A stretch of DNA of 64,000 bases from Williamsia limnetica. Lineage in GTDB: Bacteria > Actinomycetota > Actinomycetes > Mycobacteriales > Mycobacteriaceae. Of the stretch, positions 1-64,000 are shown in pieces (the first letter of the stretch is position 1; each line of letters starts with the position of its first letter). Position numbers and translations under genes: made by a program. Where the stretch lies: the NCBI RefSeq assembly GCF_003217475.1, contig NZ_QJSP01000006.1, positions 49,878 through 113,877 of the forward strand, in the 5' to 3' direction. The notes beneath the pieces are model-generated. The model was not told the DNA's origin. It did no database searches and worked only from the letters and a program-made list of their open reading frames with translations.

Positions 1-869
1 CCAAGCCGGAGAAGCCTGATCCGGTGTATGCCCATAAACTTCAGGAGCTCATCGGGGGAGCGTTCGGTGAGATGACGGTGACCATGCAGTACTTGTTCCA
101 GGGGTGGAACTGTCGTATGGAGGGCAAGTACAAAGATTTGATCATGGATATCGCGACGGAGGAGATCGGTCACGTCGAGATGTTGGCGACGATGGTGGCG
201 CGGTTGCTCGAGGGTGCTCCGGCGACTGAGTCGAGCAAGGCTGCTGGTGGTGATCCGGTGGTGGCTGCGGTGATGGGTGGTATGGATCCGCAGCAGGCGA
301 TTGTTGCTGGTGGTGGGGCTTTGCCGGCGGATAGTAATGGTTATCCGTGGAATGGTCGGTACATCGTGGCCAGTGGCAATTTGTTGGCGGATTTTCGGGC
401 GAATGTGACTGCGGAGTCGCAGGGGCGTTTGCAGACGGCGCGGTTGTACAACATGACTGATGATCCTGGTGTGAAGGCGATGCTCAAGTTCAATTTGGCT
501 CGGGATACTCATCATCAGAATTTGTGGTTGGCGGCGATTGAGGAGTTGCAGGCCGACGGGTTGGAAAGTGTTGTGGCTCCGGATGCGTTGCTTGATGAGG
601 AGCATGCTGAGCATGCGACTGATCTGTGGCATTTGTCTGATGGTGAGTTTTCTTCGACTGGTGGGTGGGCGAACCGGTTGGCGCCGGATGGTGTGCATCA
701 GATGGGGTTCAATGCCGATCCGCAGCCGCTGGGCGACAAGGCGAGTCCGCCGCCGCCGGATCCGAAGTTGTATGCGACGTACGACGGTGCCAAAGGCACT
801 CCGCAGAATGCGCAGTTGGGTACCGAGAAGGGTGTCATGGGCAAGTTGAAAGACGCCATCCCCGACTGA
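1..869 (+). CDS. Manganese catalase, copy A (5' end outside window)
   Basis: Non-haem dimanganese catalase, which disproportionates hydrogen peroxide in the cytoplasm. The reading frame is open from base 3, so the start lies upstream of the window; compared with the full copy at 12220-13122 about 12 N-terminal residues are missing. Metal-ligand motifs of the ferritin-like four-helix fold are visible: EEIGHVEML near the N-terminus and the RDTHHQN helix in the middle. The tail is proline-rich (SPPPPDP) before the conserved-looking YATYDGAKGTP end. From base 3 to the stop the DNA appears identical to copy B, while the bases after the stop are unrelated. Codon use is odd for this GC-rich DNA, with many GGT, GAT, GCT and TTG codons, unlike the neighbouring genes. 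Confidence 0.93.
   Translation, partial: KPEKPDPVYAHKLQELIGGAFGEMTVTMQYLFQGWNCRMEGKYKDLIMDIATEEIGHVEMLATMVARLLEGAPATESSKAAGGDPVVAAVMGGMDPQQAIVAGGGALPADSNGYPWNGRYIVASGNLLADFRANVTAESQGRLQTARLYNMTDDPGVKAMLKFNLARDTHHQNLWLAAIEELQADGLESVVAPDALLDEEHAEHATDLWHLSDGEFSSTGGWANRLAPDGVHQMGFNADPQPLGDKASPPPPDPKLYATYDGAKGTPQNAQLGTEKGVMGKLKDAIPD
3..869 (+). repeat. 867-bp exact direct repeat, unit 1 (catalase gene)
   Basis: Bases 3-869 match 12256-13122 without a difference that I found, in the same orientation, offset 12253. Base 2 already differs from its counterpart. Identity ends exactly at the stop codon TGA: GACGACGC follows here, TAAGGGCT follows in unit 2. Confidence 0.9.
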
Positions 870-886
870 GACGACGCTGTTGAGTC

Positions 887-909
887 GGCGGCGACAGTTG
901 GGCGCCGCC
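887..909 (+). terminator. Hairpin after catalase copy A
   Basis: GGCGGCG (887-893) pairs with CGCCGCC (903-909) across a 9-base loop, 18 bases after the stop. A short T-run (CTTTTTCC) follows further on, near 930. It is a plausible intrinsic terminator, though without an immediate U-tract. Confidence 0.45.
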
Positions 910-962
910 GGCCCGACGTCCTTGATTCATATCTTTTTCCTTCGCCATGGAAAGGCACGGTC

Positions 963-1430
963 ATGGTCACTTCTGATCACCTCACACGCTCACCGCTCCG
1001 AGTGGCTGCACTGCTTGTCGCGGCCACCTTCTTGGTGGTTGGCATCTTCGGGTTCATTCCGGGAATCACCACCAATTACGACACCCTCAGTTTCGCGGGA
1101 CATGACTCTCACGCAGAACTCTTGGGCATTTTCCACGTGTCGATCCTGCATAACCTCGTGCATCTGTTGTTCGGTGCGGTAGGTGTGGTCCTCGCGAGAT
1201 CGTTTGCCGGGGCTCGGACTTACCTGATCGGCGGCGGCGCGATCTATCTGGTGCTCTGGCTCTACGGACTGATCATCGACAAAGACTCCGGAGCCAATTT
1301 CATCCCCGTCAACACCGCCGACGATTGGCTGCACTTCGGGCTGGGCGTAGGAATGATCGCGCTGGGCTTGATCCTGGGACGCCGCCGCCCGGCAACCACC
1401 GGCCCAGGCACCACCCGCCCAGCACGGTGA
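963..1430 (+). CDS. DUF4383-type four-helix membrane protein
   Basis: A 155-residue integral membrane protein that I assign to the DUF4383 family from its layout: a TM segment at about residues 13-35, the extracytoplasmic stretch GITTNYDTLSFAGHDSHAELLGIF in which the family's HxxxxLxG-type pattern lies, then HNLVHLLFGAVG and two further hydrophobic segments ending in GRRRPA. The function of the family is unknown; in actinobacteria such proteins are often found among general-stress genes, which fits the catalase upstream. ATG at 963 follows GGAAAGGCACGGTC, giving a usable ribosome site. The next gene starts 7 bases after the stop, so the two are probably cotranscribed. Confidence 0.8.
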   Translation: MVTSDHLTRSPLRVAALLVAATFLVVGIFGFIPGITTNYDTLSFAGHDSHAELLGIFHVSILHNLVHLLFGAVGVVLARSFAGARTYLIGGGAIYLVLWLYGLIIDKDSGANFIPVNTADDWLHFGLGVGMIALGLILGRRRPATTGPGTTRPAR

Positions 1431-1437
1431 ACGTCAC

Positions 1438-1758
1438 ATGACCGAGCACCGCACCCCGGCGTCATGGGGTGTGTCGCGTCGCGACGGGTACAGCAGCGGC
1501 GTGACAATTTGGAAAGTGAACTGCGATCGGTGCGAACACCGGATCACCGTGGTGGCCGTCGAGAGCCGCCACGACGCCGAACGCATCGCCGCAGCCGACG
1601 GCTGGGACGTCTGCTCCAGACACACGCTGTGTCCGGCTTGCGCCAGCTCAGGCGGTTGCTACGTGCCCAGGACGGCCCGAGAGTCGCGCCCCGAGCCGCG
1701 CCCGCTGACCCGTCACGCGCCTGAACGAGGGCACCCACAATCTCAAGGAGATCCATAA
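1438..1758 (+). CDS. Small zinc-ribbon-like protein
   Basis: A 106-residue protein with two cysteine pairs: NCDRC near residues 28-32 and HTLCPACASSGGC near residues 62-74. The spacing resembles a treble-clef or zinc-ribbon fold. No enzymatic motif is visible, and the C-terminal 30 residues are Arg/Pro-rich and probably disordered. ATG at 1438 lies 7 bases after the upstream stop. An alternative GTG at 1501 would remove 21 residues of unconvincing sequence and cannot be excluded. The function is unknown; the start and the last third are the least certain parts. Confidence 0.5.
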   Translation: MTEHRTPASWGVSRRDGYSSGVTIWKVNCDRCEHRITVVAVESRHDAERIAAADGWDVCSRHTLCPACASSGGCYVPRTARESRPEPRPLTRHAPERGHPQSQGDP

Positions 1759-2191
1759 ACAAGAGCTACCTACGTCGATCAGTGCACCGACGTGGTCGGG
1801 TGCGCGGGTCTTCGCAATCCACGGCTTCACCGGCGCCGGGAGCCCGGAGCCGGAGAGGGTCGGATCACTTCACCCTGCGGTGGATTGAAGGTCGAACTGC
1901 TGTCCTGCGGTGATGGCCGTATCGGTGTGCTTTCGCAGAGAACGGCGAGGCCAGAACTCTGCGGCAGAAGCTACATAGCCACGGTGGCGGAACTCCAAAC
2001 CAGGGCGGACGAAACTGAGCCAGTAGGGCGAGGATCCGCCTGTAAGAGAACGTGTTTGTGAGGCGGCGCCCAGCTCTGTTTTGAACCAGACGCCTGAACC
2101 CGTCCGGCAATGCAGTCGGGTCCTGAGGAGGACGTACCGCCAGCGCTGCGGACTCAAACACCGCCTGATGGGAGTTGGCGAGTGCACACTG
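1759..2191. other. Non-coding stretch between convergent genes
   Basis: No credible gene is seen in these 433 bases. Short open frames here have Arg/Cys-rich products typical of shadow frames. The stretch separates two convergent genes and contains one clear hairpin at 1830-1853; nothing else stood out. Confidence 0.5.
1830..1853 (+). terminator. GC-rich hairpin, possible bidirectional terminator
   Basis: CCGGC-G-CCGGG pairs with CCCGG-A-GCCGG around a two-base centre that must open to a slightly larger loop. It lies in the gap between the converging zinc-ribbon and MurE-like genes. No U-tract follows. Confidence 0.3.
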
Positions 2192-3736
2192 TCATGCCCG
2201 ACAAGGCCGAGTCATGTTGTCTCCGATTGCGTGCGCGTGCAGCGATGAGGCAATGGCATGCCGTAGATGCAGATGGTCATCAAAATCAACGGTGCGAGCG
2301 CCGTAACGCTGAATTGGGTCACTGCCTCTGCCGGCGACCACCAGTACATCGTCGGGGCGAGCCAATTCGACGGCGTAGTCGATGGCCGTTCGACGGTCGG
2401 GCACCTCCACCACCTGTGCATGGCGGGCCTGGTGTGCACCGAGTAGCACCTGTGATCGGATTGCGGCCGGATCTTCGTCCTCGGGACTTTCATCGGTCAC
2501 GATGACGATGTCGGCATAGGTCGCTGCGTACTTGCCCAGGGGCCGGCGCTTGTTCGGGTCGCGGCCTCCCGTGGCTCCTGCTACCACGATGAGGCGGCCG
2601 GAGGTCAGCGATCTCAGATAGGGCAGCAAGGCCTGCTGGCCGGCTGTGTTGTGCATGTAGTCGACGATGGCGGTGAAGGGTTGTCCCGCGTGTATTGGTT
2701 GGCAACGTCCGGCGATGGCTGTCAGCGAGGACATGCCGTCGGCCGTGGTGGCGAGGTCGGCGCCGTCGGCGATCAAAGCCGTCAGGGCCAGTAGTGCGTT
2801 GTCCACCTGGAATGCGCCCATCGTGTGCAGACGCACCTCTGCACGGCCCACGGGGCTGTGGACGTCGAACCGTGATCCCGTCTCGTCGCAGATGATGCGG
2901 TCTGCATATATGTCTGCGGCGTTATCGTGGGAGCTACAGGTCCAGACCTCGGCGCCGGCGGTCGCAGCGAGGCGCCGCCCGTACTCGTCGGCGATGTTGA
3001 CCACGGCCAGATCGGTTCGTTCAGCGTCGAACATCGAAGCTTTTGTCGCATAGTAGTTTTCCATCGAGCCGTGGTAGTCGAGATGGTCCGGCGCGAGGTT
3101 CGTAAAAGCCATGGCACGGTATCGGATGCCGTCGATGCGTTGTTGGTCAATGGCATGGGAAGAGACTTCCATCGCGCACGCAGTGACTCCCGAGCGGCGA
3201 AAGTGCGCGAGCGTCTGGTGCAGCGCCGCTGCCTCGGGAGTGGTGCGGACCGGTACCCACTGGAGTCCGGGTCCGCGGATGCGGGCACCGGAGATCAGAC
3301 CCGGAGTTTCGCCGGTGGCGGCCAGGCCGGCGTCCACAAAATGCGCGGTGCTGGTCTTGCCATTGGTGCCGGTGACGCCGAATACGCGCGGGGTGCTCGG
3401 CGAAGTGCCGTAGAACCAGGCGCACAGGTGGCCCATGATCTGCCGCGGATCGTGCACGACCATGGTCGGCAACACGGACGAGGGGCGGTCGCTGATCACG
3501 GCCACGGCGCCTGCGCCCGCCGCCTGCACTTCGAATTCCAAACCATGCCAGTTGTTTCCGCGCATCGCTACATAGATGTCGCCAGGACGCACCGTGCGCG
3601 AATCGTCCCGGATGTCCCGGGCGAGGGCCCCGTGGTCTGCGCGGGTTCCGCCCAGCACGGCACTGTTCAAGTACGTTGACACTTCAGCGACGGTCACAGA
3701 CGGCGCAGGTGTCCGTGAGATGACCGCACGTTCCAC
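2192..3736 (-). CDS. MurE-like Mur ligase paralog
   Basis: A 514-residue three-domain Mur ligase resembling UDP-MurNAc-dipeptide ligases: an N-terminal domain with DSRTVRPGDIYVAMRG (about 45-60), the ATP-binding P-loop GVTGTNGKTST (about 120-130), the central EVSSHAID and NLAPDHLDYHGSMENYY motifs, and a C-terminal Rossmann-like domain. Two family hallmarks are altered. The segment that in MurE carries DNPR, the arginine recognising the incoming diamino acid, reads TDESPEDEDP here; YAHTPD reads YMHNTAG. It also stands alone, outside any cell-division gene cluster. This argues for an accessory ligase acting on a different acceptor rather than the housekeeping MurE. No in-frame ATG precedes the GTG at 3736, which is the chosen start. 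Confidence is high for the family and low for the substrate. Confidence 0.82.
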   Translation of the reverse strand: MERAVISRTPAPSVTVAEVSTYLNSAVLGGTRADHGALARDIRDDSRTVRPGDIYVAMRGNNWHGLEFEVQAAGAGAVAVISDRPSSVLPTMVVHDPRQIMGHLCAWFYGTSPSTPRVFGVTGTNGKTSTAHFVDAGLAATGETPGLISGARIRGPGLQWVPVRTTPEAAALHQTLAHFRRSGVTACAMEVSSHAIDQQRIDGIRYRAMAFTNLAPDHLDYHGSMENYYATKASMFDAERTDLAVVNIADEYGRRLAATAGAEVWTCSSHDNAADIYADRIICDETGSRFDVHSPVGRAEVRLHTMGAFQVDNALLALTALIADGADLATTADGMSSLTAIAGRCQPIHAGQPFTAIVDYMHNTAGQQALLPYLRSLTSGRLIVVAGATGGRDPNKRRPLGKYAATYADIVIVTDESPEDEDPAAIRSQVLLGAHQARHAQVVEVPDRRTAIDYAVELARPDDVLVVAGRGSDPIQRYGARTVDFDDHLHLRHAIASSLHAHAIGDNMTRPCRA

Positions 3737-3745
3737 GCTCGAGCA

Positions 3746-3770
3746 TTACCCAGTCATCGCTGGAGCAAAC
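3746..3770 (-). promoter_or_regulatory. SigF/SigB-like promoter before the MurE-like gene
   Basis: On the minus strand GTTTGC (3770-3765) and GGGTAA (3751-3746) are 13 bases apart, that is GTTT-N15-GGGTAA, close to the mycobacterial SigF consensus GTTT-N15-17-GGGTAT. A start site 6-8 bases downstream would fall almost on the GTG at 3736, implying a leaderless or very short-leader mRNA. Confidence 0.4.
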
Positions 3771-3980
3771 TCTTGTTCTCGTATCACGCGCGAGGCGATG
3801 ACAGATTCGCCTACTTTGCCTACACTCGTTGATGGTTGAGCCCGTGGCCTCTGATGCCCGCTTGTAGCGAGGAGACCTCTGTGCGTTTGTCTTCTGCCGA
3901 TCACCACACTTTGCCCCTCGCTATGTGCCAGATCCTGCGCACCGGTAACGAATTCGAATCGAGACGGACTGGAGTGATAC

Positions 3981-5768
3981 ATGGCTACAACAGTCGGTGA
4001 CGTGGTACTCGAACGGCTGCGGCAGTGGGACGTCGGTCAAGTCTTCGGCTACCCGGGCGACGGAATCAACGGTTTGCTGGCGTCGTGGGCTGACGCCGAT
4101 GACAAACCGCAATTCGTACAGTCGCGGCATGAGGAGATGTCAGCATTCGAGGCGGTGGGTTTCGCCAAGTTCTCGGGCTCGATCGGCGTATGCGCAGCCA
4201 CGAGCGGACCTGGCGGCGTTCACCTGCTCAATGGTCTCTACGACGCCAAACTCGATCACGTGCCGGTGCTGGCACTGGTCGGGCAGACCGAGCGAAGCGC
4301 GATGGGTGGGTCGTATCAGCAAGAGATCGACATGCTCTCGCTCTACAAAGACGTCTGCAGCGACTACGTCCAGATGTGCATGGTCCCCGAGCAGATACCC
4401 AACCTGATCGACCGTGCCATCCGGATCGCGTTGACGGAGAGGGCCCCGACGGCATTGATCTTTCCGTCCGACGTCTTCGAACTGGAGTATTCGCCGCCCG
4501 GGCACACGTTCAAGCACGTGCCGTCGAGTCTCGGCCTCTCGCCATCGGTCGCGCACGCCGACGACGAGGCCGTGCGTCAGGCTGCTGAGCTGCTCAACGC
4601 AGGATCCAAAGTTGCGCTCCTGGTCGGGCAGGGAGCACGCGGCTGTGTCGACGAACTCACCGAGGTGGCCGATCTTCTCGGCGCCGGCTGCGCAAAGGCG
4701 CTGCTGGGCAGGGACGTGCTGTCCGACGAGTTGCCCTGGGTCACCGGATCCATCGGTCTGCTCGGTACCACCGCGAGCCATCACCTGATGCGGGACTGCG
4801 ACACGCTGCTCACTGTCGGTTCGAACTTTCCCTACACCCAGTTCCTTCCGGAACTCGACCAGGCCAGGGCGGTGCAGATCGACCTGTCAGGGAAATGGGT
4901 GGGGATGCGCTATCCGTATGAGCTGAATATCGTGGGAGACGCGAAAACCACTCTACGCCAGCTTATCCCGTTGTTGGAGCGTAAGAGCGACCGTGGGTGG
5001 CGCGACAACATCGAGAAGCGGGTCGAGCGCTGGCGGACCACCGCGCAGCGTCAGGCGATGACGAGCGCCGATCCGATCAATCCGATGAGGATCTTTCACG
5101 AGTTCTCGTTGAGGGCGCCGGGTGACTCGATCATCGCCGCGGACTCCGGAAGCGCCGCCAACTGGTACGCACGGCACATCACATTCAAGGACCGAATGCG
5201 TGGATCACTGTCTGGGACGTTGGCCACGATGGGGCCGGCCGTCCCATACGTCATCGGCGCCAAGTGGGCGTACCCCGATCGTCCCGGTATCGCGTTCGAG
5301 GGCGACGGAGCCATGCAGATGAACGGCATGGCCGAGCTTCTCACGGTCGCTCGCTACTGGAAGCAGTGGACAGACCCACGATTGGTGGTGGCTGTCTTAC
5401 ACAACAACGACCTCAACCAGGTCACCTGGGAACAGCGAGCGATGGAGGGGTCCCCGAAGTTCGCTGCCTCCCAGACCCTTCCGGACGTCGACTTCGCTGC
5501 CTTTGCTCGCGGCATCGGCCTACACGGCATCAATGTCGATGACCCGAACCAGGTCGGATCGGCGTGGGACAGTGCCTTGGCCGCTGATCGACCGACCGTA
5601 CTGGACATCCGCTGTGATCCGAGCGTGCCGCCCATTCCGCCGCACGCAACTCTGGAGCAGGCGAAGTCGTTGAGCGCTGCCCTGATCGACGGAGACGAAG
5701 ACGCGTGGGACGTGGTGAAGCAAGGTGCGAAACAAAAGATCCAGCAGTACCTTCCGGGCACCAAATGA
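3981..5768 (+). CDS. Thiamine-pyrophosphate enzyme of the pyruvate oxidase/acetolactate synthase superfamily
   Basis: A 595-residue ThDP enzyme with all three domains. The Pyr domain has VFGYPGDGING and QSRHEE, where the second acidic residue region (about 51) should carry the glutamate that activates ThDP. The central domain spans about 190-320. The PP domain has FEGDGAMQMNGMAEL and the Mg-binding HNNDLNQVTWEQ. It resembles the PoxB-like 'thiamine pyrophosphate-requiring' proteins of actinobacteria more than true acetolactate synthase, since no small regulatory subunit is nearby. Pyruvate decarboxylation to acetate with a quinone or oxygen acceptor is a reasonable guess, but the substrate is not shown by sequence. 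ATG at 3981 is preceded by GGAG at a proper distance. An SDR gene follows 58 bases downstream. Confidence 0.85.
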   Translation: MATTVGDVVLERLRQWDVGQVFGYPGDGINGLLASWADADDKPQFVQSRHEEMSAFEAVGFAKFSGSIGVCAATSGPGGVHLLNGLYDAKLDHVPVLALVGQTERSAMGGSYQQEIDMLSLYKDVCSDYVQMCMVPEQIPNLIDRAIRIALTERAPTALIFPSDVFELEYSPPGHTFKHVPSSLGLSPSVAHADDEAVRQAAELLNAGSKVALLVGQGARGCVDELTEVADLLGAGCAKALLGRDVLSDELPWVTGSIGLLGTTASHHLMRDCDTLLTVGSNFPYTQFLPELDQARAVQIDLSGKWVGMRYPYELNIVGDAKTTLRQLIPLLERKSDRGWRDNIEKRVERWRTTAQRQAMTSADPINPMRIFHEFSLRAPGDSIIAADSGSAANWYARHITFKDRMRGSLSGTLATMGPAVPYVIGAKWAYPDRPGIAFEGDGAMQMNGMAELLTVARYWKQWTDPRLVVAVLHNNDLNQVTWEQRAMEGSPKFAASQTLPDVDFAAFARGIGLHGINVDDPNQVGSAWDSALAADRPTVLDIRCDPSVPPIPPHATLEQAKSLSAALIDGDEDAWDVVKQGAKQKIQQYLPGTK

Positions 5769-5826
5769 CGAAGAATCTGTGCCTGCAGGACGCATAGGCA
5801 GGCGGTTGATCGGGTATTCGCCCGTC

Positions 5827-6630
5827 ATGACGAACGACACTCAGGTCAGACCGCTGGCTCTGGTAACCGGTGCCTCGCAGGGCATCGGGTTCGAATTGGC
5901 CACATTGTTCGCTCGCGACGGCTATGACCTCCTCGTCGTCGCCGAAGGGGGCTCGACACTCGACGAAGCGGTGACAACCCTGCGCGCCTGCGGCTCCGCT
6001 GTGGCTCCAGTGGTTGCCGATCTACGTACCGAAGACGGGGTGCGTGAGGTGTACGACGCTGTCGCAGCCGATGGCCGCGGCTTGACTGCAGCAGCGATCA
6101 ACGCCGGCGTCGGACAGGGCGGGTCGTTCGTCGACACCCCGTTGGCGGACACGATGTCGGTCATCGATCTGAATGTCCGCTCGACGGTCCACCTGACCAA
6201 GTTGGTTCTCGACGACATGGCGGCGCGTGACGAGGGGAGGATTCTGCTGACCTCGTCGATTGCCGCCACCATGCCTGGTCCGTATCAGGCCGTGTACAAC
6301 GCGTCGAAATCGTTCGTGCAGTCGTTTGCCGAAGCCCTGCAGGGTGAACTCGCCGACAGCGCAGTGACTCTGACGGCATTGATGCCAGGGCCCACCGCCA
6401 CCAACTTCTTTCACCGCGCAGGGCTTGACGACACGAAGATGGGGCAGAGCAGCAAGGACGACCCGGCTGCCGTCGCCCGGCAAGGCTACGACGCACTGTT
6501 GGCAGGTAAACGAAAGGTCGTCGCCAGTTCGATGACGTCGAAAGTGATGGCCGCGGCCGATGCCGTTCTTCCTGATGCAGCCAAAGCCGCCGCGCACCGG
6601 TTCATGGCCAAACCGGGCGGCGGTCGCTAG
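5827..6630 (+). CDS. Short-chain dehydrogenase/reductase
   Basis: A 267-residue classical SDR. The N-terminal Rossmann motif is TGASQGIG (about 14-21), the NNAG-equivalent is INAGVG, the catalytic serine lies in LLTSSIA, and the active-site pair is YNASK (Y-x-x-x-K). The last 60 residues, with KRKVVASSMTSK and FMAKPGGGR, are typical of uncharacterised actinobacterial SDRs. The substrate is unknown. The start is the ATG at 5827; the frame is open further upstream but those residues run into the end of the preceding gene and look non-native. It follows the TPP enzyme and precedes a small acidic protein, possibly as one transcript. Confidence 0.85.
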   Translation: MTNDTQVRPLALVTGASQGIGFELATLFARDGYDLLVVAEGGSTLDEAVTTLRACGSAVAPVVADLRTEDGVREVYDAVAADGRGLTAAAINAGVGQGGSFVDTPLADTMSVIDLNVRSTVHLTKLVLDDMAARDEGRILLTSSIAATMPGPYQAVYNASKSFVQSFAEALQGELADSAVTLTALMPGPTATNFFHRAGLDDTKMGQSSKDDPAAVARQGYDALLAGKRKVVASSMTSKVMAAADAVLPDAAKAAAHRFMAKPGGGR

Positions 6631-6669
6631 ACCATCGCATAAAGCCGAATCGAAAGGAAGGAAGTCCAC

Positions 6670-6828
6670 ATGACAACACCAGAATCAGACGCGCCGATTC
6701 CGGATGCCGACACCGCGGATGCGCTCGAGCAGAACATTCCCGTCGCAGCAGACGACGACGACGAAGCGTACCCCCGCGCCACCGATGACGGCCCGGGCGA
6801 CATCTTTGTCAGCCCGCCACCGAGGTGA
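6670..6828 (+). CDS. Short acidic protein, 52 residues
   Basis: A 52-residue, strongly acidic and probably disordered protein that begins MTTPESDAPIPDAD, contains AADDDDEAYP and ends FVSPPPR. A strong ribosome site (GAAAGGAAGGAAG) precedes the ATG at 6670, the best evidence that it is translated. It lies 39 bases after the SDR stop in the same direction. The stop codon sits inside the loop of a long inverted repeat (6812-6844). I do not recognise a family. A second short acidic protein of the same style lies at 8292-8444. Confidence 0.6.
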   Translation: MTTPESDAPIPDADTADALEQNIPVAADDDDEAYPRATDDGPGDIFVSPPPR

Positions 6829-6844
6829 CCGATCGGTGGCGGGC
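6812..6844. terminator. 11-bp-stem bidirectional terminator
   Basis: GCCCGCCACCG (6812-6822) and CGGTGGCGGGC (6834-6844) form a perfect 11-bp stem with an 11-base loop holding the stop codon of the acidic protein gene. It lies between two converging genes (ends 6828 and 6862). Confidence 0.65.
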
Positions 6845-6861
6845 CGTGCGTGGGTTCACTT

Positions 6862-7494
6862 TCATCTCTGCCGATGGACTCCGGCGCCCTGGGAGTACGA
6901 CAGGTGCCCACCCAGCGCACCGCCCACTCCCGCAAACGTAAGACCGGCGAGGGTCCACGCCGACCCACTCGCTCGTGCGCCCCGACGGCGTAGGGACCAC
7001 GACTTTGCGAGACAGGTGATTCCAAGTGAATTGGCGAGGACGTGGGTAACGGCTACACGCCTCTGGGCGCTGTCGAGTGTGGTGTACTCCACCAACCCTG
7101 TAGCTGACGCCGGTGCTGCTGCCAGGATCCCGAACGCCAGAACACGCCGTGCAGCGTCGCGCTGACCCGCGATGTCGAGCATCGGCACGGACATCCAGGC
7201 TCCGATAGGAACCGTCACGAGGATGGGGTGCAGCGGATGACCCAGCCAGCGACCGAGCAGCAGCGAGGACACATCGGGTGACAACCTGCGCTCGATCGCG
7301 GCGGACAGTTGGCCGGCTGGGCCATCCAGCACCGATAGTCGCTCGGCCATTTTCAGCAGTTTGCCGGGGAGCCGAAGCCGGTCGGCGCCCGAGGCATCGG
7401 TGCCCAGAGCATCGGGCGGCGTTGTGGCCTCCGGTGAATCGGGCAGTTGGTCAGGGGTTGTGAGACGGTCCGCGCCGTCAGCTGGGATAGTCAT
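6862..7494 (-). CDS. DUF2231-type membrane protein
   Basis: A 210-residue protein with a long, Pro/Asp-rich soluble N-terminus (about 1-85) and then a DUF2231-type membrane domain recognisable from RWLGHPLHPILVTVPIGAW, followed by three more hydrophobic segments. The histidines of HPLHP are the family signature and may bind a metal or haem; no function is established. It is the last gene of a likely minus-strand operon with the MBL-fold hydrolase (gap 63 bases) and the short acidic protein. ATG at 7494 is the most upstream plausible start. Confidence 0.8.
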   Translation of the reverse strand: MTIPADGADRLTTPDQLPDSPEATTPPDALGTDASGADRLRLPGKLLKMAERLSVLDGPAGQLSAAIERRLSPDVSSLLLGRWLGHPLHPILVTVPIGAWMSVPMLDIAGQRDAARRVLAFGILAAAPASATGLVEYTTLDSAQRRVAVTHVLANSLGITCLAKSWSLRRRGARASGSAWTLAGLTFAGVGGALGGHLSYSQGAGVHRQR

Positions 7495-7557
7495 GCTTGA
7501 GGGTTCCCACGCGCCTGCGCGTCAATCATGATTGTTCGCTGCGGGCGCCACCGGCCG

Positions 7558-8295
7558 TTACCGGTGCCGCTCGAGTGCTTGATCGACGGCGGTTTCGATA
7601 CCTTGATCCCATGGGTCGCCGTGTCCGGGCAGCACCACCTGTGCGTGGGTGTCGACAACCGCAGACAACGACTGCCTGGCCAATGCGACATTCGCAGTCG
7701 CCGCACCCGGAACCACTCTGGGCCCGACGCGGCCGGTATACGGGTCGAGAGTGACCAGGGCGTCACCCACGATGACCGCGTCGCGGTCCGGGAAGTGCAC
7801 CGCGACATGACCGAAGGTGTGCCCCGGCGTGTGGATCAGTGTCGGACCGCCCGGGAGTTCGGACCCGATGCCGACCGGTTCGAGATCGTCGACGCCGCGG
7901 ACCCATAGGGCACCGGCGGCCGCCATTCGTCCGAGGATCGGCAGCGATGCCGGATGACGTAGGGGGAACAAGATTCGCGACTGTTCGCGCTGGTATCGAT
8001 AGGGATGGCGCGCGAGTGCACTGTCGGCTTGGTGCACCCAGATCGGTACGTTCCACTCCCGTTGTATTCGCGCGGCCATCCCGACGTGATCGAAGTGCCC
8101 GTGGGTCAGGAGAACACCGGCCACGTCTGCGGGTGTCTTGCCCAATTGCGTGAGGGCCTGGTGCAGTTGCGTCCACATTCGCGGCAGACCGGCATCGACA
8201 ACGAGTAGCCGGTCGTCGACTTCCACGAGATATACGTTGGTGGCAGCTCGTTCGAGGCGGTGGACCCCCGGAGCGACGTCGGTGTTCAGTATCAA
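7558..8295 (-). CDS. MBL-fold metallohydrolase
   Basis: A 245-residue metallo-beta-lactamase-fold hydrolase. The zinc ligand motif is LTHGHFDH (HxHxDH), with further ligands in HTPGHTFGHVAVH, GDALV and the terminal LPGHGDP. It resembles the glyoxalase-II-like or general MBL hydrolases; the substrate cannot be told. The start is a TTG at 8295, preceded by GGGGAA at good spacing, overlapping the stop of the upstream acidic-protein gene, so translation is probably coupled. No better in-frame ATG or GTG exists upstream of the zinc motif. Confidence 0.85.
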   Translation of the reverse strand: MILNTDVAPGVHRLERAATNVYLVEVDDRLLVVDAGLPRMWTQLHQALTQLGKTPADVAGVLLTHGHFDHVGMAARIQREWNVPIWVHQADSALARHPYRYQREQSRILFPLRHPASLPILGRMAAAGALWVRGVDDLEPVGIGSELPGGPTLIHTPGHTFGHVAVHFPDRDAVIVGDALVTLDPYTGRVGPRVVPGAATANVALARQSLSAVVDTHAQVVLPGHGDPWDQGIETAVDQALERHR

Positions 8296-8444
8296 GGTTT
8301 GTTCCCCGGCGAAGATGCAGGCGACTCGCCGGCGGTGGCGTCATCGTCGCCTTCGGCTTGATCAGGTTGTTGTGTCGTCGAAGTCAGCATGTCCGGGTCT
8401 GCGTCGGGATCGTAGTCATCGTCAGATGTGTGGGGGTCGGTCAT
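8292..8444 (-). CDS. Short acidic protein, 50 residues
   Basis: A 50-residue acidic, low-complexity protein that begins MTDPHTSDDDYDPDADPDM and ends SPASSPGNKP. The ATG at 8444 has a near-perfect ribosome site (GCAGGAGGATCCAG just upstream on the minus strand). Its stop overlaps the TTG start of the MBL-fold hydrolase, so it is the first gene of that operon. It is likely disordered, with no recognisable domain. It parallels the 52-residue acidic protein at 6670-6828 in size and composition but not in sequence. Confidence 0.6.
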   Translation of the reverse strand: MTDPHTSDDDYDPDADPDMLTSTTQQPDQAEGDDDATAGESPASSPGNKP

Positions 8445-8601
8445 CTGGATCCTCCTGCGGTGTTGGCCGCCGGGGCTGCCCCGGTGGCGTTGTAGGAATA
8501 CTGAGTCGACATCAAGTGCTCCATCGCGGTGGTGGACGACGGGAACAGCGCAGCGCCGGGCCTGGTGCGGCCACACCACCACACAATGTCCGGTGACTTG
8601 G

Positions 8602-10377
8602 TCACTTTGGGTCCTCGTTCCAGGACGATTCATGCGTGCCGACGGTGAACGGTTCCCGCCGGACCGATTCTGCTTCTTTGCTCTCATGTTGGGCACCGAC
8701 GTGTGCTTCGGTGCGCATCCGTTCGACCATGTGCGGGTAGTGCAGTTCAAACGCCGGCCTCTCGGACCGGATTCTCGGTAGTTCGGAGAAGTTGTGTCGT
8801 GGGGGTGGGCAACTGGTGGCCCATTCGAGGGAGTTGCCGAAACCCCAGGGATCGTCGACGGTGACCACCTCGCCGAACCGATAGGAACGGAACACGTTCC
8901 ACAGGAACGGCACCACGGAAAGCCCCAGGATGGCGGCGCCGATGGTGGAGACGATGTTGAGTGCGGTGAAGCCGTCGGAGCCGAGATAGTCGGCGTAGCG
9001 ACGGGGCATCCCTTCCGCGCCGAGCCAGTGCTGCACCAGGAACGTGGTGTGAAACCCGATGAACGTCAACCAGAAGTGGATCTTCCCGAGGCGTTCGTCG
9101 AGCATGCGGCCGGTCATCTTGGGGAACCAGAAGTAGATGCCCGCATAGGTGGCGAAGACAATGGTCCCGAACAAGACGTAGTGGAAGTGGGCGACGACGA
9201 AGTAACTGTCGGTGACGTGAAAGTCCAGAGGCGGACTTGCGAGGATGATTCCGGACAGGCCGCCGAACAAGAACGTGACAAGGAATCCGACGGAGAACAT
9301 CATCGGTGCCTCGAACGTGATGTGGCCCTTCCACATCGTGCCGATCCAGTTGAAGAACTTGACCCCTGTCGGTACGGCGATGAGGAATGTCATGAACGAG
9401 AAGAACGGCAACAGGACCGCTCCGGTGGCGTACATGTGGTGCGCCCAGACCGCGACGGACAGAGCGGCGATCGCCAACGTCGCGTACACGAGCCCGGTGT
9501 AGCCGAAGATGGGTTTGCGGCTGAAGACGGGGAAGATCTCGGTGACGATCCCGAAAAATGGCAGCGCGATGATGTAGACCTCGGGGTGGCCGAAGAACCA
9601 GAACAGGTGCTGCCACAAAATGGCTCCGCCGTTCGCGGGGTTGAAGATCTGGGCGCCGAATCGCCGGTCGACTTCCAATGCCATCAACGCCGCGGTGAGC
9701 AGCGGAAACGCGAGCAGGATCAGGACGCTGGTCACGAGCGTGTTCCAGGTGAAGATGGGCATCCGGAACATCGTCATCCCCGGTGCGCGCAGGCACACGA
9801 CGGTGGTGATGATGTTGACTGCGCCCAGAATGGTGCCCAGTCCGGAAACTGCCAGTCCCAAGGCCCACATGTCGGCGCCGGGGCCGGGAGAGTGCGTGGC
9901 GTCGGTGAGGGGAGTGTAAGCGGTCCAGCCGAAGTCGGCTGCGCCCTCTGGGAGAGCGAAACCGCCGAGTGCCACAGTCGATCCGAAGACGAACAGCCAG
10001 AAACTCAGTGCGTTGAGCCGGGGGAAGGCAACATCGGGGGCGCCGATCTGCAGGGGTAGGACAACATTCGCAAAGCCGATGACCACGGGGGTGGCGTACA
10101 TCAGCAGCATGACGGTGCCGTGCATGGTGAACAGTTGGTTGTACTGCTCTGTGGACAGGAACTGCAGCCCGGGTTTGGTCAGCTCTGTGCGCATCAGTAG
10201 CGCCATCAGGCCGCCCATGAGGAAGAAGGCGAAGCACGCGACGAGGTACATGTTCCCGATCAACCTGTGATCGGTGGTGGTCAGAATCCTATAGATCGCT
10301 GACCCTTTGGGACCGGTACGTGCAGGGTAGGGGCGCACCGCGCGTATCTGATCGACCGGCTTGTCTACGGTAGTCAC
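8602..10377 (-). CDS. ctaD: Cytochrome c oxidase subunit I (aa3-type)
   Basis: A 591-residue subunit I of the haem-copper oxidase, the membrane protein that reduces oxygen and pumps protons. Twelve TM segments are expected. Visible motifs are [11 protein letters not shown] (haem a ligand region), [19 protein letters not shown] (Cu-B histidine and cross-linked tyrosine), and [10 protein letters not shown] with the two late haem ligands. Length fits actinobacterial CtaD. The gene stands alone: ctaC, ctaE and the bc1 genes are not nearby, which is usual in this group, but it could also be a second, accessory copy. GTG at 10377 follows AAGGGGGA. Confidence 0.95.
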
Positions 10378-10751
10378 AATTGAAATCCCCCTTGGACCCG
10401 GAGTCTCACGAACACGTCGTATTCGCCGCCGCTGGCGCGCGACGGATCACCCACCGTGGTGAAGGCATCGGCCTTTGGTGCTGCCGATATCTTCGGCGAG
10501 CACGCCGCGGCCGCGCTGCGTGTGGACCGACATTGGCTTCAGCGCCCACACCGAGGACGGAAAGTGCCTGCAGGTGATAATGATTCGCCGCTTCGTGACG
10601 ATAGACGGGATCGCTGGAAACCCCGTGGGATGAATCGGAAGGCAGCTCGCTTTTTGAGCCATACACGCGCTCACGGCTGAGTGCGAGCTGGGCCTACAAC
10701 CCAGGTGCTTCGAGCTTAAACCAGGTTCGGAGCGTGCACAACAGTGTCGAA
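10378..10751. other. Non-coding stretch upstream of ctaD
   Basis: No convincing gene lies in these 374 bases. They form the upstream region of ctaD. On the minus strand GTTTAA (10721-10716) and GGGTTG (10702-10697) are spaced GTTT-N15-GGGTTG, a weak SigF/SigB-like match about 320 bases before the ctaD start. Confidence 0.4.
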
Positions 10752-10910
10752 TCAGTGCAGGAGTAGGTAGCCGATCAGCGCCATGGCAACGACGAGGACC
10801 GCGATCGTCTGGACAACGGCAACGATGAACATCAGCAGCGGATGCGGCGGGCGGGTGGTGTCAATGGCGGGCGGCGACGCAGTCTGGCGTCGGACCGTGG
10901 CGATGCGCAT
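10752..10910 (-). CDS. One-helix membrane protein, 52 residues
   Basis: A 52-residue protein: a basic N-terminus (MRIATVRRQTAS), a proline-containing linker and one strongly hydrophobic segment (MFIVAVVQTIAVLVVAMALI) ending YLLLH. The ATG at 10910 is preceded by GGAGAACCTG, a good ribosome site, and is preferred to the longer start at 10943. No family is recognised. It might be a small partner of a membrane complex; the nearest one is the cytochrome oxidase subunit downstream on the same strand, but the 370-base gap weakens that link. Confidence 0.55.
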   Translation of the reverse strand: MRIATVRRQTASPPAIDTTRPPHPLLMFIVAVVQTIAVLVVAMALIGYLLLH

Positions 10911-11149
10911 CAGGTTCTCCGGGATTGGTGGTGAAAGAGCCACAGTGCTCGGGCGGCGGCGGGGTTCTCGTCCCCACCGCTGGCGGCGGGCCAGCGCGAT
11001 AGGCTTCGCGCGCTGAACGTCTGGGTCTTTTCACCACAGAATGGCCGCGTCATGTCGCATGGCGGGCGGTGGTTGGCGGCCTCGCTTCGACCTGGAATGT
11101 GTACGTGGCCTGTGTGCTCAGGGCCAGAGTTCAAACCGGGCTCAGTATG

Positions 11150-11872
11150 TCATGCGTCCGGGGTCCGCGGGGTGCGCGTAGAGGGGTCCTCGCCTCTGGT
11201 CAGTGGCGGGACGTGTTCGATCCGGCCGGCCACACGTGCCAGAAGGCGGCTTGTCGACTGTGCTGCGTCGGCGTATCTGGAATGGGTTCGGCAGTAGCGG
11301 TCGAGACGGTCTCTGGATCGGTCGAGGACGGTCAAGGGCGCGGCTGCCAGGACGTTGCCGGGTGGTCGCCGGGCAACGACGGGGTGTGGATGAGTAGGAG
11401 CGGTGCGACGCACCGCTTCCCAGGCGAGCCCCAGTCGCACCAGGTCACCGTTGCTCGCCTGTTGTTGTAGCCGTGGCAGTAGCTGATCTTCTTCGTCGCG
11501 CACATCCTCGCGTAGCAGTTCGACGATCTTGCCGAAGAGGTCGTGATGCTGCTGCGAGTCGACGTCGAGTTGTTCGAGCTCGGTGAACAGTTCGTTGATT
11601 TCCTGGTGTTCGTGCTCGATCTGCAGGGTGAGCTGTTCGCCGTCGGGTACGGCGCGGCGGATGTAAGGCCACAACACGGATTCCTCGGCGAATGCGTGCG
11701 GAAAGACCAAGCGACACAACGTGGTCAGCAACTCCTGCCGTTCAGTGCCGTGCGCTGCTTCAACGGATCGGATCAGGCGGTCGAGCTCGATGTGGTCGTG
11801 TTTTTGGCGGGTCAGAACGCTGAGCCGGCCGCCGAGCTGAGTGTCGGACTGCTGCGAGAGCGAGACATGCAT
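11150..11872 (-). CDS. Hemerythrin-like HHE-domain protein
   Basis: A 240-residue protein with an HHE cation-binding helical bundle in its first 150 residues: HDHIELDRL (His about 25 and 27), FPHAFAEESVLWP (His 59, Glu 63), and EHEHQEINELF (His 87 and 89). Such proteins bind a di-iron centre and may sense or store oxygen, nitric oxide or peroxide. The C-terminal 90 residues are Arg/Pro-rich and without recognisable domain. ATG at 11872 has an excellent ribosome site (GAGGAGGT), so longer upstream frames are not used. It is divergent from catalase copy B, which fits an oxidative-stress context. Confidence 0.8.
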   Translation of the reverse strand: MHVSLSQQSDTQLGGRLSVLTRQKHDHIELDRLIRSVEAAHGTERQELLTTLCRLVFPHAFAEESVLWPYIRRAVPDGEQLTLQIEHEHQEINELFTELEQLDVDSQQHHDLFGKIVELLREDVRDEEDQLLPRLQQQASNGDLVRLGLAWEAVRRTAPTHPHPVVARRPPGNVLAAAPLTVLDRSRDRLDRYCRTHSRYADAAQSTSRLLARVAGRIEHVPPLTRGEDPSTRTPRTPDA

Positions 11873-12219
11873 GAGTACCTCCTCGTACTGAACCGGCCAC
11901 CAGTACGACTGAGTGCCGACGCATCGAACGCGAGATCGCCACGGCATTTTGTATGGCTTTGAATTCAGTGCCCCCTGACATCGCGCAGTAAACCTTCTTT
12001 GCTCGATTCGGTTTGAACTCTCGAGCACGGGGGGATACTGCCGATGTCTGAGCGGGTGCGGGTAACTCCCGGGCCGCGTTCTCGGATGCTGTCGGTGCGC
12101 TGCGGCGGCCATTGAGCTGGTCTGGAAGCGGCCGGCGTCCCTTTTGTCATTCTGTGCACTTGTTGTGTGCCTGGAGTCTGTGGGCATGCATTTGTGGCTA
12201 TGTGTTGAATGGAGCCAAC
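11873..12219. other. Divergent promoter region of hemerythrin and catalase B
   Basis: These 347 bases separate the two divergent genes and carry no credible gene. They hold the SigF/SigB-like promoter at 12011-12037 on the plus strand. Open frames running through here on the minus strand are shadows of the catalase gene. Confidence 0.5.
12011..12037 (+). promoter_or_regulatory. SigF/SigB-like promoter of catalase copy B
   Basis: GTTT (12011-12014) and GGGATA (12032-12037) are separated by 17 bases, matching the general-stress sigma consensus GTTT-N15-17-GGGTAT with one swap in the -10 element. It would give a leader of about 175 bases before the ATG at 12220. Confidence 0.5.
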
Positions 12220-13122
12220 ATGTTTCGTCATACCGATTATCTGCAGTTCGATGCGAAGCCGGAGAAGCCTGATCCGGTGTATGCCCATAAACTTCAGGAG
12301 CTCATCGGGGGAGCGTTCGGTGAGATGACGGTGACCATGCAGTACTTGTTCCAGGGGTGGAACTGTCGTATGGAGGGCAAGTACAAAGATTTGATCATGG
12401 ATATCGCGACGGAGGAGATCGGTCACGTCGAGATGTTGGCGACGATGGTGGCGCGGTTGCTCGAGGGTGCTCCGGCGACTGAGTCGAGCAAGGCTGCTGG
12501 TGGTGATCCGGTGGTGGCTGCGGTGATGGGTGGTATGGATCCGCAGCAGGCGATTGTTGCTGGTGGTGGGGCTTTGCCGGCGGATAGTAATGGTTATCCG
12601 TGGAATGGTCGGTACATCGTGGCCAGTGGCAATTTGTTGGCGGATTTTCGGGCGAATGTGACTGCGGAGTCGCAGGGGCGTTTGCAGACGGCGCGGTTGT
12701 ACAACATGACTGATGATCCTGGTGTGAAGGCGATGCTCAAGTTCAATTTGGCTCGGGATACTCATCATCAGAATTTGTGGTTGGCGGCGATTGAGGAGTT
12801 GCAGGCCGACGGGTTGGAAAGTGTTGTGGCTCCGGATGCGTTGCTTGATGAGGAGCATGCTGAGCATGCGACTGATCTGTGGCATTTGTCTGATGGTGAG
12901 TTTTCTTCGACTGGTGGGTGGGCGAACCGGTTGGCGCCGGATGGTGTGCATCAGATGGGGTTCAATGCCGATCCGCAGCCGCTGGGCGACAAGGCGAGTC
13001 CGCCGCCGCCGGATCCGAAGTTGTATGCGACGTACGACGGTGCCAAAGGCACTCCGCAGAATGCGCAGTTGGGTACCGAGAAGGGTGTCATGGGCAAGTT
13101 GAAAGACGCCATCCCCGACTGA
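12220..13122 (+). CDS. Manganese catalase, copy B (complete)
   Basis: Complete 300-residue non-haem manganese catalase, within the usual family length. It begins MFRHTDYLQFDAKPEKPDP and from there on equals copy A residue for residue. The dimanganese ligands should come from the EEIGHVEML and RDTHHQNLW helices plus an early glutamate in FGEMTVTMQY. The ATG at 12220 has GGAG five bases upstream and is preferred over an in-frame extension of 35 residues that has a non-native composition. The same T/G-rich third-position codon use as in copy A is seen. A SigF/SigB-like promoter lies upstream, a GC-rich terminator follows, and a zinc alcohol dehydrogenase gene lies next. Confidence 0.95.
   Translation: MFRHTDYLQFDAKPEKPDPVYAHKLQELIGGAFGEMTVTMQYLFQGWNCRMEGKYKDLIMDIATEEIGHVEMLATMVARLLEGAPATESSKAAGGDPVVAAVMGGMDPQQAIVAGGGALPADSNGYPWNGRYIVASGNLLADFRANVTAESQGRLQTARLYNMTDDPGVKAMLKFNLARDTHHQNLWLAAIEELQADGLESVVAPDALLDEEHAEHATDLWHLSDGEFSSTGGWANRLAPDGVHQMGFNADPQPLGDKASPPPPDPKLYATYDGAKGTPQNAQLGTEKGVMGKLKDAIPD
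12256..13122 (+). repeat. 867-bp exact direct repeat, unit 2 (catalase gene)
   Basis: This is the counterpart of bases 3-869. Identity stops exactly with the catalase stop codon. The left limit seen here is set by the window edge (mismatch at 12255 against base 2), so similarity may continue further upstream of copy A. Confidence 0.9.
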
Positions 13123-13138
13123 TAAGGGCTTTCTGACT

Positions 13139-13180
13139 GGGGCGGTGCAACGTTCAAGACGGCAAACCTCGCACCGCCCC
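13139..13180 (+). terminator. 10-bp-stem hairpin after catalase copy B
   Basis: GGGGCGGTGC (13139-13148) and GCACCGCCCC (13171-13180) are perfectly complementary with a 22-base loop, 16 bases after the catalase stop. No U-tract follows, as is common for actinobacterial terminators. Confidence 0.5.
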
Positions 13181-13272
13181 TGTCCGGTCGGCGTGGGTCT
13201 CGGCCACGGCGACCGGACGGGGTCGTCCGACCACCTCCACATGCAACAACCCTCGACCGGCGGGAGCCGAAC

Positions 13273-14421
13273 ATGAAATCAATGGTCTACCGAGGTCCCT
13301 ACAAGATCAGGGTCGAAGACAAACCGATTCCTCCGATCGAGCATCCCAACGACGCGATCATACGGGTGACCCGCGCCGCGATCTGCGGCTCCGATCTGCA
13401 TCTGTATCACGGGATGATGCCTGATACCCGGGTCGGAATGACGTTCGGTCACGAGTTCATCGGGGTCGTGGAGTCAGTCGGATCGTCGGTACAGAACCTC
13501 GCCGTCGGCGACCGGGTGATGGTGCCGTTCAACATCTACTGCGGGTCGTGCTATTTCTGCGTCCGTGGTCTGTACTCGAACTGCCACAACGTCAACCCGA
13601 ACGCCACCGCAGTGGGCGGCATCTACGGCTATTCGCATACCTGCGGTGGCTATGACGGAGGGCAGGCGGAGTTCGTGCGGGTGCCGTTCGCTGATGTGGG
13701 ACCCACTGTCATCCCCGATTGGCTCGACGAGGACGACGCCCTCTTGCTCACCGACGCGTTGGCCACCGGCTACTTCGGAGCGCAACTCGGCAGCATCAGC
13801 GAAGGAGACACCGTCGCCGTGTTCGGCGCGGGCCCGGTTGGACTGTTCGCCGCCAAGTCCGCGTGGTTCATGGGCGCCGGCAGGGTCATCGTCATCGACC
13901 ACCTCGAGTACCGCCTGGAGAAGGCCCGTACCTTCGCGCATGCCGAGACCCTCAATTTTGCCGAGTACGACGACATCGTGGTCCAGATGAAGAAGTCCAC
14001 CGACCATCTCGGAGCCGATGTGGTGATCGAGGCGGTGGGCGCCGAAGCGGACGGAAACTTCCTGCAGCACGTCACGGCGGCCAAGTTCAAACTTCAGGGC
14101 GGATCTCCGATCGCTCTTAATTGGGCCATCGACTCGGTACGCAAGGGCGGTACGGTGTCGGTCATGGGTGCCTACGGGCCTATGTTCAGTGCGGTCAAGT
14201 TCGGCGACGCCATGAACAAGGGCTTGACGTTGCAGATGAACCAGTGCCCGGTCAAACGGCAGTGGCCGCGGTTGTTCGAGCACATCAAAAATGGTCACCT
14301 CAAGCCGAGCGACATTATCACCCATCGCATTCCGCTCGAGCACATCGCCGAGGGATACCACATCTTCTCGGCCAAGCTGGACGAGTGCATCAAACCGGTC
14401 ATCGTCCCCACCACCGCATAG
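13273..14421 (+). CDS. Zinc-dependent alcohol dehydrogenase (formaldehyde/threonine dehydrogenase-like)
   Basis: A 382-residue medium-chain dehydrogenase. Catalytic zinc ligands are AAICGSDLHLYHG (Cys 38) and FGHEFIG (His 60, Glu 61); the structural zinc site is YCGSCYFCVRGLYSNC (Cys 90, 93, 96, 104). The NAD-binding motif FGAGPVGLFAAK lies near residue 175, followed by VIDHLEYRLEKA. The extra loop with NVNPNATAVGGIYGYSHTCGGYDGGQAE is typical of the glutathione-independent formaldehyde dehydrogenase branch, so aldehyde or alcohol detoxification is plausible; the substrate remains open. The next gene starts 11 bases downstream, suggesting an operon with the hypothetical protein and PII. Confidence 0.9.
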   Translation: MKSMVYRGPYKIRVEDKPIPPIEHPNDAIIRVTRAAICGSDLHLYHGMMPDTRVGMTFGHEFIGVVESVGSSVQNLAVGDRVMVPFNIYCGSCYFCVRGLYSNCHNVNPNATAVGGIYGYSHTCGGYDGGQAEFVRVPFADVGPTVIPDWLDEDDALLLTDALATGYFGAQLGSISEGDTVAVFGAGPVGLFAAKSAWFMGAGRVIVIDHLEYRLEKARTFAHAETLNFAEYDDIVVQMKKSTDHLGADVVIEAVGAEADGNFLQHVTAAKFKLQGGSPIALNWAIDSVRKGGTVSVMGAYGPMFSAVKFGDAMNKGLTLQMNQCPVKRQWPRLFEHIKNGHLKPSDIITHRIPLEHIAEGYHIFSAKLDECIKPVIVPTTA

Positions 14422-14432
14422 GAGCGCTCATC

Positions 14433-14999
14433 ATGGCGTACACCGCTCATACACCTCGACGCTATTCCAGAGACGAGCTCAAAGCTCGGATACCTGGATG
14501 GGGCGCAGACCTCGACCCTGCGGATCGGCCGTCCGTTCCGCAGGAACGGTTCGACCCGGACGCGACGGGCGCGCACTGGGACTTCCCGGATCGGCAGGAG
14601 GAGAAGTGGCCGCGGGAACGCTCGATCGAGCACCAATTCCTGACTCCGGTGTTCGGCACCTCGACGCCGCCGAGAGGACTGAGTGGAATGCTGCGCCGGT
14701 TCGCCTACCGCTACAGCGAAGCGCGCGCTGCCCACTGGCTGCTGCTGCTCGCAGCGGATCGTGTCAACGCCGTCGAGAGCCACCTCGCCTCACTGATCAC
14801 GAAGCGTCCGGATAATCCCATCACCGAGACCGGCATCTCAGCCGAGATCGGCCGCGGCGCCTCGGCGCGAAGGGGGACAACAAGAGTGGACAAGACACAC
14901 AGCTGGATCGATCCGATTCTTGTCAGTGCACCGTGGGTGGCCGGCGCGGTGGCGGTCGCGTATGTTGCGCGGCAAAGCGCCAAACGACTGGTGGCGTAG
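14433..14999 (+). CDS. Hypothetical protein with C-terminal membrane segment
   Basis: A 188-residue protein of unknown function. The N-terminal half is charged and Arg/Pro-rich (SRDELKARIPGWGADLDP, EKWPRERSIEHQFLTP). A helical, hydrophobic stretch near residues 95-112 (RAAHWLLLLAADRVNA) and one possible C-terminal TM helix (APWVAGAVAVAYVA) follow. The ATG at 14433 has GGAGCGC upstream. It lies between the alcohol dehydrogenase (gap 11) and PII (gap 19) and is probably cotranscribed with both. No known family was recognised. Confidence 0.65.
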   Translation: MAYTAHTPRRYSRDELKARIPGWGADLDPADRPSVPQERFDPDATGAHWDFPDRQEEKWPRERSIEHQFLTPVFGTSTPPRGLSGMLRRFAYRYSEARAAHWLLLLAADRVNAVESHLASLITKRPDNPITETGISAEIGRGASARRGTTRVDKTHSWIDPILVSAPWVAGAVAVAYVARQSAKRLVA

Positions 15000-15018
15000 A
15001 GCAGAGACGAGGGACGCC

Positions 15019-15405
15019 ATGAAGCTGGTGGTCGCGGTGATCAGGCCGTACACGCTCGAAGCTGTCAAAGCTGAACTCGACAGTGTCGGCATCTCGGGTA
15101 TGACGATCACCGAGACCGAAGGCTACGGCCGCCAACGCGGTCACACGGACGTCTTCCCTGGCGCAGAGTACGTAATCGACATGGTGCCGAAAGTACGAGT
15201 GGAAGTGCTCGTGAGGAACGGCCAGGTCGATACCGTTCTCTCGATACTTGTCGATACCGCGCGCACCAACCGGGCCGGGGACGGGAAGATCTGGGTGACG
15301 CCCGTGACCGACCTCCGTTCGGTACGGACGGGAGAGCAGGAACAAGACGGCGATCCGACCGAGATTCCAGCCAATAGTGCTGCGCACCTGGAGAACCCGA
15401 CCTAA
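15019..15405 (+). CDS. PII-family nitrogen/energy signalling protein, orphan
   Basis: A 128-residue PII trimer subunit. The T-loop GYGRQRGHTDVFPGAEY keeps the modifiable Tyr 51, while Tyr 46 of the enteric protein is Phe. The B-loop TNRAGDGKIWV and the C-loop RTGE are present, so ATP, ADP and 2-oxoglutarate binding should be intact. The C-terminus is about 15 residues longer than usual. No amtB, glnD or glnA is adjacent, unlike the usual actinobacterial amtB-glnK-glnD operon; it follows an alcohol dehydrogenase and an unknown protein instead. This suggests a second PII protein with another partner. Confidence 0.88.
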   Translation: MKLVVAVIRPYTLEAVKAELDSVGISGMTITETEGYGRQRGHTDVFPGAEYVIDMVPKVRVEVLVRNGQVDTVLSILVDTARTNRAGDGKIWVTPVTDLRSVRTGEQEQDGDPTEIPANSAAHLENPT

Positions 15406-15423
15406 ATCGATTTGTCGCGGGGC

Positions 15424-15452
15424 TTGGCACATGCGCGACGAAGTGCTAAAAA
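15424..15452 (+). promoter_or_regulatory. Possible sigma-70-type promoter for the 15521 gene
   Basis: TTGGCA (15424-15429) and TAAAAA (15447-15452) are 17 bases apart. It lies about 70 bases before the GTG of the hypothetical gene and just after the PII stop. Confidence 0.3.
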
Positions 15453-15473
15453 TGTGATGCACAGTGATTGGTC

Positions 15474-15493
15474 GCCCGCCACCGGAGGCGGGC
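15474..15493 (+). promoter_or_regulatory. Hairpin in the leader of the 15521 gene
   Basis: GCCCGCC (15474-15480) pairs with GGCGGGC (15487-15493) over a six-base loop. It lies between the candidate promoter and the ribosome site AGGAGG at 15507. It could be a terminator of the PII operon or a leader structure. Confidence 0.3.
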
Positions 15494-15520
15494 TGTCGGT
15501 GACGTAGGAGGTGGGTTGCT

Positions 15521-16081
15521 GTGCCTTCCGGTGGTCCTTCCGGCAATTTGCAGTGGCGGGAGCGGACCGATGAACGGTCCCGCAACCCCTATGATGCTCC
15601 TGCCGCCTGGTTCACCCACGAGCACGCCCGGTGGCGTCCCACCCATACGAGTGGGGTTGAGGATGTGACCCGGTGGGCGATCGACGACGAAGGCCGCATT
15701 TGGCTGACGACGGTGTCGACCCACTCGTGTGCGCAGCACGATGCCGATCCGTCGGTGCGCAGGGTGTACCCGGCGTTGTTGTTGGAGAGTGCTGTTCGGA
15801 CGGTCCGTGATGTTCTGGGCTCTGATCCTTTTCCGTGGGATCTGAGCGATGTCCTGTCTGAATCCATTCCGCCACAGGACTATCTGCCGATCCTCGGCCG
15901 TGGTCGGATGGTCATCAACGGCCGGCTCCATCTGGGCACCACAATCCAGGTCGACAGCTGCCTCTTCGTGGCCACGGTTGTCGATGGCGTATGGGTAGGT
16001 GCGCTGCAGCCACGCGGTCGCCAGCACCCGAAATTGACCTTCGGACTGCCGTTACCCGACACACTCACCCGAACCGGTTGA
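15521..16081 (+). CDS. Hypothetical soluble protein, 186 residues
   Basis: A 186-residue soluble protein with no recognised domain. It contains WAIDDEGRIWLTTVSTHSC and a mid-region VRRVYPALLLESAVRTVRDVL that is clearly helical, then beta-rich segments (GRLHLGTTIQVDSCLFVATVVDG). No signal peptide or TM segment is seen. The GTG at 15521 has a strong ribosome site, AGGAGG, eight bases upstream, which decides the start. It converges on a GAF-ANTAR gene, with only three bases between the stops. Confidence 0.6.
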   Translation: MPSGGPSGNLQWRERTDERSRNPYDAPAAWFTHEHARWRPTHTSGVEDVTRWAIDDEGRIWLTTVSTHSCAQHDADPSVRRVYPALLLESAVRTVRDVLGSDPFPWDLSDVLSESIPPQDYLPILGRGRMVINGRLHLGTTIQVDSCLFVATVVDGVWVGALQPRGRQHPKLTFGLPLPDTLTRTG

Positions 16082-16084
16082 TCG

Positions 16085-16780
16085 CTAGTGATCGACGCTC
16101 GACGATCCGCGCTCGACCACCTGTTCTGCGATCTTGACCACCGGGACGTTGGAGTCCTGTGAGAGCTTGCGCATCAGTTCGAATGCCCGTACGGCGTCGA
16201 CTGCGAATCGCTCCATGATCATGCCTTTGGCTTGTCCGATGACGTCCCGACTGGCCAACGCAGACTCGAAATGCTCGGACTTCCTTATCCCGTGCAGGGC
16301 CACCGCTGCGTGGGTGGCCAACATGAGACCCACTTCCACGTCAGCGGGGGAGAAAGCGTGCGCGGTGGAACTGAACAGATTGAGGGCTCCGAGGGCGCCG
16401 CTTCCGGTGTAGAGCTGGAACGACAAACTGCTGCGGACGCCCGCTTCGCGCGCCGAGGGACGGAACCGGGGCCACCGCTGGTCAGTGGTCAGATCGTCGC
16501 TGTGGATGATCCGCTCGCCGAAGGCTGCGTCTACACACGGTCCTTCACCCAGCTCTTCCTGCACGGAGTCGAGCCGAATGGGCAGATCGCTCGTCGGTGC
16601 GTGGGAGCGAAACTCTCTGCGTCTGGAGATGGTCAACACGTCCGCGGTCTCAGCGCCTCGGATGAGCTCGACGGCGGTCGTGGTCACGACTCGTAGCGTG
16701 TCTTCGAGTTCAGGCTTGTCTGACGCCGTTCGCGCCAGTTCGGCGAGGGCACCGGCCAGATCGGGGATGTCGTTGCTCAC
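16085..16780 (-). CDS. GAF-ANTAR transcription antitermination regulator
   Basis: A 231-residue cytoplasmic regulator: a GAF sensor domain (about 20-165, with GEGPCVDAAFGERIIHSDDL and WPRFRPSAREAGVRSSLSFQLY) and a C-terminal ANTAR RNA-binding domain (ASRDVIGQAKGMIMERF, then AFELMRKLSQDSNVPV). ANTAR proteins bind paired stem-loops in mRNA and prevent termination. The ligand of the GAF domain is unknown. The start is the GTG at 16780, preceded by AAAGGTGG; an earlier frame beginning at 16843 would translate the tandem repeat upstream and is rejected. At least four relatives lie in the same window. Confidence 0.9.
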   Translation of the reverse strand: MSNDIPDLAGALAELARTASDKPELEDTLRVVTTTAVELIRGAETADVLTISRRREFRSHAPTSDLPIRLDSVQEELGEGPCVDAAFGERIIHSDDLTTDQRWPRFRPSAREAGVRSSLSFQLYTGSGALGALNLFSSTAHAFSPADVEVGLMLATHAAVALHGIRKSEHFESALASRDVIGQAKGMIMERFAVDAVRAFELMRKLSQDSNVPVVKIAEQVVERGSSSVDH

Positions 16781-16799
16781 GCTTCCACCTTTCGTCGTC

Positions 16800-16844
16800 G
16801 TTCTGATGCGTACCGTTCTGATGCGTACCGTTCCGATGCGCACT
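16800..16844. repeat. 15-bp tandem repeat upstream of a GAF-ANTAR gene
   Basis: Two exact units GTTCTGATGCGTACC (16800-16814, 16815-16829) are followed by a third with two changes, GTTCCGATGCGCACT (16830-16844). The array sits 20-64 bases upstream of the GTG at 16780. It could be a cluster of regulator sites or a variable-length spacer. Confidence 0.8.
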
Positions 16845-16963
16845 GATCCGGGCCACGACGCAACGCCGGTGAGCTCTCGCCGAACAGCTACCGGCGGTTT
16901 TTCGGCCGCTGACCGCAGCGACGACGTATACGCCGTCGCCGTCGCCGTCCGCCGCGGCCGCGT

Positions 16964-17584
16964 TCAGCGTTGCTGGTCGGCGACTGTGCTGGTGGCGTTC
17001 TGGGCGTGATCTTGAACGTCCTGGGCCGCCGAGGTTCCCTCGTCTTTGACAGTCGCGGCGGCGCCGGTTGCAGTGTCTTTGACGGACGCGGCAGCCTGCT
17101 GGGCGGGTTCTTGCAGGTTCTGAGCGGTTTCCTTGGCGATGTCGGTGACTTCATCGGTCAGCGGCTGCGCCTTTTCTTGCAGCGCGGCTGCGGCCTGCTG
17201 TTCGCGCTCACTGGCGGGGATGAGCGCCGAGACGAGCAGGCCGGCGCCGAATGCGATCAACCCCGCAGCCAGCGGGTTGCCCTGAGTCTGGGCTTTGACC
17301 GCGCCCGGCGCCGACTGCACGGCGTCAGTCGCGGAATGCGCGGTGTCAGACACCGAGGCGAGCGCCGAACTGGTTGCGTCAGAGGTGCTCTGGGCGGTGT
17401 CGGAGGCGGAACCCATCACTTTCTCGCGGACACTGCCGAGGGTTCCGGTGACACGGCCGACCTTGCGTCTGGCCATCGTCGTCGGATTGGCTTCGTAAGC
17501 CAAGGTATTGACGTCCGAGCTGAGGGTCGCACGGGTGCGTTCGATGTCGGCGCGGATCTGGTCTGGGTCGGAACTACTGGTCAT
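16964..17584 (-). CDS. DUF3618-domain membrane-associated protein
   Basis: A 206-residue protein with an N-terminal DUF3618-type region (DPDQIRADIERTRATLSSDV and ANPTTMARRKVGRV) and then a long Ala/Thr/Ser/Asp-rich amphipathic stretch with many short repeats. A single TM segment lies near the middle (NPLAAGLIAFGAGLLVSALIP). The C-terminal third (VKDTATGAAATVKDEG) resembles LEA-like, amphipathic-helix repeats. It is last in a three-gene operon; its ATG overlaps the stop of the upstream gene. A structural or stress-related envelope role is inferred from composition and neighbours only. Confidence 0.8.
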   Translation of the reverse strand: MTSSSDPDQIRADIERTRATLSSDVNTLAYEANPTTMARRKVGRVTGTLGSVREKVMGSASDTAQSTSDATSSALASVSDTAHSATDAVQSAPGAVKAQTQGNPLAAGLIAFGAGLLVSALIPASEREQQAAAALQEKAQPLTDEVTDIAKETAQNLQEPAQQAAASVKDTATGAAATVKDEGTSAAQDVQDHAQNATSTVADQQR

Positions 17585-18015
17585 GACTTCTCCCGAGGAT
17601 GTGGCGTGAGGGCGCCGGGGATTTTGGTGACGGTGTCGGTGGTCTGCGGCATTCCTTTGGCCTTGCGCAACGCGGAGCGGCCCAGAACGGCCAGCACGGC
17701 GCCGATGACGGCCCACACGACAACTACGATCAGCGCGGACCAGCCATGCCCGATCGCGCTACCGAGACTTGCCCAGAGCGCGACCGACAGGAACAGCAGC
17801 ACGAAGAAGCCGGCGAGGGCGGCCCCCGCGAGCATCCCGGACCCGGTGCCTACTCGGCGGGCGGTCTGGGTCGCTTCGGCTTTGGCAAGTGCGAGCTCCT
17901 GGCGGACCAGGACCGACAGGTCTTCGCTGACGTTGGACAGCAACTCGCCCAACGATGGTGGGTCCGTCTCGGTGTGTGCGTGCGCGTGCGCGTTGGGAGG
18001 GGGAGGAGCGGTCAT
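17581..18015 (-). CDS. Holin-superfamily-III-like (Actinobacterial Holin-X) membrane protein
   Basis: A 144-residue protein with a His/Pro-rich N-terminus (NAHAHAHTETDPP), the helix SLGELLSNVSEDLSVLVRQELALAKAEA that typifies this family, and two long TM segments (MLAGAALAGFFVLLFLSVAL and ALIVVVVWAVIGAVLAVLG). The family is often called phage holin, but chromosomal members in actinobacteria sit in this same three-gene arrangement and are not part of prophages; the function is unknown. Its ATG and stop both overlap the neighbouring genes by four bases, so all three are translationally coupled. Confidence 0.82.
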   Translation of the reverse strand: MTAPPPPNAHAHAHTETDPPSLGELLSNVSEDLSVLVRQELALAKAEATQTARRVGTGSGMLAGAALAGFFVLLFLSVALWASLGSAIGHGWSALIVVVVWAVIGAVLAVLGRSALRKAKGMPQTTDTVTKIPGALTPHPREKS

Positions 18016-18803
18016 CGCGTTGCCCCCGGTGCCGGGTGATGAGGGTATTGCGGTTGCGGCGCGGAGGCCGGTGGCACCGTGTACGGCGAGTCGCCCGGTC
18101 CTCCGATGCCTCCGGGGTCGACAGCGTGTTGCCCCGCTGCATACCCCGTCGGTGCTGCGGCATATCCGGCAGCGGGGGTCTGCATGGGGGGCAGGGGCCC
18201 GGTTGGTGTGTCGTCGGCGGGCGGCGGAGGTGCGACTGCGCGAGAGGAAGATCCGCCGCTGTCGACGCTGGTGTTGGCGGCGGTGAGGCCTCGACCCAGT
18301 CGTCCGGCGAGCAACCCGGCGCCCGCGGCCAAGGCCAGGAATGTGCCCGGCTTGCGGCGGGCGAAGTGTGTGACCTCGTCGAGGATCTGGCCGGGTTCGC
18401 GCTCCTCCAGCCACGAGGCGACAGTGTGTGCGTGCTGGGAGGCCTGACGTGTCAGATCCGTTGCAATGCCTGGGTTGTCGGACTTGTCGGCCATTGAACT
18501 GAACTCGTCGGACAAGGCACGCAAACCACCGGCGACGCGCTGCTGCTGCGCCGCTGCCTGAGTGGTCAGTTCGTCTCGGGTCTGCCCAAGCAGGTCTTGG
18601 GCTTGATTTTTCACTTCACCCGCCACCTGCTGGGCTTGGTCACCGGCGACATTCGCGACATGTTTGCCGGCATCGGTGGCGGTGCCTGCGACTGCGCCTG
18701 CCTGCTCTTTGGCGACATCCGCGGTTGACGAGTCTGGGCTCGCGCCGGGTGATACGGGCGGCGGTGTGCGATCGGGACTAGGAATTCCACTGGAATTGGT
18801 CAT
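18012..18803 (-). CDS. Amphipathic-repeat protein, first gene of the membrane operon
   Basis: A 263-residue protein. An Ala/Gln/Val-rich amphipathic region (about 30-150, for example VANVAGDQAQQVAGEVKNQA) is followed by a hydrophobic segment (PGTFLALAAGAGLLAGRLGRG, about 155-175) and a Pro/Ala/Tyr-rich C-terminus (GYAAAPTGYAAGQ) likely to be disordered. The layout resembles ElaB/YqjD-like and LEA-like proteins that associate with the membrane. ATG at 18803 begins the operon with the holin-like and DUF3618 genes. The divergent neighbour is the decarboxylase at 18976. Confidence 0.7.
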   Translation of the reverse strand: MTNSSGIPSPDRTPPPVSPGASPDSSTADVAKEQAGAVAGTATDAGKHVANVAGDQAQQVAGEVKNQAQDLLGQTRDELTTQAAAQQQRVAGGLRALSDEFSSMADKSDNPGIATDLTRQASQHAHTVASWLEEREPGQILDEVTHFARRKPGTFLALAAGAGLLAGRLGRGLTAANTSVDSGGSSSRAVAPPPPADDTPTGPLPPMQTPAAGYAAAPTGYAAGQHAVDPGGIGGPGDSPYTVPPASAPQPQYPHHPAPGATR

Positions 18804-18975
18804 GGCAAAGCTCGCATTCGTACTCGGGCGATGGCGGGGGCAGGCCAGTGGTTCGACCTTCCGGCCGAGTACCCGGATCCGCCGAACTCATGCATCGAGA
18901 TCGTGGAGCGGGCACAGCCCGCCATGGAGGCGTTCATATGCCTAGTGCAGGCCCGTACTGGGTACCCGAGGCGTC

Positions 18976-20442
18976 ATGGACCATTCACAAGCTCCGTTGC
19001 TGGACGCATTGGCCGACTATCATCGTTTGGGTCGGTACGGTTTCACCCCGCCGGGCCACCGCCAGGGCAAGGGTGTCGAACCACGGACCCGGGACATCAT
19101 CGGGGCCGACGCTTTCTGCAGTGATGTGCTGGCCAGTTCTGGACTCGACGATCGCCAGTCGAGCAACGGATTCTTGCAGCGCGCTGAGGAATTGATGGCG
19201 GACGCGGTCGGAGCCCAGACCGCGTTCTTCTCGACGTGCGGTAGCTCGCTCTCGGTGAAAGCGGCGATGATGGCGGTGGCAGGCAACCACGACGGCGGGC
19301 TGTTGCTGAGCCGCGACGCCCACAAATCGGTGGTTGCGGGCCTCATCTTCGCGGGGATCGAACCACGGTGGATCACCCCGCAGTGGGACGCCGAGAGGCA
19401 CTTCTCCCATCCACCGTCGCCTGAGCAGGTTCGCGCTGCCTGGGAGAAACACCCTGACGCGGCGGCGGCGCTCATCGTCTCTCCGAGCCCGTACGGCACT
19501 TGCGCCGACATCGCCTCCATCGCAGACATCTGCCATGAGCGGGGCAAGCCGTTGATCATCGATGAGGCCTGGGGTGCCCATCTGCCGTTCCATGATGGTC
19601 TGCCCACGTGGGCGATGGACGCCGGTGCGGACGTCTGCGTGGTGAGTGTTCACAAAATGGGGGCCGGTTTCGAGCAAGGCTCGGTCTATCACACGCAGGG
19701 TGACCTCGTCGATGCCGCTCACCTGTCGTCGTGTGCCGATCTGTTGATGACGACGAGCCCGAATGTGCTGGTGTACGCCGGTTTAGACGGGTGGCGCAGG
19801 CAGATGGTCGAGCACGGCAGTGTTTTGTACGATCACGCGTTGGCATTGGCTGCGCGGCTACGTCACGAGATCGACGGCATCGACGGATTCGTGGTCATGG
19901 AAGATGAGCTGCTCGGGCATCAGGCTTCACATGACCTGGACCGAATGCAGGTACTCATCGATGTCAGCGCCACCGGAGCGACCGGTTACCAGTGCGCCGA
20001 CTGGCTGCGCGCTCACCATCGACTGGATGTAGGAATGTCCGATCACCGCCGGATACTGGCGACCCTGTCGTTCGCCGACAACGACAGCACCGGGGAGCGG
20101 CTCGTGCGCGCGCTGACCGCGCTCGCCGCGGCGGCACCGAGCTTCGACCGACATCACCGCATCGACCTGCCCAGCCCGGACGAGCTGCAACTCGAGACCG
20201 TGATGTCGCCTCGCGACGCCTTTTTCGGTCCCACCGACATGGTCCCGGCCGATCAGGCCGCGGGTCGGATCGTGGCTGAGCAGATGACGCCGTACCCACC
20301 AGGGATCCCCGCGGCAGTTCCGGGAGAGCGGCTTGACGAGCAGGTCATCGACTACCTTCGCTCGGGCGTTGCGTCGGGAATGGCCATTCCCGACGCCACC
20401 GATGCCTCAGTGGAGAAAATCCGGGTCGTTGTCGAGCGATGA
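18976..20442 (+). CDS. Orn/Lys/Arg-decarboxylase-family PLP enzyme
   Basis: A 488-residue fold-type I PLP enzyme of the Orn/Lys/Arg decarboxylase family. The GFTPPGHRQGKG motif near the N-terminus, FFSTCGSSLSVKAAMMAV (phosphate-binding region, about 84-101), IIDEAWGAH (Asp 196 region) and the Schiff-base lysine in SVHKMGAGFEQGS (Lys 227) are all present. The N-terminal wing domain of the inducible enteric enzymes is missing, as in the short actinobacterial and Bacillus-type (SpeA/YaaO-like) forms. Which amino acid is decarboxylated cannot be told. ATG at 18976 is used; upstream frames are in shadow composition. Confidence 0.87.
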   Translation: MDHSQAPLLDALADYHRLGRYGFTPPGHRQGKGVEPRTRDIIGADAFCSDVLASSGLDDRQSSNGFLQRAEELMADAVGAQTAFFSTCGSSLSVKAAMMAVAGNHDGGLLLSRDAHKSVVAGLIFAGIEPRWITPQWDAERHFSHPPSPEQVRAAWEKHPDAAAALIVSPSPYGTCADIASIADICHERGKPLIIDEAWGAHLPFHDGLPTWAMDAGADVCVVSVHKMGAGFEQGSVYHTQGDLVDAAHLSSCADLLMTTSPNVLVYAGLDGWRRQMVEHGSVLYDHALALAARLRHEIDGIDGFVVMEDELLGHQASHDLDRMQVLIDVSATGATGYQCADWLRAHHRLDVGMSDHRRILATLSFADNDSTGERLVRALTALAAAAPSFDRHHRIDLPSPDELQLETVMSPRDAFFGPTDMVPADQAAGRIVAEQMTPYPPGIPAAVPGERLDEQVIDYLRSGVASGMAIPDATDASVEKIRVVVER

Positions 20443-20492
20443 CCGGTAGCGTCGGCGTGGTCACCGATGCCGCTGGCCTCGACCCGCACCGA

Positions 20493-21200
20493 TCAGGTGT
20501 TCTCGGGCTTACTCCCGGCAAGCTTGCGGGCGATCTGGGCTACGGAGACGTTGGAGTCCTGCGAAAATTTGACCAGCAGATTGAACGCGGCCGTGGCGTC
20601 GATGTTGAACCGTTCCATGATGATTCCCTTGGCCTGGCCGATGGTGTCGCGTGAGGCCAGAGCACTCTCGAACTGTTCGTGCCTGCGGGCGGCATCGAAG
20701 ATCACCGCAGCGTGTGCGGCCAGCGCATACCCTTTCTCCGCACCGGTATCGGTGATCGCATCGGGCGTGGTGGCGTACACGTTCAACGCACCCATCCCTT
20801 CCATATGCGTGAACAACTCATACGACACCGACGACCGGATCGGTGACCGCTCACGCACCGCCTCGGCGAGTTGAGGCCAACGGTCGTCGGCGACAAGGTC
20901 GCGGACGCGGACGGTGCGGTGCTGCCATGCGGCATCCAGGCATGGTCCTTGCCCGCACTGTTGTTGCAGCAGGTCGAACTCGCGGGCGACTTCATCGGTG
21001 GGGGCAACGGAATCGACGACGGCGCGCCTTCTGGTGACAGTGATTCCCGCCGAGACTGCGCCATCGACGAGTTGCACTGCAGACGCGGTGATCTCGGCCA
21101 GAACAGTGTCAGATCCGAGCCGGGCCTTGGCGTGCATACTGCGCGCAAGGTCCGCAAGCACCACATGCATGCGAGGATCGCTCTGGTCGGTGGTCTTCAC
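20493..21200 (-). CDS. GAF-ANTAR regulator
   Basis: A 235-residue regulator with a GAF domain (CGQGPCLDAAWQHRTVRV, then PIRSSVSYELFTHMEGMGAL) and a C-terminal ANTAR domain (SRDTIGQAKGIIMERF and LLVKFSQDSNVSVAQIARKL). It is a close paralog of the gene at 34150-34860: the two share long identical stretches in both domains, for example DDRWP/SDGRWP contexts and RSMHAK at the N-terminus. The target RNA is unknown; no clear double hairpin was found next to it. It converges on the decarboxylase gene. Confidence 0.9.
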   Translation of the reverse strand: MKTTDQSDPRMHVVLADLARSMHAKARLGSDTVLAEITASAVQLVDGAVSAGITVTRRRAVVDSVAPTDEVAREFDLLQQQCGQGPCLDAAWQHRTVRVRDLVADDRWPQLAEAVRERSPIRSSVSYELFTHMEGMGALNVYATTPDAITDTGAEKGYALAAHAAVIFDAARRHEQFESALASRDTIGQAKGIIMERFNIDATAAFNLLVKFSQDSNVSVAQIARKLAGSKPENT

Positions 21201-21411
21201 GGTGTCACCATCTCTCTGCCCGCCCCCCGCGGCGGCCTGAGCCGACCACGGATCCGTTCACCCGTGTGTGACGGGCGCACAAGAGTGACAACGAGCCCTG
21301 TCGCGACGTCCCCTGAACGACCAAGCTCTACGCCGATCGATGCGCAGCAGGCGCTGGCGATTTCCGGCCTCATGATTATACGCCGACGTGAGCGTTGCGG
21401 CGGTCAGCGAC

Positions 21412-22945
21412 TCACCGGCGCGGTACCGGCGCCGGCTCCTGTTCGAGCGGTGCCATGGTCTGCGGGACCGGGTCGTGCATACGGTCGACGTCCTCAAGGG
21501 TCATCGAACTGGTGTCTACACGGAAAATCCAGGTGATTGCGGCGCCGAGTAGCGATGTCCCGGCGAGGAGCAAGACGATGAACGCGGTACCCCAGGCATC
21601 GAGAAGTATCGGGAATCCGAATGCGGTGAGGACGGCGCCGACCTTGGCCACGGAGGCGGCCAACCCCGCGCCTGTACCGCGTAAGGCTGTGGGAAAGACC
21701 TCGCCGGCCATCAGGTAGGTCATGGAGTTGGGTCCGAGGTTGGTCATCAGATTGAACGTCATGAAGCCGACGAACACGAGTACGACCTGCGTACTGCCGT
21801 CGACAGTGGTGGACAGAGCAGCGATCACCAATCCTGTTGCGCAACCGATGAAACCGAAGATCTGGAGCCTGATGCGGCCAAAGCGGTTGACCAGCAGAAT
21901 CGCCAGCACGATCCCGACGAGCACCGAACGCGTCGATCAGTACAGCGCCTTCAGTGCCCTGGAGATCGCCCGCGACGACCCCGGTGACCGTGGACTCGTC
22001 GGTGGTGGCCGTGCCGACTGTGGCGGCGATGATCGTGGGAGTGAAGATGCCGATGCCGTACGTACCGAGGTCTTGCAGGAACCAAGGGATCGACGCCAGG
22101 ATGGTCGAGCGCCGCCATGGGGTGCGAAACAACGCACGGAAGCCCGGCTTCGCCGTCGACTGGCCGGGTCCGATGCCGGCGGTCAGCACCACCGACGTGG
22201 GGTATTGGGGTTGGCGAGCGAGGAGACGTTTGAGTTCGAGTTCGGCCTGCGCGACCTTTCCGGTGCCGAGCAGCCAATGTGGGCTCTGCACGATGAACAG
22301 TCGCCCGACGACAACGGCCACGGACGGAATCACGGCGACTCCGAACATCCACCGCCAGTCGGACAGTTCGTCGCGATTACCGAGAATGATGACGCCGATC
22401 AAGGTGCCTGCAAGGGCACCGACGGCTTGAAACCCGAACGCGGCCAATACTCCCCGGCCGCGGATGCTGGTGGGCATCGTCTCGGAGATCATCGTGTGGG
22501 CAGTGGGGTAATCGCACCCCAATGCCAAACCCATGCCGATCAGGCATACCGTGAGCATCTCGAAGTTGACGCTGTAGGTGACCCCGACGAGGAATGCCGT
22601 GAACAGCACCATCTCGGCGAAGAACAGCTGTCGGCGGCCCCATCGGTCTGAGAGGCCCCCGAGTGCGGTTGCGCCGATCATGATGCCGAGAAGTGGTGCA
22701 GCGGTGATGACACCGGTGCTCGCGGACGACAGGTCGAACTCGTCGATGATGAGTGGCAAGGCCACCCCGACCATGAAGACGATCAACCCCTCGAAGAACT
22801 TCCCGGCCGATGCCAGCAGCCAGATTCGCCGTTGCATCGCGGTGGTGGCCCCGGCGCTCGCAGGCGTGCCGTCACTCCAGAGCGGTACCTCGTCGATGTA
22901 CTGCTGGACGGTTGAGGGTTGGTCGCGATGATCGAGTGAGGTCAT
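21412..22945 (-). pseudogene. MFS sugar-porter-like transporter, frameshifted
   Basis: A major-facilitator transporter of the sugar-porter type split between two frames. The first part begins MTSLDHRDQPST at 22945 and shows GKFFEGLIVFMVGVALP, GLSDRWGRRQ (the loop 2-3 motif) and ETMPTSIRGRG, up to GTEGAVLIDAF. There the frame changes to GARRDRAG, while the continuation VLVGIVLAILLVNRFGR resumes one base out of phase at about 21922-21928 and runs to 21412. One extra G in GCGTTCGGTGCTC would explain it. Without the shift the product would have about 510 residues and 12 TM helices. Real mutation and sequencing error are both possible. Confidence 0.85.
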
Positions 22946-23057
22946 CAGGTCTTTCACACTTGCAGCGCGGAATGCTCGTTGGACCGCCGAACCATACAAG
23001 TAGCCGGCGAACCTCACGTGACGCCATGGTGAACACCGACACGTGACCGTGTCCTCG

Positions 23058-23447
23058 CTACGGCGCCGCCGGTGACGTCTCGCGGAGCGCGGGGCAGTGT
23101 TCGGGGGTGGGGTGGTGAGCGATGTGGATCATCCGGTCGAGGGCGTCGCGTGCGGCGGCCAGGTCGGCCATGGCGCTCGTGATGCGATCGCGTTCGGCCG
23201 CCAAGACCTCGAAGACCTCGGGGGAAGCCTGGCCGCTGTCGACGCAGGGCAGCAACTGCACGACCGTCCGGCTCGACAGACCGGCGGTGAAGAACTGCTG
23301 GATCAGCTTGACGCGCTCAACTGCTGATTCGGGGTAGGTGCGCTGGCCGCTCAGGGTGCGCTCGGAGTGGAGGAGGCCTTGCTCTTCGTAGTAGCGCAGG
23401 GCTCGCGTACTGACGCCTGCGCGGTCTGCGACATCGCCTATCCGCAT
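23058..23447 (-). CDS. MerR-family transcriptional regulator
   Basis: A 129-residue regulator with the MerR winged-helix domain at the N-terminus (MRIGDVADRAGVSTRALRYY and QRTYPESAVERV) and a coiled-coil dimerisation helix (FEVLAAERDRITSAMADLAA). No metal-binding cysteine pair is placed as in the MerR metal sensors; the single cysteines (CVDSG, HCPAL) do not match, so a small organic or redox signal is more likely. ATG at 23447 has GAGGAGGTAGGAA upstream. It is divergent from an SDR gene whose promoter region contains a MerR-type palindrome, and probably controls it. Confidence 0.9.
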   Translation of the reverse strand: MRIGDVADRAGVSTRALRYYEEQGLLHSERTLSGQRTYPESAVERVKLIQQFFTAGLSSRTVVQLLPCVDSGQASPEVFEVLAAERDRITSAMADLAAARDALDRMIHIAHHPTPEHCPALRETSPAAP

Positions 23448-23489
23448 TTCCTACCTCCTCGGACCTGGGCAAACCTGATCGGACTTGCC

Positions 23490-23507
23490 CTTGACGTCAA
23501 CGTGAAG
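23490..23507. promoter_or_regulatory. MerR-type operator between merR-like and SDR genes
   Basis: CTTGACGT-CA-ACGTGAAG is an 18-bp inverted repeat with one mismatch. It resembles known MerR/SoxR-family sites, which straddle the spacer of the controlled promoter. A possible -35 (TTGACG, 23491-23496) lies within it. Confidence 0.55.
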
Positions 23508-23525
23508 TCCTACGGTAGCCGATGC

Positions 23526-23542
23526 GGGCCGACGTTCGGCCC
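23526..23542 (+). promoter_or_regulatory. Perfect palindromic hairpin before the SDR gene
   Basis: GGGCCGA (23526-23532) and TCGGCCC (23536-23542) pair perfectly around CGT. It lies between the MerR operator and the SDR start, 40 bases upstream of the ATG, so it may be part of the leader or a second operator. Confidence 0.4.
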
Positions 23543-23581
23543 GAACGACCGGACCCAGCGTCTGGAGAAAGCCAGGTTCTC

Positions 23582-24307
23582 ATGGAAATCACCGACCAGA
23601 TAGCCCTCGTCACCGGCGCCAACCGCGGTATCGGGCGACAGTTCGTGCTCGAGTTGCTCGATCGTGGGGTGAGCAAGGTGTACGCGACGGCCCGCCGCCC
23701 TGAGTCGCTGGCTTTCGACGACGACCGGGTGGTCCCGGTGCGTCTCGACCTGCTCGACCACGAGTCCGTTGTCGCGGCCGCGGCCGCAGCGCGTGATGTG
23801 ACCGTGCTCGTCAACAATGCAGGAATCGCGACCGGCGCACCCCTGGTCACCGGTGACATCGCGCAGATCCGGAGCGAGATGGACACACACTTCTGGGGCA
23901 CGCTGGACGTGATCCGGGTATTCGCGCCCGTGCTGGCCGCGCACGGGGGCGGCGCGATCGTCAACGTCCTTTCGGCACTGTCCTGGTTCGCGGCCCCCGG
24001 CAGTGGGTCCTACTCCGCTGCCAAGGCTGCGGAATGGAACATGACGAACGGTGTCCGACTGAAACTCTCATCTCAAGGAACCCTGGTGCAGGGTGTTCTG
24101 CTCGGCGCTGCCGACACCGATATCGCGGCCGGTTATGACGGTCCGAAGATCGACCCGCGCGACGTACCGCGGCAGGCACTGGACGGGTTGGCCGCCGGTG
24201 AGATCGAGGTGATCGTCGATGACTGGACCGCGATGGTGAAGGCATCGCTCGCGGGAGATCCGGCCGCGTTCTACGCCCAGATGACAGCACTGCTCGGGGC
24301 CGGCTGA
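23582..24307 (+). CDS. Short-chain dehydrogenase, probable MerR target
   Basis: A 241-residue SDR. It has TGANRGIG (cofactor loop, about 12-19), LVNNAGIATGAP, NVLSALSWFAAPGSGSYSAAKAAEW with catalytic Ser, Tyr and Lys (S-x12-Y-x3-K type), and a C-terminal region with VIVDDWTAMVKASLAGDP. The Arg in the region after the first strand (YATARRPE) suggests NADPH. ATG at 23582 is preceded by GGAGAAAG about 12 bases upstream. The gene is divergent from the MerR regulator, so induction by the MerR ligand is likely. The substrate is unknown. Confidence 0.87.
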   Translation: MEITDQIALVTGANRGIGRQFVLELLDRGVSKVYATARRPESLAFDDDRVVPVRLDLLDHESVVAAAAAARDVTVLVNNAGIATGAPLVTGDIAQIRSEMDTHFWGTLDVIRVFAPVLAAHGGGAIVNVLSALSWFAAPGSGSYSAAKAAEWNMTNGVRLKLSSQGTLVQGVLLGAADTDIAAGYDGPKIDPRDVPRQALDGLAAGEIEVIVDDWTAMVKASLAGDPAAFYAQMTALLGAG

Positions 24308-24372
24308 CGCGAAGCGGACCCCTGCTGGCGCGGCAGGGGTGCGCGGACGGCCGGTGTCTCTATGGTGTGGAC

Positions 24373-25623
24373 ATGGAGCATGTCATATGGTGGCAGGTGT
24401 ACCCGCTGGGTTTCGTAGGGGCCGAGACGGCGACGATCGAAGGCACCGTCCATCGACTCGACCACATCGTGGACTGGTTCGACTATCTACTCGAGCTCGG
24501 CTGCAACGGATTGTCTCTCGGGCCGGTGTTCGCGTCATCCACGCACGGGTACGACACGGTTGACCACTTCCGGATCGATTCGCGATTGGGCGAGACCGAA
24601 GATGTCGAGCGGCTGATCACCGCCGCGCACGCCCGCGGGATCAAGGTGATGCTCGACGGGGTCTTCAACCACGTCGGCCGCGAGCACCCGAAGTTCATCG
24701 AAGCTCTGCGCGGTGGACCGGAGTCCGAAGCCGGACAGTGGTTTCGCTGGGATGGCGACCAGCCCCGCGCCTTCGAAGGCCACGACATCTTGGTCACGCT
24801 CAATCACGACAACCCGGCCGTGCAGCAGTACATCGCCGAGGTGATGACGCACTGGCTCGACCTCGGCGTCGACGCCTGGCGCCTCGACGCCGCCTACGCG
24901 ATCGCCCCGACGCTGTTTGCGCCGGTGCTGAGGTCAGTGCGTGCCCGCGCGCCCCACGCCTGGTTCGTCGGGGAGATGATCCATGGCGACTACAACGGCT
25001 ACGTCCAGGCATCCGGGATCGACTCGGTGACCCAGTACGAACTGTGGAAGGCGATCTGGAGTTCGCTCAACGACGAGAACCTTTATGAACTCGGCCATGC
25101 CGTCGAGCGGAACAACGACATGCTGGACACGTTCGTGCCGGCGACCTTCGTCGGCAACCACGACGTGACACGCATAGCCAGCGTCCTGTCGGACGAGCGG
25201 AAAATACCGGTGACAGTGGCTTTGCTGTTCTTCCTTGCCGGTGTCCCGAGCGTCTACTACGGCGACGAGCAGGGTTTTCGTGGAGTCAAGGAGGAGCGGA
25301 TCGGCGGTGACGACGCCATCCGTCCCGAATTCCCCACCGGACCGGGCGATCTCGCGCCGCACGGGCGTGGACTGTTCCAGCTACATCAAGAGCTGATCGG
25401 TGTGCGGCGCCGACACTCCTGGCTGCACAGCGCCCGGACAGAGGTGCGCGACTTGAGCAATCAAGCAGTGACCCTGGTGTCCCGAGGCAACGACGAAGAA
25501 CTCACCTTGACCATCGATCTGACCGGTCTGGACTCGGACCCCGTGCCTCATGGGCCGATGGATGAACACCGCACGGTGGTATCAAGTGGGCCCGGGTGGT
25601 CGATCGCCGAGTCCACCACATGA
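24373..25623 (+). CDS. GH13 alpha-amylase-family enzyme
   Basis: A 416-residue cytoplasmic member of glycoside hydrolase family 13. The conserved regions are visible in order: DGVFNHVGREH (region I), DAWRLDAAYAI with the nucleophile Asp 172 (region II), FVGEMI with the acid/base Glu 201 (region III), and FVGNHDVTRI with Asp 264 (region IV). It is short and has no signal peptide or carbohydrate-binding module, so it probably acts on small intracellular alpha-glucans or sugars. The start is either the ATG at 24373 or the GTG two codons earlier; no strong ribosome site decides. Its stop overlaps the ATG of the alpha/beta hydrolase gene. Confidence 0.88.
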   Translation: MEHVIWWQVYPLGFVGAETATIEGTVHRLDHIVDWFDYLLELGCNGLSLGPVFASSTHGYDTVDHFRIDSRLGETEDVERLITAAHARGIKVMLDGVFNHVGREHPKFIEALRGGPESEAGQWFRWDGDQPRAFEGHDILVTLNHDNPAVQQYIAEVMTHWLDLGVDAWRLDAAYAIAPTLFAPVLRSVRARAPHAWFVGEMIHGDYNGYVQASGIDSVTQYELWKAIWSSLNDENLYELGHAVERNNDMLDTFVPATFVGNHDVTRIASVLSDERKIPVTVALLFFLAGVPSVYYGDEQGFRGVKEERIGGDDAIRPEFPTGPGDLAPHGRGLFQLHQELIGVRRRHSWLHSARTEVRDLSNQAVTLVSRGNDEELTLTIDLTGLDSDPVPHGPMDEHRTVVSSGPGWSIAESTT

Positions 25624-26483
25624 GCACACCGTCTAGATCTGGCACCGCCACGGTGAGGGCGAACGACGTAGATCTCGGTGTCGAGAGCTTCGGCCGCGAA
25701 AACGACCCGCTCGTCCTGCTGGTCGGCGGCACCACCATGCTGTCCTGGCCTGACGCGCTGTGCGAGCAGCTCGCAGCGGCAGGCCGGCGCGTGGTGCGCT
25801 ACGACCTGCGGGACTCCGGCACATCGACGACCCTCGACCCGGCGAACCCGGCATACGACTTGCGCGACCTCGCGGCGGACGCGGCTGCCCTGGTTGCCGA
25901 ACTCGGGGTACGCACTGCACATCTCGGCGGGGTCGGCGTCGGAGGGATGGTCGCTCAGGTGGCCGCGCTGGACCACCCGGACGTCTTCTCCCAATTGACT
26001 CTCGTCGGCACCCGGCCGGTGGCGCCTGGGCCCGTCGACCCCGACCTCCCGGACCACGACAGTGCGGTGATGGCCGGACTGTTCACCCGCCCGATGCCGG
26101 ACTGGACCGACCGAGACGCTGTTGCGGCGTTTGCCGCGGAAGGCGCCGGCTTGTTGGGCGACGACCCGGAGCAGGCGCGGACGACAGCAGCCCGGATCTG
26201 GGATCGGACTGCGTCGAGCGATCCTGCCGTGCACGAGGCGAACCAGCTCGGGATGGTCTTCTCTCGAATCGACTGCGCCCCACGATGGCGGGAGCGTCTC
26301 GGCGAGCTGATAGTGCCCACGCTCGTCGTGCACGGGCGCGCAGACCCGTTCTTCCCGGTCGGCAACGGTGAGGCACTCGCCGCCGAGATCCCCGGTGCGC
26401 GGCTGCTGGTACTCGACGACATGGGCACGGCCCTGCGGCACACTGCCGCCATCCAGGTCGCTGCCGCCATGCTTGCCGGATAA
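25620..26483 (+). CDS. Alpha/beta-hydrolase-fold protein lacking the catalytic serine
   Basis: A 287-residue alpha/beta-hydrolase-fold protein. The oxyanion strand region (LLVGGTTMLSW), RYDLRDSGTS, and the late VHGRADPFFPVGNGEAL with the family Asp are normal. The nucleophile elbow, GxSxG in active relatives (HLVGASMGGM type), reads HLGGVGVGGM, so the serine is Gly 106. At the place of the catalytic histidine the sequence is DDMGTALRH, not GMGHDLP. The protein is therefore probably not a hydrolase; it may be a binding protein or a partner of the GH13 enzyme, with which it is translationally coupled by an ATGA overlap. Confidence 0.85.
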   Translation: MSTPSRSGTATVRANDVDLGVESFGRENDPLVLLVGGTTMLSWPDALCEQLAAAGRRVVRYDLRDSGTSTTLDPANPAYDLRDLAADAAALVAELGVRTAHLGGVGVGGMVAQVAALDHPDVFSQLTLVGTRPVAPGPVDPDLPDHDSAVMAGLFTRPMPDWTDRDAVAAFAAEGAGLLGDDPEQARTTAARIWDRTASSDPAVHEANQLGMVFSRIDCAPRWRERLGELIVPTLVVHGRADPFFPVGNGEALAAEIPGARLLVLDDMGTALRHTAAIQVAAAMLAG

Positions 26484-26626
26484 GTTCCGGCAAGCATGTC
26501 CGCTGAGCCAGGATGATTCGGCCCGATCCGGTGGTTATATGAAAGACAACCTCGGCGTACTCGATGGCCGAGGCCTGGTGGACGCGCAGGGGTCACCGAC
26601 AGCACGAGGCACGAGAAAGGGTTCCG

Positions 26627-27058
26627 ATGTCTGACAGACCAGTCGTTCTGTACGACGGCGTGTGCGGATTCTGCAACCATGCAGTGCAGTTTCTCCTGCG
26701 TGTGGACAGTCGGGGAGAGCTGCGATTCGCCGCACTACAGAGCGACTATGCCCGAGGGATCATCGATCGGCACCCTGAGCTCGAGACGATCGATTCTGTT
26801 GTCTACGTGACCGATCCAGGAACAAGCGACGAGAAGATCGCCGTGCGATCTGACGGCGCTCTCCGTGCCCTCGCTCACGCGGATCGGCCGTGGCGGTGGC
26901 TGCGCGTGGCAGCAGTGATCCCCCGCCCGATTCGGGACAAGCTCTACGACGGATTCGCCGCCATTCGATATCGAGTGTTCGGCAAGCTCGAATCCTGTCC
27001 TATCCCGTCGCCGGAGGTGCGCTCGAGGTTCCTCGACGAGAGCCCGCGACTCGGCTGA
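26627..27058 (+). CDS. DCC-family thiol-disulfide oxidoreductase-like protein (DUF393)
   Basis: A 143-residue protein with the hallmark YDGVCGFCN at residues 9-17 (DxxCxxC), then FLLRVDSRGELRFAALQSD and the terminal region with PRPIRDKLYDGFAAIRYRVFGK. DUF393/DCC proteins have a thioredoxin-like fold with a CxxC pair and presumably act in redox reactions; the partner is unknown. ATG at 26627 has GAGAAAGGG upstream and replaces a longer open frame beginning at 26564. It stands alone between the alpha/beta hydrolase and the glutaminase genes. Confidence 0.85.
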   Translation: MSDRPVVLYDGVCGFCNHAVQFLLRVDSRGELRFAALQSDYARGIIDRHPELETIDSVVYVTDPGTSDEKIAVRSDGALRALAHADRPWRWLRVAAVIPRPIRDKLYDGFAAIRYRVFGKLESCPIPSPEVRSRFLDESPRLG

Positions 27059-27158
27059 GCCGGTAGCGGACAGTGAGCCTGCCACCGGGGCTGCACGCTG
27101 TCGTCGCCGTGGCTCGCTGCGACGGTTAGCTTGGCGGGGTCGGGGCTACCCGGTAGCC

Positions 27159-28352
27159 ATGCGCTCACCGATCCACGATTACCTCGACCAGGTTCTCCTC
27201 GAATGCCGAGATGATGACGGAGGGTCGGTGACGACCGGTAATCGACAGCTCGAAAACGTCGACCCAGAGCTGTTCGGCCTTGCTGTGGCGACGGTGGACG
27301 GCACGATCTATACGGCGGGCGAGGCGAATCACGAGTTTTCGATCCAGTCGATCTCAAAGCCCTTTGCCTACGCTCTTGCGCTTCGCGATGGTGGCCTCGA
27401 ACGCCTGGAAGCTCGTGTCGACGCCGAGCCATCAGGGGAGAAGTTCAACGAGATCTCGCTCGAGTCCGACACCGGGCGCCCGCGAAACGCGCTGATCAAC
27501 GCCGGAGCCCTCGCCGTGCGCGATCTCGTCGACGGGACAGACGCCCGGCACCGCGCGCAGCGCATCGCCGAGGAGATGAGTCGCCTTGCCGGTCGTGACC
27601 TGGTCGTCGACGACCAGGTGTACGAAGCGGAACTCGAAGCCGACGACCACAATCAAGCGCTCGCCCATCTTCTCCGTTCGGCAGGACAGCTCGATTGCGC
27701 ACCCGACGAGGTGGTCGACGGCTACGCGAGACAGTGCGCGATCGGTGTCGATTGCCACGACTTGGCGATGATGGCGGCGGTGATGGCCAACGGAGGTATG
27801 TCGACGTCATCGGACGAACAGTTGATCGATGGACAGATCAATCGCCATGTGCTGTCGGTGATGGCGACCTGCGGGATGTACAACGGCAGCGGCAACTGGA
27901 TGTCGACGGTCGGGATCCCTGCGAAAAGTGGGGTGGCAGGGGCGATCATCGGGGTGTTGCCGGGGCAGGTGGGTGTGGCGGTGTTCTCGCCGCGACTCAA
28001 TCAGCAGGGGAACAGTGTGCGTGGGGTTGCCGTGTTCGAACGGCTCTCTCGCGATATGGAACTGCACATGATGCACGTGATTCCCACCGGGCGATCGGCC
28101 CTGCGGTCTGTGGGCGAGCGCGACGGTGCCACGGTGGTCGAACTGCAGGGAGACATCAGGTTCGCCGGGGCCGAGATCTTCGCAAGTCGTGCCTGCGAGG
28201 GATTTGCGACTGACGAGATCGTCATCGACCTCTCCGAGGTACGCGTCATCGACGATGCCGCGCGGCGTCTGATCACCGAAGTGCGCGAACGACTATCCGA
28301 AGATCACAGGACGACAGTGCAGGATCCGGCGCGGCTGCTCGCTGGGCGATGA
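27159..28352 (+). CDS. glsA: Glutaminase A fused to a C-terminal STAS domain
   Basis: A 397-residue two-domain protein. Residues 1-300 are a serine-dependent glutaminase (glutamine to glutamate plus ammonia) of the beta-lactamase-like fold: SIQSISKPF gives the Ser 64-x-x-Lys 67 pair, GRPRNALINAGAL is a family signature, and GMYNGSGNWMSTVGIPAKSGVAG is the late active-site region. Residues about 315-385 form a STAS domain (GDIRFAGAEIF, EIVIDLSEVRVIDDAARRL), as in sulfate transporters and anti-sigma antagonists. The usual phosphorylated serine of antagonists is absent (VIDDAARR instead of FLSSAG). Such fusions are known in bacteria; the role of the STAS part is open. Two true STAS genes lie nearby. 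Confidence 0.92.
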   Translation: MRSPIHDYLDQVLLECRDDDGGSVTTGNRQLENVDPELFGLAVATVDGTIYTAGEANHEFSIQSISKPFAYALALRDGGLERLEARVDAEPSGEKFNEISLESDTGRPRNALINAGALAVRDLVDGTDARHRAQRIAEEMSRLAGRDLVVDDQVYEAELEADDHNQALAHLLRSAGQLDCAPDEVVDGYARQCAIGVDCHDLAMMAAVMANGGMSTSSDEQLIDGQINRHVLSVMATCGMYNGSGNWMSTVGIPAKSGVAGAIIGVLPGQVGVAVFSPRLNQQGNSVRGVAVFERLSRDMELHMMHVIPTGRSALRSVGERDGATVVELQGDIRFAGAEIFASRACEGFATDEIVIDLSEVRVIDDAARRLITEVRERLSEDHRTTVQDPARLLAGR

Positions 28353-28369
28353 CGGATACCGCCTCGGCG

Positions 28370-28828
28370 CTACGTCGACTGACCGACGACGCCTGCGGGG
28401 ATGAGCGTCCAATTCAGGTCGACAGTGGTGCCGGCGGCCGGGGAGGTGATCACGGCCCGATCGCACAAGCCCCTGATCAAGGACAGTCCGTGGCCACGCC
28501 CGGTCAACGGCTTCGCGTGGTGCCACCACCTGCCCCGGTCACGAACTAGGACTCGCAGGGTTCGGGTGCGGCGCAGGTAGCGGGCACGGACCAACACTTC
28601 ACCGGGACGGTCCCGGGGATAGGCGTGTTCGGTGGCGTTGGCCATCGCTTCGTACACGGCGAGGGTGATGTCGGCTCGGCGGCCCTCAGTGGTATTCAGA
28701 ACGCCGGCGATCCACGTCGAGAACTCGATGCGTAGTCCAGAGATCGCCGCGGGCGTCGCGGCCGTCGTGGACATCCGAAATCGCGAATGACGGCCCGAGC
28801 GCGGTGTCGTGCGATTGCAGTAGCTCAC
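28370..28828 (-). CDS. RsbW-like anti-sigma kinase (HATPase domain)
   Basis: A 152-residue protein with a histidine-kinase-type ATPase domain of the RsbW/SpoIIAB type: the N box region LAVYEAMANATEHAYP, the G1 region VRDRGRWW, and the G2 box TGRGHGLSLIRGLCD. These kinases bind a sigma factor and release it when the antagonist STAS protein is dephosphorylated. It lies 44 bases after the STAS gene on the same strand, as in rsb-type operons, but no sigma gene is adjacent. GTG at 28828 has AGGTAG upstream; a start at the ATG at 28774 is possible and would give 134 residues. Confidence 0.85.
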   Translation of the reverse strand: MSYCNRTTPRSGRHSRFRMSTTAATPAAISGLRIEFSTWIAGVLNTTEGRRADITLAVYEAMANATEHAYPRDRPGEVLVRARYLRRTRTLRVLVRDRGRWWHHAKPLTGRGHGLSLIRGLCDRAVITSPAAGTTVDLNWTLIPAGVVGQST

Positions 28829-28872
28829 ACAGGGCTACCTACCCTATCCAGCGGAAATGTATGCATGATGTC

Positions 28873-29274
28873 TCACGCACTCACTTCGAGAACCTCCGTA
28901 CAGGCGGAGAGGGCGGCATCAAGAGAGGCGTACAGGCCCAGCGCTCTGTCGAGTCCGATGAGTTCCATGGGCCTGCTCGTGGACGGTCCGTCGGCGACGA
29001 CGCCGAAGCGCCCGGCCGGCGCATTGGCGTGTGCGGCAACCAACGCGCCCATGCCTGCAGACGACAAGAAGGCCGTCTTGGTCAGATCGATGATCAGGCC
29101 GCGGGGCGAGTCGGCCAATGCCGCGGTGACCGCTTCTTCCAGCTGTGGCGTCGTCAGCAAATCGATCTCGCCCTCGACCGCGAGAACGACCAGGTCGTGG
29201 CGCCGCGTGGACTGCACGGTGATGCCCTGCGGCTGAACGCCCGGGGCGAAAGTATGAGTGATGGTCGTTCGCAT
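28873..29274 (-). CDS. STAS-domain anti-sigma factor antagonist
   Basis: A 133-residue STAS protein. The core has VVLAVEGEIDLLTTPQLEEAV and LIIDLTKTAFLSSAGMGALV; the serine in FLSSAG is the one phosphorylated by RsbW-type kinases in the family. The C-terminal part (SRPMELIGLDRALGLYASLDAAL) completes the domain. It is the first gene of a two-gene operon with the RsbW-like kinase, and a second antagonist lies at 35463. The likely role is partner switching that frees a general-stress sigma factor, in line with the SigF/SigB-like promoters nearby. Confidence 0.9.
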   Translation of the reverse strand: MRTTITHTFAPGVQPQGITVQSTRRHDLVVLAVEGEIDLLTTPQLEEAVTAALADSPRGLIIDLTKTAFLSSAGMGALVAAHANAPAGRFGVVADGPSTSRPMELIGLDRALGLYASLDAALSACTEVLEVSA

Positions 29275-29588
29275 GGTGCGTGCCCTTCAGCGTGCCCTAG
29301 CGATGGTGACTCGTCCTCTTGAGATAAGACTGTCAATAAACGGCAGGGGCTGCACCGACACTTATTATGTCACGAATGGTGTCCGTATGCACAGTGCCGA
29401 GGAAACCGTTAATAGCCATGGTGTTTTATCAATAACTTTGCTCATGTAATCGTCAGAGGAGGGTATTCCGACACGTCTTGTGCTGCAAGCGCTCTCGGGT
29501 GCCAGCATATTTGCTGCGAAAGCGCAACGAGAATTGAGGGATACGCGACGACGATCGCCTGTGCAGTAAGATTTTTCGACCGAGGCGA
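29275..29588. other. AT-richer non-coding stretch upstream of the STAS operon
   Basis: These 314 bases have clearly lower GC content than their surroundings, especially 29320-29450. No gene is supported. On the minus strand TTGACA occurs near 29333-29328 and could be a -35 element for the STAS operon, but no good -10 is seen at the right distance. Confidence 0.4.
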
Positions 29589-29804
29589 TCACAAATCAAC
29601 GACAGTGCCGCAGATGCCGCATTCCTCGAATCGGCGGCGCTTCCACCGGGCGATCGGAACAAAAAACACTGTGAACTGGGTGAACTGGCGCATGCGAGCC
29701 CACTGCGTGGTGTTGTGGCAGCGTGGGCACGTCCGGGTCTCACCCGCGCCGACGTACTTGCGCTTGACGCCGTATCCGAAGAGGAGGAACACGGGGTCCA
29801 GCAT
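29589..29804 (-). CDS. Zinc-ribbon-domain protein, 71 residues
   Basis: A 71-residue protein with two CxxC knuckles, TCPRCHN near residue 26 and ECGICGT near residue 64, forming a zinc ribbon. Between them is a hydrophobic, basic stretch (QFTQFTVFFVPIARWKRRRF). An N-terminal hydrophobic segment (MLDPVFLLFGYG) precedes them. This matches the small zinc-ribbon family of actinobacteria with unknown function. The ATG at 29804 fits family length; a 29-residue longer frame from 29891 is less likely because it would overlap the deaminase gene start on the other strand. Confidence 0.7.
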   Translation of the reverse strand: MLDPVFLLFGYGVKRKYVGAGETRTCPRCHNTTQWARMRQFTQFTVFFVPIARWKRRRFEECGICGTVVDL

Positions 29805-29884
29805 AGAGTCGCGCGGCCAACTCACGTACTGGCATGCCGTCGCTGCCCTTGGAGGCAGCCGGCGGAGCATGATTTCATCAGCGA

Positions 29885-30877
29885 ATGACACATCTTCCGG
29901 TCGCCGAACTGCATCTCCATCTCGAGGGGACGCTCGAGCCGGAGACGATCTTCGAGCTCGCCGAGCGAAACAAGATCACGTTGCCCTACTCCGACGTCGA
30001 TGAGCTGAAAGCGCTGTTCGAATTCGCAGACCTGCAGGCGTTTCTCGACCTGTACTACGCCAACATGTCGACGTTGCGGACCGCCGCCGATTTTGCCGAG
30101 ATGACCGATGCGTATCTGACGCGAGCGGCGATCGCAGGTGTGCGTCATGCGGAGGTGTTCATCGACCCGCAGGCGCATCTCCTCCGGGGGATCGCACTGG
30201 AGGAGGTCCTCGAGGGTGTCACCTCTGCGCTCGACGCGTCCGTTGCCAACCATGGGATGAGCAGCGGCCTGATCGTGTCGATGCTGCGTGATCAGAGCGC
30301 CGAGTCCGCGATGAACGTCCTCGACGGTGTGATCGCTCTCGGAACGCCAATCCTCGGGATCGGCCTCGATTCGGCCGAAGTCGGGCACCCTCCGTCGAAG
30401 TTCGTGGAGGTGTACGCGAAGGCCCGCGCCGAAGGGCTGCACCTTGTCGCGCACGCAGGTGAAGAAGGTCCGCCGGAGTACATCTGGGAAGCGTTGGATC
30501 TGCTCGGTGTCGAACGCATCGACCATGGCATCAGGTGCATGGAGGACGAGCGACTCGTCGAGCGGTTGACGGCCGAACGTGTGCCACTGACCGTGTGCCC
30601 CCTGTCCAACGTCAGTCTGAAAGCGATCGGTCGACTATCCGATCATCCCCTGGAGTCGATGCTCCGTAGAGGTCTGAATGTGTCCGTGCATTCCGATGAC
30701 CCGTCGTACTTCGGCGGATACATCGACGACAACTTCCGTGAGGTCAGCGATGCGCTCGATCTCGATGTGGATGACCTCGTGACGCTGGCGCGGAACTCGG
30801 TCACGTCCTCGTTTGCCGATGATGTGCGCAAGGCTGAGCTGCTGGCCGAGATCGCGGGCGCAGCCGAATCGCTCTGA
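29885..30877 (+). CDS. Adenosine/adenine deaminase family enzyme
   Basis: A 330-residue TIM-barrel purine deaminase. Zinc ligands are ELHLHLEG (His 12, His 14), AHAGEEG (His near 195) and HSDDPSYFGG (Asp). The catalytic glutamate is in HAGEEG. Two signatures favour adenine deaminase over adenosine deaminase: EVFIDPQAH, where adenosine deaminases read EVRYSP, and HAGEEGPPEYI, as in yeast Aah1. The frame therefore more likely converts adenine to hypoxanthine for purine salvage, but only an assay would settle it. It is often annotated simply as add. Confidence 0.88.
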   Translation: MTHLPVAELHLHLEGTLEPETIFELAERNKITLPYSDVDELKALFEFADLQAFLDLYYANMSTLRTAADFAEMTDAYLTRAAIAGVRHAEVFIDPQAHLLRGIALEEVLEGVTSALDASVANHGMSSGLIVSMLRDQSAESAMNVLDGVIALGTPILGIGLDSAEVGHPPSKFVEVYAKARAEGLHLVAHAGEEGPPEYIWEALDLLGVERIDHGIRCMEDERLVERLTAERVPLTVCPLSNVSLKAIGRLSDHPLESMLRRGLNVSVHSDDPSYFGGYIDDNFREVSDALDLDVDDLVTLARNSVTSSFADDVRKAELLAEIAGAAESL

Positions 30878-30926
30878 CCCACGGTGGCTGGGCGGCATGT
30901 CGATATCGAGTGTCCCCTGGGTGAGA

Positions 30927-31187
30927 TCAGTCGCCGTGTGCCGATCGCGCCGAGACGTCGGGTTCGGCCGGCTGATGTACCTCATCAGGTTCCCAGCGCA
31001 ACAGATCGCCCGGCTGGCAATCGAGGACCTCGCAGATTGCGGCGAGTGTTGTGAACCGAACGGCCTTGGCGCGCCCATTCTTGAGTACGGCCAGGTTGGC
31101 CGGGGTGATGCCGATCTGCTCGGCGAGGACGCCGACCGGCATTTTTCGCCGAGCGAGCATCACATCGATGTCGACGATGATCGGCAT
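30927..31187 (-). CDS. XRE-family small regulator (YozG-like), partner of DUF2975
   Basis: An 86-residue HTH protein. The helix-turn-helix is VGVLAEQIGITPANLAVLKNG, followed by LAAICEVLDCQPGDLLRWEPDE, the typical C-terminal half of the YozG/HTH_26 type. Its ATG overlaps the stop of the DUF2975 gene (TGATG), so both are made together. In this pairing, widespread in Gram-positives, the small regulator probably represses its own operon, with the membrane protein as a sensor or antagonist; that is inference. The likely operator is the perfect palindrome at 31743-31765. Confidence 0.88.
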   Translation of the reverse strand: MPIIVDIDVMLARRKMPVGVLAEQIGITPANLAVLKNGRAKAVRFTTLAAICEVLDCQPGDLLRWEPDEVHQPAEPDVSARSAHGD

Positions 31188-31693
31188 CAGATCACCTCGT
31201 CGAGCTCGGATCGCAAGTTCGTGGCCTCGCGGTGGAGAGCGACGGCTTGCGCAAGCAGCACGCGCAAGACGTAGACGACGAGGGCCACTCCACCTACGAC
31301 GAGAGCGCCGCCGCAGATCAATCCCACCAATCCCGGTGCCACCTCGTCTCCGGGTGCGCTGTGATTGGCGAACCGTGCGACGACAGCGATGGCGAACACC
31401 AAGATCGCTCCTGTCGAAATAGCGTAGATCACGCCATCGACGTAGCGAAAAGACCTGGCCGCGAACACTGTTCCGCGGCGAATCAGGGTCAGTAGTTTCC
31501 AAATACAGATTCCGATCACCTGGAGGCAGGCCACCCCCAGGATGCCGATGACCGCAAGCGACACCCGCACGCCTACCGGGGCGTCGTTCATGTCGAACCA
31601 CAGCACCGGCGCCATCGCCAGTTGCACCACCAGAGACCCGGCCAGTGCGATCGCAATAATCGCGCGCAACGCCAGCACAGCCCACTTGCCCAT
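31187..31693 (-). CDS. DUF2975 membrane protein
   Basis: A 168-residue protein with four TM helices (about 5-28, 45-68, 90-108, 125-150). FAARSFRYVDGVIYAI is the family-typical cytoplasmic loop between the second and third helices. The C-terminus (HREATNLRSELDEVI) is an acidic cytoplasmic tail overlapping the start of the XRE gene. The protein's role is not established; pairing with an XRE regulator suggests a membrane signal receiver that controls the repressor. ATG at 31693 is used. The upstream region carries a 9-bp-arm palindrome. Confidence 0.85.
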   Translation of the reverse strand: MGKWAVLALRAIIAIALAGSLVVQLAMAPVLWFDMNDAPVGVRVSLAVIGILGVACLQVIGICIWKLLTLIRRGTVFAARSFRYVDGVIYAISTGAILVFAIAVVARFANHSAPGDEVAPGLVGLICGGALVVGGVALVVYVLRVLLAQAVALHREATNLRSELDEVI

Positions 31694-31742
31694 CTGAACC
31701 CCTTAAGCCATCTCGACACAGGATCAGTCGAGGAACAACGCA

Positions 31743-31765
31743 AATCTATCGCAAAACGATAGATT
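31743..31765. promoter_or_regulatory. Perfect palindromic operator before the DUF2975-XRE operon
   Basis: AATCTATCG (31743-31751), spacer CAAAA, CGATAGATT (31757-31765): nine base pairs without mismatch, 50 bases upstream of the DUF2975 ATG. It is unusually AT-rich for this DNA. It is the natural candidate for the binding site of the XRE regulator encoded in the operon. Confidence 0.65.
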
Positions 31766-31819
31766 GGTCCAGGTTGGCGTGCTCACCGGGTTCCGGGTGG
31801 CTGCGCTGCCTTCCGAATG

Positions 31820-32239
31820 TCACCTCTGGCTTGCTGTCGCGACATGGCGCGAGATCTCTGCGACTGTGACATTCAGGGCGCCCAGCTCCTCGGCGTCGGT
31901 GAACAGCTCGAACGAGATCGACGATCGGATCGGTGGCCGCCCACGGACGATCCGCGTCAGTTCGGGCCATCGGTCGTCGGTGAGCAGATCGGGAACATAG
32001 ACGGTGCGATGCTGCACGGCGGCATCGATGCAAGGGCCCTGTCCGCATTCGGTGCTGAAGGTGGTCGAAGTCTCGGGCGCGTTGTCGATAAGACTATCCA
32101 AATCCGCTATGAGGCAACGGTATCGACCAGAGGCGCTGTGACCAGGCTTGGCGGTCACAGCAAACTCGATCGTGAAAAAGTTCAGCAACAACATGTCTCG
32201 CGCTCGTCGCGCCGGTTCAGAACTTTGTGTTGATGACAA
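31820..32239 (-). pseudogene. Decayed GAF-ANTAR gene with internal deletion
   Basis: The middle of this frame matches the GAF domain of the GAF-ANTAR paralog at 34150: CGQGPCIDAAVQHRTVYVPD, then PIRSSISFELFTDAEELGAL. At GALN the sequence jumps to VTVAEISRHVATASQR, which is the very end of the ANTAR domain in the paralog (DSNVTVAEISRQLAGS). About 80 residues, the end of GAF and nearly all of ANTAR, are thus missing. The N-terminal part (from MSSTQSSEPARR) has no homology to the family. Both deletion points contain an AATGT/AACGTCAC-like sequence, which could have served as microhomology. The product cannot bind RNA as an ANTAR protein. Confidence 0.75.
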
Positions 32240-32411
32240 TGCCGGCGGCGTCGACGAGATCGAAATTGTCCGACTTCGCGAGCTCTAGCAACAGGTGCAG
32301 CGCCTCATCCTGCGAAATCTGCTCACGTTCCATCAGCATCCCCACGGCTATGGCGATGATGTGCTGTTCATCGTGCTCAAGGTCAGTGTCGCGTCCCGGC
32401 CGGAAACCCAC
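32217..32411 (-). CDS. Short stand-alone ANTAR protein
   Basis: A 64-residue frame consisting almost only of an ANTAR-like three-helix unit: HIIAIAVGMLMEREQISQDE, then ALHLLLELAKSDNFDLVDAAG. The characteristic Gly-x-Leu-Met and Ala..Leu positions are kept. It starts with GTG at 32411, with GAAAGG upstream, and overlaps the decayed GAF frame by 23 bases. It may be a functional single-domain antiterminator or a remnant of an older two-domain gene; the order ANTAR before GAF is opposite to the usual, so the two fragments do not simply form one split gene. Confidence 0.55.
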   Translation of the reverse strand: MGFRPGRDTDLEHDEQHIIAIAVGMLMEREQISQDEALHLLLELAKSDNFDLVDAAGIVINTKF

Positions 32412-32523
32412 GGGGGCCTTTCGTTGCTGTTCAGCGAAGAAAGCGTTCCCCGGAGAACTTCAGCCTACGCGCGGTGAGTCTCTCCGGGCTCGTGCGCGGT
32501 AATCTGGATCTCATGGAGCCGAG

Positions 32524-33300
32524 GTGACGGGGGACATGGGGGACGAAGCCGCGAGGCGGGATCCAGACGTCAGTGGCCCTCGGGGCCGTGCTGTATTCAC
32601 CGGGGTGGGGGCGCTGTGTGAGACGGCCGTGCGGATGACCGGGGTCGACGGCGCTGCGGCTGCGTTGCTGACCCCTCGCTCGAAGCTTCGCGATCTTGTG
32701 TACGCCACCGACCCGTTGGCCCAGCGCATCGACGAGTTGCAGTTCACCCTCGGCGAGGGGCCTTGTCTGGACGCATACTCGCAAGGCCGAGCTCACCTCG
32801 TCGACGACCTTCGGCACGACTGGCCATCCCAGCGATGGCCCGGGTTTGTCGAGGCCGCCGCGGGGGTTGGGGTCGAGGCCATATTCGCCTTGCCGATCTC
32901 CGATGCGGGACAGCCACTGGGGGTGCTGGAGCTCTACCGGGCTACGGCTGGTCCATTGTCCAAAACCGAACTCGACGCGGGCCTTGCCTGCGCAGCCCGC
33001 GCCGGAGAGACGGTCGCGGCCAGCTGGGCCGACTATGTTGCTCGTGCCGCCACCCCGACGATGGCTGCCGACACACTGGCCTTGGACCTCACCAACCCTG
33101 ACACCGAGACGGGTTTCTCGCGTACGCACGTGTTCACTGCGTCGGGAATGCTTGCCGTCCAGATGGGGATCTCACCGGAAGTCGCTCTGGACCGCTTACG
33201 CGGATACGCCTTTCGAACCGGCCGGTCTATCGGTGACGTGGCATTCGACGTCATCGGGCGGCGGTTGACACACCACGATCTCGACGATGGGAGGCAGTAG
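32524..33300 (+). CDS. GAF-ANTAR regulator
   Basis: A 258-residue regulator: a GAF domain (LGEGPCLDAYSQGRAHLVDD, WPGFVEAAAGVGVEAIFALP) and a C-terminal ANTAR domain (FTASGMLAVQMGISPEVALD, then LRGYAFRTGRSIGDVAFDVI). It belongs to a different branch from the 20493 and 34150 pair, with the N-terminal start MTGDMGDEAARRD. The GTG (or ATG a few codons later) start is not firmly decided. Its stop overlaps the GTG start of the next GAF-ANTAR gene (TAGTG), so the two are coupled and may form a heteromeric or sequentially acting pair. Confidence 0.85.
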   Translation: MTGDMGDEAARRDPDVSGPRGRAVFTGVGALCETAVRMTGVDGAAAALLTPRSKLRDLVYATDPLAQRIDELQFTLGEGPCLDAYSQGRAHLVDDLRHDWPSQRWPGFVEAAAGVGVEAIFALPISDAGQPLGVLELYRATAGPLSKTELDAGLACAARAGETVAASWADYVARAATPTMAADTLALDLTNPDTETGFSRTHVFTASGMLAVQMGISPEVALDRLRGYAFRTGRSIGDVAFDVIGRRLTHHDLDDGRQ

Positions 33301-34112
33301 TGAGCGAGCAGGGGCGAGATATCACAGCGGGAACTGATCTCGAGCAGGTGAGCACTGCGATAGCCGCCGTGACCAGCAGCATGGTTCACGGGGTCGACCT
33401 TCCCACGGTTCTGCAGACTGTGGCGGATCAAGCATGTGGCTGCTTCGAGGCCTACTCCGCTGTCGTCGTGTTACTGGACCCTCGGCAGATCGCCGGCACC
33501 GCAGCTCTGCACATTGTTGCCGAGTCCTCACCTCATACGGTCGATTCGAGCCCGCTGATCAATACGGTTGGCCCAGCCCTCGACAGCGCGCGCACGGGCG
33601 CAGTGGCTCTGGTCGCGGATTTGTCGTCGAACGACGACACCAGATGGCCTCAGTACCGGCGTCGGGCGCTCGACGCCGGGCTGCGGGGGGTGCGGGCGTT
33701 CCCGGTGATCGGTGTAGCGGCCGGAATCGGTTCGATCGTGATTCACACAAAGCAGCCGTGGAGGCCTGATCATCCGAACCAGGCCGGGCAGGTGTTCGCC
33801 GACTTGACGGCGCTGGCACTGTCGGCGGGATCGAAGAGCAACCGCGATGCCGCGCTGGACGACACGATCGATTCGGTGCTCGAGGGCACCACCATCATCG
33901 CGACCGCGACCGGAATGCTGGCCCAGGCCCGTGGACTCGACCTCGATACCGCGCGGCTCACACTGATCAGATTGGCCCGCGCGCACGGAGTCACCTCCAC
34001 TGCCCACGCGCGAGAGATCCTGGCAGCGCAGCGGCGCTATCCCACAGACCCGGGTAAGGCCGGGGTCTTCGATCCCCCCGACTTACCCAGGCCACCACGT
34101 ATCGACGAGTGA
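33300..34112 (+). CDS. GAF-ANTAR regulator, coupled partner
   Basis: A 270-residue protein with an N-terminal helix (LEQVSTAIAAVTSSMVHG), a GAF domain (about 25-170, VADLSSNDDTRWPQYRRRAL and VRAFPVIGVAAGIGSIVI) and a more divergent ANTAR-like C-terminus (TTIIATATGMLAQARGLDLD, LIRLARAHGVTSTAHAREIL). A Pro-rich tail follows. GTG at 33300 overlaps the stop of the preceding gene. The two-gene arrangement, both with GAF plus ANTAR, is common in Gordonia and Rhodococcus; targets are unknown. It converges on the GAF-ANTAR gene at 34150, 37 bases away. Confidence 0.82.
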   Translation: MSEQGRDITAGTDLEQVSTAIAAVTSSMVHGVDLPTVLQTVADQACGCFEAYSAVVVLLDPRQIAGTAALHIVAESSPHTVDSSPLINTVGPALDSARTGAVALVADLSSNDDTRWPQYRRRALDAGLRGVRAFPVIGVAAGIGSIVIHTKQPWRPDHPNQAGQVFADLTALALSAGSKSNRDAALDDTIDSVLEGTTIIATATGMLAQARGLDLDTARLTLIRLARAHGVTSTAHAREILAAQRRYPTDPGKAGVFDPPDLPRPPRIDE

Positions 34113-34149
34113 TGCGGTCGGTATCGCTCAGCCCGGCACCCTCGATTTC

Positions 34150-34860
34150 TTATTCGGCTTCGGGTTTACTACCGGCCAGCTGTCGCGAGATTTCAGCGAC
34201 GGTGACGTTGGAGTCCTGAGACAGCTTGGTCAGGAGCTCGAATGCGGCGTCGGCTCCGATGTTGAAACGCTCCATGATCATGCCTTTGGCTTGGCCGATG
34301 ATGTCGCGGGAAGCCAGCGCGCTCTGGAATTGGTCGTATTTTCGGGCGGCATCGAACACCAGGGCGGCGTGTGCGGCCAGCGCATACCCTTTTTCAACCT
34401 CGGTGTCAGAGATTGCGTGGGGCGTGGTGGCGTACACATTCAGCGCACCCATGCCTTCGATGTGTGTGAACAGCTCATACGACACCGACGACCGGATCGG
34501 TGAGTGCTCACGGACGGTATCGGCGAGTTCCGGCCAGCGCCCGTCGCTGAGCAGGTCGGGAACCCTGACGGTGCGGTGCTGCCACGCGGCGTCGAGGCAG
34601 GGGCCTTGGCCGACCTGTTGTTGCAACAGGTCGAACTCGCGGGCGTCTGCGTTGGTAGGAGCCAGCGTTTCGACCACCTTGCGCTTCTTTGTGACGGTGA
34701 TACCTGCCGATACGACTCCGTCTATCAATTGCACGGCCGACGCGGTGATCTCGGCCAGCACCGCATCAGAACCCAGACGGGTCTTGGCGTGCATGCTGCG
34801 CGCGTGATCGGCCAGCTCTTTGAGAATGTCAGTGTCACTCTGCTCGGACATCGGGGTCAC
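34150..34860 (-). CDS. GAF-ANTAR regulator, paralog of the 20493 gene
   Basis: A 236-residue GAF-ANTAR protein. GAF: VGQGPCLDAAWQHRTVRVPD, then PIRSSVSYELFTHIEGMGAL. ANTAR: SRDIIGQAKGMIMERFNIGA and LLTKLSQDSNVTVAEISRQL. It is about as similar to the 20493 gene as recent duplicates are, differing mainly in the N-terminus (MSEQSDTDILKELADHARSM) and scattered substitutions. The decayed GAF frame at 31820 derives from a third copy of this type. The duplication within 14 kb suggests either dosage or target diversification. Confidence 0.9.
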   Translation of the reverse strand: MTPMSEQSDTDILKELADHARSMHAKTRLGSDAVLAEITASAVQLIDGVVSAGITVTKKRKVVETLAPTNADAREFDLLQQQVGQGPCLDAAWQHRTVRVPDLLSDGRWPELADTVREHSPIRSSVSYELFTHIEGMGALNVYATTPHAISDTEVEKGYALAAHAALVFDAARKYDQFQSALASRDIIGQAKGMIMERFNIGADAAFELLTKLSQDSNVTVAEISRQLAGSKPEAE

Positions 34861-35462
34861 CGTCTCTCCGCCGCGGCTGAACTGTCAGCGACCGGCCACG
34901 AAATGTTGGTCGCCACCGTGCGGCGTGTGCGCACGGTTCGACGCGGGGACCGCCGCGGCTTCCTCTGTACAGCCGACCCCACACCGAGAAACCACGTCGA
35001 TCGCCGTAGTGTCTTCAGCCCCATAACCCTACCGCCCCTGGGGTGACGGTGTGGCATGTGTCAGGCGGACATGCTTCTTCGGGCCTGTTGCCGTCGACAA
35101 CGGTTCGATGAGGGCGCGTCGGTGACATCTCGACCCGGACGCTCGTTGATCCGCCCATACGTTCGGCAGTTCCAATGCCAGGATTGCGAGGGGCAGCGGG
35201 CCATCGATTCCGTCGTCCTGCGATCGCATTCGGAATGAAACAGTATTCCTACGCCGATTCGACTTCGCTTTTCGACGTTTACTACCCAGCATCTGAATTT
35301 CTGACGTCGTTACAACACACCCGGTTTCAGTTGCAAACGGGTTGCACGCGGTGCGGGCAGGTGGCAATATCAATGTCAGGTTGAACACGAGCCACGCCCA
35401 TGTCGTTGGTAGTGTTTCAAAGCCACCAACGACCCCCCGCAATATGTTTGAGGGGTTGCTTC
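34861..35462. other. 600-base non-coding stretch with leader structures
   Basis: No gene is supported between the GAF-ANTAR and STAS starts; this is their divergent upstream region. 35225-35345 is comparatively AT-rich. An imperfect hairpin (ACCCGGTTT with AAACGGGT, 35319-35342) and the stronger inverted repeat at 35402-35433 lie in it. Short frames here are Arg/Ser-rich and unconvincing. Confidence 0.4.
35402..35433 (+). promoter_or_regulatory. Leader hairpin before the STAS gene
   Basis: GTCGTTGGT (35402-35410) and ACCAACGAC (35425-35433) pair perfectly over 14 bases. Immediately after, CCCCCC (35433-35438) can pair with the GGGG of the ribosome site (35452-35455, AGGGG before ATG 35463). 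The leader could therefore fold so as to hide the ribosome site. Confidence 0.45.
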
Positions 35463-35912
35463 ATGCCTAAATCAATGCCGTCTGCAATTACCCGGTCAGT
35501 GCCCCCATGTGTTGTATCGACGATGTCGTGCGGGAAATCTGCGGTGGTGACCGTGTCGGGGGATCTGGATTACCTGGCGGTCAATGACCTAGAGGAGGCC
35601 GCCGCGCTGGTTCTCTTCGATCGAGTCGAAGTTCTGCTGATCGACCTGAGTACCACCACCTTCCTCAGTGCGGCCGGTATGGCCGCCCTCGTAACCGTTC
35701 ACGAGTCCGTGCAGACCACCGGCGGAACCATGATCGTGGTGGCCCGTGGACCGGCCACTGCCAGGCAGCTGCGCAGGGCGGGTGTGGCCGACACGCTCCA
35801 GGTCGTCGACACCGTCGACACCGCAATCGGGCAGGGCGCGGAGCTGCTGTTCAGTGCGGCATGGGAAAACTCGCCCATCGAGGAGTCGCAGCGGGCGGGA
35901 GCTCGTCCATGA
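35463..35912 (+). CDS. STAS-domain anti-sigma factor antagonist
   Basis: A 149-residue STAS protein: AVVTVSGDLDYLAVNDLEEA, LLIDLSTTTFLSAAGMAAL, then ATARQLRRAGVADTLQVVDT. The phosphorylatable serine in the family is in FLSAAG. The ATG at 35463 has AGGGG seven bases upstream. Although a STAS gene usually has its kinase partner adjacent, none is here; the RsbW-like gene at 28370 is the nearest. A 56-residue protein gene overlaps its stop. Together with the 28873 antagonist this suggests two inputs to one anti-sigma factor. Confidence 0.88.
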   Translation: MPKSMPSAITRSVPPCVVSTMSCGKSAVVTVSGDLDYLAVNDLEEAAALVLFDRVEVLLIDLSTTTFLSAAGMAALVTVHESVQTTGGTMIVVARGPATARQLRRAGVADTLQVVDTVDTAIGQGAELLFSAAWENSPIEESQRAGARP

Positions 35913-36079
35913 CATCGGTACACGAGACGCCGCAGCGCCCGCAGGGCGACCGAAGACCCGAAAATCCTGTGCCGCAGTACCAACCGGCCAGAGTGCGGGC
36001 CGATGTCGAGTGGCCCGATCCCAGTCCGCTCGACCAGTGGTGGAAGAAGGTCATGACTCTCGACCATCGCGACGTCTAG
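35909..36079 (+). CDS. Small hypothetical protein coupled to the STAS gene
   Basis: A 56-residue Pro/Arg-rich protein (TPQRPQGDRRPENPVPQYQP, then WPDPSPLDQWWKKVMTLD). Its ATG overlaps the STAS stop (ATGA), which is the main argument for translation. It contains a tryptophan-rich C-terminal part. No family is recognised and no TM segment is seen. If real, it may act with the STAS protein. Confidence 0.4.
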   Translation: MTSVHETPQRPQGDRRPENPVPQYQPARVRADVEWPDPSPLDQWWKKVMTLDHRDV

Positions 36080-36138
36080 TCGCCAGACGCCGCAACCAAC
36101 ACCGGTCCTCAAGAAACCTTTTCGGCTACGATCCCGTC

Positions 36139-36432
36139 ATGAACAAGGAGGTCGCGACCCGTCTTGCCGAGGTGCGACTCGCACAGTGGAGCCGCGATGC
36201 CGACTACAACGATCTGGAGTGGGCCGACAGCAATGAGTCGACCACGACTGAGCACGTCTTAGACGGCGGTGTCGACTACAAGGTCGAGTTGACGGTCTGG
36301 CGTGAGCAGCATGCGCGCGAGTACACCATGGGGGTGAGGGTCAGCGAGACCGCCCGGCGTCGGTTCTTCGGTGGGGCAGTGTCGCGGTATGGACGGATGT
36401 TTCCGGACGGGCGTTTCGTCGAAGGGCCGTGA
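36139..36432 (+). CDS. Hypothetical protein, 97 residues
   Basis: A 97-residue protein with MNKEVATRLAEVRLAQWSRD at the start, an acidic middle and a basic C-terminus (SETARRRFFGGAVSRYGRMF). Secondary structure appears mixed helix and strand, without TM segments or recognisable motifs. ATG at 36139 is followed at once by AAG GAG; the upstream spacing gives no strong ribosome site. It converges with the MarR gene 13 bases away. The function is unknown. Confidence 0.5.
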   Translation: MNKEVATRLAEVRLAQWSRDADYNDLEWADSNESTTTEHVLDGGVDYKVELTVWREQHAREYTMGVRVSETARRRFFGGAVSRYGRMFPDGRFVEGP

Positions 36433-36445
36433 AAGGTTCGCCCCA

Positions 36446-36961
36446 TCAGGTTGCGGATTTCGAGCGGTCGATGACCGCGGCGAGAGTGTCGGCCAGGGCA
36501 GGGTCGATCGCGGCGACGATCTGGCGTGCGGCGGAGCCGAGTTGGGAGAGTTCGTCGGCTCCCATCGCATTTACGACCAGTCGCCTCACCTCAGAAACGT
36601 GCGACGGCGCGATGCGTTGTAGCTCCTGCCATCCGGCCTCGGTCAACACCGCCTCGGTGCGTCGGCCCGCGCCACCGCACGAGCGTCGCTCGACCCATCC
36701 GGCAGCTTCGAGGCGCGTCACCGCGTGGGACAGCCGGGACAGGGATCCCCGTGCCAATTCGGCGAGGTCGCTCATCACCCGTACGTGATCAGGGGCGTCT
36801 GACAGCGACACCAGGATGTTGTACTCGAAGAAATTGATTCCCGCGTCTTGCTTGAGCTGTGCGTCGAGCTTGCCCGGCAGGGTCATGAGCAACGCGACCA
36901 GCGACGCCCAGTCACGCTGCTGTTCGTGGGAGAGCCACAAGTCGTTTCGATCGTCGGTCAC
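36446..36961 (-). CDS. MarR-family repressor of the adjacent oxidoreductase
   Basis: A 171-residue MarR protein with an N-terminal dimerisation helix (LPGKLDAQLKQDAGINFFEY), a winged helix (VMSDLAELARGSLSRLSHAV, LEAAGWVERRSCGGAGRRTE with the basic wing) and C-terminal helices. Cysteine 103 region (RRSCGGAG) in the wing might be redox-active, as in some electrophile sensors. GTG at 36961 is the chosen start, since the frame upstream runs into the operators. It is divergent from an NAD(P)H:FMN oxidoreductase gene, with two matching operator sequences in between, and probably represses both. Confidence 0.88.
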   Translation of the reverse strand: MTDDRNDLWLSHEQQRDWASLVALLMTLPGKLDAQLKQDAGINFFEYNILVSLSDAPDHVRVMSDLAELARGSLSRLSHAVTRLEAAGWVERRSCGGAGRRTEAVLTEAGWQELQRIAPSHVSEVRRLVVNAMGADELSQLGSAARQIVAAIDPALADTLAAVIDRSKSAT

Positions 36962-36979
36962 GGGACCATCGTACCGAAC

Positions 36980-37024
36980 TTGAACATTCAATTGCGCGGT
37001 GTATGGTCGAACTTGCACGTTCAA
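36980..37024 (+). promoter_or_regulatory. Promoter and twin MarR operators of the 37069 gene
   Basis: Two near-identical 12-bp palindromes lie in the divergent gap: TTGAACATTCAA (36980-36991) and TTGCACGTTCAA (37013-37024), 33 bp apart, about three helical turns. The first also contains the -35 (TTGAAC), with a -10 TATGGT (37002-37007) 16 bases later; the second covers the expected start of transcription. Repressor binding would block RNA polymerase on both sides. Confidence 0.7.
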
Positions 37025-37068
37025 GTTCACGGCTACGTCAGCCGACCCCACTCGCTCGAGGAGTTCCC

Positions 37069-37716
37069 ATGACCCTTTTCCGTCTCGACGCCAGCATCCG
37101 CGTCGAAGGTTCCCATAGTCGCGCGATCGCCGACATCGTCGAACACCAATGGCGCGTCGGGCATCCTGACGACACCATCATCCGACGTCACGTCGGAACC
37201 GAGCCGATACCTGCAACCACGTGGGGAACCGCCGCCTTCGCCGGCTACACACCGGAGGACCAGCGCACGTCCGCTCAGCGTGAAGCGATTGGACTGGCCG
37301 CTACCCTCGCGGATGAACTGATCGCCGCGGATGCGCTCCTGTTTGCGGTGCCGCTGTACAACTTCGGCGTGTCGCAGCACTTCAAGACGTGGGTCGACAC
37401 TGTCATCACCGATCCTCGATTCAGTCCGACCGGCCCGGCGGTGATCGCGGGCCGACCCGCGGTACTGGTGACCGTCCAGGGCGGCAACTACGCGGCGGGC
37501 ACGCCTCGCGAAGGTTGGGATCACGCCACCGGTTGGATGCGGCGCATCCTTGCTGATGTCTGGGGTCTGGATCTCGAGGTGGTCGAATCCGCGTTCACCC
37601 TCGTCGGTGAGAATCCGGCCCTCGACGAGTTCAAAGACCTCGCAGCGGGTCTACGCGCCGACGCGGAGGAGCTGGCGGAAAAACACGGCGAATCCCTGGC
37701 CGCACCTCGCGGCTGA
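37069..37716 (+). CDS. FMN-dependent NADH-azoreductase/quinone reductase family protein
   Basis: A 215-residue flavodoxin-like oxidoreductase. RLDASIRVEGSHSRAIAD at the N-terminus should bind the FMN phosphate; AVPLYNFGVSQHFKTWVDTV is the family signature for the isoalloxazine site; TVQGGNY comes later. Enzymes of this AzoR/AcpD type reduce azo dyes and quinones with NAD(P)H and protect against electrophiles. ATG at 37069 follows GAGGAG. Divergent from a MarR repressor with clear operators, so induction by a quinone or similar compound is likely. Confidence 0.88.
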   Translation: MTLFRLDASIRVEGSHSRAIADIVEHQWRVGHPDDTIIRRHVGTEPIPATTWGTAAFAGYTPEDQRTSAQREAIGLAATLADELIAADALLFAVPLYNFGVSQHFKTWVDTVITDPRFSPTGPAVIAGRPAVLVTVQGGNYAAGTPREGWDHATGWMRRILADVWGLDLEVVESAFTLVGENPALDEFKDLAAGLRADAEELAEKHGESLAAPRG

Positions 37717-37729
37717 CCGCCCTCGCTGA

Positions 37730-38194
37730 TTACGTTGAGGCGTTGCCCTCGGCAAGCGCGGCCAAACGGCCCAACGATGCGTCGAGATTGTGTGCCGTCG
37801 TTGCGCGAGCGCGCACCAAACGCTTTTCCTCGGTGAGGTCGGTCCAGTCATACGTGTGGGTTACCCGAGTGTGGCTGCCATCGATAGGCTCCAGTTCCCA
37901 GCGCCAGAGATGCCCGGGAGGCGGCTGGCCGGCCTCCGAGGGGAGCCACGCGATGAGCCGCCCCTCCTCGAACTCGACGACATGATTCTCCCGCTCGGCT
38001 CCCGTGGTGAGCGTCATCGTGAAGACATCACCGACCGCTCGGACGCGTTGGTCGGCCGGGGCGAGGGTCAGGTTGTCGTTGCCGTCCCACCGGGGCTGCT
38101 GCGACGGGTCCGCGATCAGCTCGAAAAGATGCTCGACGCCGGCGGTGATGTCGCGGGTTGCGCTCACGACCCGGACTTCGGTGTTGTCGGCCAT
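37730..38194 (-). CDS. SRPBCC (START-like/AHSA1) protein
   Basis: A 154-residue protein of the SRPBCC fold: VVSATRDITAGVEHLFELIADP at the N-terminus and DGSHTRVTHTYDWTDL near the end, with the typical W/R pair around PRWDGND. These helix-grip proteins bind hydrophobic ligands in a deep pocket; no enzymatic residues can be read off here. ATG at 38194. It converges with the azoreductase gene (13 bases between stops) and lies 51 bases downstream of selO, in the same direction. Confidence 0.82.
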   Translation of the reverse strand: MADNTEVRVVSATRDITAGVEHLFELIADPSQQPRWDGNDNLTLAPADQRVRAVGDVFTMTLTTGAERENHVVEFEEGRLIAWLPSEAGQPPPGHLWRWELEPIDGSHTRVTHTYDWTDLTEEKRLVRARATTAHNLDASLGRLAALAEGNAST

Positions 38195-38245
38195 CTTCCT
38201 ATGTAAGCACAGCTCAATCCGCGAGCGGCGAGATGTACGAGCAGA

Positions 38246-39739
38246 TCAGGTACCGCAGAAGGTTTGGAAAGATTCAGCGAACACCGGCGGGGCCGGTTTG
38301 GTGTAGTCGGACCAATCGTCGCGGCGGTCGAAGGGGTGAGTCACAACCTCCAGCAGCTGCTCGAATGGGGCTAGATCGCCGTCGGTCGCGGCTTTCAGCG
38401 CAGCATCGAGCTGGTAATTGCGTGGGATGTAGAGCGGGTTGACTGCGTCCATCGCATCCGCGGCGTCGTCTCGACCGTGCTCGGCCAGTTCAGATCGCCA
38501 GCGCGTCAGCCAGGGATCGAGCTGCTCGCGCGGAATCAACCCGTCGAGAGCCGTTGAGTTCCCGCGGAGTTCATCGGCCAGAGCGCGGAACGTGCCGGTC
38601 CAATCGGCGCCATGGGTTTTCATCAACGCGAGTAGATCGTCGATCAGCGCCGGGTCGATGTCCTCGCCTGCGAGACCGAGCTTCGCTGACATACCGGCCG
38701 CGTAATGGTTCTGGAATCGCTCGTCGAAGGAGTCGAGTACTGCCGTGACCGCACTGATCGCGTCGTCGGGAGTGGAATCGATCAGGCTCAGAAGCGTTTC
38801 GGCGAGCCGCGCCAGGTTCCACTTGAGCACCGCGGGTTGGTTGCCGAACGCGTAACGGGCCCCTTGATCGATGGAGCTGAACACCGCGGTCGGGTCGAAG
38901 GCGTCGATGAATGCGCACGGACCGTAGTCGATCGTCTGCCCGGAGATGGTGGTGTTGTCTGTGTTCATCACCCCGTGCACGAAACCGGCGAGCATCCACT
39001 GTGCCACCAACGCTGCCTGCGCCTCCACCACAGCCTCGAAGAACGCCAGATAGCGCTGGTCGTCGGGTAGTTCGGTCAGCCTCGGATAGTGGCGCGCGAT
39101 CGCGTAATCGGCGAGCGGGCGCAGGACCTCGCCTTGGCGCACCGCGAACTCGAACGTGCCCACCCGCAAGTGACTGGCCGCGATCCTGGCGAGTACCGCT
39201 CCGGGTTCTGCACCGGTGCGACGAACATCCCGGCCGGTCGCGACGACAGACAGAGAGCGCGTCGTGGGGATGCCGAGGGCGTGCATGGCCTCGCTGACCA
39301 GGTACTCGCGCAACATCGGGCCGACAACTGCGAATCCGTCGCCGCCTCGTGAGAAGGGCGTGGGCCCCGAGCCCTTGAGATGCAGGTCCACTCGCCGGCC
39401 GTTGCCGGTGACGAGTTCACCGAGCAACAGTGCGCGACCATCCCCGAGCAACGGTGTGTATCCACCGAACTGGTGGCCGGCGTATGCCATCGCAACCGGT
39501 GTGGATCCCTCGGGCGCCGACGCCCCCGACAAAACGCGGACACCGTCGTCGCTGCGCAACCGCTCCACGTCGAGTCCCAGCGATGTCGCCAGCGGTTCGT
39601 TCACGACGAGCAACCTCGGGTCAGGCGCGTCTGCACCCTGCCACGGCACGGCCAGTGCACTCAACTGGTCGGCGTATGTGCTGTCGAGGCCGACTATTGC
39701 TGGCGTCGTGCCCACTGGGGAATCCGGAATTGCAGCCAT
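38246..39739 (-). CDS. selO: SelO-type protein adenylyltransferase (pseudokinase)
   Basis: A 497-residue SelO/YdiU family protein. Typical segments: MAYAGHQFGGYTPLLGDGRA near residues 80-100, LHLKGSGPTPFSRGGDG with the nucleotide-binding lysine, GVMNTDNT (metal-binding Asn/Asp) and IDYGPCAFID with the second metal ligand. SelO enzymes transfer AMP from ATP to Ser, Thr and Tyr residues and protect against oxidative stress. The C-terminus TFCGT keeps the cysteine implicated in redox control of the family. The ATG at 39739 is preferred to a TTG 33 bases upstream. Confidence 0.93.
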   Translation of the reverse strand: MAAIPDSPVGTTPAIVGLDSTYADQLSALAVPWQGADAPDPRLLVVNEPLATSLGLDVERLRSDDGVRVLSGASAPEGSTPVAMAYAGHQFGGYTPLLGDGRALLLGELVTGNGRRVDLHLKGSGPTPFSRGGDGFAVVGPMLREYLVSEAMHALGIPTTRSLSVVATGRDVRRTGAEPGAVLARIAASHLRVGTFEFAVRQGEVLRPLADYAIARHYPRLTELPDDQRYLAFFEAVVEAQAALVAQWMLAGFVHGVMNTDNTTISGQTIDYGPCAFIDAFDPTAVFSSIDQGARYAFGNQPAVLKWNLARLAETLLSLIDSTPDDAISAVTAVLDSFDERFQNHYAAGMSAKLGLAGEDIDPALIDDLLALMKTHGADWTGTFRALADELRGNSTALDGLIPREQLDPWLTRWRSELAEHGRDDAADAMDAVNPLYIPRNYQLDAALKAATDGDLAPFEQLLEVVTHPFDRRDDWSDYTKPAPPVFAESFQTFCGT

Positions 39740-39832
39740 CTTTCCAGGATAACCAGGGTGTGGCGTATTCAATCGTCAGCAGTCACCGCCCCTCACCCGC
39801 CCCTGCTGCACGTGCGTGGGTCTGACAGCGGT

Positions 39833-40693
39833 TCAGGTGGCACCAACGAGTACGTCTTCCGACGGATCCCAATCGTTCTCGAGATCCGCGATGGTGGTGT
39901 GGGCGGCGGGTGAATCGGCGTCGGCGAACAACTTGGGATAGATCTTGCCTGCGAACTCGAAGTCCGTCGCATTGATGTCGATCCCACCCCGAATCGGCAT
40001 CCCGTCTGTGGTGATGACGCCGGGCAGTTGGTAGCACATGATGGAGTCTTGATCCGGGGGCGTGCCGATGATGTTCTTCTCGTTCAGTGAGGTCAGGACT
40101 TGTTGGTCGACCATCTCTTTCGACCACCGTTGAGTCCGTTGGAAGTACGCGTAGGCCTTCGCCGGATCGATACGTTCGACCAGCGCCCGGCGCATGTGTT
40201 CATGCGGGAATCCGAGCGTGTGTCCTGTTTCGTGCCGGACGACCCGACGGAACTCGGCTTCAGAGGTGTTCATGGTGAAGGCCTCGAGGTTCATGGTCTG
40301 CCGATTGAGTGGGATGAGACCGATGTCGGTACCGAGGTAGGAGTAGTAGCCTCCACGCTCGCGTGAGATGCGGACATCGCCGACGCCGGAGGTCAGTGCG
40401 AACGAGATACCCGCCGTCGCAGTCCAGGCGTTCATGTGGCTGACGATCCGCTTGCGCAGATCGTCGGGCGTCGGCTCCATGAATCCGACCGTCAGACGCC
40501 GTGGTCGGGGTCCCCAGTACTTGCCGGTCGTGACGGTGAGCATGAGGGGGGCGTCGACGTGGATATTGGTACCGGACAACGGTTCTTGGAGCGGTGCGTT
40601 GACCGGGTTGATCGTGACAGCCAGTTCCGCCGCCCGCTGGTGCAGACGGGATGGAAGACTCATGATCCGGCAATGATCGTCGTTGGTGGTCAT
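39833..40693 (-). CDS. Astacin-like zinc metalloprotease
   Basis: A 286-residue metzincin. The zinc motif is HETGHTLGFPHEH (HExxHxxGxxHEx; His 154, Glu 155, His 158, His 164), as in astacins (M12A), and a Met-turn occurs in SIMCYQL. Residues before it (LTVGFMEPTPDDLRKRIVSH) fit the metzincin catalytic fold. There is no signal peptide or propeptide, unlike secreted astacins, so the location is unclear. ATG at 40693 has AAGGAAAG upstream. The gene upstream (40828-41409, same strand) encodes a protein of about the same origin, likely a partner. Confidence 0.8.
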   Translation of the reverse strand: MTTNDDHCRIMSLPSRLHQRAAELAVTINPVNAPLQEPLSGTNIHVDAPLMLTVTTGKYWGPRPRRLTVGFMEPTPDDLRKRIVSHMNAWTATAGISFALTSGVGDVRISRERGGYYSYLGTDIGLIPLNRQTMNLEAFTMNTSEAEFRRVVRHETGHTLGFPHEHMRRALVERIDPAKAYAYFQRTQRWSKEMVDQQVLTSLNEKNIIGTPPDQDSIMCYQLPGVITTDGMPIRGGIDINATDFEFAGKIYPKLFADADSPAAHTTIADLENDWDPSEDVLVGAT

Positions 40694-40827
40694 CGGGCTT
40701 TCCTTCATCTTCGGTGGAGCGAGAGAATCAAACGTTGAGCACACGTCGCCAAGGGCGCCCCGTGGTACTCGGGGCACCGCTTGGCGAACTCGAGGTGTTG
40801 TGGCGCTGCTGAACTCGGGGATTATGG

Positions 40828-41409
40828 TCAGCAGGAATACGTCATGGTGGCGCTGCGGATCTGGGCGGCGCCTGACGGGCCGACGCTCGGGATCGCATCC
40901 CAGAACGACATCGGATACCGCGAACCCTCCCAGACCATCTGCATTCCCCAGTGCCGCGGGACGGCGTGACCGACCGGATGCCCGAATACGTCGTAGAACT
41001 GGATTCCTTTGACAATCCAGACGTCGACACCCGACGAGAAGATGCTGCCTTCTGTGTCGGAGGAAATCGTCTCCGCCTGGAAGAGGATCATGCCGTCCGG
41101 GTACAGGTGAATCTTGGCGTTTTCCATCCGGCAATCGCCGGCGTAGATGGTGCCCCATGACAACCAGTAGATCCACCCGTCCGGCGGCTGGGACGTGTAT
41201 GCCGGGAGGGGCGTCGGCTGCAAGTGGAGATCACGTGGTGATGGTTCCGAGGGCAGATCACCGCCCTGGTCATCGGGCCCTCGGCCGCCGAAGGCAGTGG
41301 TTTCGGCGGACCGCGTACGATCGCGATCTGGTTGTGCAGCAATACCATTCGGGGCGCTGGCAACTGCGACGCCGCCAGACGTCGTGTCGGCGGAATACTG
41401 TTGATCCAT
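40828..41409 (-). CDS. Hypothetical protein next to the metalloprotease (DUF6294-like)
   Basis: A 193-residue protein with a disordered Ala/Asp/Arg-rich first half and an ordered C-terminal domain: WIYWLSWGTIYAGDCRMENA, KIHLYPDGMILFQAETISSD, GVDVWIVKGIQFYDVFG. This reads as a beta-rich domain with a conserved tryptophan pattern, reminiscent of DUF6294 proteins of Streptomyces; the assignment is from memory and tentative. ATG at 41409 has AGGAG upstream. It lies 134 bases before the metalloprotease gene in the same direction, so the two are probably expressed together. It could be substrate, inhibitor or carrier. Confidence 0.6.
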   Translation of the reverse strand: MDQQYSADTTSGGVAVASAPNGIAAQPDRDRTRSAETTAFGGRGPDDQGGDLPSEPSPRDLHLQPTPLPAYTSQPPDGWIYWLSWGTIYAGDCRMENAKIHLYPDGMILFQAETISSDTEGSIFSSGVDVWIVKGIQFYDVFGHPVGHAVPRHWGMQMVWEGSRYPMSFWDAIPSVGPSGAAQIRSATMTYSC

Positions 41410-41679
41410 GATGCTCACTCCTGTGATGTGATGTCGACTTCTCCGGTGACCCCGTCGGTCGGTCACGAGACGGGGCCTGCGCTGCAGACCTGAGAAGCGG
41501 ATAATCATCCCGCCGACCCGAGCGCATGTCACAAGTGTCGTGACTTGATGCGCCGGTGGCGTGAGTAGAGGACTACGCCACTATCGGGCGTCCACTACCT
41601 GTCGAGGAGCATGTTGGCGTGCCCGGTACCTGAACTACCTGGGTCTGGCCGGGCCCAAGAGTCGGATTCCCGCAGGGGT

Positions 41680-41931
41680 TCACATGAAGCCGAAAATGCG
41701 GCTGAACAGGCCGACGGCGATGATCAGGACCAGGAACACCGCGAGGCAGATGATGACGATCGGGATCGTTTTGCCACGCACCGGCGGCTCATGGTTGGGG
41801 CCGCCGACGCCGGTCTCGGCAGGAGGGGTGTCACCCGGTGTGACGCTGCCGCCGCTTTCCAGTCCCGTGGTGTCGTTCGGTTCGGGGTTCTGTGGTTCGA
41901 ACGCGAAGTCGTCAGAGTCTCTGTTGGGCAT
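41680..41931 (-). CDS. Small membrane protein (DUF6480-like)
   Basis: An 83-residue protein: an acidic, disordered N-terminus (NRDSDDFAFEPQNPEPNDTT), the segment GDTPPAETGVGG, a proline/charged linker, and one C-terminal TM helix (TIPIVIICLAVFLVLIIAVG) followed by LFSRIFGFM. The GxTPPAE motif with a single TM near the end is what I associate with DUF6480 in actinobacteria. Function unknown. On the minus strand GGGTAC occurs just before the ATG at 41931, suggesting a SigF/SigB-like -10 and a very short leader. Confidence 0.65.
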   Translation of the reverse strand: MPNRDSDDFAFEPQNPEPNDTTGLESGGSVTPGDTPPAETGVGGPNHEPPVRGKTIPIVIICLAVFLVLIIAVGLFSRIFGFM

Positions 41932-42176
41932 GGAGGGGGAGTACCCGATCCCCCCGATGCCAACCAGCGTCAGCGGCTACCGCTCAGGGAATGGGCGTCG
42001 GATGACGCCCGGCGCCCCACTGCGTGGGAACCGTGCCACCGGAATATCCGACGAAGTCGACGGCCGAGCGGCGAGCCCGGACCGGGAGCTGGGTCGGTAA
42101 CGGACTGCCGCGAGACCACGACATCTCTTACAACACCAGATTCGGTCGGGACCGAGATCAGGGAGAGCTCCTCCGC

Positions 42177-43613
42177 ATGCCCAGTTCGTTCAACCAGTTC
42201 GGTCACTCCGTCCCAGCCTGGAAAGTCGTCGGTGAGGCCCGCCACGCGCAGCCCGAGGCACCGAAGCGTCGACGCGGACCACGAGTCCTGGTGATCGGCT
42301 CCGTCGTCGCGGTGCTGAGCATCGCGCTGACCGCGATCAGCTCTCTCTTGTTCTCCTTCGGAACCGCCTCTGCTGTCGCAGGTCAGCCGGACCGGCTGCG
42401 CGAAGGCTGCTCCTGGGATTCGTCGGCGTACTACGTACAGAACTGCCAGGTCTGGTCGCCGTCCCAGAACAAGTTCGTGATGGTGCAGATCCGTGCGTCG
42501 GAGGGCAGCAACCAGGGCGTGTACCTGCTCGATGGCATGCGCGCTCGCGAAGATCGCTCGGCGTGGACGACCGACGTGAAGGCCGCGCAGGTTTACGACC
42601 GCACCACCGACACCACGCTGGTGATGCCGGTCGGAGGGGCGTCGTCGTTCTACACCGACTGGGACGCAGGCGCCGGCGACAAGAACGCCACCATCAAGCA
42701 GGAGACATTCCTGACCTCGGAGCTTCCCGCCTATCTCGCGCAGAACTTCGGAGTCAGTCCGTCCAACAATGCGATCATCGGGCTCTCGATGTCTGCCGGC
42801 CCGGCAGTCACTCTGGCCGAACGCCACCCTGAGCAGTTCAAGGTCGTGCAGGCGATGTCCGGTTACTACCAAACCGACAATCCTGTGGGCGCGCTAGGGG
42901 TCTTCGCATCCCAGACGCTCGTGTCGAACTACACCAACGGCATCCTCAACATGTGGGGTGCCCCGGGCAGCAACCGCTGGACCGAGAACGATCCGTCGAA
43001 GAACGTCAGCAAGCTCAAGGACAATGGTCAGGTGCTCATCATCTCGTCGGGCAACGGCTTTTTGACCCCCGGTGAGCTGGCCAAGCTGGCACCGCAGGAC
43101 CAGATCAGCGCGATTGCGCTCGAGATGCTGTCCGCAGTCTCCACCATCCTGATGCAGATCCAGGCAGCGCAAAGCGGAGCGAACGTCGTCGTACTGCCGA
43201 ACTACGGCGGTCACACCTGGGAGAACTGGGGTCGGGCACTACGTGACGGCCGTGATGAGGTGACCGAGGCGCTGCGCAACGCCCCGCCGGTCACCGCCAA
43301 GATGCAGGTCGTCGACGCCGGCGGTAGCGAGGTTCCCGGCGGGGCGGCAAAGGCCACCAATGCTGCGCTGGTCGTCGCCGAGGAGCCTGCGGTGCTACCG
43401 GCAGACGTAACCGCTTCGACGGAGTCCAGCGCGGCACCGTCGGACCCAGAATCAGCAACGACGACGCAGCCGCCGGTGTCGGTGACGTCGACGGAAAGCC
43501 CCGCGGGGGATGCCTCGACTGAACCCACGCCGACGGCAACGGACACCTCGGCCACCAGCACGCCGTCGACGTCAACTACCACCACGACGCCGACGACTTC
43601 CTCGGCGCGCTGA
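42177..43613 (+). CDS. Antigen-85-family mycolyltransferase/esterase, exported
   Basis: A 478-residue exported alpha/beta-hydrolase-fold protein. A signal anchor lies at about 36-68 (RVLVIGSVVAVLSIALTAIS). The catalytic domain has REGCSWDSSAYYVQNC, MPVGGASSFYTDWD (oxyanion region), the nucleophile in GLSMSAGPA (Ser 204) and the histidine in NYGGHTWENW (His 346), as in antigen 85 and corynebacterial Cmt proteins. The last 110 residues are Ser/Thr/Pro-rich and disordered, perhaps a cell-wall spacer. Such enzymes transfer mycolic acids to trehalose or arabinogalactan. This is the best evidence that the host makes mycolic acids. ATG at 42177; a longer N-terminus is possible but poor. Confidence 0.9.
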   Translation: MPSSFNQFGHSVPAWKVVGEARHAQPEAPKRRRGPRVLVIGSVVAVLSIALTAISSLLFSFGTASAVAGQPDRLREGCSWDSSAYYVQNCQVWSPSQNKFVMVQIRASEGSNQGVYLLDGMRAREDRSAWTTDVKAAQVYDRTTDTTLVMPVGGASSFYTDWDAGAGDKNATIKQETFLTSELPAYLAQNFGVSPSNNAIIGLSMSAGPAVTLAERHPEQFKVVQAMSGYYQTDNPVGALGVFASQTLVSNYTNGILNMWGAPGSNRWTENDPSKNVSKLKDNGQVLIISSGNGFLTPGELAKLAPQDQISAIALEMLSAVSTILMQIQAAQSGANVVVLPNYGGHTWENWGRALRDGRDEVTEALRNAPPVTAKMQVVDAGGSEVPGGAAKATNAALVVAEEPAVLPADVTASTESSAAPSDPESATTTQPPVSVTSTESPAGDASTEPTPTATDTSATSTPSTSTTTTTPTTSSAR

Positions 43614-43626
43614 CCCGATCGCCATT

Positions 43627-43645
43627 GCCGGGTCATGGCCCCGGC
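43627..43645. terminator. Hairpin between convergent mycolyltransferase and thiolase genes
   Basis: GCCGGG (43627-43632) and CCCGGC (43640-43645) pair over a seven-base loop, midway in the 39-base gap between the two stop codons. It could serve both genes. Confidence 0.5.
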
Positions 43646-43652
43646 GCGACTG

Positions 43653-44837
43653 CTACTTCGGCACGCGCAGTATCAGCGCCGATCCTTGTCCACCACCACC
43701 GCACAGCGCCGCGGCTCCGACTCCGCCACCGCGACGGGTCAGTTCCAAGGCCAGGTGCAAGGCGATTCTGGCACCGGACATCCCGAGAGGGTGGCCGATG
43801 GCGATGGCCCCGCCGTTGACGTTGACGCGCGTGGGGTCGAGTCCGAGTTCCCGGATCGATGCGATGCCCACAGCAGCAAAGGCCTCGTTGATCTCGACCA
43901 GATCGAGCGTCGTGGGGTCGATGCCCTCGGTGGCGCAGGCGGCGGCGATGGCGCGTGCGGGTTGCAGTTGAAGCGTCGAGTCGGGGCCGGCGACCATCCC
44001 GTGGGCGCCGATCTCGGCGAGAGGGGTGAGGTCGAGTTCGCGTGCCTTGGCTTTGCTCATCACCACCACCGCAGCCGCGCCGTCGTTGATGCTCGACGCG
44101 TTGCCCGCGGTGATGGTGCCGTCCGGGGAGAACGCGGGCCGCAGCCGAGCAAGCGTCGCCGGCGTCGTGTCGCCGCGGATGCCCTCATCGTGGTCGAAGA
44201 TGACCGGATCGCCTGTGCGCTGAGGGATAGACACCGGGACGACCTCATCGGCGAAGAGTCCGTTCTTCCACGCAGCGGCAGCCCGCTGATGCGATGCGGC
44301 AGCGAACTCGTCCTGTTCCGCGCGAGCGAGAGGATTGACGCTGTCCGTGAGTGCGCCCATGGCCTGATCGGTGAAGATGTCGTGGAGGCCGTCGTAGGCG
44401 AGGTGGTCACGCATCGTCACGTCGCCGTATTTGAAGCCGCTGCGAGACTTCGCGAGCATGTGCGGGGCCTGGGTCATGGACTCTTGACCGCCGGCGACCA
44501 CCACATCGACAACGCCTGCCCGGATGAGCTGATCGGCGAGCGCGATCGCGTCGACTCCGGACAGACACACCTTGTTGATGGTCAAGGCGGGCACCGACAT
44601 CGGGATGCCACCTGCAACTGCGGCCTGCCGGGCGGGGATCTGCCCTGCCCCTGCGGTGAGTACCTGGCCCATGATGACGTACCGCACCTGATCGCCGGTG
44701 ATCCCGGCTTTGCCGAGTGCGGCTCTGATGGCGATCCCACCGAGGTCGGATCCAGAAAATCCTGCGAGCGAACCCATGAGACGTCCGACGGGGGTGCGTG
44801 CGCCGGCGACGATGACCGATGTGGTGTTGTCGCTCAC
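43653..44837 (-). CDS. Acetyl-CoA acetyltransferase/thiolase
   Basis: A 394-residue thiolase. The nucleophilic cysteine is in TINKVCLSG (Cys 91), the C-terminal catalytic pair in [17 protein letters not shown] (His about 351) and [10 protein letters not shown] (Cys about 381). NEAFA is present. It forms an operon with the two CoA-transferase subunits (stop and start overlap by four bases on each junction), which together convert a 3-oxoacid to its CoA ester and cleave it. This is typical of acetoacetate or beta-ketoadipate catabolism; acetoacetate is likelier because no aromatic-ring genes are near. Confidence 0.92.
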
Positions 44838-45496
44838 GAGAGTTCGATCTCTAGGGCGGTGCCGGTGGCCGCGATGACGTCGGCGGCGCTCACGCCGGGT
44901 GCCAGCTCACGCAGCGCGAGGGTGCCGTCGCCGACCACATCGATGACCGCGAGGTTGGTGATGATGCGGTCGACCACACGTTCGCCGGTCAGTGGCAGAG
45001 TGCACTCGTCGAGGATCTTCGGGCTTCCGCTGCGGTCAGTGTGCTCCATGAGGACGATGACCCGGGCCGCGCCGTGGACGAGATCCATCGCGCCGCCCAT
45101 ACCTTTCACCATCTTGCCGGGGACCATCCAATTGGCGAGGTCACCGTGGCGGGACACCTGCATGCCTCCGAGCACGGCGGTGTCGATGTGACCGCCCCGA
45201 ATCATGCCGAACGACAACGACGAATCGAAGAACGCGGCACCCGCATTGACGGTCACTGTTTCTTTGCCCGCATTGATCAGATCGGCGTCGACTGCGTCGT
45301 CGGTCGGGTATGGGCCGGTGCCGAGGATACCGTTCTCCGAGTGCAGGGTGACCTGGACGTCGGAGGTCAGAAAGCCGGGAATCAACGTGGGCAGGCCGAT
45401 TCCGAGGTTGACGTATTCGCCGTCGATCATGTCAGCCGCCGCACGTGCGGCCATCTGGTTCCTGGTCCACCCCTGGGCTGTGGTCGGTGCGCTCAT
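44834..45496 (-). CDS. scoB: 3-oxoacid CoA-transferase, subunit B
   Basis: A 220-residue beta subunit of a family I CoA-transferase. [13 protein letters not shown] is the family signature; the catalytic glutamate is in HSENGILG, which forms the glutamyl-CoA intermediate. [20 protein letters not shown] and MGGAMDLV follow. ATG at 45496 overlaps the stop of the A subunit, and its own stop overlaps the thiolase start. With succinyl-CoA as donor it activates acetoacetate (or beta-ketoadipate as PcaJ); the donor and acceptor are inferred. Confidence 0.9.
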
Positions 45497-46263
45497 CGGT
45501 GTGCTCCTGCGGTCTCGGTGATGGTGCGCTTCTCGATGCGCTTGTCCTGCGGTCCGGTGTGCACGATGCGCTGTACGAAGACGCCGGGCAGATGGACTGC
45601 CGCAGGGTCGATCTCGCCGGGCTCCACCAACTTTTCGACCTGCGCGATGGTGATGCGGCCCGCCATGGCGGCGAGAGGATTGAAGTTCATCGCAGTCTTC
45701 TCGAAGACGAGATTGCCTTCGGTGTCGCCGACAGCGGCGTGGACCAACGCGAAGTCGGCGTTGATCGACTCTTCCAAGACATATCGTTTCTGGCCGAACG
45801 TGCGGGTTTCCTTGGGCGGCGAGGCGATGGCGATCGATCCGTCGGGGGCGTAGCGCCAGGGCATGCCGCCCTCGGAGATCGGGCTCCCGACACCGGCCGG
45901 GGTGAAAAACGCGGGTATCCCGGTGCCTCCGGCTCGAAGGCGCTCGGCCAGCGTGCCCTGCGGGGTGAGTTCGACTTCGAGTTCACCCGCGAGGTATTGG
46001 CGCGCGAACTCCTTGTTCTCGCCGACGTAGGACGCGGTGACGCGTCGGATGCGGCCCAGCGAGAGCAGGATGCCCAGCCCGTGGTCGTCGACACCACAGT
46101 TGTTGGAGAACACCTCGAGGTCGCCCGCTCCGGACTCCGCGATTGCTGCGATCAGCGCGTCGGGGATACCGCACAATCCGAAACCGCCGACCGCCAACGT
46201 TGCGGCGTCTTGGATGTCCGCGACCGCGTCCGCGGCCGAACGTACCACTTTCGATGCCATCAT
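45493..46263 (-). CDS. scoA: 3-oxoacid CoA-transferase, subunit A
   Basis: A 256-residue alpha subunit. [16 protein letters not shown] is the glycine-rich CoA-binding motif; [14 protein letters not shown] and [29 protein letters not shown] are family signatures. ATG at 46263 (followed by a second ATG) has AGGAGCA upstream. It is the first gene of the scoA-scoB-thiolase operon. The IclR regulator gene starts 156 bases away in the other direction, with a 15-bp palindrome in between, so the operon is probably under its control. Confidence 0.9.
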
Positions 46264-46394
46264 TGCTCCTAGTTGTTCAGTGAATAGACGACGTACGCAC
46301 AGGCCTACAGTCAACGTTCGCGCAGGTGGTAGTTCAAGAGCGGGCTTGCGGATCGGCCTCGATTGATCGGAGTGCGGACGGCTAGGTCAGTTGC

Positions 46395-46409
46395 GTCCAC
46401 TGAGTGAAC
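46395..46409. promoter_or_regulatory. Candidate IclR operator
   Basis: GTCCACT-G-AGTGAAC is a 15-bp inverted repeat with one mismatch, the length of typical IclR-family sites. It lies 11 bases upstream of the IclR start at 46420 and 130 bases upstream of scoA. Confidence 0.45.
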
Positions 46410-46419
46410 GCGCGACACT

Positions 46420-47184
46420 GTGCGAGTGGCTGCTGTGGACAACCCGAGTGTGGTGGCGCGAGTGGGTGCGCTGTTGCGTGCCGTCGGCGCCGCGGAACAG
46501 GCGTCGACCACCGATCTGGCCAGGGCCGCCGGCATCGCCCGCCCGACCGCCCACCGGTTGCTGACGTCGTTGTCGGACGAAGGTCTGATCGATCGAGATG
46601 TGAAGACCGGCCGCTGGGCACTCGGACCGGAGTTGTATCTGCTCGGCGCGAGCGCCGCCAATCGTTACGACATCACCGGCCAGGCCCGCGACATCCTCGA
46701 CCGCCTTGCTCGCGACACCGGCGAGAGCGCGTTTCTGTCGGCACGCCGCGGCGATGAGACCGTCTGCGTCCTCAGTCAGGAGGGCAGCTTTCCGCTGCGT
46801 TCGCATGTACTGCACGAAGGCATCCGGTTCCCGCTGGGGGTGGCGTCGGCGGGCCTGGTGGTGCTGAGTCATCTCCCTGCCCGGGATGTCGACGACTACT
46901 TCTCCCGGGCTGATCTCGAAAGTGATTGGGGTGAGGCGCATTCGGAATCATCCACCCGTCGGCGGATCGAGGTGACGTTGCAGACCGGATACGCCGTGAA
47001 CCCTGGGTTGCTGGTCGAAGGCAGTTTCGGGATCGGCGCGGCCGTGTTCGATCGTTCGGGCCGTCCGGCGTGGGCGCTGAGCCTCACCGGGGTCGAGACG
47101 CGCTTCCGGCCAGAGAGGCTACCGACCTTGGGTGCGACGCTTCTGGACGCCGCCCACCTGTTGTCGAAGCGGCTGCAGCTCTGA
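46420..47184 (+). CDS. IclR-family transcriptional regulator
   Basis: A 254-residue regulator: an N-terminal winged helix (TTDLARAAGIARPTAHRLLT, then LSDEGLIDRDVKTGRWALGP) and the IclR effector-binding domain (about 80-250, with ESAFLSARRGDETVCVLSQE and VNPGLLVEGSFGIGAAVFDR). Divergent from the CoA-transferase/thiolase operon, it is the likely local regulator, sensing a keto acid or aromatic-pathway intermediate. The start is one of three close GTGs (46420, 46426, 46435); the first is used. The gene ends just before a large palindrome. Confidence 0.88.
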   Translation: MRVAAVDNPSVVARVGALLRAVGAAEQASTTDLARAAGIARPTAHRLLTSLSDEGLIDRDVKTGRWALGPELYLLGASAANRYDITGQARDILDRLARDTGESAFLSARRGDETVCVLSQEGSFPLRSHVLHEGIRFPLGVASAGLVVLSHLPARDVDDYFSRADLESDWGEAHSESSTRRRIEVTLQTGYAVNPGLLVEGSFGIGAAVFDRSGRPAWALSLTGVETRFRPERLPTLGATLLDAAHLLSKRLQL

Positions 47185-47206
47185 CTGGAGCGGTCTTGCC
47201 GCCGAA

Positions 47207-47283
47207 TTTGCTCCACTTCTGTAAATCTGCTCCGCTTCCAGGGCTCTGGAAGTGGAGCACCTGCCCAGAAGTGGAGCAGATTG
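47207..47283. repeat. Nested palindrome element, copy 1
   Basis: Outer arms GCTCCACTTCTG (47210-47221) and CAGAAGTGGAGC (47266-47277) match over 12 bp. Inside lies a second hairpin, TGCTCCGCTTCCAG (47228-47241) with CTGGAAGTGGAGCA (47246-47259), one G-T pair. The motif GCTCCACTTC or its complement thus occurs four times. It fills the gap between two converging genes (ends 47184 and 47287), so it may terminate both. A sister element lies at 56421-56493. Confidence 0.8.
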
Positions 47284-47286
47284 TGC

Positions 47287-47925
47287 TCAGTCCGCAACCA
47301 GCGTCTTCGCGCCAGGTCCGCTCAACGCCCCCGCGGGCACGGGGCGGCCTGAAACAGCGAGCAGCAGGTCGATGGCGGTGCCACTGACCTGCTGACCGTC
47401 GTCGGGACCGTGCTCGAACTCGGCGTCGATGGTGTTCAGCCGCATGCCATCGATGCGCTCGCGTCCGCCGCCGAAGTTGACCGTCGTCCTGCACTGATAA
47501 GTCAGTGCCTCGACGACGGGGCCGATGGGGTAGGTCGCACTGATCTGCAGCGGACGGCGAATGTCCTCACCGTGGACGAACGCTTCGACCAGTCGGGTGG
47601 CCGGATTGGCGGGTGGCGTACTGGTCGCGTCGATTGAGCGCCGCAGCAGGTCCAAGGTGTCACTCGGAGACGCGCACTTCTTCATCGCGATCCCGGTCTC
47701 ATTGTCGCGGTCGAAGTCGAAGCGGGCGACGATCAACCGACGCCCGAACCCCAGTCTCGTGGTCGTGGCGGCGTCGATCAGGTGAGCCAGGACATCGTGA
47801 ACGCTCCATCCTGGACACAACGAAGGTGTCGACCATGCGGCATCTGGCACACGGCTCAGATCGTCGACGAGTTGCGCTCTTTCTGCGTGGACGGTCGGCC
47901 ATACCTTGGACAATGTCGTTCCCAT
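47287..47925 (-). CDS. Mycothiol-dependent-isomerase-type (TIGR03083/MDMPI) protein
   Basis: A 212-residue protein of the maleylpyruvate-isomerase-like DinB-fold family: WPTVHAERAQLVDDLSRVP, then LCPGWSVHDVLAHLIDAA, where the conserved His would bind a metal, and later LVEAFVHGEDIRRPL with the other His. The family uses mycothiol as cofactor in known members; the reaction here is unknown. The start is set at the ATG at 47925; a longer frame from 47943 exists. Its divergent neighbour is the MAA-like operon, with which it shares the upstream region. Confidence 0.8.
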   Translation of the reverse strand: MGTTLSKVWPTVHAERAQLVDDLSRVPDAAWSTPSLCPGWSVHDVLAHLIDAATTTRLGFGRRLIVARFDFDRDNETGIAMKKCASPSDTLDLLRRSIDATSTPPANPATRLVEAFVHGEDIRRPLQISATYPIGPVVEALTYQCRTTVNFGGGRERIDGMRLNTIDAEFEHGPDDGQQVSGTAIDLLLAVSGRPVPAGALSGPGAKTLVAD

Positions 47926-48070
47926 GTGCAGGTAGACCTGCATGGACCCGAGAACTCATCGACGCCTCGGCTCCGATTTCTATATCCGTTCGATGGCCGC
48001 GCTGCGATGAGCGACCATCGCCCGATGGTCCGTTATCGATCTGTGACTTTTCGTTACCTTTTCGTGATGT

Positions 48071-48094
48071 CAGGTGCGACCTTGCCGACACCTG
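48071..48094. promoter_or_regulatory. Inverted repeat upstream of the MAA-like operon
   Basis: CAGGTG (48071-48076) and CACCTG (48089-48094) are separated by 12 bases. The repeat lies 64 bases before the HAD-like start, inside the presumed promoter region of the operon. It is a candidate operator, short enough to arise by chance. Confidence 0.3.
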
Positions 48095-48122
48095 CTCTCT
48101 GCACACTCGAAGGGGTCGAGCA

Positions 48123-48161
48123 ATGGCATTGATAGTCAACGGTTTCCAGGAAGGAACATGA
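48123..48161 (+). CDS. 12-codon ORF overlapping the first mys-operon gene
   Basis: ATG GCA TTG ... reads MALIVNGFQEGT and stops with TGA at 48159-48161, overlapping the ATG (48158) of the HAD-like gene as ATGA. GAAGGGG lies 8 bases upstream and is a fair ribosome site. It could be a translated leader peptide that couples translation to the operon. No amino-acid run typical of an attenuator is seen. Confidence 0.35.
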   Translation: MALIVNGFQEGT

Positions 48162-48829
48162 TGGCTGCCATCTTGTTTGGATCGATCAGCACCCTCGCAG
48201 ACACCTCTGAAATCCAGCGCCGTGCGTTCAACGAGGCGTTCGAAGCCCATGGCCTGGATTGGAAATGGGGTCGAGACGACTACATCGCCATGCTGGGAAG
48301 TAACGGTGGCGCACAGCGAATTGCAGACTACGCGAAGTCGCGCAACGAGACCGTGGACGCAGCGGCGGTCCATGCGACCAAATCGTCGATATTCCAGGAA
48401 CTGATCTCGATGCTCGGCATCGAGCCCCGCGCCGGCGTCCTGGACGCGGTTGCGGCTGCCAAGGCACACAACGTCAAACTGGGACTGGTGACGACGACGT
48501 CGCCTGAGAACGTCACCGCGCTGCTCGCCGGACTCCCGGAGGTCTCCCGCGAAACCTTCGACGTGGTGGTCGATTCCACGAACGTCGACACGGGCAAGCC
48601 TGACCCGGCGTCATACAGGTATGCACTGGACCAACTCGGCGAGGATGCTGATTCCTGCGTCGCGATCGAAGACAACGTCGGCGGAGTCCATGCGGCCAAG
48701 GCTGCCTCGGTGATCTGCGTGGCGTTCCCGAATCAGAACACCGTGAGCGGCGACTTCTCTGAAGCAGTCGAGGTTGTCGGTCAGCTCGACGCAGATCGTT
48801 TGCGCGCCCTGACCGAGAACGATCACTAG
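48158..48829 (+). CDS. HAD-superfamily-like protein without the catalytic DxD motif
   Basis: A 223-residue protein with the CbbY/beta-phosphoglucomutase-type HAD fold. Motif I, FDxDGTL in active enzymes, reads FGSISTL (residues 7-13), so nucleophile and acid/base aspartates are Gly 8 and Ile 10. Motif II (VTTTSP, Thr 112), motif III (TGKPDP, Lys 147) and the metal motif (AIEDNVGG, Glu 171, Asp 172) are kept. It is therefore probably not a phosphatase; a binding or regulatory role is possible. HAD proteins are plausible partners because the cyclase next door uses a sugar phosphate. ATG at 48158 follows AAGGAA. First gene of the MAA-like operon, 27 bases before mysA. Confidence 0.82.
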   Translation: MMAAILFGSISTLADTSEIQRRAFNEAFEAHGLDWKWGRDDYIAMLGSNGGAQRIADYAKSRNETVDAAAVHATKSSIFQELISMLGIEPRAGVLDAVAAAKAHNVKLGLVTTTSPENVTALLAGLPEVSRETFDVVVDSTNVDTGKPDPASYRYALDQLGEDADSCVAIEDNVGGVHAAKAASVICVAFPNQNTVSGDFSEAVEVVGQLDADRLRALTENDH

Positions 48830-48856
48830 CGCTACCCGCAGTCAGAGAGGACTCAC

Positions 48857-50083
48857 ATGAGCGACATCCAAGCCCGCGTCACCGCCACCGAGCGCGCATT
48901 CCACGTTGAAGGCTACGAGAAGATCGAGTACGACCTGCTGTACGTCGACGGGGTCTTCTCGACCGACCAGTCAGAACTCGCCGACAGCTATCGCGGTTAC
49001 GGCCGCGCTCTGATGGTGATCGACGAGTCCGTGTACGCACTTTACGGTACGCAGATCCATCGTTACTTCGAACACCACGACCTGCAGCTCGCGGTCGTTC
49101 CGGTCGGAATCGCCGAGACCGCAAAGTCATTGAGCACCTTCGAGGAGATCGTCGGCAAGTTCGACGAGTTCGGGCTCGTTCGCACCGAGCCCGTCCTGGT
49201 GGTCGGCGGGGGACTCACCACAGATGTTGCCGGGTTCGCATGTGCGAGCTATCGACGGAACACACCCTATATCCGCATTCCGACGACGTTGATCGGACTG
49301 ATCGACGCCAGTGTGTCCATCAAGGTGGCGGTCAACCACGGCAAACACAAGAACCGGCTGGGCGCCTACCACGCATCCCAAAAGGTGTTGCTGGACTTCT
49401 CTTTCCTTCGGACTCTGCCTGCCGATCAGGTGCGAAACGGCATGGCTGAGTTGATCAAGATCGCCACGGTCGGTAATGCGAACATCTTCGACATGCTCGA
49501 CGAGTACGGTCCCGAGTTGTTGCGGACCCGATTCGGGCATCTGGACGGAACGGTCGAACTCCGTGCAGTTGCGGACAACCTCACCTATCAGGCCATCGAG
49601 ACGATGCTCGAACTCGAGGCGCCGAACCTTCATGAGCTGATGCTCGACCGGGTCATCGCGTTCGGACATACGTGGAGTCCGACACTCGAACTCACACCGC
49701 CGCAACCGTTCTTTCATGGACATGCGATCAACATCGACATGGCCCTGTCGACGACGCTCGCCGAAAAGCGTGGCCTCATCTCGGTGGAGGACCGCGACCG
49801 GATCCTCGGGGTGATGAACCGTCTGGGCCTGGCTCTCGACAGCGAGCACCTCACACCCGAACTGCTCTCTGAGGCGACAACATCCATCCTCAGGACGCGA
49901 GATGGTTTGCTTCGGGCCGCGGTACCCAACCCGATCGGTCAGTGCCAGTTCCTCAACGACGTCACCGTCCACGAACTCGCCGACACCCTCACTGTGCACA
50001 AGAAGATCTGCCTCGACTTCGAACGCGAAGGTGCAGGGGTCGAGATGTTCACATCCGCGCATCTCGCCTCCGTCGATGGCTGA
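48857..50083 (+). CDS. mysA: Sedoheptulose-7-phosphate cyclase, DDGS-like (MysA homolog)
   Basis: A 408-residue member of the dehydroquinate-synthase superfamily. [20 protein letters not shown] (about 115-135) is the NAD/phosphate region; zinc ligands should be Glu 198 (GMAELIK), His 271 (FGHTWSP) and His 287 ([12 protein letters not shown]). [13 protein letters not shown] is shared by the sugar-phosphate cyclases DDGS and EEVS. DDGS makes desmethyl-4-deoxygadusol from sedoheptulose 7-phosphate; EEVS makes 2-epi-5-epi-valiolone. I cannot separate the two by residues alone; the adjacent methyltransferase and MysC/MysD homologs favour DDGS. Coding overlaps mysB by eight bases. Confidence 0.85.
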
Positions 50084-50903
50084 GACGGTGACGACCCCGA
50101 CTCATCCGGTCACACCGTCGACGATTCTTGCGGCGGAGTTGTCGGAGCTCGTCGAGTTGGTCGACGCAGTGCCGGTACTCGATTCAGCGATCAAAGAACG
50201 GTTGCGTAGGACACGTGACCTGGCACGGGGTCTCGACCCCTATCTCGAGCAGTGCTCGACCCCGGAGTCGCCGGCGCTTGCCGCGCTCGCGGCGCGCACC
50301 CGGGCGGAGCAGTGGACAGACCGGTCGCTGGTCTCCGGTTCTGGGCCGCTGGAGCAGGAGATGTTGTCGGGGCATGTGGAGGGTCAGACCCTGAAGTTTC
50401 TGGTGCACATGACTCGGGCTCGCCGCGTCCTCGACATCGGGATGTTCACCGGATACTCCGCGCTGGCGATGGCCGAAGCTCTCCCCGACGATGGCGAGGT
50501 GGTGGCGTGCGAGGTCGATCCCTATGTCGCCGACGTCGCCCGTCAGTGTTTCTCCGAATCTCCGGCAGGTGCGCGGATTCGCGTCGAAGTCGGTCCTGCC
50601 CTGACCACAGTGCTGCGGCTGGAAGGTCCGTTCGACCTCGTCTTCATCGATGCAGACAAGACCGGGTACCTCGACTACTTCCACTACCTCATCGGGAGTG
50701 GACTCCTTGCGCAACACGGAGTGATCGCCGTGGACAACACACTCCTGCAGGGCGAGCCGTACACAGATCACGGTGCTCGCTCCACCAATGGACAAGCGAT
50801 TGCAGATTTCAACCGCGCAGTGGCCAATGACTCCAGGGTGGAACAGGTACTGCTGCCGTTGCGGGACGGGGTGACTCTCATCCGGCGAAAAGGTTCGGAC
50901 TGA
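50076..50903 (+). CDS. mysB: Class I SAM O-methyltransferase (MysB homolog)
   Basis: A 275-residue methyltransferase of the caffeoyl-CoA/catechol type. [19 protein letters not shown] (motif I, residues 118-136), [12 protein letters not shown] (acidic SAM ribose ligand) and [17 protein letters not shown] (metal-binding Asp) are visible. In MAA pathways MysB methylates the product of MysA to 4-deoxygadusol. The N-terminal 60 residues are helical, as in MysB. ATG at 50076 lies inside the end of mysA, so translation is coupled; mysC begins three bases after its stop. The assignment rests on neighbours; the fold itself is generic. Confidence 0.82.
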
Positions 50904-50905
50904 TC

Positions 50906-52207
50906 ATGACAGCAACATCGTCGATCAAAACAGTAGCTGCATTGGCAGGTCTCTTGGCAACGTTGCCGGTCGATCTGGCGGTGACGGCGATCGCCCTGAT
51001 ACGTCGGGTGCCCCCACCGGTGGTGGACGCGACGGACAGGCGACGCACCGTTCTCGTCACCGGCGGCAAGATGACCAAGTCACTGTCCATCGCCCGCGCC
51101 TTTCATCTGGCAGGGCACCGGGTCATCTTGGCCGAATCCGCGAAGTACCGTTTCACCGGTCACCGGTTCTCTCGAGCCGTCGACAAGTTCCACTGCATTC
51201 CGGAGCCGACCTCACCGCACTATGCCGACGCGCTGCTCGATCTGGTCAAGCGAGAGGAAGTCGATGTATTCGTTCCGGTCGCGAGTCCGGCTGCCAGCGT
51301 CCATGACGCGGATGCGGGTGAGTTCCTCGGCGACTTCTGCGACGTTGTGCACGGTAACTCCCGGACGGTGCGCATGGTGGATGACAAGGATCGTTTCTCG
51401 GAATTCGCACGGTCGGCGGGTGTTCGGGTGCCGGATTCGCGGCGTATCACCGACCCGGCGCAGATCGCGGAGTTCGACTTTCCACCCGGTCGCGAATACA
51501 TTCTCAAGCGGATCGCTTACAACCCGGTCGGCCGGATGGATCTGACGAAGCTCTCGGATGCGACGCCGGAGCGGAATCTACAGTTCGCGGCCAGTTTGCA
51601 GATCTCGGAGGACGACCCGTGGATCTTGCAGGAGTACATCGCAGGCCAGGAGTACTGCACGCACGGTACCGCGCGCGCAGGGAGCCTGCAGGTGTATGCC
51701 TGCTGTGAATCGTCTGCATTTCAAGTCAATTACGAGATGGTCGACAAACCGGAGATTCTCTCGTGGGTCCAGACTTTCGTGAGTCGGCTCGGCGTCAGCG
51801 GTCAGTATTCGTTCGACTTCATCGAGGGTGACGACGGGCATGCCTACGCCATCGAATGTAATCCCCGGACCCACTCGGCCATCACGATGTTCGAAGGGCA
51901 TCCGCGACTCGCCGCCGCCTATCTCGACGACAATCACCCGATGATCGTTCCGGAACCGGATTCGCTGCCCACGTATTGGATCTACCACGAGCTGTGGCGG
52001 CTGCTGACCGAACCGGGTCGTCGCCGGCGCGTGCGTGTCATCGCGCGGGGCCGTGACGCCATCTTCGCCGCATGGGATCCATTGCCTTACCTGCTCGTTC
52101 ATCACCTGCAGATCCCGTCGTTGCTCGTAAAGAGCCTTGTCGCCGGGAAAGACTGGACACGAATCGATTTCAACATCGGTAAGCTTGTCGAGACGGGTGG
52201 AGACTGA
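50906..52207 (+). CDS. mysC: ATP-grasp ligase (MysC homolog)
   Basis: A 433-residue ATP-grasp protein. After an N-terminal hydrophobic helix (AALAGLLATLPVDLAVTAIA), the pre-ATP-grasp region has TVLVTGGKMTKSLSIARAFH and KYRFTGHRFSRAVDKFH, as I recall them for cyanobacterial MysC. ATP-grasp motifs are WILQEYIAGQEY and the Mg site FDFIEGDDGHAYAIECNPRT. MysC joins glycine to 4-deoxygadusol, giving mycosporine-glycine. Its stop overlaps the mysD start (last base shared). Gene order A-B-C-D equals that of cyanobacterial and actinobacterial MAA clusters. Confidence 0.88.
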   Translation: MTATSSIKTVAALAGLLATLPVDLAVTAIALIRRVPPPVVDATDRRRTVLVTGGKMTKSLSIARAFHLAGHRVILAESAKYRFTGHRFSRAVDKFHCIPEPTSPHYADALLDLVKREEVDVFVPVASPAASVHDADAGEFLGDFCDVVHGNSRTVRMVDDKDRFSEFARSAGVRVPDSRRITDPAQIAEFDFPPGREYILKRIAYNPVGRMDLTKLSDATPERNLQFAASLQISEDDPWILQEYIAGQEYCTHGTARAGSLQVYACCESSAFQVNYEMVDKPEILSWVQTFVSRLGVSGQYSFDFIEGDDGHAYAIECNPRTHSAITMFEGHPRLAAAYLDDNHPMIVPEPDSLPTYWIYHELWRLLTEPGRRRRVRVIARGRDAIFAAWDPLPYLLVHHLQIPSLLVKSLVAGKDWTRIDFNIGKLVETGGD

Positions 52208-53277
52208 TGCAACCTCAGCGCATCGAGCCGGATCAGTCCCCGCTCCGCTCCATCTCCGTGTTGATGCTCGTCGGGTCGCCGGTCGACTTCTTTCGCGCCG
52301 ACCTGTCGCGGGTCTATGCGAAGGGCTTTCTGGATGTGTTTCATGACCTGGCGGACTACCGGATCGAGATCGCCTATGTGTCCCCGGATGGCAGTTGGAG
52401 ATTTCCGCGCAGCCTAGACGAGGTGGACACTGCAGCTGCTCAACCGGTCTCATTGTCGGATGCGGTGAGCTACATCGAGGCGCGACAGCACGACATCATG
52501 ATCCCCGAGATGTTCTGTCGACCGGGGATGACGACGTATCGCTCGCTGTTCGACCTCCTCGGGATCCCACACCTCGGTAATCGCGCCGATGTCATGGCGA
52601 TGACTGCGGACAAACACCTTGCTCGTGCGGTGGTTGCCGCAGCGGGGGTCGCGGTGCCGGCCGGCGAGGTCCTTCGGGCCGGCGAGAAGTACACCGGAAA
52701 TATGCCCGTCGTCGTCAAACCCGCTGACTCCGACAACTCCATGGGCGTCAGTTTGGTACGAGAAGAAGCGGACATGGCACTCGCGATCGACGACGCGCTC
52801 CTGTACTCGGAGTCGGTCATCGTCGAAACATACGTACCGCTCGGTCGGGAAGTGCGATGCGGGATCATCGTCAGAGAAGGCGAATTGGTCTGTTTGCCGC
52901 TGGAAGAATACGCGGTCGACGAACGGGAGCACCCCATCCGCGCAAGGGCCGACAAACTCGAACGGACTGCGGACGGCGAGTTGTATCTGGTGGCAAAGGA
53001 ATCCACCAAGGCATGGATCGTCGACGTGGACGACCCGGTCACAGAGGCGGTGTGGGCGGCCGCCCGGCGGTGTCACATCGCTCTCGGGTGCCGGCACTAC
53101 AGTCTGTTCGACTTCCGGATCGATCCAGCCGGAGTGCCGTGGTTTCTCGAGGCAGGACTGTACTGCTCGTACTCACCGAGCAGCGTGATCTCTGTGATGG
53201 CCGCCGCGGCCGGCATCGGTGTCGATGAGCTGCTCGAGATGGGCTTGCAGGAGATCGCGCGAGAGAAGGCCCGGTGA
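52207..53277 (+). CDS. mysD: D-Ala-D-Ala-ligase-like ATP-grasp ligase (MysD homolog)
   Basis: A 356-residue ATP-grasp enzyme. It begins with ISVLMLVGSPVDFFRADLSR, then FCRPGMTTYRSLFDLLGIPH, and has the nucleotide-binding segment MPVVVKPADSDNSMGVSLV (about 168-187), EVRCGIIVREGE, and the closing LFDFRIDPAGVPWFLEAGL with the metal ligands, in place of the NTxPG end of true D-Ala-D-Ala ligases (here LYCSYSPSS). MysD adds a second amino acid, usually serine, threonine or similar, to mycosporine-glycine to give shinorine, porphyra-334 and relatives. The amino acid used here cannot be predicted by eye. Overlaps both neighbouring genes. Confidence 0.85.
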   Translation: MQPQRIEPDQSPLRSISVLMLVGSPVDFFRADLSRVYAKGFLDVFHDLADYRIEIAYVSPDGSWRFPRSLDEVDTAAAQPVSLSDAVSYIEARQHDIMIPEMFCRPGMTTYRSLFDLLGIPHLGNRADVMAMTADKHLARAVVAAAGVAVPAGEVLRAGEKYTGNMPVVVKPADSDNSMGVSLVREEADMALAIDDALLYSESVIVETYVPLGREVRCGIIVREGELVCLPLEEYAVDEREHPIRARADKLERTADGELYLVAKESTKAWIVDVDDPVTEAVWAAARRCHIALGCRHYSLFDFRIDPAGVPWFLEAGLYCSYSPSSVISVMAAAAGIGVDELLEMGLQEIAREKAR

Positions 53278-54038
53278 TGGAATATCAGGTCCTCGATCCC
53301 ATCGGCGTTCGCGTCACAGATCTGTCTCTGGATGGCGTGGGCACTGCCGATGTGGCCACCCTCGAGAAGCTGTTGGCCGAGTGCGGTGTGCTGGTCATCC
53401 CGGACCAAAAGATCGACGACGGTGTGTTTCTCGCGTTTTTGAAGCAATTCGGTGAGCTGATGTTCACCGCGGGAGAGCTGCCGCTGGCCGGCTACCCTGA
53501 CCTCAACGTCATCAGCAACGTCGGCCGGGCGACACCTCCGAAGTCGACGTTCCATGTCGACACGACGTACGTATCGCATCCGCCCCGGTTCACCGCGTTG
53601 CGTGCGGTGAATGTGCCCGATGAAGGTGGCCATACCCAGTTCAGCAATCAGTATGCGGCGCACGACACGCTCACGGAAGCGGTCCGCGACGACTTGGCCG
53701 GTCGACTCATGACCCATGTGGTCACCGGGGTCGACCCCGGCGAGGACGCCCAAACCTCTGCTGCGCACCCGCTCCTTCTCACCCACCCGTTGTCGGGGCG
53801 CACCGCGCTGTATCTGTCGGCGGCGGCGAGGTGTGAGGCGATCACCGGCAAGACGCCCGAAGAAGTTGCACAGATCGTCGCCGACCTCATCGCGCACTCG
53901 ACGCGAAGCGACAACGTCTTTCGGCATGCCTGGTCTGCCGGAGACGTCGTGATGTGGGACAACCGGGTCGTAATGCATCGCGCAGACCACAGCGGCGTGG
54001 TCGGCGACCGGGTGATGCACCGGGGGATGGTTCGCTGA
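53277..54038 (+). CDS. TauD-family Fe(II)/2-oxoglutarate dioxygenase, MAA tailoring candidate
   Basis: A 253-residue TauD/TfdA-type dioxygenase. The facial triad is intact: FHVDTTY gives His 93 and Asp 95, and VVMHRADH gives His 234; Arg 245, eleven residues later, is placed to bind 2-oxoglutarate. GGHTQFSNQYAAHDTL follows the first motif as in TauD. Its ATG overlaps the mysD stop (TGATG), so it belongs to the operon. Known cyanobacterial tailoring oxygenases of MAAs (MysH) are phytanoyl-CoA-dioxygenase-like and convert to palythine-type products; a TauD-type enzyme here points to a different or independently evolved step. Confidence 0.85.
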   Translation: MEYQVLDPIGVRVTDLSLDGVGTADVATLEKLLAECGVLVIPDQKIDDGVFLAFLKQFGELMFTAGELPLAGYPDLNVISNVGRATPPKSTFHVDTTYVSHPPRFTALRAVNVPDEGGHTQFSNQYAAHDTLTEAVRDDLAGRLMTHVVTGVDPGEDAQTSAAHPLLLTHPLSGRTALYLSAAARCEAITGKTPEEVAQIVADLIAHSTRSDNVFRHAWSAGDVVMWDNRVVMHRADHSGVVGDRVMHRGMVR

Positions 54039-54222
54039 AGCAACCATCGACCGTGCCGATCTGACCGTCGACCGTGCCCTTTTTCGTACGTAGCGGGCGA
54101 TGTCAGACTGCCTTGCTACACTGCCGCCGACAGTGCTTTGCATAGCGAAAGATGTTGCAGCACAGTGAAATAAGACCCTTCGAACACTTGTGCTATCCGG
54201 CGTTTGGCGGTAGATTTGAGTC

Positions 54223-55503
54223 ATGAACTTTCGGGGGTTGTTCGAACACTTATCAACGATGGCGGCTGATCCATTGCTGGCGCCGCTCGACGATGTGGCG
54301 TTGTCGGAGGAGACGGTCTACGCATTGCGGGCCAAGAATGTGTTGGACGCATTGCTGTTTCGGTTCACCGCCGACCTTGACAAGCGTGGTGTGGCCAAGA
54401 CACTCGGTGCGGATTCGACTGCTGAGCTGCTGCGATCGGTGCAGGTATCGCCGGCTGTTGCGCACCGCTACGTACGGGTCGGTCGCGCCCTCGGCTCCAT
54501 CCCCTCGGTCGCTGCGTATGCCGTGGACGGGACTCTGTCCGGGGAGCACGTGGACGCCATCGTCAAAGGCTTGCATCACATCGACCGCCGCGACCCCGAC
54601 CTGTCGGAGACTGATCGTGCCGACTGCGTGCGTGGGTTGTTGACCGAGGCGCGTATCTCGACGCCGGCCGCGGTTGTCGAGCGGGCCCACGAGATGGCGA
54701 TCGCCTTGTCGCCGCCGGACAAAGAAACGGCGGATGCGGAGAATGATGAGCTCAACGAGGTGTCGTTCGGGACCGGCGATGATGGCCGCACCCACGGCAC
54801 CCTGGACCTGGACAAAGCCCTGGGGGAGAAACTGGCGACCGCGTTGCGTCCGCTGGCCAAACCCGTCCCCGAACCGGACGGGTCACCGGATCCGCGCAGC
54901 ACCTCGCAGCGTCTCGCCGAAGCCCTCGGAAAGATCCTGGATGTGTTCTTCGCTCACCAGGATCGGCCCACCGAAGGTGGGGTCAAGCCGCGGGTGACGA
55001 TGACCGTCTCCGCGGAGCAACTGTTGGCGTTTCAGATGAACGGCATCCCGGACGCGAAAGTCCCGACCGCACCCGCAACGTTCGAATGGACCGGGCCGGT
55101 GTCGCTGCCGACCGCGCAGACTATTGCCTGCGATTCGGTGATCACCAAAATCCTGCTCGACAACAACGCCGTACCCCTGCAGGTGGGGCGTGAGTTCCGG
55201 ACGGTCACACCCGCCATTCGTAAAGCATTGATTGCGCGGGACAAGGGCTGTGCGTTCCCGGGCTGCGGCTGCCCCGCCGGATGGACCGACGCTCATCACA
55301 TCACGTTCTGGAGTCACGGTGGTGAGACGAGCCTGGCCAACACCGTCCTGCTGTGCAGACGGCACCACAACTACATCCACCACAAAGGCTGGACCGTGTT
55401 CCTCGGACACGACGGCCACCCCTGGTTCATAGCGCCCGGGAAGACCGAACCAATGCGGTCCCACGCCAGACGCACCCTGACCAACGAACCACTCGCCGCC
55501 TAA
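54223..55503 (+). CDS. DUF222/HNH endonuclease family protein (13E12-type)
   Basis: A 426-residue protein with an N-terminal DUF222 region (LRAKNVLDALLFRFTADLDK, GTLSGEHVDAIVKGL) and a C-terminal HNH domain: GCAFPGCGCPAGWTDAHHIT, then WSHGGETSLANTVLLCRRHH with the second zinc histidines. This is the multicopy 13E12 repeat family of Mycobacteriales. It is often treated as a selfish or mobile gene, though members lack terminal repeats and no such repeats flank this one. ATG at 54223. It follows the MAA-like operon by 185 bases and is probably transcribed separately. Confidence 0.9.
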   Translation: MNFRGLFEHLSTMAADPLLAPLDDVALSEETVYALRAKNVLDALLFRFTADLDKRGVAKTLGADSTAELLRSVQVSPAVAHRYVRVGRALGSIPSVAAYAVDGTLSGEHVDAIVKGLHHIDRRDPDLSETDRADCVRGLLTEARISTPAAVVERAHEMAIALSPPDKETADAENDELNEVSFGTGDDGRTHGTLDLDKALGEKLATALRPLAKPVPEPDGSPDPRSTSQRLAEALGKILDVFFAHQDRPTEGGVKPRVTMTVSAEQLLAFQMNGIPDAKVPTAPATFEWTGPVSLPTAQTIACDSVITKILLDNNAVPLQVGREFRTVTPAIRKALIARDKGCAFPGCGCPAGWTDAHHITFWSHGGETSLANTVLLCRRHHNYIHHKGWTVFLGHDGHPWFIAPGKTEPMRSHARRTLTNEPLAA

Positions 55504-55682
55504 TCCCGCCGACCGATCGAGGCCGCCACAAGTTCACGAGAAACTCCACACGACGACGCAGCCCGAAGTTACTACCGCAGTACAGGCTCCCTGTGCGGCT
55601 TGATGTTTGAAAACTTCATAGTGTGAGACCGTCTCGGCAGCGGTGACGTCTCATCAGCGCAACCGCAACGGCTGACTGGGTT

Positions 55683-56276
55683 TCAGTCCGGAACGGATGC
55701 GACGTCTGGTGCGACCACCCCGAAAAGGTCGGCGATCGCGGCGAGGCTCGCCACCTGCAGGGCACTCGCGTCGACTCCACCCGCGCCGGGGAGCTTTCTC
55801 GTCGCGGTGGCGCTGGCCACGACAGTCGGGCTGTATCCGAGGCTGAATGCGCCGCGCGCAGTCGAGTTGACGCACATGTGGGTCATGAACCCGGCCAGCA
55901 GCAAGTTGCTCGCGCCGAGACTCTTGAGCTTCCCCTCGAGATCGGTGCCGACAAATGAGTTGGGATAGTTCTTCACGATCACCGGCTCGTCGCCCTTCGG
56001 TGCGACCCGACTGACGATCTGACCGATGTCGGCGTTGACGTCGTACGGGCTTCCAGCTCCGGCGTCGTGCATGATGTGGATGATCGGGATTCCGGCAGTT
56101 CTGGCGCGGTCGAGTAACTCCGCAGCCGAGTCCAGCGCCTGCTGCACGCCCTCTAGTTCGAGGACACCCTGCGTGTACGTGTTCTGGCAATCGATCATCA
56201 CCAGCGTGGATCCGCGCAGTGGCGAGGGACTTTCGGGCATCCCGGTGAGCTGTCGAAGTGTCATCGGCTCGGTCAT
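55683..56276 (-). CDS. Isochorismatase-family cysteine hydrolase
   Basis: A 197-residue hydrolase with the complete catalytic triad: VMIDCQNTY (Asp 29), VKNYPNSF (Lys 102) and THMCVNSTAR (Cys 135). The cis-peptide glycine-rich stretch before Cys (LLLAGFMTHMC) is typical. Such enzymes hydrolyse amide or ether bonds of small molecules, for example N-carbamoyl compounds or nicotinamide; the substrate is not predictable. ATG at 56276. The minus-strand neighbour upstream is icd, with a large palindrome in between. Confidence 0.88.
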   Translation of the reverse strand: MTEPMTLRQLTGMPESPSPLRGSTLVMIDCQNTYTQGVLELEGVQQALDSAAELLDRARTAGIPIIHIMHDAGAGSPYDVNADIGQIVSRVAPKGDEPVIVKNYPNSFVGTDLEGKLKSLGASNLLLAGFMTHMCVNSTARGAFSLGYSPTVVASATATRKLPGAGGVDASALQVASLAAIADLFGVVAPDVASVPD

Positions 56277-56420
56277 TCAGATCCTCCTGTGATGTACGTC
56301 ACCAGACCGTACGTGGAGGCGGGTTGCATGAAGGTTGCACCGACGGTCATTTGGAGGCTCTCGGACCGTAGGTGAAACCGCTCTCGGCGACCGACCTCAC
56401 GACCGCAGACGGTTCCCAGA

Positions 56421-56493
56421 TGTGCTCCACGTGAACGAATCTGCTCCACTTCCAGTGTGCTGGAAGTGGAGCAGATTGCCGAAAGTGGAGCAG
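56421..56493. repeat. Nested palindrome element, copy 2
   Basis: Inner hairpin: AATCTGCTCCACTTCCAG (56438-56455) and CTGGAAGTGGAGCAGATT (56460-56477), a perfect 18-bp stem with TGTG loop. Outer arms TGCTCCAC (56423-56430) and GTGGAGCA (56485-56492) add eight pairs. It is the same architecture as at 47207-47283, with four GCTCCACTTC-type motifs. It lies 14 bases behind the icd stop, so it may also terminate icd. Confidence 0.85.
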
Positions 56494-56506
56494 CTGGGTG
56501 AGGTGG

Positions 56507-58744
<2,238 letters not shown>

Positions 58745-58941
58745 ATTCGCGCTCGTCTCCATATTCGTCACGTGCGGCAGGGATCTTCCTGCCATGCCTC
58801 TACCAGTATCACGTCGCGCTCGAGATCGTGCGTACGAACGGTCCGGTAGGGGTCCGGCCACCCGACCCTGATCCGGCGCGACCCGAGCGTCGACGGGCGG
58901 GCCGAGGAGCCGTGATGACAAAAGTGATCTTCTCGTATAAG

Positions 58942-58954
58942 AGAATCAGATTCT
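58942..58954. promoter_or_regulatory. 13-bp palindrome in the icd upstream region
   Basis: AGAATC-A-GATTCT is perfectly symmetric. It lies about 200 bases upstream of the icd start and just beyond the end of the MarR gene, within an AT-richer patch that includes TCTCGTATAAGAGA (58932-58945). A regulator site or promoter element for icd is possible. Confidence 0.35.
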
Positions 58955-58970
58955 TGTCGGCGGTGCCACT

Positions 58971-59432
58971 TCAGTCATCGGCGAATGCCCGGAACGCGCG
59001 CATCAGCGCCGGGGTCAGGGCCCGTAGCGTGTCCTGGCCGAGGTGCTCGGCAAGGGTGTCATCGAGCGCTGCGTACGAGGCCATGCCGACGTTGATCAGG
59101 CGTCGGCCCTCGTCGGTGACGAACAGTGTCGCGCTGCGGCCCCGACCGCTGCCACCGGTTCTCTCGACCGCGCCCAGGTCCTCGAGTTTGTTCAGGGTCG
59201 CCTGCATGCTCTGGGGCGTGACCGCTGCCCTGCGGCCGAGCTCGCTGTACGAGAGTCCCGGCCTCCGCGACAGGTGACCGAGCGCGGAGATGTGGCGCAC
59301 GGCGATGCCCTCCTCTCGCAGTGCACTGTCGACCCGCTCGCGGATCTGGCGACCGAGGACCGTCAGGAGAAACGCGGCACTCGGCGCGGGAACTGCCGCG
59401 TCTGATCCTGGTTCGGACTGTTCATCGGCCAC
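58971..59432 (-). CDS. MarR-family regulator
   Basis: A 153-residue MarR protein: helices FLLTVLGRQIRERVDSALRE, winged helix LSYSELGRRAAVTPQSMQAT, LNKLEDLGAVERTGGSGRGR with the wing and LFVTDEGRRLINVGMAS. GTG at 59432 is used. It is divergent from a small membrane protein/rhodanese operon, and a 21-bp imperfect palindrome (59453-59473) lies between; self-regulation and control of the operon are likely. No cysteine suggests redox sensing. The ligand is unknown. Confidence 0.88.
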   Translation of the reverse strand: MADEQSEPGSDAAVPAPSAAFLLTVLGRQIRERVDSALREEGIAVRHISALGHLSRRPGLSYSELGRRAAVTPQSMQATLNKLEDLGAVERTGGSGRGRSATLFVTDEGRRLINVGMASYAALDDTLAEHLGQDTLRALTPALMRAFRAFADD

Positions 59433-59452
59433 GTTGACAACCCTTCTTCACA

Positions 59453-59473
59453 AGTTACAGTCTAACTGAAACT
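59453..59473. promoter_or_regulatory. MarR operator candidate
   Basis: AGTTACAG-TCTAA-CTGAAACT is an inverted repeat with 8-bp arms and one mismatch, 20 bases from the MarR start and 43 from the next gene's ATG. Length and layout fit MarR-family sites. Confidence 0.55.
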
Positions 59474-59515
59474 CCTCGTCCGAGGGGTCGCCGCTCCATT
59501 CGGGAAGAGACGGTT

Positions 59516-59872
59516 ATGGAAACCCTGCGCAACGTCGTCATCTGGATCCATCTGATCGGCTTCGCAGTGACCTTCGGTGCCTGGGCCACCGAGGCGGCCA
59601 CCCGGAGACTGCGCACGACCCGGGTGATGGACTACGGCCTGGTGGTCTCGCTGGTCAGCGGCGCCATCCTCGCCGCGCCATGGCCCGCGGGTGTCGACAT
59701 CAACTACGTCAAGGTGGGCATCAAACTCGCCATCCTCGTCGTACTCGGCGGCCTACTGGGAATGGGCAACGCCCGGCAGCGACGCACCGGGGAAGCGGTT
59801 CCGCGCGGCCTCTTCTATGCGGTCGGTGTGCTGTCTCTGCTTGCCGCCGGCATCGGGGTCATCTGGCGATGA
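59516..59872 (+). CDS. Small four-helix membrane protein
   Basis: A 118-residue membrane protein with four predicted TM helices (about 7-25, 40-55, 65-85, 97-116). Loops are short, with TEAATRRLRTTRVMDYG as the main cytoplasmic part. It is sometimes labelled a Fis-type regulator in databases, which the sequence does not support. Its stop overlaps the start of the rhodanese gene (ATGA). Function unknown. It may channel or tether something related to sulfur handling, but that is speculative. Confidence 0.75.
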   Translation: METLRNVVIWIHLIGFAVTFGAWATEAATRRLRTTRVMDYGLVVSLVSGAILAAPWPAGVDINYVKVGIKLAILVVLGGLLGMGNARQRRTGEAVPRGLFYAVGVLSLLAAGIGVIWR

Positions 59873-60207
59873 GTGTCCGCCATCACCTCCATCGCGCGCC
59901 CGCGGTCTCAGCGGCCGAGGCCATGGCTCTCGTCCGCGACAACGCGCTGATCATCGACGTCCGTCGCCATTTCGAGTGGAGGCGCACCCATATCCCCGGT
60001 GCCGTACACATCCCTCTGGAGGAGCTGCAGCGACGGTGCGAGGAACTACCCGAAGATCGCGTGCTGCTCACCTTTTGCACCGGTGTGCTGCGGTCTTCGG
60101 GGGCTGCAAACCTGTTGATCGAATCGGGTTTCGACGCCAGGAACATCAGCAGGGGACTGATCGACTGGCGCGGCGCCGGTGGGCCGTTGGTCGACGGTCA
60201 GGCGTAG
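59869..60207 (+). CDS. Single-domain rhodanese
   Basis: A 112-residue rhodanese domain protein. VSAAEAMALVRDNALIIDVR begins the fold, HIPGAVHIPLEEL is the second signature, and the persulfide cysteine is in LTFCTGVLRSSGAA (Cys 70), with the loop CTGVLRS. It transfers sulfane sulfur to an acceptor. Coupled to the small membrane protein upstream (ATGA overlap) and likely under the MarR regulator. Its end overlaps the ClC gene end on the other strand by ten bases. Confidence 0.88.
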   Translation: MSVRHHLHRAPAVSAAEAMALVRDNALIIDVRRHFEWRRTHIPGAVHIPLEELQRRCEELPEDRVLLTFCTGVLRSSGAANLLIESGFDARNISRGLIDWRGAGGPLVDGQA

Positions 60208-61577
60208 GTGTCACCGCTCGGCGACGACGGTCGCGAGGCCGGGAGGTCCGAACCCTCGGGTGTCGGCGAGGGCGTGGTCTTCTCCGCGCCGGTGTCGGGG
60301 AACACGTTGATCAAGACGAACGCCACCGCGACAGCGACGATCACCTGAGGCGTGACCGTCACACCGTCGGCGCCGAGCAGCAGGACCCCGAGCAGCGCGG
60401 AGGTCAGCGGGAGCCGCAGCATCACCGCGCACATCGCACCGATGCCCATTGCGATGGCGGGCGCCATGCTCATGCCGGGCAATCCGTTCATCGCGATCCC
60501 GAGAACGGCGCCGATGAAGATCGACGGGAAGACGGGCCCGCCGCGGAAGGCGCTCAGCGAGATCGAATACACGACGGTCTTGCACAGGCCCAGAAGCAGG
60601 AGAACCCCGACCGAGTAGTCGGCGGCGTGCGCGACGAGCTCGGGCAGCGCGTCCTGCCCTGAGAACAACACCTGCGTGAACGCGTTCCCGGACATCAGTT
60701 GGTACGCGGTGGCGGTGACGCCGATGAGCAGTCCGAGTCCCGCCGTGACCACGATGCGGCGCGCGTGCACGACAGGCCGCAGGGACAGTCCGACGAAGCG
60801 GATCACCCAGCCCAGGACCGCCGCGATGGCTCCTATGACGACGGCCCAACACAGGGTCGCGACAGTCGGATTCACCGCTGTCGGAACCGATGTGAGTGCC
60901 AGGGAGAAGGTGCCGAGTCCGGTCAGGTCGTCGAGGCCGATGAAGACGACGGCGCCGATCCCGGAGGACAGGAGCCCCGGTACCGCCACGAGACTGAGCG
61001 TTGCGCCGCCGATGCCGGCTGCTTCCATGATCAGAAAAGCTGCGAGGATCGGGGAACCGAACAGTGTGCTGATGGCGGTGAAGCTGCCCGCCGAAGCCAT
61101 GATCACCAGGGCCATCGGCGGGGCATCGGATTTCAGCAGGTGCACCGTGACCACGGCAAGGCCGCCGCCGATCGCGATCAGCGGCGCCTCAGGGCCGAGG
61201 ACGGCACCCAAACTCAGCGTCGCGAGGGCCGCCAGGATGATGCCGGGTAACTCCTTGTCCACCGGTGTGCCGCCGGCGTGAAAGCCGAAGGCGGGGGAGT
61301 GCCCTGCGTTGCCGGGAAGGTAGCGGATGGTCAGAGCGGTCAGCACGCCGCACAGCGCCAGCCAGGGGATCGGCCACCACGCCGGTGTACCGCCGGAGAA
61401 GATGTCTCCGGGCAGGTCGCTGAACACGTACCTCTGGATCTTCGTGACGGCGGCCAGAAATCCGTAGGCGATCAGTGAGATCGGTATGCCCAGGGCAGCT
61501 GCCAGCAGCAATGCCACTGCGTAGGGCTTCGAACGCATGACGGTCGCGAGATCGACGTCCGGGGCGGGAGTGGTCAA
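60198..61577 (-). CDS. ClC-family chloride channel/antiporter
   Basis: A 459-residue ClC protein with at least ten TM helices. Selectivity-filter regions: AGHSPAFGFHAGG (for GSGIP), LGPEAPLIAIGGG (for GxEGP, the gating glutamate kept) and GGPVFPSIFIGAVLG (for GxFxP). No C-terminal CBS domain. The GxFxP and gating variants suggest a divergent branch; ion and direction (channel or H+/anion exchanger) cannot be told. The start is a TTG at 61577 with GGAGG four bases upstream. Confidence 0.88.
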   Translation of the reverse strand: MTTPAPDVDLATVMRSKPYAVALLLAAALGIPISLIAYGFLAAVTKIQRYVFSDLPGDIFSGGTPAWWPIPWLALCGVLTALTIRYLPGNAGHSPAFGFHAGGTPVDKELPGIILAALATLSLGAVLGPEAPLIAIGGGLAVVTVHLLKSDAPPMALVIMASAGSFTAISTLFGSPILAAFLIMEAAGIGGATLSLVAVPGLLSSGIGAVVFIGLDDLTGLGTFSLALTSVPTAVNPTVATLCWAVVIGAIAAVLGWVIRFVGLSLRPVVHARRIVVTAGLGLLIGVTATAYQLMSGNAFTQVLFSGQDALPELVAHAADYSVGVLLLLGLCKTVVYSISLSAFRGGPVFPSIFIGAVLGIAMNGLPGMSMAPAIAMGIGAMCAVMLRLPLTSALLGVLLLGADGVTVTPQVIVAVAVAFVLINVFPDTGAEKTTPSPTPEGSDLPASRPSSPSGDTYA

Positions 61578-61799
61578 CAGGCCTCCAGAAGCCGATTACA
61601 TCCAGGCTGGGCGGCTGACATGGACCGGTGGCGCCCGACCATGGTGGCGCGTTCAGCTTGTCAGCCGTGTCCGGCTCGGGTCCTCATCCGAGACGGGTGA
61701 AAGTCGACGGTGCCCGGCGGCAGTAGCGGACACGAACTGTCCTCTACACCTGTGAAGGTTGCCCTGTCAGACACCCGACAACAACCTCATGGAGACCTC

Positions 61800-62222
61800 A
61801 TGACCATCACCACCGTCGCCCACATCAACCTGCGTGGGAACGCCCGCGAAGCGCTCGAGTTCTATCAGTCCGTGTTCGGTGGTGACCTGATCGTGGCCAC
61901 CAACACCGACGCTCAGAACGTCGAGATCCCGGAAGAAGCCGATCAAGTCAGCTGGGGGCAGGTGACATCGCCCTCGGGCTTCCACATCATGGCCTTCGAT
62001 GTGCCCTCCTCGCGCCCATGGAGTCCGGGCGAGAGCCCGTTCTTCGTCTCTGTCCGGGGCACCGACGAGACCGAGATCTCAGCCTATTGGGAGCGTCTGA
62101 GCATTGGGGCAAACACCGCGGTCCCACTCGGCCCCGCAGGCTGGTCACCGCTCTACGGCATGCTCACCGACAAGTTCGGGGTGACCTGGGTTCTCGACAT
62201 CGCCGTCGCCTACAGCGCCTGA
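61800..62222 (+). CDS. VOC-superfamily (PhnB-like) protein
   Basis: A 140-residue protein of the vicinal-oxygen-chelate fold, PhnB-like subtype. HINLRGNAREALEFYQSVFG is the usual start and PLYGMLTDKFGVTWVLDI the usual end of this family. Two metal-binding residues of true VOC enzymes are not both kept, as in most PhnB-type proteins, so a binding function is as likely as catalysis. ATG at 61800; the frame upstream is in shadow. The gene converges with the WYL regulator gene 22 bases away; the two may be functionally linked. Confidence 0.85.
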   Translation: MTITTVAHINLRGNAREALEFYQSVFGGDLIVATNTDAQNVEIPEEADQVSWGQVTSPSGFHIMAFDVPSSRPWSPGESPFFVSVRGTDETEISAYWERLSIGANTAVPLGPAGWSPLYGMLTDKFGVTWVLDIAVAYSA

Positions 62223-62243
62223 CGTCGGCGGCTCGCGGCGACG

Positions 62244-63230
62244 CTACGGCGCCGCGGGCCCGCCCGCGCGGGCATATCGGCGGGCCAGCCGGGCAAAGGC
62301 GTCGGCGAGTTCGGGCGGGCCGACGACCTCGATGTCGGTGTCGAACCGTCCGATCGATGCGGCCAGGGCGGCCCACGACCAAGAGCCCTGGATGAGCCGG
62401 CACCGCCCGGGTCCGGCCGCTTCGACGATGCCGTCCGGCACATGGGTCGATACGTCGGCCGCGGGCAGGTCCAGGATGACCTCCCCTCGGCACGGCCAAT
62501 CGACGCCGCCGGTGGGGTCGGCACCACGGAAGGTGGCGGCAACAAAAGTCGAGACGTCACCGCCCGGTATCCCGCGCGGTTCGAAATGCCGCCCGTTGGG
62601 GATGCGCGGCGTGATGCGGTCGGCGCGATACGTCCGCCAGGCGTGACGGTCGAGATCCCAGCCCACGAGGTACCACCGACCGTCCCACGTGATGAGGTGA
62701 TGCGGTTCGACGCTGCGCGGCTGTTCGTCGGTCGCCGAGCCTGCGCTCGCGTAGCCGAACCGCAGTGTCTCGCGAGCATGGATGGCGGCGCTGAGGGTGA
62801 TCAGCACATCGTTGCCCACCCGGGCTTCGGGCCGGATCGACGGTCGCCGTATCGCCGTGACCTCGAGGGTGTCGATGCGGTGACGCAACCGGGACGGCAA
62901 CACCTGCCTGATGGTGCCCAATGCGCGCACCGCGCCCTCTTCGATACCTGCGGCATTACTCGTCGCCGTCTGTAGTGCGACGGAGATCGCGATCACCTGC
63001 TCGTCGTCGAACAGCAATGGCGGCAGCTCGCTGCCCGCGCCCAGTCGGTAGCCGCCGTCGGGACCCTTGATCGCTGCGATCGGGTAACCGAGTTCGCGCA
63101 GGCGGTCGACATCGCGGCGGACCGTGCGTGGGCTGATGTCGAGGCGCTCCGCGAGTAGGGCTCCCGGCCAGTCTCGCCGGGCTTGCAGCAGCGACAGCAG
63201 CGACAGCAGCCGTTCGGAAGTCCTCAACAT
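62244..63230 (-). CDS. HTH/WYL-domain transcriptional regulator (YafY-like)
   Basis: A 328-residue regulator: an N-terminal HTH_11 winged helix (LLAERLDISPRTVRRDVDRL, RELGYPIAAIKGPDGGYRLG), then a WYL domain (HLITWDGRWYLVGWDLDRHA with RWY, and RTYRADRI) for ligand or nucleic-acid binding, and a C-terminal WCX part. It regulates unknown genes, most likely the adjacent VOC gene or itself. ATG at 63230. Divergent from the YCII/ECF sigma operon, which has its own promoter motif. Confidence 0.88.
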   Translation of the reverse strand: MLRTSERLLSLLSLLQARRDWPGALLAERLDISPRTVRRDVDRLRELGYPIAAIKGPDGGYRLGAGSELPPLLFDDEQVIAISVALQTATSNAAGIEEGAVRALGTIRQVLPSRLRHRIDTLEVTAIRRPSIRPEARVGNDVLITLSAAIHARETLRFGYASAGSATDEQPRSVEPHHLITWDGRWYLVGWDLDRHAWRTYRADRITPRIPNGRHFEPRGIPGGDVSTFVAATFRGADPTGGVDWPCRGEVILDLPAADVSTHVPDGIVEAAGPGRCRLIQGSWSWAALAASIGRFDTDIEVVGPPELADAFARLARRYARAGGPAAP

Positions 63231-63324
63231 GCGCCCATCTTCTCAGGAGTAGAGGACGCTTTCCGGCCGCTACTGTGCGGGCGAGCACGTTCGCGGGACT
63301 TGGCACAAACTTTTTCGCCGACCA

Positions 63325-63351
63325 TGTCGAGAATGGGGAGTCGGTTCCGTC
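63325..63351 (+). promoter_or_regulatory. ECF42-type promoter of the YCII-sigma operon
   Basis: TGTCGA (63325-63330) and CGTC (63348-63351) are 17 bases apart, in line with the promoter motif described for the ECF42 group (TGTCGA at -35 and a CGTC/CGA-type -10). It lies 50 bases upstream of the YCII start and so may be the sigma factor's own target. Confidence 0.55.
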
Positions 63352-63400
63352 CCAGTGGTACGAGCGGCCATGAGGGCCGCGAAGACGAAGGAGAATCACC

Positions 63401-63802
63401 ATGAAGTACCTGATGCTGAAGCACTATCGCGGTGGCCCGGGCATGAACTTCACCCCGATGGATCAGTGGACTCCAGACGAGGTCGATGCCCACATGCAGT
63501 ACATGAACGACTTCGCGGATCGTCTGCGGAACTCAGGGGAGTTCGTCGATGCGCAGGCGCTGTCGCAAGAAGGCACGTTCGTGCGGCATGACGGTGAAGG
63601 TCGCCCGCCGGTGACCGATGGCCCGTTCGCCGAGACCAAAGACCTCATCGCCGGCTGGATGGTCATCGATGTGGAGTCGCAGGAACGCGCTTACCAGCTG
63701 GCAGGGGAGCTGTCTGCCGCCCCCGGCGCCGGCGGCGAGCCGATCCGCGAGTGGCTAGAGGTTCGGCCCTTCCTCACGGCCCCGACGACTGTCACCGAGT
63801 GA
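63401..63802 (+). CDS. YCII-related (DGPF-type) protein, ECF42 partner
   Basis: A 133-residue protein with the YCII/DGPF fold: MKYLMLKHYRGG, then DGPFAETKDLIAGWMVIDVE, the DGPF motif characteristic of the proteins encoded next to ECF42 sigma factors. No catalytic activity is established for this branch. ATG at 63401 follows GAAGGAGAA. Its stop overlaps the sigma gene's GTG (GTGA), so both are coupled. Confidence 0.9.
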   Translation: MKYLMLKHYRGGPGMNFTPMDQWTPDEVDAHMQYMNDFADRLRNSGEFVDAQALSQEGTFVRHDGEGRPPVTDGPFAETKDLIAGWMVIDVESQERAYQLAGELSAAPGAGGEPIREWLEVRPFLTAPTTVTE

Positions 63803-64000
63803 ACTCCGCTTTGCTGCGGGAACTGGTTCCCGCAGTGATCGGTGTCCTCGTCCGGCGCGGAGCAGACTTCGCATCGGCCGAGGACGCCGTGCAGGAGGCG
63901 CTGATCCAGGCGCTGGAGGCTTGGCCCGATGATCCGCCGCGCGATCCGAAGGCGTGGCTGGTCTCGGTGTCCTGGCGCAGGTTCATCGACGCCGCCCGTT
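63799..64000 (+). CDS. ECF42-type sigma factor, 5' part (cut by window end)
   Basis: The first 67 residues of an RNA polymerase sigma factor: MNSALLRELVPAVIGVLVRR, GADFASAEDAVQEALIQALE (region 2.1-2.2) and AWLVSVSWRRFIDAAR (region 2.3-2.4). Position next to a DGPF protein, start overlap and the upstream TGTCGA motif place it in ECF42, whose members carry a long C-terminal extension instead of an anti-sigma partner. The rest lies beyond 64000. Confidence 0.85.
   Translation, partial: MNSALLRELVPAVIGVLVRRGADFASAEDAVQEALIQALEAWPDDPPRDPKAWLVSVSWRRFIDAAR

Follow-up and report, generated by a model that had tools for sequence, protein, structure and literature searches.

Within the window (the whole stretch of 64,000 nucleotides analysed here, from Williamsia limnetica contig NZ_QJSP01000006.1), six genes on the + strand form one compact operon at 48158-54038, in the order HAD-like, mysA, mysB, mysC, mysD, TauD (Table 1). 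An earlier note on this DNA had described a mysABCD-type operon for mycosporine-like amino acids (MAAs), which are natural UV sunscreens, with an added TauD gene and an added HAD-like gene, and all six open reading frames were confirmed on this strand. The HAD gene starts at the ATG that follows AGGAAGGAAC, the open frame itself beginning at 48074. We also considered as a leader peptide the 12-codon ORF that starts with ATG at 48123 and overlaps the HAD start. It was not counted as a gene because its stop is lost in one relative (L048); the non-Williamsia loci compared show no similar upstream region.

Table 1 Genes and key residues of the operon in the window
Feature	Position	Strand	Basis
HAD-like pseudophosphatase, CbbY descent, 223 aa	48158..48829	+	Pfam HAD 76 bits; motif I GSIST versus DxDGT
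HAD motif I, codons G8-S9-I10-S11-T12 (canonical D-x-D-G-T)	48179..48193	+	GSI in 74/74 intact cluster-linked copies
HAD codons S17 to Q20	48206..48217	+	S and Q in 74/74; E and H in 53/53 aligned DxD relatives
mysA, DDGS-type sugar-phosphate cyclase, 408 aa	48857..50083	+	Pfam DHQ_synthase 105 bits
mysB, class I O-methyltransferase, 275 aa, 8-base overlap with mysA	50076..50903	+	Methyltransf_3 158 bits
mysC, ATP-grasp ligase, 433 aa	50906..52207	+	Homologues and cluster context
mysD, D-Ala-D-Ala-ligase-like ATP-grasp ligase, 356 aa	52207..53277	+	Dala_Dala_lig_C 64 bits
TauD/TfdA-family Fe(II)/2-oxoglutarate dioxygenase, 254 aa, 4-base overlap with mysD	53274..54038	+	Pfam TauD 163 bits
TauD iron ligands H94, D96	53553..53561	+	Invariant, 36-row alignment
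TauD distal iron ligand H235	53976..53978	+	Invariant, 36-row alignment

In the known pathway, MysA converts sedoheptulose 7-phosphate into desmethyl-4-deoxygadusol, which is methylated by MysB; MysC then attaches glycine using ATP, and the addition of another amino acid by MysD yields an imine of the shinorine type. MysA of the window matched PDB 5tpr, which we take to be desmethyl-4-deoxygadusol synthase, with 553 bits over 398 residues, versus 269 bits for the cyclase 4p53, presumably an EEVS, and AroB models score it below their cut-offs. By these scores MysA is of the DDGS type, and an EEVS or AroB identity is ruled out; a second, AroB-like gene with 28% identity to MysA lies elsewhere in the genome. 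MysB is an O-methyltransferase adjoining MysA, and MysD is a D-Ala-D-Ala-ligase-like enzyme. Pfam ATP-grasp_3 scores 19.8 bits on MysC, below its cut-off of 23.2, so this protein was assigned from its homologues and context; the score for NCBIfam PRK06849 is 403.5, with the cut-off at 406. Long orthologues were located in ordered mys clusters, and the protein was placed as MysC in a tree built together with cyanobacterial MysC. Orthologues of mysC occur in 7 of 396 genomes of the phylum and 55 of 401 of the family (own genome included), and among the best 80 of 405 relatives the closest are from Williamsia rather than Gordonia. No MysC relatives were found among viral contigs, and a plasmid search at 1e-30 returned one record, Nostoc sp. 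HK-01.

Recurrence of the HAD and TauD genes

Whether the two added genes recur beside mysABCD had been left as a question; both are present in 72 of 80 mys loci, in three gene orders. These loci come from a contig scan in which the best 80 of 405 relatives were retained, which skews the figure to actinobacteria near the window, and the 72 include loci with a HAD whose 5' frame is shifted (L073), a degenerate TauD (L055) and a TauD cut by a contig end (L096). Five of the 80 have TauD only, with a contig end cutting the upstream side in all five; among the mys loci tabulated, no TauD-bearing locus with an available upstream flank lacks HAD. With seven further loci (L195-L201, of which L195 has no mys gene and L201 duplicates L083), the table reaches 87 loci. 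The exact order HAD-A-B-C-D-TauD is found in 59 of them, far more often than chance would give. In 76 (59 + 9 + 3 + 3 loci, L109 and L123), HAD and mysA share a strand, HAD lying 5' and no other pathway gene intervening. In L199 and L200, HAD is 3' of a divergent MysA (37% identity, below the 250-bit table threshold). L103 and L123 lie in MAGs labelled Spirochaetes and Melainabacteria, and misbinning is possible for both. With HAD and TauD/TfdA genes beside its mys core, the window operon belongs to the HAD/TauD type of actinobacterial MAA cluster. The same six-gene order is found in the R. fascians type strain (L063), with identities of 62% for HAD, 79% for MysA, 67% for MysB, 72% for MysC, 65% for MysD and 61% for TauD.

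TauD is missing from the stretch read in three HAD-bearing clusters (L072, L125 and L196). The L072 genome gave no TauD-profile match at 1e-20, the sole match in the L125 genome (106 bits) lies elsewhere in that genome, and the search for L196 (G222) covered 18 kb. Unless TauD has been lost from L072 and L125, HAD would therefore be more than an accessory of that enzyme.

In two cyanobacterial MAG loci (L116 and L120), the HAD and TauD pair adjoins a cyanobacterial mysABCD core, as a unit divergent from mysA. Neither gene was found near the mys genes in any of 31 other cyanobacterial mys regions, which were scanned for ORFs of at least 60 aa over ~9 kb on each side, several being cut by contig ends; L232 also gave a partial 33-bit match to the HAD profile, which does not enter the count. 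TauD of L116 and L120 sits on a long branch, the next node having a support of 0.44, and because the FastTree trees were midpoint-rooted, we can only infer the direction in which the unit was transferred. HADs of the same GSI type also occur as orphans: one lies ~330 kb from its own mysC in G842, a genome whose mys region is among the 31, and another is on a Roseobacter litoralis plasmid, away from mys genes.

Catalytic residues of the HAD-like and TauD proteins

The AF2 model of the HAD-like protein (pLDDT 95.1) has R. sphaeroides CbbY as its top three Foldseek matches, with TM 0.87-0.89 and 36% identity, and the protein is descended from the CbbY sugar-bisphosphate phosphatase family. It had been described as lacking a catalytic DxD, and its motif I indeed reads LFGSISTLADT. 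G8 and I10 stand where a HAD phosphatase has its Asp nucleophile and Asp acid/base. Placed by alignment, D8, D10, E17 and H20 of RsCbbY, the residues of a CbbY XuBP phosphatase, are all replaced; we take these four to have catalytic roles, the HAD nucleophile and general acid being among the lost positions. Every one of the 74 intact cluster-linked copies carries the replacements D8G, D10I, E17S and H20Q (L073, with its shifted 5' frame, was left out), and D, D, E and H are retained in all 53 DxD relatives aligned. Synonymous codons vary at G8, S9, S17 and Q20 among the copies. S9 is invariant in the 74 copies, whereas the DxD relatives mostly have V there (79% of 53).

The rest of the pocket has been kept. 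T112, K147, E171, D172 and N173 are invariant in 74/74, the first four providing the Thr/Ser, the Lys and the acidic pair of what we take to be HAD motifs II, III and IV; judged from the roles we assume for these motifs, the anion-binding and metal-site residues are retained. As the catalytic residues are replaced identically in every intact cluster-linked relative, HAD probably binds or assists and does not cut. Among 396 actinobacterial genomes, the seven with strong HAD matches (292-367 bits) are exactly the seven with mysC; the remaining 23 matches (E <= 1e-25) reach at most 158.5 bits and have D-x-D in 23/23, as do all 34 further cyanobacterial matches.

The TauD protein has its facial triad at H94/D96/H235, numbered from the GTG at 53274. 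The intact triad and distal Arg of the earlier note therefore stand, with a numbering that was one lower. H94, D96, H235, R246 and R250 are invariant in a 36-row alignment, and the fold matches TauD/TfdA dioxygenases. PF02668 TauD was the only Pfam domain found (E <= 0.001), with no PhyH-family domain, and a MysH identity is ruled out by family, the protein being a TauD and not a phytanoyl-CoA dioxygenase. The nearest solved relatives, PlaO1 and AAD-1, have only ~30% identity, too little for the sequence to reveal which reaction is catalysed. TauD is nevertheless probably the palythine-forming oxygenase, as the operon of R. fascians reportedly yields palythine and palythine-serine.

Proposed roles and comparison with known systems

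On balance, we favour a complete MAA operon in which TauD would form a palythine-type amine, a product assigned by orthology, and HAD would be a CbbY-derived partner without phosphatase activity, acting by ligand binding or allostery. TauD would hydroxylate the alpha-carbon of one amino-acid arm in the shinorine-type imine, and the resulting hemiaminal would collapse to the palythine-type amine, a route already put forward for MysH and MysI. HAD, with its anion-binding pocket kept, would assist the pathway by binding a ligand or by allostery, the TauD step being the likeliest place. The two genes are best read as a transferable tailoring cassette in which TauD would be the catalyst and HAD its presumed ligand-binding pseudophosphatase partner.

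More tentatively, the whole CbbY-derived pseudophosphatase family (GSI[S/G]T for DxDGT, with E17S and H20Q) could be a dedicated MAA partner that binds an anionic, sugar-derived ligand uncut and travels with TauD as a two-gene cassette that a foreign mysABCD core can acquire, the two cyanobacteria being examples. A pseudoenzyme would then be built into sunscreen tailoring, and the orphan HADs may serve a different purpose, whether retained or newly gained.

HAD could instead act at the front of the pathway: as a sugar-phosphate phosphatase that has lost its activity, it would bind sedoheptulose 7-phosphate and either supply MysA or regulate it. Its position directly before mysA on the same strand in 76 of 87 loci, the pentulose bisphosphate bound by its closest solved relatives and its retention without TauD in three clusters would all suit such a role. 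However, HAD is grouped with TauD and divergent from mysA in L116 and L120, follows the divergent MysA in L199 and L200, and has no counterpart near the mys genes of the 31 cyanobacterial regions, so that we regard a role at MysA as unlikely. Comparably doubtful is an attack by TauD on another carbon to give a hydroxylated or otherwise modified MAA; the distance to PlaO1 and AAD-1 leaves room for it, but palythine and palythine-serine are reported from the R. fascians operon (PMC11888242).

Somewhat less probable again is a novel enzymatic activity of HAD, in which the conserved GSI loop (e.g. Ser9) or the E171/D172 site would resolve the hemiaminal left by TauD or cut an MAA bond by hydrolysis. 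The fixed S9, mostly V in DxD relatives, and the invariant T112, K147, E171, D172 and N173 are what such an enzyme would be expected to display, but we know of no HAD chemistry that uses the S9 position. In the scheme proposed for MysI, moreover, the arm is lost spontaneously once hydroxylated (PMC10510106). That HAD and TauD are chance neighbours with no MAA role is very improbable: TauD is missing in three clusters and both genes in 31 cyanobacterial regions, but of 80 loci, taken from the best-scoring 80 among 405 relatives, 72 carry the pair, in three gene orders, and two cyanobacterial clusters have both genes.

For the favoured reading, a palythine-forming TauD with a HAD partner, tests are redirected to a ligand or protein partner of HAD rather than a hydrolase substrate. 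It also matters for rebuilding palythine production, where TauD might not function unless HAD is present.

HAD and the xylulose-1,5-bisphosphate phosphatase CbbY (36% identity) have their fold, the cap domain and many residues of the pocket in common, but HAD has G, I, S and Q where CbbY has D8, D10, E17 and H20. MysH, like the proposed TauD, is an Fe(II)/2-oxoglutarate oxygenase leading to palythines, but it belongs to the phytanoyl-CoA dioxygenase family. The earlier view that known MAA clusters use MysH and not a TauD enzyme is not supported. Nostoc sp. UHCC 0926 has a TauD/TfdA dioxygenase, MysI, proposed to give a palythine intermediate through glycine-arm hydroxylation; as described, MysI is set in a plasmid-borne mysF-mysI-mysE cluster with no mention of a HAD, and we liken it to the TauD of the window by family (PMC10510106). 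HAD and TauD/TfdA genes have also been published alongside the mys core in clusters of Actinomycetota, with a gene set identical to that of the window, in the 2025 preprint GATOR-GC (PMC11888242). The operon type is thus already known, and the window holds a clean Williamsia-type example of it. The operon of R. fascians D188 in S. coelicolor reportedly gives shinorine, palythine and palythine-serine (unpublished; cited in PMC11888242); the six-gene order is shared at 61-79% protein identity with the type strain, whereas the product data come from strain D188. The preprint describes HAD and TauD as absent from Cyanobacteriota, whereas we find both in two MAG loci. Its main text does not contain the words catalytic, aspartate, nucleophile, CbbY or pseudoenzyme, so the lost HAD residues are not discussed there. 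Our addition concerns the HAD protein, with, as read from the alignments, a fixed loss of catalytic residues throughout the intact cluster-linked copies.

Organization and identity of the mys operon

Six tightly packed genes lie head to tail on the + strand of the window (48158-54038), and the genes proposed in an earlier note from the sequence alone are thus real. The overlaps of mysA/mysB (8 bases), mysC/mysD (1 base), and mysD/TauD (4 bases) make a single transcript likely for the six-gene operon. No promoter was found by a scan for a simple sigma-70 consensus, a result of little weight in an actinobacterium. A 12-codon ORF (48123-48161) overlaps the start of the HAD gene by ATGA; it was rejected as a leader peptide, as locus L048 does not keep its stop and it has no resemblance to the regions compared upstream of HAD in loci outside Williamsia. 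Directly 3′ of TauD on the same strand lies an ORF with an HNH-like C-terminal end (54223-55503), which we take to be of the 13E12/DUF222 type.

Genes of the mys operon in the window
Gene	Position	Strand	Remark
HAD-like	48158-48829	+	first of six head-to-tail genes
mysA	48857-50083	+	
mysB	50076-50903	+	
mysC	50906-52207	+	
mysD	52207-53277	+	
TauD	53274-54038	+	last of six genes

Pfam assignments were clear for DHQ synthase, O-methyltransferase, Dala_Dala_lig_C, and TauD. MysC fell under the cut-off of Pfam ATP-grasp_3 and just short of that of NCBIfam PRK06849 (403.5, cut-off 406). MysA scored 553 bits against 5tpr, presumably a DDGS, versus 269 bits against 4p53, presumably an EEVS, and the genome encodes a separate AroB-like protein with 28% identity to MysA. 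The earlier reading of a mycosporine-like amino acid (MAA) operon is borne out.

Among the best 80 of 405 relatives, the closest by MysC were Williamsia sp. 1135, W. soli, and Williamsia sp. 1138 (88-90%). In the genus, mysC is present at 76-100% identity in five of the nine genomes searched, and the other four carry just a paralogue near 30%. It was found in 55/401 genomes of the family and 7/396 of the phylum sample (own genome counted at all three levels), and in 30/283 cyanobacterial genomes.

Linkage of the HAD and TauD genes to the mys core

Recurrence of both genes next to the mys core, a question raised in the earlier note, was seen in 72 of the 80 mys loci from the best 80 of 405 relatives. 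In this set, two loci have HAD without TauD (L072, L125), one has neither (L122), and five have TauD without HAD. All five start their contig at or inside the cluster, and therefore TauD was never observed without HAD among loci with the upstream flank present. Four of five further phylum loci (L196-L200) carry both genes and L196 carries HAD without TauD, so that HAD persists alone in three loci (L072, L125, L196). The pair is kept although the gene order varies among lineages, with three arrangements: HAD-A-B-C-D-TauD, HAD-A-B-TauD-C-D, and TauD-HAD-A-B-C-D. In the phylum sample (E <= 1e-25), the seven genomes with strong HAD matches (292-367 bits) are the same seven that have mysC, and D-x-D is present in each of the other 23 matches, none of which exceeds 158.5 bits. 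In L199 and L200, a divergent MysA is encoded upstream of HAD and shares about 37% identity with its window counterpart. In three mycobacterial clusters (L090, L092, L104), mysB was not found between mysA and mysC at the search threshold. The TauD of a Rhodococcus locus (L055 10048-10809) looks degenerate, with two partial matches within one ORF.

No HAD or TauD gene was found near any of 31 cyanobacterial mys regions, taken from 29 of the 30 mysC genomes (all except G782). L116 (Drouetiella hepatica) and L120, both from cyanobacterial MAGs, have a divergent HAD-TauD unit adjoining mysABCD. Their MysC proteins group with the 32 remaining cyanobacterial sequences of the tree in one clade of 34 (support 1.0), beside L204 and L122, both of which lack HAD and TauD. 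Their HAD proteins fall in a clade of nine (support 0.955) with six actinobacterial loci and L123, from a MAG titled Melainabacteria, and their TauD proteins sit on a long branch beside Williamsia L101 (support 0.949). These placements fit a pair that was acquired jointly. These two loci disagree with the text of PMC11888242, which states that Cyanobacteriota lack both genes.

A CbbY-like protein with replaced catalytic residues

The AF2 model of HAD is confident (pLDDT 95.1), and its top three Foldseek matches are R. sphaeroides CbbY structures (4uau, 4uat, 4uar; TM 0.87-0.89; 36% identity); CbbY also ranks first for the family profile (4e-54). Motif I reads G-S-I-S-T, versus D-x-D-G-T in the CbbY family. 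We aligned 74 intact sequences from the window and the 80 loci recruited by MysC (best 80 of 405 relatives), leaving out six loci without HAD in the stretch covered and L073 (5087-5851, Mycobacterium sp. AT1), where the 5′ reading frame of the gene is shifted. G8, S9, and I10 occur in 74/74, in agreement with the earlier claim that the catalytic DxD is missing, and T112, K147, E171, and D172 are invariant too. In a comparison with CbbY and 53 DxD relatives drawn from two phyla, the switches D8 to G, D10 to I, E17 to S, and H20 to Q are complete. The codons of G8, S9, S17, and Q20 differ among copies, so these residues are kept by selection; the I10 codon is ATC in 71/74. R54, K75, R91, W37, and Y42 are common to HAD and CbbY. 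From these kept and replaced sites, HAD should bind an anionic ligand and would not hydrolyze it by the usual route.

In 292 cyanobacterial genomes, the HAD profile had 65 matches, of which 63 are D-x-D and two, in G782 and G842, are GSI-type (G-S-I at motif I). The G842 protein is distant (160 bits; L195 9552-10253), and its gene adjoins glgC- and rsgA-like genes; the mysC of this genome is about 330 kb away. Plasmid pROLI81 of Roseobacter litoralis encodes another (L241 8989-9660), annotated as a HAD-IA family hydrolase, which shares 42% identity with the window HAD. Its gene neighbors an L,D-transpeptidase gene and the TrkA/TrkH genes for potassium uptake, and no mys gene is annotated in the 18.7 kb of plasmid around it. 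Both proteins have G8, S9, I10, S17, and Q20. The GSI type therefore extends beyond MAA clusters, which limits any claim of dedication to them.

Proposed pathway and relation to described operons

From MysA to MysD, the steps would be those of the known MAA pathway. The TauD model (pLDDT 95.1) has PlaO1 and AAD-1 as its closest folds, and its center is intact, with H94, D96, H235, R246, and R250 invariant in 36 alignment rows. TauD likely α-hydroxylates one amino-acid arm, which would then be lost to give a palythine-type product. This reading draws on the R. fascians D188 operon, whose expression reportedly gave shinorine, palythine, and palythine-serine (unpublished work cited in PMC11888242), and on the reactions proposed for MysH and MysI. 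MysI is named in PMC10510106 as a TauD/TfdA dioxygenase from MAA pathways of cyanobacteria, and PMC11888242 suggests that TauD may work as MysH does. HAD would most likely be a binding or allosteric partner; a role at MysA is unlikely, and a new enzyme is somewhat less probable still.

The GATOR-GC preprint (PMC11888242) reports that actinobacterial MAA clusters conserve HAD and TauD/TfdA, and it leaves the role of HAD open; the words catalytic, aspartate, nucleophile, CbbY, and pseudoenzyme do not occur in its main text. Two features deserve further attention: the catalytic residues of HAD, whose loss is fixed, and the cassette that HAD and TauD form. The type strain of R. fascians (L063) carries an operon with the same gene order as that of the window and protein identities of 61-79%, and, given also the published HAD/TauD clusters, the window operon is therefore a fresh example of an already described operon type.
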